From assembly GCA_903862805.1 (NCBI GenBank), contig CAIOZP010000710.1, forward strand, positions 1 through 10,777: 10,777 nt of DNA, read 5' to 3'. This stretch comes from an uncultured Fibrobacterota bacterium. Its GTDB lineage: Bacteria; Fibrobacterota; Chitinivibrionia; Chitinivibrionales; CAIOZP01. Positions 1 to 10,777 of this stretch are shown here, in pieces; the stretch's first letter is position 1, and each line of letters starts with the position of its first letter. The translations under genes were made by a program, and so were the position numbers. Below the pieces are notes generated by a model. That model saw only the letters and a list, made by a program, of their open reading frames with translations, was not told the origin of the DNA and ran no database searches.

Positions 1-358
1 AAACAATCTGATTCAGCGCGTTCCACGTCTCAGGGCCGAAGCCTTGAACATTGCAGGTAAATTCATGCGTTGAAAGCTGAACCATGCCCGCTATTTCTTG
101 CTCTACATCGAGCGCGTTCGGCAACATGCCAAAATCAGCATATTCAAAATGATCATATCCGACCTTGCGAACATCGGTGATTTTTAAGCCGATAAATGGA
201 AGAGTCGGGCGCGTAGTATTCTGATCCATAAGGATGACGTGATTTTCATCGTATCCCGAAACATTCTTGATCATTCTCGCCATGTGTTTGCGAAGTTGAA
301 CAATGTCAGGCATCACAAACAGCATCGAGCTAATTGCCGGTGTATGCGTGGTGTTCAT
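1..358 (-). CDS. Tail terminator / neck protein, partial
   Basis: The frame starts at the ATG at 358 and runs off the left edge of the window, giving 119 visible residues without a stop. Its ATG overlaps the stop of the preceding gene as ATGA, so translation is probably coupled. Visible signatures are RPTLPFIGLKI (residues 50-60) followed by TDVRKVG, and near the end STHEF...VQGFG with a following Trp and Leu. This is the pattern of phage neck or tail-terminator proteins, where a strand carrying a P-[FY]-[IV] motif precedes a beta sheet and a conserved FG before the last helix. Such proteins cap the tail tube or join it to the head. Its position as the last gene of a head-neck cluster fits. 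The family is an inference from pattern and place; the C-terminus is not in view. Confidence 0.6.
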   Translation of the reverse strand, partial: MNTTHTPAISSMLFVMPDIVQLRKHMARMIKNVSGYDENHVILMDQNTTRPTLPFIGLKITDVRKVGYDHFEYADFGMLPNALDVEQEIAGMVQLSTHEFTCNVQGFGPETWNALNQIV

Positions 359-726
359 GAGTTACTTGCCCATCCGGTTTCAACATGAGCGAGGTTTCCT
401 TCACCCCAAGGACGTGACCAAATAGCTACAAGACCATAGCCTGTATGCACCGTTGTATCTGCAATTGCGCCAGTCTTTTCATCGGCTACCTGACAAACGA
501 CATTGCCATACGTGACGCGGTTTCTTGTGCTTTTGCGACCTTCGGGAAACATTGCCATTTGATCACCGGTCGGCTCTTGGCACGAACAGCGCATCTGAAA
601 TGTTGTCTGTGAAGGCGCAACGGGAATGCCATCAACAATCTGAATCTCTGTAGGCAATAGTGTATCGGGATCAAGGTACTGCGACCTTGTCACCGTTAAA
701 ACTGTTCTCCAAAGCGAGGACATCAT
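355..726 (-). CDS. Head-closure-like phage neck protein
   Basis: This 123-aa product has no signal peptide or membrane segment. The central stretch at residues 42-73 runs from FQMRCSCQEPTG through MAMFPEGRKS to RVTYG. It resembles the 'Q-P-x-[ST]-G-x4-[LM]-x-PEG-x-R' core of small phage proteins coded between the tail completion protein and the tail terminator in phages with DUF4054 connectors, which are thought to act in head closure or the neck. Two adjacent ATG codons (726 and 723) could start it; the first gives an ATGA overlap with the upstream stop, the second a TGATG overlap. The 3' end overlaps the next gene as ATGA. The role is inferred from motif and gene order; the exact family was not checked. 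Confidence 0.6.
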   Translation of the reverse strand: MMSSLWRTVLTVTRSQYLDPDTLLPTEIQIVDGIPVAPSQTTFQMRCSCQEPTGDQMAMFPEGRKSTRNRVTYGNVVCQVADEKTGAIADTTVHTGYGLVAIWSRPWGEGNLAHVETGWASNS

Positions 727-1232
727 ACGGCGACTGATCCTTCGGAAAGATTTTCAGACGCGGCGCGAACCTTGAACTTGATCGAATTGCGTAAATGGCC
801 GGTATTCACAAGCGGTTTACTTGAACCCTTGCGGGCAATTGTCGAAGCGGCGTTTGCTGGTTCGATACCGTCGGCAATGCGCTTTTTACAGGCATCGACA
901 AGGGCACCACCCATTTGGGAAAGAACCTGTTTGTTTGTTCTTGCATGTGCAAATACTTCAGAAAGAGACGCGCTGCGAATCTCGTTTAGCTTGTCTGCCA
1001 TTTGGTCAAGAGTCCCGCGCAAGAAAGACCTTTGTGGAATCACTATGTTGTGATTTTTGCCCGCTGTCTCGCATCCGAATTCATGCACTGCGCCGACCTG
1101 TACCGTGGTGTATTCCGAATCAGGCTCATTCTCCGACTCTTCAAACAGCCCGACCGCAACCGTGTCCAGCTTCATATCGTTAAGCGTAGCCATAAGCCGC
1201 TTAAATCCCGGATCGGTGTCAATGACCGACAT
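723..1232 (-). CDS. Tail completion / virion morphogenesis protein (gpG or HK97 gp10-like)
   Basis: This 169-aa protein carries the three marks of the Mu gpG / HK97 gp10-like group in the right order: VGAVHEFG at residues 46-53, IPQRSFLR at 65-72, and KPLVNTGHLRNSI at 139-151. Between them lies a helical, charged segment (about 74-122) ending in a polar loop. Proteins of this group complete the tail or the head-tail junction. The ATG at 1232 shares one base with the TAA stop of the preceding gene (TAATG), so it is probably translated by coupling. Its own Shine-Dalgarno sequence is weak (AGGGATGA further upstream). Length is typical for the group. The family call is strong; the exact assembly step is not decided by sequence. 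Confidence 0.8.
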   Translation of the reverse strand: MSVIDTDPGFKRLMATLNDMKLDTVAVGLFEESENEPDSEYTTVQVGAVHEFGCETAGKNHNIVIPQRSFLRGTLDQMADKLNEIRSASLSEVFAHARTNKQVLSQMGGALVDACKKRIADGIEPANAASTIARKGSSKPLVNTGHLRNSIKFKVRAASENLSEGSVAV

Positions 1233-1603
1233 TATGACATCATCCCTGATGTGTAAAACGGCTTGATATAGGCAGAGCGTAACGCAAGATATTCCTGCCC
1301 GAATGATGTAGATGCTAAATCTACATCGCCCTGATTGATCTTTGGCTGTGAATACGATTGACTCACTCCGCCGGAATGATCGGAAGCAAGTAGCCCGCCG
1401 CCGGACACCGAACGCCCCATCATCTCCTTTGAAAGAAGATGAAGCGAATACAGCGCAAGAGCGGTTTCGCTCTTGTCGCCGAATATTGGTAAATTGACAA
1501 GCTGCCGAACATAGGTCATTATGTCAAGACCATGCTGAAATGATGTATTGGGCATCAAGTCAGGCGCACGGATTACCATTATTTCGGCGGCGGAAAGTCC
1601 CAT
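1232..1603 (-). CDS. DUF4054-type head-tail connector protein
   Basis: This 123-aa, mainly helical protein looks like DUF4054, a family of phage head-tail connector or adaptor proteins that dock on the portal. Support comes from size, place (second gene after the major capsid gene, just before the tail completion gene) and layout. A helical segment at residues 46-63 (TALALYSLHLLSKEMMGR) is followed by a Gly/Ser-rich loop (about 64-80), a QSYSQ element, and a C-terminal helix starting near SFGQEYLALR. In the family the loop after the long helix is likewise Gly/Ser-rich. The ATG at 1603 directly abuts the TAA of the upstream gene, with a modest AAAAGG-type Shine-Dalgarno sequence inside that gene's end. 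The call is by pattern only. Confidence 0.65.
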   Translation of the reverse strand: MGLSAAEIMVIRAPDLMPNTSFQHGLDIMTYVRQLVNLPIFGDKSETALALYSLHLLSKEMMGRSVSGGGLLASDHSGGVSQSYSQPKINQGDVDLASTSFGQEYLALRSAYIKPFYTSGMMS

Positions 1604-1816
1604 TTACTTTTTAGCCTTTTTCTCTTCTGTGGATTCTGGAAGAATCACGTCATGCGCCGCTTTGCTTTTCTGGCGTGCCTGCCACTTCCCACATTTTTCA
1701 AGCTCTGCGAATTTGTCTTCCGGATATTCGTTTTCACCAGGGCCAATTCCAAACTCATTTTCTTTACCGTAAAAAGTAAAGAAAGGAAGCGAACTTTTGA
1801 TAATTACATTTGCCAT
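1604..1816 (-). CDS. Small hypothetical phage protein
   Basis: I do not recognise this 70-aa protein. The ATG at 1816 follows a usable Shine-Dalgarno sequence (AAAAGGA, about 8 bases upstream). It is the first gene after the strong hairpin that follows the capsid gene, and its stop directly abuts the next start, so it leads the connector-neck gene set. The N-terminal half has short hydrophobic, beta-like stretches (VIIKSSLPFFTFYG, residues 4-17) and an acidic loop with GPGENEYPEDKF (25-36). The C-terminus is charged and ends in Lys-rich EEKKAKK. Tails of this kind are common in small virion or DNA-contacting proteins, but that is only suggestive. Small proteins at this place in related phages are usually called hypothetical. 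Confidence 0.65.
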   Translation of the reverse strand: MANVIIKSSLPFFTFYGKENEFGIGPGENEYPEDKFAELEKCGKWQARQKSKAAHDVILPESTEEKKAKK

Positions 1817-1853
1817 TTTACAGTCCTTTTCTTGTTGTTGATAGATCGGAGAA

Positions 1854-1881
1854 AATGGCGGCCATATTTCAGGCCGCCATT
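1854..1881 (-). terminator. Intrinsic terminator after the major capsid gene
   Basis: A perfect 10-bp GC-rich inverted repeat (AATGGCGGCC at 1854-1863 with GGCCGCCATT at 1872-1881) has an 8-base loop. It begins 4 bases after the capsid stop codon. On the minus strand it is followed by TTTTCT; on the plus strand no U-run follows. It therefore reads as a terminator for transcription in the direction of the phage genes. As further minus-strand genes follow closely, it probably acts as a partial terminator or RNA end protector that sets capsid mRNA above neck mRNA. Confidence 0.65.
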
Positions 1882-1885
1882 AGAA

Positions 1886-3025
1886 TCAAATACCGTCGAT
1901 AACTGCGACCGACAAAGGATACTGAATAATCATGCCAGAAACAGAAGCGATACAATTGGTTTTGTATACCATGTTCACTTGTTCGGTAGGAAGCTGCTTA
2001 AACGGCATCGGAGTATTGAAGCGAAGATTGTTGACATCTGCCTTGAAAACAATCGCGCAACTATGCGAGCCGTAAGCGGTCGGTGCGACATTGGTCGAAG
2101 GAACAATCTGGAGCTGGCCAAGATCGGCAACCCAATCCCATGTAACAATTCCTGGATTCGCTTCCTTGAGGAAACCAAGGATAGTAAGCGGGGAAATAGA
2201 CGCAATGCTTCCAGCGCCCGAAATCGCAGTATATGGAGTCTGCGACAGATACCCGTAGGTATTGACATCAAACAGCACGGTATCAGGATCTTCCACGCCA
2301 TTGGTCAGCGTGCGAATGCCGTTGATCCAAGCATTGACATCCGCAACGATCTGCGCCGGTGTCTTATTGATAAACATCGTCTTTGTTTCGGCATGTCCGC
2401 CGACTTCCGTGCCGGTTGCCGAAGCGGTGTATTTGGTAACGAGCGGGTGGTTGACAATACCGACAGGATCATTTGCGTTGACCGGAGCCGCGCCACGAAG
2501 GCCGCCTTCCATGCCCTGCAATCCAAACCATGCCATCGCGTTAATGGATTGTTCGTAATTCTGGCGACAGGCAATAGCCTTGCGTGCATCAATAGGCATT
2601 CCAGCCTGCTGCGCGACGGCAATGTCCTTGATGCTATACTGGTACGCGCCAGCAATATCTCTATTATTGATCGAGGTCTGCACGCCTTCAATTTCCGTCA
2701 TCGGAACATCATCGGCATAATTGCTTATGATTTTCCACTTACCGGTCTTGTTGTAGGTGTAGTACACAAAGATCAACGAGCCTTCGCCACCCTCGGACGT
2801 AAACGGAATAAGCGTCTGCGCCTTGAGTGACGCATATTTTACGTCGTATGTAATCTGTGATACATACTCAATCTGGCGGGTAAAGAAGACGTTTGAAGCG
2901 TCATCCATCTGCCAGAAGGCTGGTGTCTTTTCGTAGCTTTCGCCATCCATCACGAACTCAACCACGCCATTGAGGCGGGCGGTTGAATCGAGACAGAACT
3001 TTTTCATCATGTCTGTAAGTTTCAT
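1886..3025 (-). CDS. Major capsid protein, DUF2184 family
   Basis: This 379-aa protein matches the DUF2184 family of HK97-fold major capsid proteins. Typical elements are FFTRQIEYV (residues 47-55), a following YDVKYASLKAQTLIPF (60-75), a Tyr-rich E-loop-like strand (SLIFVYYTYNKTGKWKI, 83-99), SNYADDVP (101-108), YQYSIKDIAVAQQAGMPIDA (128-147) and NAMAWFGLQGMEGG (162-175). Proteins of this family build the icosahedral shell. The ATG at 3025 has a GGAGAA Shine-Dalgarno sequence about 10 bases upstream. The gene sits between the cement-like gene and the strong hairpin at 1854-1881. No separate delta domain or cleavage site is plain; the N-terminal region up to about residue 40 is short. It is one of the safest calls in the window. 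Confidence 0.9.
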   Translation of the reverse strand: MKLTDMMKKFCLDSTARLNGVVEFVMDGESYEKTPAFWQMDDASNVFFTRQIEYVSQITYDVKYASLKAQTLIPFTSEGGEGSLIFVYYTYNKTGKWKIISNYADDVPMTEIEGVQTSINNRDIAGAYQYSIKDIAVAQQAGMPIDARKAIACRQNYEQSINAMAWFGLQGMEGGLRGAAPVNANDPVGIVNHPLVTKYTASATGTEVGGHAETKTMFINKTPAQIVADVNAWINGIRTLTNGVEDPDTVLFDVNTYGYLSQTPYTAISGAGSIASISPLTILGFLKEANPGIVTWDWVADLGQLQIVPSTNVAPTAYGSHSCAIVFKADVNNLRFNTPMPFKQLPTEQVNMVYKTNCIASVSGMIIQYPLSVAVIDGI

Positions 3026-3052
3026 TTTACTTGTTCTCCTTTTTCTTGCTTG

Positions 3053-3826
3053 TTACGGCAGATTGATTTCGATGATTGCGATACCGGCAGCCGTTGTGCC
3101 GATCACGACAGATGCCGCACTCCATGCAATCGCAAGGCCCGACGCGCTGTCATTGCGGAAGTTACCCGCGAGCTTGGTTACGTCGGAAACGTCATTCTGC
3201 ACGCGAACGAAAACCGTCGAATCAACGGCAAGTGCGGTTTCCGTATAAACGGCAACGCGGCATTTCTTGCCAAGATTCAGAGTGATTCCACCGACGACGT
3301 ATGCGCAGGTATTCGAGATCGGATCAAGGATCAAGGAATCTGAACCGATTGCGATACCTGCGAAAACATCGGAAGATGTCTGAGCTACCGTAACCGCAAG
3401 AGTGTCGCCAAGTCCAGAAGCAACTACGGTGAAATCTGCCGTTGCTGGGCCTGCGATATTCTTCATTTTGATGGTCAACACGCTGGAAGCAGCGGCCGCA
3501 GAAGACACGCTCGGAAGCGCGGCAATCTGTATGGCAAGCGCGGAAAGCGTTGTCGCCTCATCGGAAGAAAAGTTCTGCGTGATCGTTGTGCCTGCGACAA
3601 CAACGGCAATATGTCCGGCGGTTATGGCACCGGTGAAGGTAGCGACAGTCTCATTCAGCTTTGGAAGGCGAACGAGGTTCTGCGATGTCTGTCCCGGAAC
3701 GTAAACAACAGCGCGACCGACTTCGATAGTCTCCGCCTGTGTCCGTGAAACCACGTCGTGAAGTTCGCTGTCGAACAACTGGCCCTTTTTGGCCAAATCG
3801 GAATACAGAGGATATGTTACTGGCAT
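3053..3826 (-). CDS. Capsid cement / decoration protein with inserted beta domain
   Basis: This 257-aa protein is rich in Ala, Val, Thr and Ser and likely mostly beta. The N-terminal part (residues 1-50: YSDLAKKGQLFDSE, VGRAVVYVPG) and the C-terminal part (about 160-257: SDSLILDP, RVAVYTET, VFVRVQND) look like the structural cement proteins found just before DUF2184 capsid genes, which stabilise the shell from outside. The middle (about 60-150) looks like an extra module: FTGAITAGHIAVVVAGTTI, a TTLSALAIQIAALPSV helix, then TIKMK and FTVVASGLG strands. Similar modules recur in phage surface proteins. The ATG at 3826 directly abuts the upstream stop and uses an AGGGGG Shine-Dalgarno sequence inside that gene. 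The alternative is a generic head decoration protein of another family. Confidence 0.65.
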   Translation of the reverse strand: MPVTYPLYSDLAKKGQLFDSELHDVVSRTQAETIEVGRAVVYVPGQTSQNLVRLPKLNETVATFTGAITAGHIAVVVAGTTITQNFSSDEATTLSALAIQIAALPSVSSAAAASSVLTIKMKNIAGPATADFTVVASGLGDTLAVTVAQTSSDVFAGIAIGSDSLILDPISNTCAYVVGGITLNLGKKCRVAVYTETALAVDSTVFVRVQNDVSDVTKLAGNFRNDSASGLAIAWSAASVVIGTTAAGIAIIEINLP

Positions 3827-4423
3827 TTACTTTGCCCCCTTCTTGGCCTTGCGAGCCTCTTCAAATTTCGTTGCTTGTGCGTCGATCATCTTCTGGCGCG
3901 GGTCGATGTCACCATCTGCATCTTTTCCGGAGTCAGGCGCATTCTGGCCGTTGTTGCTTTTGAGCGTCGGGCGTTCTTTGGCATTACCTTCGACGCGGCC
4001 GTTGCTTTTTGCAGCCTGATCGGACATCTCTTTTTCGTCGAGGGCGAGCACCGAAGCGTAAACGCCGTCGATGTATCCCGCTTCCTTGCCGTCAAGATTC
4101 AGCTTCGGGAGCTTTGCAGCAATCGCGGCTTTCTTGAGGTATGATTCGTCATAGCTATCGAGCTTGATCGAATCGCCGACGATTTTCTTTACCTGAGCGG
4201 CAAGGGCCACGCGGTCGGAAATCGTCTTTGAAAGATTGCCCTCGGCCGCGTCAAGCTGGAGCTTGAGCGCGTCGCGCTCGCCGTGCGCTTTTGCGAGATC
4301 GGTTTTGCCCGTGGCGACTGCGGCATCGGCCGCATCTACACGGAGTGTCAGCTTGCCATAAGCCTTTTCGACTTCCGGCGGCACTTCATACTCGATGCCG
4401 TCAAGATTGAGCTTCTTCGTCAT
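3827..4423 (-). CDS. Nested in-frame scaffold protein from internal start (predicted)
   Basis: An in-frame ATG at 4423 (Met200 of the protease gene) is preceded by AAGGAGG with 7 bases between, a better ribosome site than that of the full-length gene. Starting here would give a 198-aa protein that begins MTKKLNLDGIEY and is mostly charged helix (AYGKLTLRVDAADAA, then a Lys/Asp/Glu-rich coiled region), ending in KKGAK. The start falls exactly at the boundary between the protease domain and the scaffold region, after a flexible acidic linker. Lambda uses the same plan, with the scaffold Nu3 made from an in-frame start inside protease gene C. That comparison is established knowledge; use of this site here is inferred. 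Confidence 0.65.
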   Translation of the reverse strand: MTKKLNLDGIEYEVPPEVEKAYGKLTLRVDAADAAVATGKTDLAKAHGERDALKLQLDAAEGNLSKTISDRVALAAQVKKIVGDSIKLDSYDESYLKKAAIAAKLPKLNLDGKEAGYIDGVYASVLALDEKEMSDQAAKSNGRVEGNAKERPTLKSNNGQNAPDSGKDADGDIDPRQKMIDAQATKFEEARKAKKGAK

Positions 4424-5020
4424 TGAAGAGCCTCCTTCGTTTGGTTCGTTTTCTTCGTTTCCATCCATCTTTATAGAGACACGCTTACCGGCACGTCCTG
4501 AATGGACAACGGCAACGTGATTGTATTCGATATTCCTCTGCACTTTGTCGTATGGTTCGCCATTGTACGTTCCGGGGGTGTCGTCAAGATCGCAGTAGTA
4601 TCCAGCGGATATTTCGCGTTTGCCATCCTGTACGGCTTTGATTGCGGCGCGATTCTGAATAACAAATGGCGACATAAGGAGATCGCCGTCTTGCCGAATG
4701 TTCTCGCCGACGGTGCCGACGGTGGCTTTGCTTACATTGTCAGGGGAAAGTACGCCGCCAGAAATTGTAGGGTGTGAATTTGTGACGGGCTTAAATTTGG
4801 CGGTCTCCATCGAGGAGTCTTTGAATAATTCTTCGGCGGGGCGAAACTCGCGCTGAAGTTTGCCGTCTTCGTTGTATCTTTTAACAATCCCAACCGCACC
4901 GATAGGCGCGTCAACAACAAGATAACCCGCGTTATCAATGCGGTGAGATTTAGGCGCGGCTGAATCGGTACGAAAAACACGAGCGGCTGAATTGCTATTT
5001 GAGTCTTGCGGAGTAGCCAT
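3827..5020 (-). CDS. DUF2213 capsid maturation protease with C-terminal scaffold region
   Basis: This 397-aa protein has two parts. Residues about 30-185 match DUF2213, a predicted prohead protease related to the herpesvirus/HK97-type serine proteases: NSHP (81-84), REISAGYYCDLDDTPG (135-150) with Tyr-Asn-Gly-Glu-Pro-Tyr next, and YNHVAVV (166-172). The likely catalytic set is H83, S138 and H168; this assignment is an inference. After an acidic linker (NEENEPNEGGSS, 188-199) comes a long alpha-helical, charged region (200-397) typical of a scaffold. The ATG at 5020 has GGAGAT about 8 bases upstream. A strong ribosome site inside the gene points to residue Met200. The protease would cut scaffold and itself during head maturation. 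It sits upstream of the cement and capsid genes, as expected. Confidence 0.85.
   Translation of the reverse strand: MATPQDSNSNSAARVFRTDSAAPKSHRIDNAGYLVVDAPIGAVGIVKRYNEDGKLQREFRPAEELFKDSSMETAKFKPVTNSHPTISGGVLSPDNVSKATVGTVGENIRQDGDLLMSPFVIQNRAAIKAVQDGKREISAGYYCDLDDTPGTYNGEPYDKVQRNIEYNHVAVVHSGRAGKRVSIKMDGNEENEPNEGGSSMTKKLNLDGIEYEVPPEVEKAYGKLTLRVDAADAAVATGKTDLAKAHGERDALKLQLDAAEGNLSKTISDRVALAAQVKKIVGDSIKLDSYDESYLKKAAIAAKLPKLNLDGKEAGYIDGVYASVLALDEKEMSDQAAKSNGRVEGNAKERPTLKSNNGQNAPDSGKDADGDIDPRQKMIDAQATKFEEARKAKKGAK
4431..4437 (-). promoter_or_regulatory. Internal Shine-Dalgarno site for nested scaffold
   Basis: The minus strand reads AAGGAGG here, followed by 7 bases and an in-frame ATG. It encodes Glu-Gly-Gly of the linker, so it could be partly a coding accident, but both match and spacing are close to ideal. 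Confidence 0.65.
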
Positions 5021-5074
5021 TCTGAAATCTCCATATAAAAAAAAGGACGTACAAAGTTTAGCTTTGACATCCTC

Positions 5075-5094
5075 TTTCCGGTGATCGCCGGAGA
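5075..5094 (-). promoter_or_regulatory. Hairpin in the leader between the 59-aa gene and the protease gene
   Basis: TTTCCGGT (5075-5082) can pair with GCCGGAGA (5087-5094) across a GATC loop: 8 pairs, two of them G-U. It lies in the 113-base non-coding gap upstream of the protease gene, the longest gap within the phage operon. A smaller CAAAG/CTTTG hairpin (5052-5066) and an A-run (U-run on the minus strand, about 5036-5044) follow. The set could be a weak terminator, an RNA processing site or a leader structure. Function is not shown. Confidence 0.3.
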
Positions 5095-5133
5095 TTCAGT
5101 TAATGAGAAAGATAGTATCTTGTTGGTAACTTG

Positions 5134-5313
5134 TCAATAGTCAGTGCGTTCTTTTGGATCTTTGGAACACATTTCCTCTTCGTGAATTACCCGACTGCGA
5201 GTAATTCCGCCGTTATGTAGGTTGACTTTTACAATCACCTCGCCGGAGTATTTGCGGTCGAGAAGCGATACAAGATGCAGCGCGGTGTGCTGGCAAATGT
5301 CGTTTACAGTCAT
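5134..5313 (-). CDS. Small hypothetical phage protein (59 aa)
   Basis: A 59-codon frame starts with an ATG at 5313 that overlaps the TGA stop of the minor head protein gene as ATGA, and ends at TGA 5134-5136. The product begins MTVNDICQHTALHLVSLLDR, continues through KYSGEVIVKVNLHNGGITRSR, and ends in an acidic, polar tail with HEEEMCSKDPKERTDY. An N-terminal helix followed by two beta strands joined by a Gly-Gly turn is the likely fold. I do not recognise a family. The stop-start overlap, the even reading frame and the lack of any other use for this stretch make it a likely real, translationally coupled gene. Small ORFs between Mu F-like and protease genes are common in related phages; their roles are mostly unknown. 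Confidence 0.65.
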   Translation of the reverse strand: MTVNDICQHTALHLVSLLDRKYSGEVIVKVNLHNGGITRSRVIHEEEMCSKDPKERTDY

Positions 5314-6218
5314 TCTGCGGCCTCCAATTGTGTCATGTTTTGGCTATCAATAAAGTCTTGTAAATGTTGCAACGGGTCAACCTCTTCCGGCGCATCGGGG
5401 TCTTCCATGGCTTTCAACTTATCGGTGTCAGGGAGTACCGAAAGAGAGACGCACCTGCACCGGTAATCTTCCCCCGGATCCAATTCTGGGCCGCCGATGT
5501 CGCTTCGTTGATTCCACGTTTCGCCGCCATCGTCGCTATAAACCGTATCGTCATCCCATCGGCAGAGCATCCCTTCCATAGCGCGGTGGGAATCGTCCGG
5601 TTCATCGCGGACGCGTTCATCTTGCACCGTTGACCATGTATAATATTCACAACCGATGTCTTGCGAATTTTGCTTTGAAATATCGCCATTGAGCTTTGCA
5701 AGCTGATCGACCGCAATCAGACGCGCCCGACTTTCTGCAACATCAAACCGCTCTTCGATCAATTTCGACAGCGTTTCTGGTCGCATTGCCGTTTGAAAAG
5801 ATCCGTGAATAAGATCCGATACTTGCCCGTGGAGTTTGACAGGAATGGATTTTATCAGACGTACATTTTCGGCAATGTATTCTGAAAGCAAATCCGCAAC
5901 CGGTTTTTCTGGCAAAACCGGACGTGTGCCGGTCATCGACTTTATCACGTTTTGGAATATTTTCCGGTTATTGTTTGCCAAAATGACAAGGTGTTTTTTT
6001 GCTATCTCTTCGGCATTTAGGGGAAAGTGCAACCCGACAACGGGAACCGCAGGGGCAAGATTCCCAGCGACCAACTCCGACAACATAATGTCTTTTTTAG
6101 GCTGAAATGTCTTGCGAAGAATCTTTACCCCTGCGATGATTGCGGCGGCATAAGCGGCTTGAAGTCGTTTAGATACGGCCTGTGACGGAATGACACGCTT
6201 GTTTTTCTTGCGGGCCAA
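5310..6218 (-). CDS. Minor head protein, phage Mu F-like
   Basis: This 302-aa protein carries the Mu gpF / SPP1 gp7-type C-terminal domain. SRARLIAVDQLAKLNG (residues 163-178) leads to EYYTWSTVQDERVRDEP (191-207), then His211, and a closing PGEDYRCRC (248-256). The N-terminal half is basic at the start (ARKKNKR) and then helical. Such proteins are made next to the portal and enter the head in few copies; some travel with the DNA. The frame opens after the portal stop with only TCA and then TTG (6216-6218), and the next Met is residue 45, inside the helical region, so a TTG start is the best choice. The Shine-Dalgarno sequence is modest (AGGGA, 6 bases before). The end overlaps the 59-aa gene as ATGA. 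Confidence 0.85.
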   Translation of the reverse strand: MARKKNKRVIPSQAVSKRLQAAYAAAIIAGVKILRKTFQPKKDIMLSELVAGNLAPAVPVVGLHFPLNAEEIAKKHLVILANNNRKIFQNVIKSMTGTRPVLPEKPVADLLSEYIAENVRLIKSIPVKLHGQVSDLIHGSFQTAMRPETLSKLIEERFDVAESRARLIAVDQLAKLNGDISKQNSQDIGCEYYTWSTVQDERVRDEPDDSHRAMEGMLCRWDDDTVYSDDGGETWNQRSDIGGPELDPGEDYRCRCVSLSVLPDTDKLKAMEDPDAPEEVDPLQHLQDFIDSQNMTQLEAAE

Positions 6219-6221
6219 TGA

Positions 6222-7733
6222 TTATCCCTGTTGTGTTCCTACAATGCCGACACCGGTCGCACCTGCCATGCCGAGGTTTTCGGCCGAGCTTGTCAACGGA
6301 TCGCCTGTGTGACCAACCCCAGCCGGTGCCGGTTCTCCTGCGCTATCCGGCGGAAGATCATCGGTCAACTTGTCGCCGTCTTCAATACCGATTCCGTTTA
6401 TCTGGTATCCGTAGTCTGGGCGACTGAATCTCATGTCGCGGATTTCTTCGGCGGAAAGAGCGTTCATCGTGAAATATTGCGTGTCGGCCTGCGCATTTGC
6501 AAGATAAGTCTGTGCAAATTCAAGCTGCGACTGCTGCCATAGCGGGTTAAATTTTATCTCATAATCGTCAAGTTGAAAATTCTGCTCCCCTGCAATTGCA
6601 TCGACCAATTGACGCAATGCCGGTTCGTACCGTCCGCGCTGCTGTGACAAAACGGCATCATACCATTGCCGGATGTCTGCGTCCCCTGTGGCGTTCAAGC
6701 CCTTTGGAGCGACACCGAAAAGCAACTTGACCGGTATTCCTGATTCGCCGGAAAGGGCTTCTGCAAACTTATCTATCAGGTGTTCAAGCCCTGTAATATT
6801 GCTTGTAATGCGCGAATAATCTTCGTCGGTGCCGATTAGTATTGTGCGATTCGTGGATTTCGTTAAATCCATCATTCGCAGGCGCATCAGCAACTCAACT
6901 TCTTGCCCCTTTTCGATCATATTCAGAAGATTGTCAACCTTCAAAATTCCCTGAACGAAATCGGAGACGATAGAATCGCAATTCATCAGCACATTTCGCA
7001 GGGATCGAATCGAAGTGAAGCACGGCTGTAAACAGGAATCACCCCACCTATTCAGGCGCAATCGCTCGGTATCTGTTACCGGTTCGCCGTCATAAACGAT
7101 CAAACGCGACCGGTGGACATTAAACGCGCCGCCAGATAGCGGTGCAATACGGTAAATCATCACCTGTCCGAATGTCGGACTTGTCGGATCCATGTCCAGT
7201 TCGGGCATCGGATTCACGCGCCACCGGTCAAAAACTTTCAGAAACATGATTCTGTAGTCTGATCGTGTCGGATCAAACGGAATAGACAGGTCTGTGTTTC
7301 CGTCGTTGATACCCATGAATATCACTGATCCACCATGCAATCGGCCCCATCGCCACCAATTGCGGAACGTGCCTTCTGCATATAAATCGTGCATTCTCTT
7401 TTTAATGATGCGCTCTTTGACATTATCAAGGCCATCGAACGAATACCCTGCTCTCATACCGTCATAAACGGGTTGTTCAACAATCTTCCGTGCAAATCCA
7501 TCGCCGCGCCACATATTATTCAGAACCGGTTCGGTCATGCGAAGCGGCTGGGTGGGCGACATGTTTTGTACACCATCGATACCATTTACCCCAAGCCCAG
7601 AAGCAAAATTAGCCCAAGAATCTTTCTTGAGCCCGCGTTCGGTCGGCGGAATGTCGCTAATAGAAATGTATTGAGGTGTCTGGGTCGTTAGTTTTGACGG
7701 CCCTGCCGATGTGTTTACGTATCTTGCCGCCAT
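6222..7733 (-). CDS. Portal protein, DUF1073 family
   Basis: This 503-aa protein fits the DUF1073 portal family in length and in motifs: WRGDGFARKIVEQPVYDGMR near residues 75-94, WRWGRLHGGSVIFMGINDG (about 127-145), FKVFDRWRVNP-like FLKVFDRWRVNP, and the hallmark SGIPVKLLFGVAPKGLNATG followed by DADIRQWYDAV. The C-terminal 40 residues are Gly/Pro/Ala-rich and probably disordered. Twelve copies would form the ring through which DNA enters and leaves the head. The ATG at 7733 follows AAGGGGGA, a good Shine-Dalgarno sequence, 22 bases after the terminase stop. This Pfam family has also been named after the anti-CBASS protein Acb1 because some members are fused to that enzyme; no such phosphodiesterase domain is seen here. 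Confidence 0.9.
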   Translation of the reverse strand: MAARYVNTSAGPSKLTTQTPQYISISDIPPTERGLKKDSWANFASGLGVNGIDGVQNMSPTQPLRMTEPVLNNMWRGDGFARKIVEQPVYDGMRAGYSFDGLDNVKERIIKKRMHDLYAEGTFRNWWRWGRLHGGSVIFMGINDGNTDLSIPFDPTRSDYRIMFLKVFDRWRVNPMPELDMDPTSPTFGQVMIYRIAPLSGGAFNVHRSRLIVYDGEPVTDTERLRLNRWGDSCLQPCFTSIRSLRNVLMNCDSIVSDFVQGILKVDNLLNMIEKGQEVELLMRLRMMDLTKSTNRTILIGTDEDYSRITSNITGLEHLIDKFAEALSGESGIPVKLLFGVAPKGLNATGDADIRQWYDAVLSQQRGRYEPALRQLVDAIAGEQNFQLDDYEIKFNPLWQQSQLEFAQTYLANAQADTQYFTMNALSAEEIRDMRFSRPDYGYQINGIGIEDGDKLTDDLPPDSAGEPAPAGVGHTGDPLTSSAENLGMAGATGVGIVGTQQG

Positions 7734-7755
7734 TTATCCCCCTTTTACAAACATG

Positions 7756-9081
7756 CTATACCCATTTTATAGACGAGTAGTCAACATGTCCACTTCCGAC
7801 AATATACATAATGTTGTACCGAAAGCTGTCGAGAAAATGATCCGAGTCTTTCATCGGTTTATCTTCGCCGTTATCGGTCGCTTTCTTGTCCCATAAATAC
7901 CCATATATTTCTTTTATGCCGTTTTTGCATGGATAGCATATTTTGAGTATGCCTTTTTTCATGTGTTTTGACACTGTGCGGATTCCGTCGAGTACGGCAT
8001 TGTCTGCATCCACAACCCGTAAACCGATGTCAGATCGTTTTAATTCGAGCTTGAACGACGCGGCGGACGGGTCGATGATGATTGCCTTTATGTTGTTGCC
8101 AAACTTGCGCCGGACATTGTTCACAAATGTTTTCATGTCTTCGCAATATTCAGCGTCAGTCTTTTGCCGTCCGTTGTGTTCTGCTGAAGAGTAGTAATAT
8201 TCATCAATCGCCCATATTTTAGATTTATCCCGATTCCAGCCGCAAGCAACAAACACCGTCGGGTTCGTGGTGCCGTAATCAACGGAAATACTGATTCCAC
8301 GGATGTCCTCCTGCTCTGGAAGATCGCAAGTGTGGAGCGATTCATTGAAAAAGTCGTAGATAAGACCTTCGGCTTGCACCCATTGGCCGAGTATGTATCG
8401 TTTATAAAACACGCCGGTATATTGCGATTCGTAGAACTGTATTCGTTCTTCCGTCAGGGAAAGATTGTCCCTCATCTCGAAATGAAGGTGAAGCAATCCC
8501 TTTTCAATGGCCTTGTCGATGTATTCGCGCTTGACATAGTGTGCCGGATTGTCAGGGTTGCAATTAAACCAGTATTTCGCACCAGTCACAGACAAACGGG
8601 AAACAGCCATTGCTATGAAGTCTTCACCGGCAAGCGCGGCTTCGTCAATCATTAAACCGGCAAGCGTGATACCCTGAATCTTGGTTTTTGATTGAATATT
8701 GTTGAACTCAAACAGGAAATATTTGTTGCCACCAAACTGAAGATATGGCCCCATCATTGGGTCACGGTGTTCAGTCCATTCCCAGCCCCATGTATTGAGT
8801 ATCTTTTTCAGCTCATTGATTACGTTGCGATTGAGCGCGGGGAAGGTTTTACCGCATATTGCGAAGTTTTGGCCCTTGAAATAGGTCGCTGACCAAAGAC
8901 AAAAACCACAGATAAAATCTATGGTTTTACTTGATCGTATTGATCCTTCGGCTATTATGCCCTGTTTATCTGCGTGAGGAGAACGGGGCCGATCGCTTGA
9001 ACCTTGAAACCACCACCACATGGCAAGCAAGGCTTTGGGCGAAAAGTCCGAGAATTTGAAATATTCTTTAGGTGCCGCTAT
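7756..9081 (-). CDS. terL: Terminase large subunit (PBSX/Terminase_3 type), probable ATA start
   Basis: The packaging motor and nuclease. Counting from TTG 9030 (424 aa): Walker A-like GSIRSSKT (29-36), Walker B LMIDEA (126-131, D129/E130), coupling motif NCNP (156-159), and RNase H-like nuclease acids in ISVDYG (D251), IIIDPS (D320) and DHFLDSF (D401). The frame stays open 29 codons upstream of TTG 9030, and this part encodes APKEYFKFSDFSPKALL, which continues the usual terminase start (a FKPFSxKQ-like stretch before WW). TTG 9030 lacks a ribosome site. AAAGGAG at 9087-9093 lies 5 bases before an ATA codon (9079-9081), giving 441 aa with residue numbers raised by 17. No ATG, GTG or TTG fits this site, so the gene either starts at ATA, carries a start mutation, or is joined to foreign DNA. 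No small subunit gene lies upstream. Confidence 0.9.
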   Translation of the reverse strand: MAAPKEYFKFSDFSPKALLAMWWWFQGSSDRPRSPHADKQGIIAEGSIRSSKTIDFICGFCLWSATYFKGQNFAICGKTFPALNRNVINELKKILNTWGWEWTEHRDPMMGPYLQFGGNKYFLFEFNNIQSKTKIQGITLAGLMIDEAALAGEDFIAMAVSRLSVTGAKYWFNCNPDNPAHYVKREYIDKAIEKGLLHLHFEMRDNLSLTEERIQFYESQYTGVFYKRYILGQWVQAEGLIYDFFNESLHTCDLPEQEDIRGISISVDYGTTNPTVFVACGWNRDKSKIWAIDEYYYSSAEHNGRQKTDAEYCEDMKTFVNNVRRKFGNNIKAIIIDPSAASFKLELKRSDIGLRVVDADNAVLDGIRTVSKHMKKGILKICYPCKNGIKEIYGYLWDKKATDNGEDKPMKDSDHFLDSFRYNIMYIVGSGHVDYSSIKWV

Positions 9082-9086
9082 ATTCG

Positions 9087-9093
9087 CTCCTTT
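9087..9093 (-). promoter_or_regulatory. Shine-Dalgarno site of terminase pointing to an ATA codon
   Basis: The minus strand reads AAAGGAG, then CGAAT, then ATA GCG GCA CCT in the terminase frame. Match and spacing are close to ideal, but the codon at the start place is ATA, not ATG. One base change (G to A) from ATG would explain it. Confidence 0.6.
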
Positions 9094-9108
9094 TGAGTCA
9101 AATATAGT

Positions 9109-9166
9109 TTCTAACGGTCATCCATGCGGACTACGTTTCACCTCGCCGCATAATTCTCGGTTATGC
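9109..9166 (+). other. Degenerate attC-like element at the phage-cassette junction
   Basis: TTCTAAC (9109-9115) and GTTATGC (9160-9166) resemble the attC R'' (RYYYAAC) and R' (GTTRRRY) boxes. TAAC pairs with GTTA; after 8 unpaired bases on each side ATGCGG (9124-9129) pairs with CCGCAT (9146-9151), then an unpaired A9130 and a C-G pair close on a 13-base loop. Equal arms and an extra base on the left arm are attC traits. At 58 bp it is near the known lower size limit. Paired length is short and R' has one mismatch, so this could be chance. Confidence 0.35.
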
Positions 9167-9447
9167 AAGATTATCACCATAGATTTAAGCCATATGTAGC
9201 AAAACAAGGCGACGAATATTTGAAAAATTGGGACAAGTTACTGGAATTATCCAAAAAGACCAAGTAATTTTAGTAAACATAATACTATGGGCACTAAACA
9301 ACACCCAACTATAACGGATACATAAAAAATGAAAAACGCCTGTTCAAACGACAAACCCCCTAACCAACCGCTCAACGCGGACAACGGCTTAAAGTTGCTT
9401 GCCGATTTCATTTGTTCTCCTTAACGTTGCCGGTTATTGGTCGAGCG
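9161..9447 (+). mobile_element. Integron gene cassette 1 (34-aa ORF), left boundary uncertain
   Basis: If the element at 9109-9166 is an attC, the first cassette runs from its G/TT crossover point to that of the next attC, 287 bases in all. It holds one short ORF (9163-9267), then about 90 AT-rich bases with no supported gene, then its attC. The left limit depends on the weak junction site; the right limit rests on a clear attC. Confidence 0.4.
9163..9267 (+). CDS. Hypothetical 34-aa cassette microprotein
   Basis: The ATG lies inside the putative R' box, two bases after the predicted crossover point, and the frame ends at TAA 9265-9267. The product starts MQDYHHRFKPYVAKQG and ends LLELSKKTK: polar, Lys-rich and likely a single amphipathic helix in the second half. 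No Shine-Dalgarno sequence precedes it, and a stop sits four codons upstream, so it is not the end of a longer readable frame. ORFs beginning right at the cassette edge are common in integrons and often depend on upstream translation. I do not recognise a family. It could also be a non-coding spacer or the decayed remains of a longer gene. Confidence 0.35.
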   Translation: MQDYHHRFKPYVAKQGDEYLKNWDKLLELSKKTK

Positions 9448-9453
9448 TTAGGA
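9358..9453 (+). other. attC recombination site 1
   Basis: R'' is CCCTAAC (9358-9364) and R' is GTTAGGA (9447-9453); six bases pair between them. Inside, CGG-A-CAACG (9378-9386) pairs with CGTTGCCG (9425-9432), leaving A9381 unpaired on the left arm, as expected of an extrahelical base. The right end reads GGTCGAGCGTTAGG, close to the common attC right-end consensus. Total length is 96 bp, the same as the next two sites, and the arms are nearly identical to those of the site at 10055. Confidence 0.85.
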
Positions 9454-9455
9454 GG
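9450..9455 (+). promoter_or_regulatory. Shine-Dalgarno site built from the attC R' box
   Basis: AGGAGG begins inside R' (GTTAGGA) and ends in the cassette. It stands 6 bases before the GTG of the leader ORF. As the crossover falls between G and TT, this site travels with the cassette on excision. Confidence 0.6.
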
Positions 9456-9461
9456 ATTCCA

Positions 9462-9494
9462 GTGCGTACTACCAATAATAGCGATAGAAATTAA
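9462..9494 (+). CDS. 10-codon leader ORF coupled to the membrane protein gene
   Basis: GTG at 9462 follows AGGAGG with 6 bases between and encodes (V/M)RTTNNSDRN before TAA 9492-9494. The last A of the stop is the first base of the ATG of the next ORF (TAATG). The main ORF has no ribosome site of its own, so ribosomes that finish the leader would restart there. Class 1 integrons have a comparable case, ORF-11 in attI1, which helps express cassettes without a ribosome site. Here the leader would lie in the cassette itself. Coupling is inferred. Confidence 0.55.
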   Translation: MRTTNNSDRN

Positions 9495-10033
9495 TGCTCC
9501 ACATAAAAGAGACCCTACAAACCATAGCAAAATTACTTGGCGATACAATAAAAGCGCTATGGATTCAATATCTTGTTTTTTTGCTCGGAGGCGCATCGGC
9601 AATTTATTTATGGACGACAAATCAATGGTTGTCATTTGTACAAGCAATAACACAGGGGACGCCAATATGGGCCACAAGTATTCTGGCTGTGGTAAGTGTT
9701 GGATATACTTATATAAAATTTCGCTCATGCAAAACTCCAAAATCTAAAGAGATTATCCCCGTTGTTGCATGGGATCAAGACAGAACACAATATGAACCTA
9801 TACACACTCAAAACGGCAGCAGTGTTTATGCCCCTAAACAGGGAACAGAAGCGTTTGATCACTACCATTGGCTTTGTCCGAGTTGTTTTAACAAAGAGCA
9901 AATATCTTTTCTTCAACCATATTCTTATATGACGACAGTGTTTATGAAATGCACTATTTGCAAAAACACAAATATCGTGCTTCAAGACGGCGAGCGTGCG
10001 AGATTGCAAATTCCGCCAAGCAGGGCATATTAG
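9494..10033 (+). CDS. Cassette-encoded membrane protein with C-terminal zinc ribbon
   Basis: This 179-aa protein has an amphipathic N-terminus, two predicted transmembrane helices (about residues 22-41, IQYLVFLLGGASAIYLW region, and 57-75), a basic segment after the second (FRSCKTPKSK), a polar linker, and a C-terminal domain with two Cys pairs: CPSC (128-131) and CTIC (153-156). Two CxxC pairs 21 residues apart suggest a zinc ribbon, probably cytoplasmic by the positive-inside rule. The chain ends shortly after in QIPPSRAY. I do not recognise a family. It fills one integron cassette and would be expressed by coupling to the leader ORF. A membrane anchor joined to a small metal-binding domain could serve sensing or toxicity, including phage defence, but no direct evidence supports that. 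Confidence 0.8.
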   Translation: MLHIKETLQTIAKLLGDTIKALWIQYLVFLLGGASAIYLWTTNQWLSFVQAITQGTPIWATSILAVVSVGYTYIKFRSCKTPKSKEIIPVVAWDQDRTQYEPIHTQNGSSVYAPKQGTEAFDHYHWLCPSCFNKEQISFLQPYSYMTTVFMKCTICKNTNIVLQDGERARLQIPPSRAY

Positions 10034-10054
10034 AATGTTTATAGCAACCCAACC

Positions 10055-10150
10055 CCCTAACCAACCACTCAACGCGGACAACGGTGCCTTACGAATATGC
10101 GTAGTCATTTGGTCTCCTTACCGTTGCCGGTTATTGGTCGGGCGTTAGGT
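10055..10150 (+). other. attC recombination site 2
   Basis: R'' is CCCTAAC (10055-10061); R' is GTTAGGT (10144-10150), a full match to GTTRRRY. CGG-A-CAACGG (10075-10084) pairs with CCGTTGCCG (10121-10129), with A10078 unpaired. Length is 96 bp. The left arm differs from site 1 by one base in the first 30; the central loop differs much more, though both keep a CATTTG-TCTCCTTA-like stretch before the right arm. Confidence 0.87.
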
Positions 10151-10705
10151 TTATTGAATGTATTGAGTGATAATTTGAAAATAGGCTTGAAGCACAATCA
10201 TATTTTGGAGGTACGGTGAAACTTACTGAAAAAGAAATCAAAACCTATGTTTTAATTGTTATTGTTGCAGGCGCGATTCCATATGTAATTGATCTTTTGA
10301 AATTCATTTCTATTTTCAATCTGCAGGTCGAATGCTTGCTTGATCGATCTTCACGCGATGTTGTTCAGATGCTGTCTTCCGCACACATGCTAAGTACAAT
10401 AGTTATCAGTTTGAGCACGGCTTTATATATCAATATTTCCGAAAAACGACTTGGCAATAATTCAAATATTTTGTGGCAAATATTAGGATTAATTTTCGGT
10501 ATCTTTGGGTTTATTATTTATGCAGCATGGGGAATTTGGAATAAATCAGAAATGTTATATTCAGATAATCAAACTCCCAAAGCATAAGAATTTGGAGCAA
10601 ATGAATTGCGCAAAAACCTAACCAACTGCTCAACCTGACAGCGGGCTCAGGTTTAGTGGTAAATTCATGCAGTGTTTTGCCCGCTGACCGGTTAGCAGTC
10701 GAGCG
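10145..10705 (+). mobile_element. Integron gene cassette 3 (three-helix membrane protein)
   Basis: A 561-base unit between the crossover points of attC 2 and attC 3, holding one ORF (10216-10587) in the direction of the attC. The 65 bases before the ORF are AT-rich and hold no gene; a cassette-borne promoter there is possible but no clear -35/-10 pair is seen. Confidence 0.8.
10216..10587 (+). CDS. Cassette-encoded three-helix membrane protein
   Basis: This 123-aa protein starts at GTG 10216 after TTTGGAGGT, a strong Shine-Dalgarno sequence at slightly short spacing (4 bases from GGAGG). Three hydrophobic segments are plain: residues 11-31 (YVLIVIVAGAIPYVIDLL), 55-74 (SAHMLSTIVISLSTALYI) and 85-107 (ILWQILGLIFGIFGFIIYAA). 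A charged loop with DRSSRD lies between the first two, ISEKRLGNN between the last two, and a short polar tail ends the chain. No catalytic or metal site is visible. I do not recognise a family. It is the only gene of its cassette. Small multi-helix membrane proteins are frequent among cassette genes of unknown function and also among phage-defence effectors; the latter is only a possibility. Confidence 0.75.
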   Translation: MKLTEKEIKTYVLIVIVAGAIPYVIDLLKFISIFNLQVECLLDRSSRDVVQMLSSAHMLSTIVISLSTALYINISEKRLGNNSNILWQILGLIFGIFGFIIYAAWGIWNKSEMLYSDNQTPKA

Positions 10706-10711
10706 TTAGCT
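10616..10711 (+). other. attC recombination site 3
   Basis: R'' is ACCTAAC (10616-10622), a full match to RYYYAAC; R' is GTTAGCT (10705-10711) with one mismatch. ACTGCT (10625-10630) pairs with AGCAGT (10694-10699), the next C on the left is extra, AACC pairs with GGTT, and CAGCGGG (10639-10645) pairs with CCCGCTG (10680-10686). This is the best-formed attC fold of the set. Length is again 96 bp, though the inner arms differ in sequence from sites 1 and 2. Confidence 0.87.
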
Positions 10712-10777
10712 GTACTTGCGTGGTGCCGGAATGTATCTTAATTGTGGTTTGAATTTAAAGCCATATTAAGCACCAGT
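10706..10777 (+). mobile_element. Start of a fourth cassette, cut by the window edge
   Basis: Sequence after the third crossover point should be the 5' end of another cassette. Only 72 bases are visible. They hold no convincing ORF start: the only ATG (10732) is closed by a stop after 12 codons and has no clear ribosome site. Confidence 0.4.

Follow-up and report, generated by a model that had tools for sequence, protein, structure and literature searches.

How did a row of integron cassettes come to lie directly upstream of the large terminase gene of a tailed phage, and is it the phage that carries them? This question is raised by contig C710 of an uncultured Fibrobacterota bacterium. The window analyzed here, 10,777 bases long, is this entire contig, and the sequence past the array is outside view. 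The draft genome, which we take to be metagenome-assembled, amounts to 3.13 Mb in 748 contigs and is 83% complete.

The left part of the window encodes, on the minus strand, the head module of a tailed phage. The large terminase gene terL (7756..9081; PHROG 2, E 1.8e-45; predicted AUA start at 9081-9079) is followed by the genes for the portal protein (6222..7733; PF06381, E 6.1e-77), a Mu F-like head morphogenesis protein (5310..6218; PF04233, PHROG 324), a head maturation protease, DUF2213 (3827..5020; PHROG 530, E 9.4e-82), a virion structural protein (3053..3826; PHROG 7764, E 2.5e-05) and the major capsid protein (1886..3025; PF09950, E 3.5e-41). Four further ORFs (2..1603) correspond to a virion protein, a Neck1/tail completion protein, a head protein and a weakly matched tail terminator (PHROGs 302, 222, 939, and 7975). 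All ten phage ORFs scanned match PHROGs and lie in late-operon order on one strand with open reading frames, forming the synteny of a head module; the leftmost ORF, with its weak PHROG 7975 match (E 0.0058), is cut by the contig end. The portal and capsid proteins have no close relatives in the viral contig collection. Elsewhere in the draft genome, phage-type tyrosine recombinases are present on two other contigs. On contig C718 (L028, 1079-6026), the integrase gene is accompanied by Holliday junction resolvase, SSB-like and Sak4-like genes, and these early phage genes are possibly the other half of the C710 phage. The second recombinase, on contig C6 (L029, 2455-3711), resembles the one of C718 by eye.

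To the right of the head module, three attC sites of 96 bases each stand head-to-tail on the plus strand: attC2 (9358-9453), attC3 (10055-10150) and attC4 (10616-10711), each closing one cassette. All three contain CTAAC (R'') and GTTAG (R') boxes, their alignment has a mean column identity of 83%, and they share a common fold. With start-to-start spacings of 697 and 561 bases and approximately one ORF each, they have the arrangement of a cassette array, for which we asked at least two head-to-tail sites. A covariance model, R1, derives from attC2, attC3 and attC4 themselves, and its scores on them (96-108 bits) are therefore not independent; over the window it found nothing else closely resembling these sites. 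An Rfam scan of the window gave no match, a typed attC-core pattern had none in the viral contig or genome contig collections, and promoter and terminator scans of 8900-10777 returned no more than shuffles did.

Integron integrases act on the bottom strand of attC, as described by Qi et al. 2023 (PMC9892861). In the common fold of the bottom strands of attC2-4, 94.9% of the cells are paired, and the pairing falls to at most 45.5% when the 3' arms are slid against their partners, which destroys the fold. Four pairs are changed on both sides, a number reached by 14 of 500 column shuffles in a test that comprises only three sequences and a fold derived from the same alignment. Using DNA parameters, the folding of the bottom strand is equalled by 15/200 (attC2), 4/200 (attC3) and 0/200 (attC4) shuffles, compared to 47/200, 21/200 and 3/200 for the respective top strands. 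R''/R' boxes combined with a foldable bottom strand, the features by which we assign a site to the array, are present in attC2-4, while the outcome for the additional short site attC1 is mixed. The initial annotation had claimed three clear attC sites, and these are borne out by their R boxes, their column identity and their shared bottom-strand fold. In the contig sequence, both the array and its location are genuine.

All cassettes lie on the plus strand. Cassette 2 (9161..9447), with its boundaries drawn from attC1 and attC2, contains in the ORF list a plus-strand ORF of 34 aa (9163-9267) and a minus-strand ORF of 54 aa (9247-9411). Cassette 3 (9448..10144) encodes a protein of 179 aa (9494-10033) and cassette 4 (10145..10705) a hydrophobic protein of 123 aa (10216-10587). 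In the case of cassette 5, only the beginning is in the sequence (10706..10777), the contig end cutting the remainder. On the minus strand, AAGGAG and ATG are found in the loops of attC2 and attC3 (9409-9422 and 10106-10119), and antisense ORFs open from them, namely the 54-aa ORF of cassette 2, which is hydrophobic, and an ORF of 127 aa (9725-10108). Regarding cargo, the C-terminal half of the cassette-3 protein (residues 85-159, window 9746-9970) matches phrog_1244 (E 2.2e-12), a phage family without assigned function; there is one weak phage match to this protein, with 24% identity, and its C-terminal part appears zinc-ribbon-like as judged by its cysteines. The cassette-4 protein weakly matches phrog_17707 (E 0.0017). 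For both proteins, a protein search that needs shared five-residue words returned no homologue beyond themselves. The cassette ORFs have no plasmid match, and the two larger cassette proteins have no PADLOC match, with no resistance or defence function indicated. A weak KwaA match of the 54-aa minus-strand ORF (E 0.014) and a sub-threshold haemolysin-III-related match of the cassette-4 protein (E 0.03, 14.4 bits with a cut-off of 26.2) were not relied on.

How closely the array approaches terL depends on attC1 (9109-9166, plus strand; predicted crossover G9160/T9161), a short site unlike attC2-4, which constitute one family. Judged from its sequence, attC1 is a probable attC site. It was recognized by a script, replacing a first, cruder attC finder, whose score adds up arms, boxes and a motif, the motif term having been written with attC1 in view. 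On this scale attC1 reaches 23.5, next to 26 for attC2, 26 for attC3 and 21.5 for attC4, a value in the span covered by the sites of known phage arrays. The same score was reached by 2 of 3000 shuffles of 9085-9357, and at one site in the 128,414 strand-bases of sampled contigs from the same genome. When the longer stretch 9001-10777 was shuffled 100 times, the best scores ran up to 28, with their 95th percentile at 22, and 23.0 is obtained on the minus strand at an unrelated location within the phage genes. The score is about equal on both strands of known arrays and hardly separates them. R1 misses attC1, which also folds no better than shuffled sequence (28 of 200 shuffles reach its minimum free energy). 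The possible fourth site of the initial annotation is thus backed by its script score against shuffles, but neither by an R1 match nor by its folding energy. By visual inspection, we dismissed a reverse orientation of attC1, given that the GCGGAC arm with its extra A is located in the 5' half of the plus strand, as in attC2 and attC3; a reversed attC1 is also absent from the eight best minus-strand places listed (lowest score 18.0).

On the phage side of the joint, a strong Shine-Dalgarno-like AAAAGGAG is located on the minus strand at 9087..9094 (9094-9087), 5 nt before the AUA of terL. This start is predicted because the terL frame has no ATG, GTG or TTG between the upstream stop and 9030, where TTG is the first usual start. 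The terminase of relative P0003 starts two residues further in than the predicted AUA, and that of relative P0002 is also annotated only from a later internal ATG. Between AAAAGGAG and attC1 there are 14 nt, or 263 nt to attC2 if attC1 is rejected; accordingly, the earlier estimate that the array begins within about 30 bases of the terL ribosome site holds when attC1 is accepted. The phage DNA abuts attC1 at the edge of the R'' box, which is not the crossover side. The usual crossover of attC sites is G/TT. Provided that attC1 belongs to the phage itself, phage and cassettes would be joined at G9160/T9161, i.e., the usual crossover point, and this ownership would explain why phage DNA is found on the R'' side of attC1. 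The TTATG following G9160/T9161 opens the 34-aa ORF of cassette 2. We argue, with no computed probability attached, that a random break would seldom leave both terL and its ribosome site whole and meet the R'' edge.

The small terminase gene is missing at the place where the array starts. Nineteen relative loci were listed and the upstream ORFs of 13 were scanned (the other six and the upstream ORF of L040 are outside the count). A small-terminase PHROG match lies directly upstream of terL in 10 of these 13, the ends of the corresponding genes being no more than about 310 bases away from the terL match; three (L012, L019, L022) have no such match upstream. On C710, no cassette-side ORF scanned matches TerS, so that the head module has no recognizable upstream small terminase there. 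A TerS profile run over the whole genome, in a search without positive control, found nothing. That the cassettes adjoin terL and that the small terminase is gone from its usual place, both proposed from the initial reading, is in agreement with the ORF scans and the relatives as far as this contig is concerned.

We tentatively propose, with somewhat less than even confidence, that the cassettes form a phage-borne cluster inside a phage genome, which they entered at a short attC just upstream of terL. A host integron integrase is predicted to have inserted the cassettes at this short attC-like site. On this reading, attC1 would be a working site belonging to the phage, IntI would have made the junction at G9160/T9161, terS and the early genes would lie beyond the array, and the phage particles would carry the cassettes. 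Similar to phage-borne CALINs, there is no intI within the cluster. Phage genes are found on one side of the attC cluster only, and the sequence stops within cassette 5. The proposal is favored by the late-operon order of the phage ORFs, the joint at the R'' edge, the difference between attC1 and the attC2-4 family, a base composition that is host-like in the phage part and foreign in the cassettes, the lack of an integron integrase over the cut-off and of further R1-type sites in the genome, the phage-type recombinases on other contigs and the published precedents. It is weakened by the one-sided phage genes, by the folding energy of attC1 and the poor discrimination of its script score, by the integrons in the phylum and by the listing of the cassette-3 protein on a single contig.

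Clusters of attC sites in phage genomes have precedents. Qi et al. 2023 report integrons or parts thereof in 21 phages, namely three complete integrons, an integrase on its own and 17 CALINs, and five of six phage attC sites recombine with attI1 (PMC9892861). Because such clusters have been described there, the C710 array belongs to a known kind, of which its position against terL is a variant. One of the reported clusters, a Shewanella CALIN, is flanked by genes for tail, scaffold and terminase proteins (PMC9892861), and the initial statement that phage head genes are not known as neighbors of cassette arrays is therefore too strong. The CALINs of TJE1, P12002L and PH101 are like C710 in combining attC sites and small ORFs in phage DNA without intI (PMC9892861). 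Yet, the short attC-like sites that our script finds in TJE1 (at 1020 and 1466) are approximately 12 kb from terL, and in P12002L terL occupies 5260-6801 whereas the methyltransferase genes, the reported cargo, are beyond 29 kb in the gene table; in C710 the array abuts terL. Shewanella phage M16-3 shares with C710 the presence of cassettes between or at phage structural genes, those of M16-3 being reported between them (PMC9892861). Its attC-like sites are found by the script at 14971, 15724 and 16239, but this CALIN is inserted between baseplate and tail-completion genes at about 7 kb from terL, and M16-3 has its own intI. An array abutting terL is not described in the titles or abstract openings among the literature matches listed.

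The main rival, which we regard as unlikely but as a serious contender, is a prophage situated inside or beside a chromosomal cassette array. In its detailed form, the phage is a giant cassette with attC1 as its own attC, opened between terS and terL, and leaves by attC recombination. The order of phage body, attC1, G/TT and next cassette is indeed the one expected from a phage integrated as a cassette. In addition, for the temperate Vibrio phage Va_90-11-286_p16, which bears a cassette array, excision from the chromosome is reported at two attC sites that flank the phage (PMC9892861). The integron of this phage is complete and was taken from its host's chromosome, and its array runs on the same strand as the terminase gene, whereas array and terL diverge in C710 and no intI is seen. 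None of the ORFs on C710 is an intI and no match in the genome exceeds the integron-integrase cut-off, the contig end limiting the view; a complete integron, with intI and attI beside the array, is not indicated by the ORFs of this contig. The best integron-integrase match of the genome, on contig C571 (78 bits with a cut-off of 265), was rejected as intI, being a XerC/XerD-like recombinase; it adjoins a magnesium-transporter-like gene as read from the ORFs.

At the level of the phylum, intI exceeds the cut-off in 13 of 167 genomes, six of them from the same order, which favors the prophage-in-array explanation. With integrons present in the phylum, a chromosomal array has to be taken seriously, and its occurrence in this host group is quite possible. 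Twelve intI-bearing stretches were fetched, among which genome G008 (contig C30, L068, 262-2738) has four attC-like sites of one family, approximately 137 nt long and similar to one another, next to an intI that exceeds the cut-off; the other 11 have none to three attC-like sites per strand at the same score. These chromosomal-type sites from the same order resemble C710 in forming a row of one family, but they are unlike the C710 sites by eye, C710 having three 96-nt sites beside phage genes. In general, the attC-like sites beside intI in relatives belong to other families than attC2-4, which argues against a prophage in an array, as does a genome without intI over the cut-off and without further convincing attC sites of the C710 type. 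In 31 loci, R1 gave a single match, of 22 bits, on a contig of the same genome; it lacks R boxes and was judged to be a chance match rather than an attC. Under strict filters, R1 matched none of the remaining genomes among the 167, a further argument against this rival that is limited by the narrowness of R1, as it misses all three phage records searched, including the attC sites of the Vibrio and Shewanella phages. The absence of array contigs is itself weak evidence, because low-GC array contigs could be lost in binning.

It is rather improbable that the contig is a chimera in which the assembler joined phage and array reads from different molecules. The fragmentation of the draft into 748 contigs speaks for such an error, as does the drop in GC from 0.49 in the phage part to 0.39 in the cassettes. 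The phage part has a tetranucleotide correlation of 0.91 with the pooled sampled contigs of the genome, and its fragments of cassette-part length still reach 0.71 or more. The cassette part has a correlation of 0.38, and 240 fragments of equal length, drawn from 12 of the 748 contigs, include none as low in GC or in correlation. In composition, the phage side agrees with the remainder of the draft genome and the cassettes do not. Cassettes are usually foreign in base composition; consequently, the difference shows DNA other than ordinary host DNA, but does not show a chimeric contig. Among the contigs listed, the cassette-3 protein occurs on one, in favor of a chimera, whereas the terminase occurs on four and the cassette-4 protein on three, which would count against it if the same contigs, from independent data, held both sides; the longest is 10,777 bases each time. 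The joint also sits between two functional edges 14 nt apart, a further point against an assembly error.

We give little credence to a decaying prophage that lost everything upstream of terL and then underwent illegitimate recombination with an array, which would suit a joint away from a recognized G/TT crossover, if attC1 is rejected, and the lack of a TerS match among the ORFs scanned on the contig, but not head genes that are open and a break that left terL and its ribosome site whole.

The terminase itself carries a trace of exchange close to the joint. Among the best 120 of 7566 homologues listed, its best relative is P0002 (82% identity overall; five contigs, the longest 42,282 bases). 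Both are identical in 135 of 136 residues (99%) in the N-terminal part, comprising residues 27-162 of the 7756-9099 translation (window 8614-9021), and 74% identical after it. The 118 other homologues listed have no such step (means 43 and 48%, largest excess 12 points). This pattern suggests a recent exchange of the terL 5' end between two phages, and the P0002 contig may consequently share DNA upstream of terL. The P0002 terminase was not found in the viral contig and genome contig collections. A more far-reaching scenario, which we consider a long shot, is that an attC docking site is maintained by the phage between its two terminase genes. Host integrases would either load cassettes there or insert the entire phage into arrays as one giant cassette, and exchange at the near-identical terL 5' end would spread the loaded site.

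Cassettes move on plasmids and transposons, and carriage by phages has been reported but is rare. Phage carriage, if true, would give cassettes a route between cells. If the docking-site scenario is true, packaging starting beside terL would even make the cassettes the most often delivered DNA. A cluster located at the packaging genes, in an integron-bearing host group, would provide a concrete case for testing the loading and delivery of cassettes by phages, and the same case would also test whether a fixed docking site in phage genomes is used by integron integrases.
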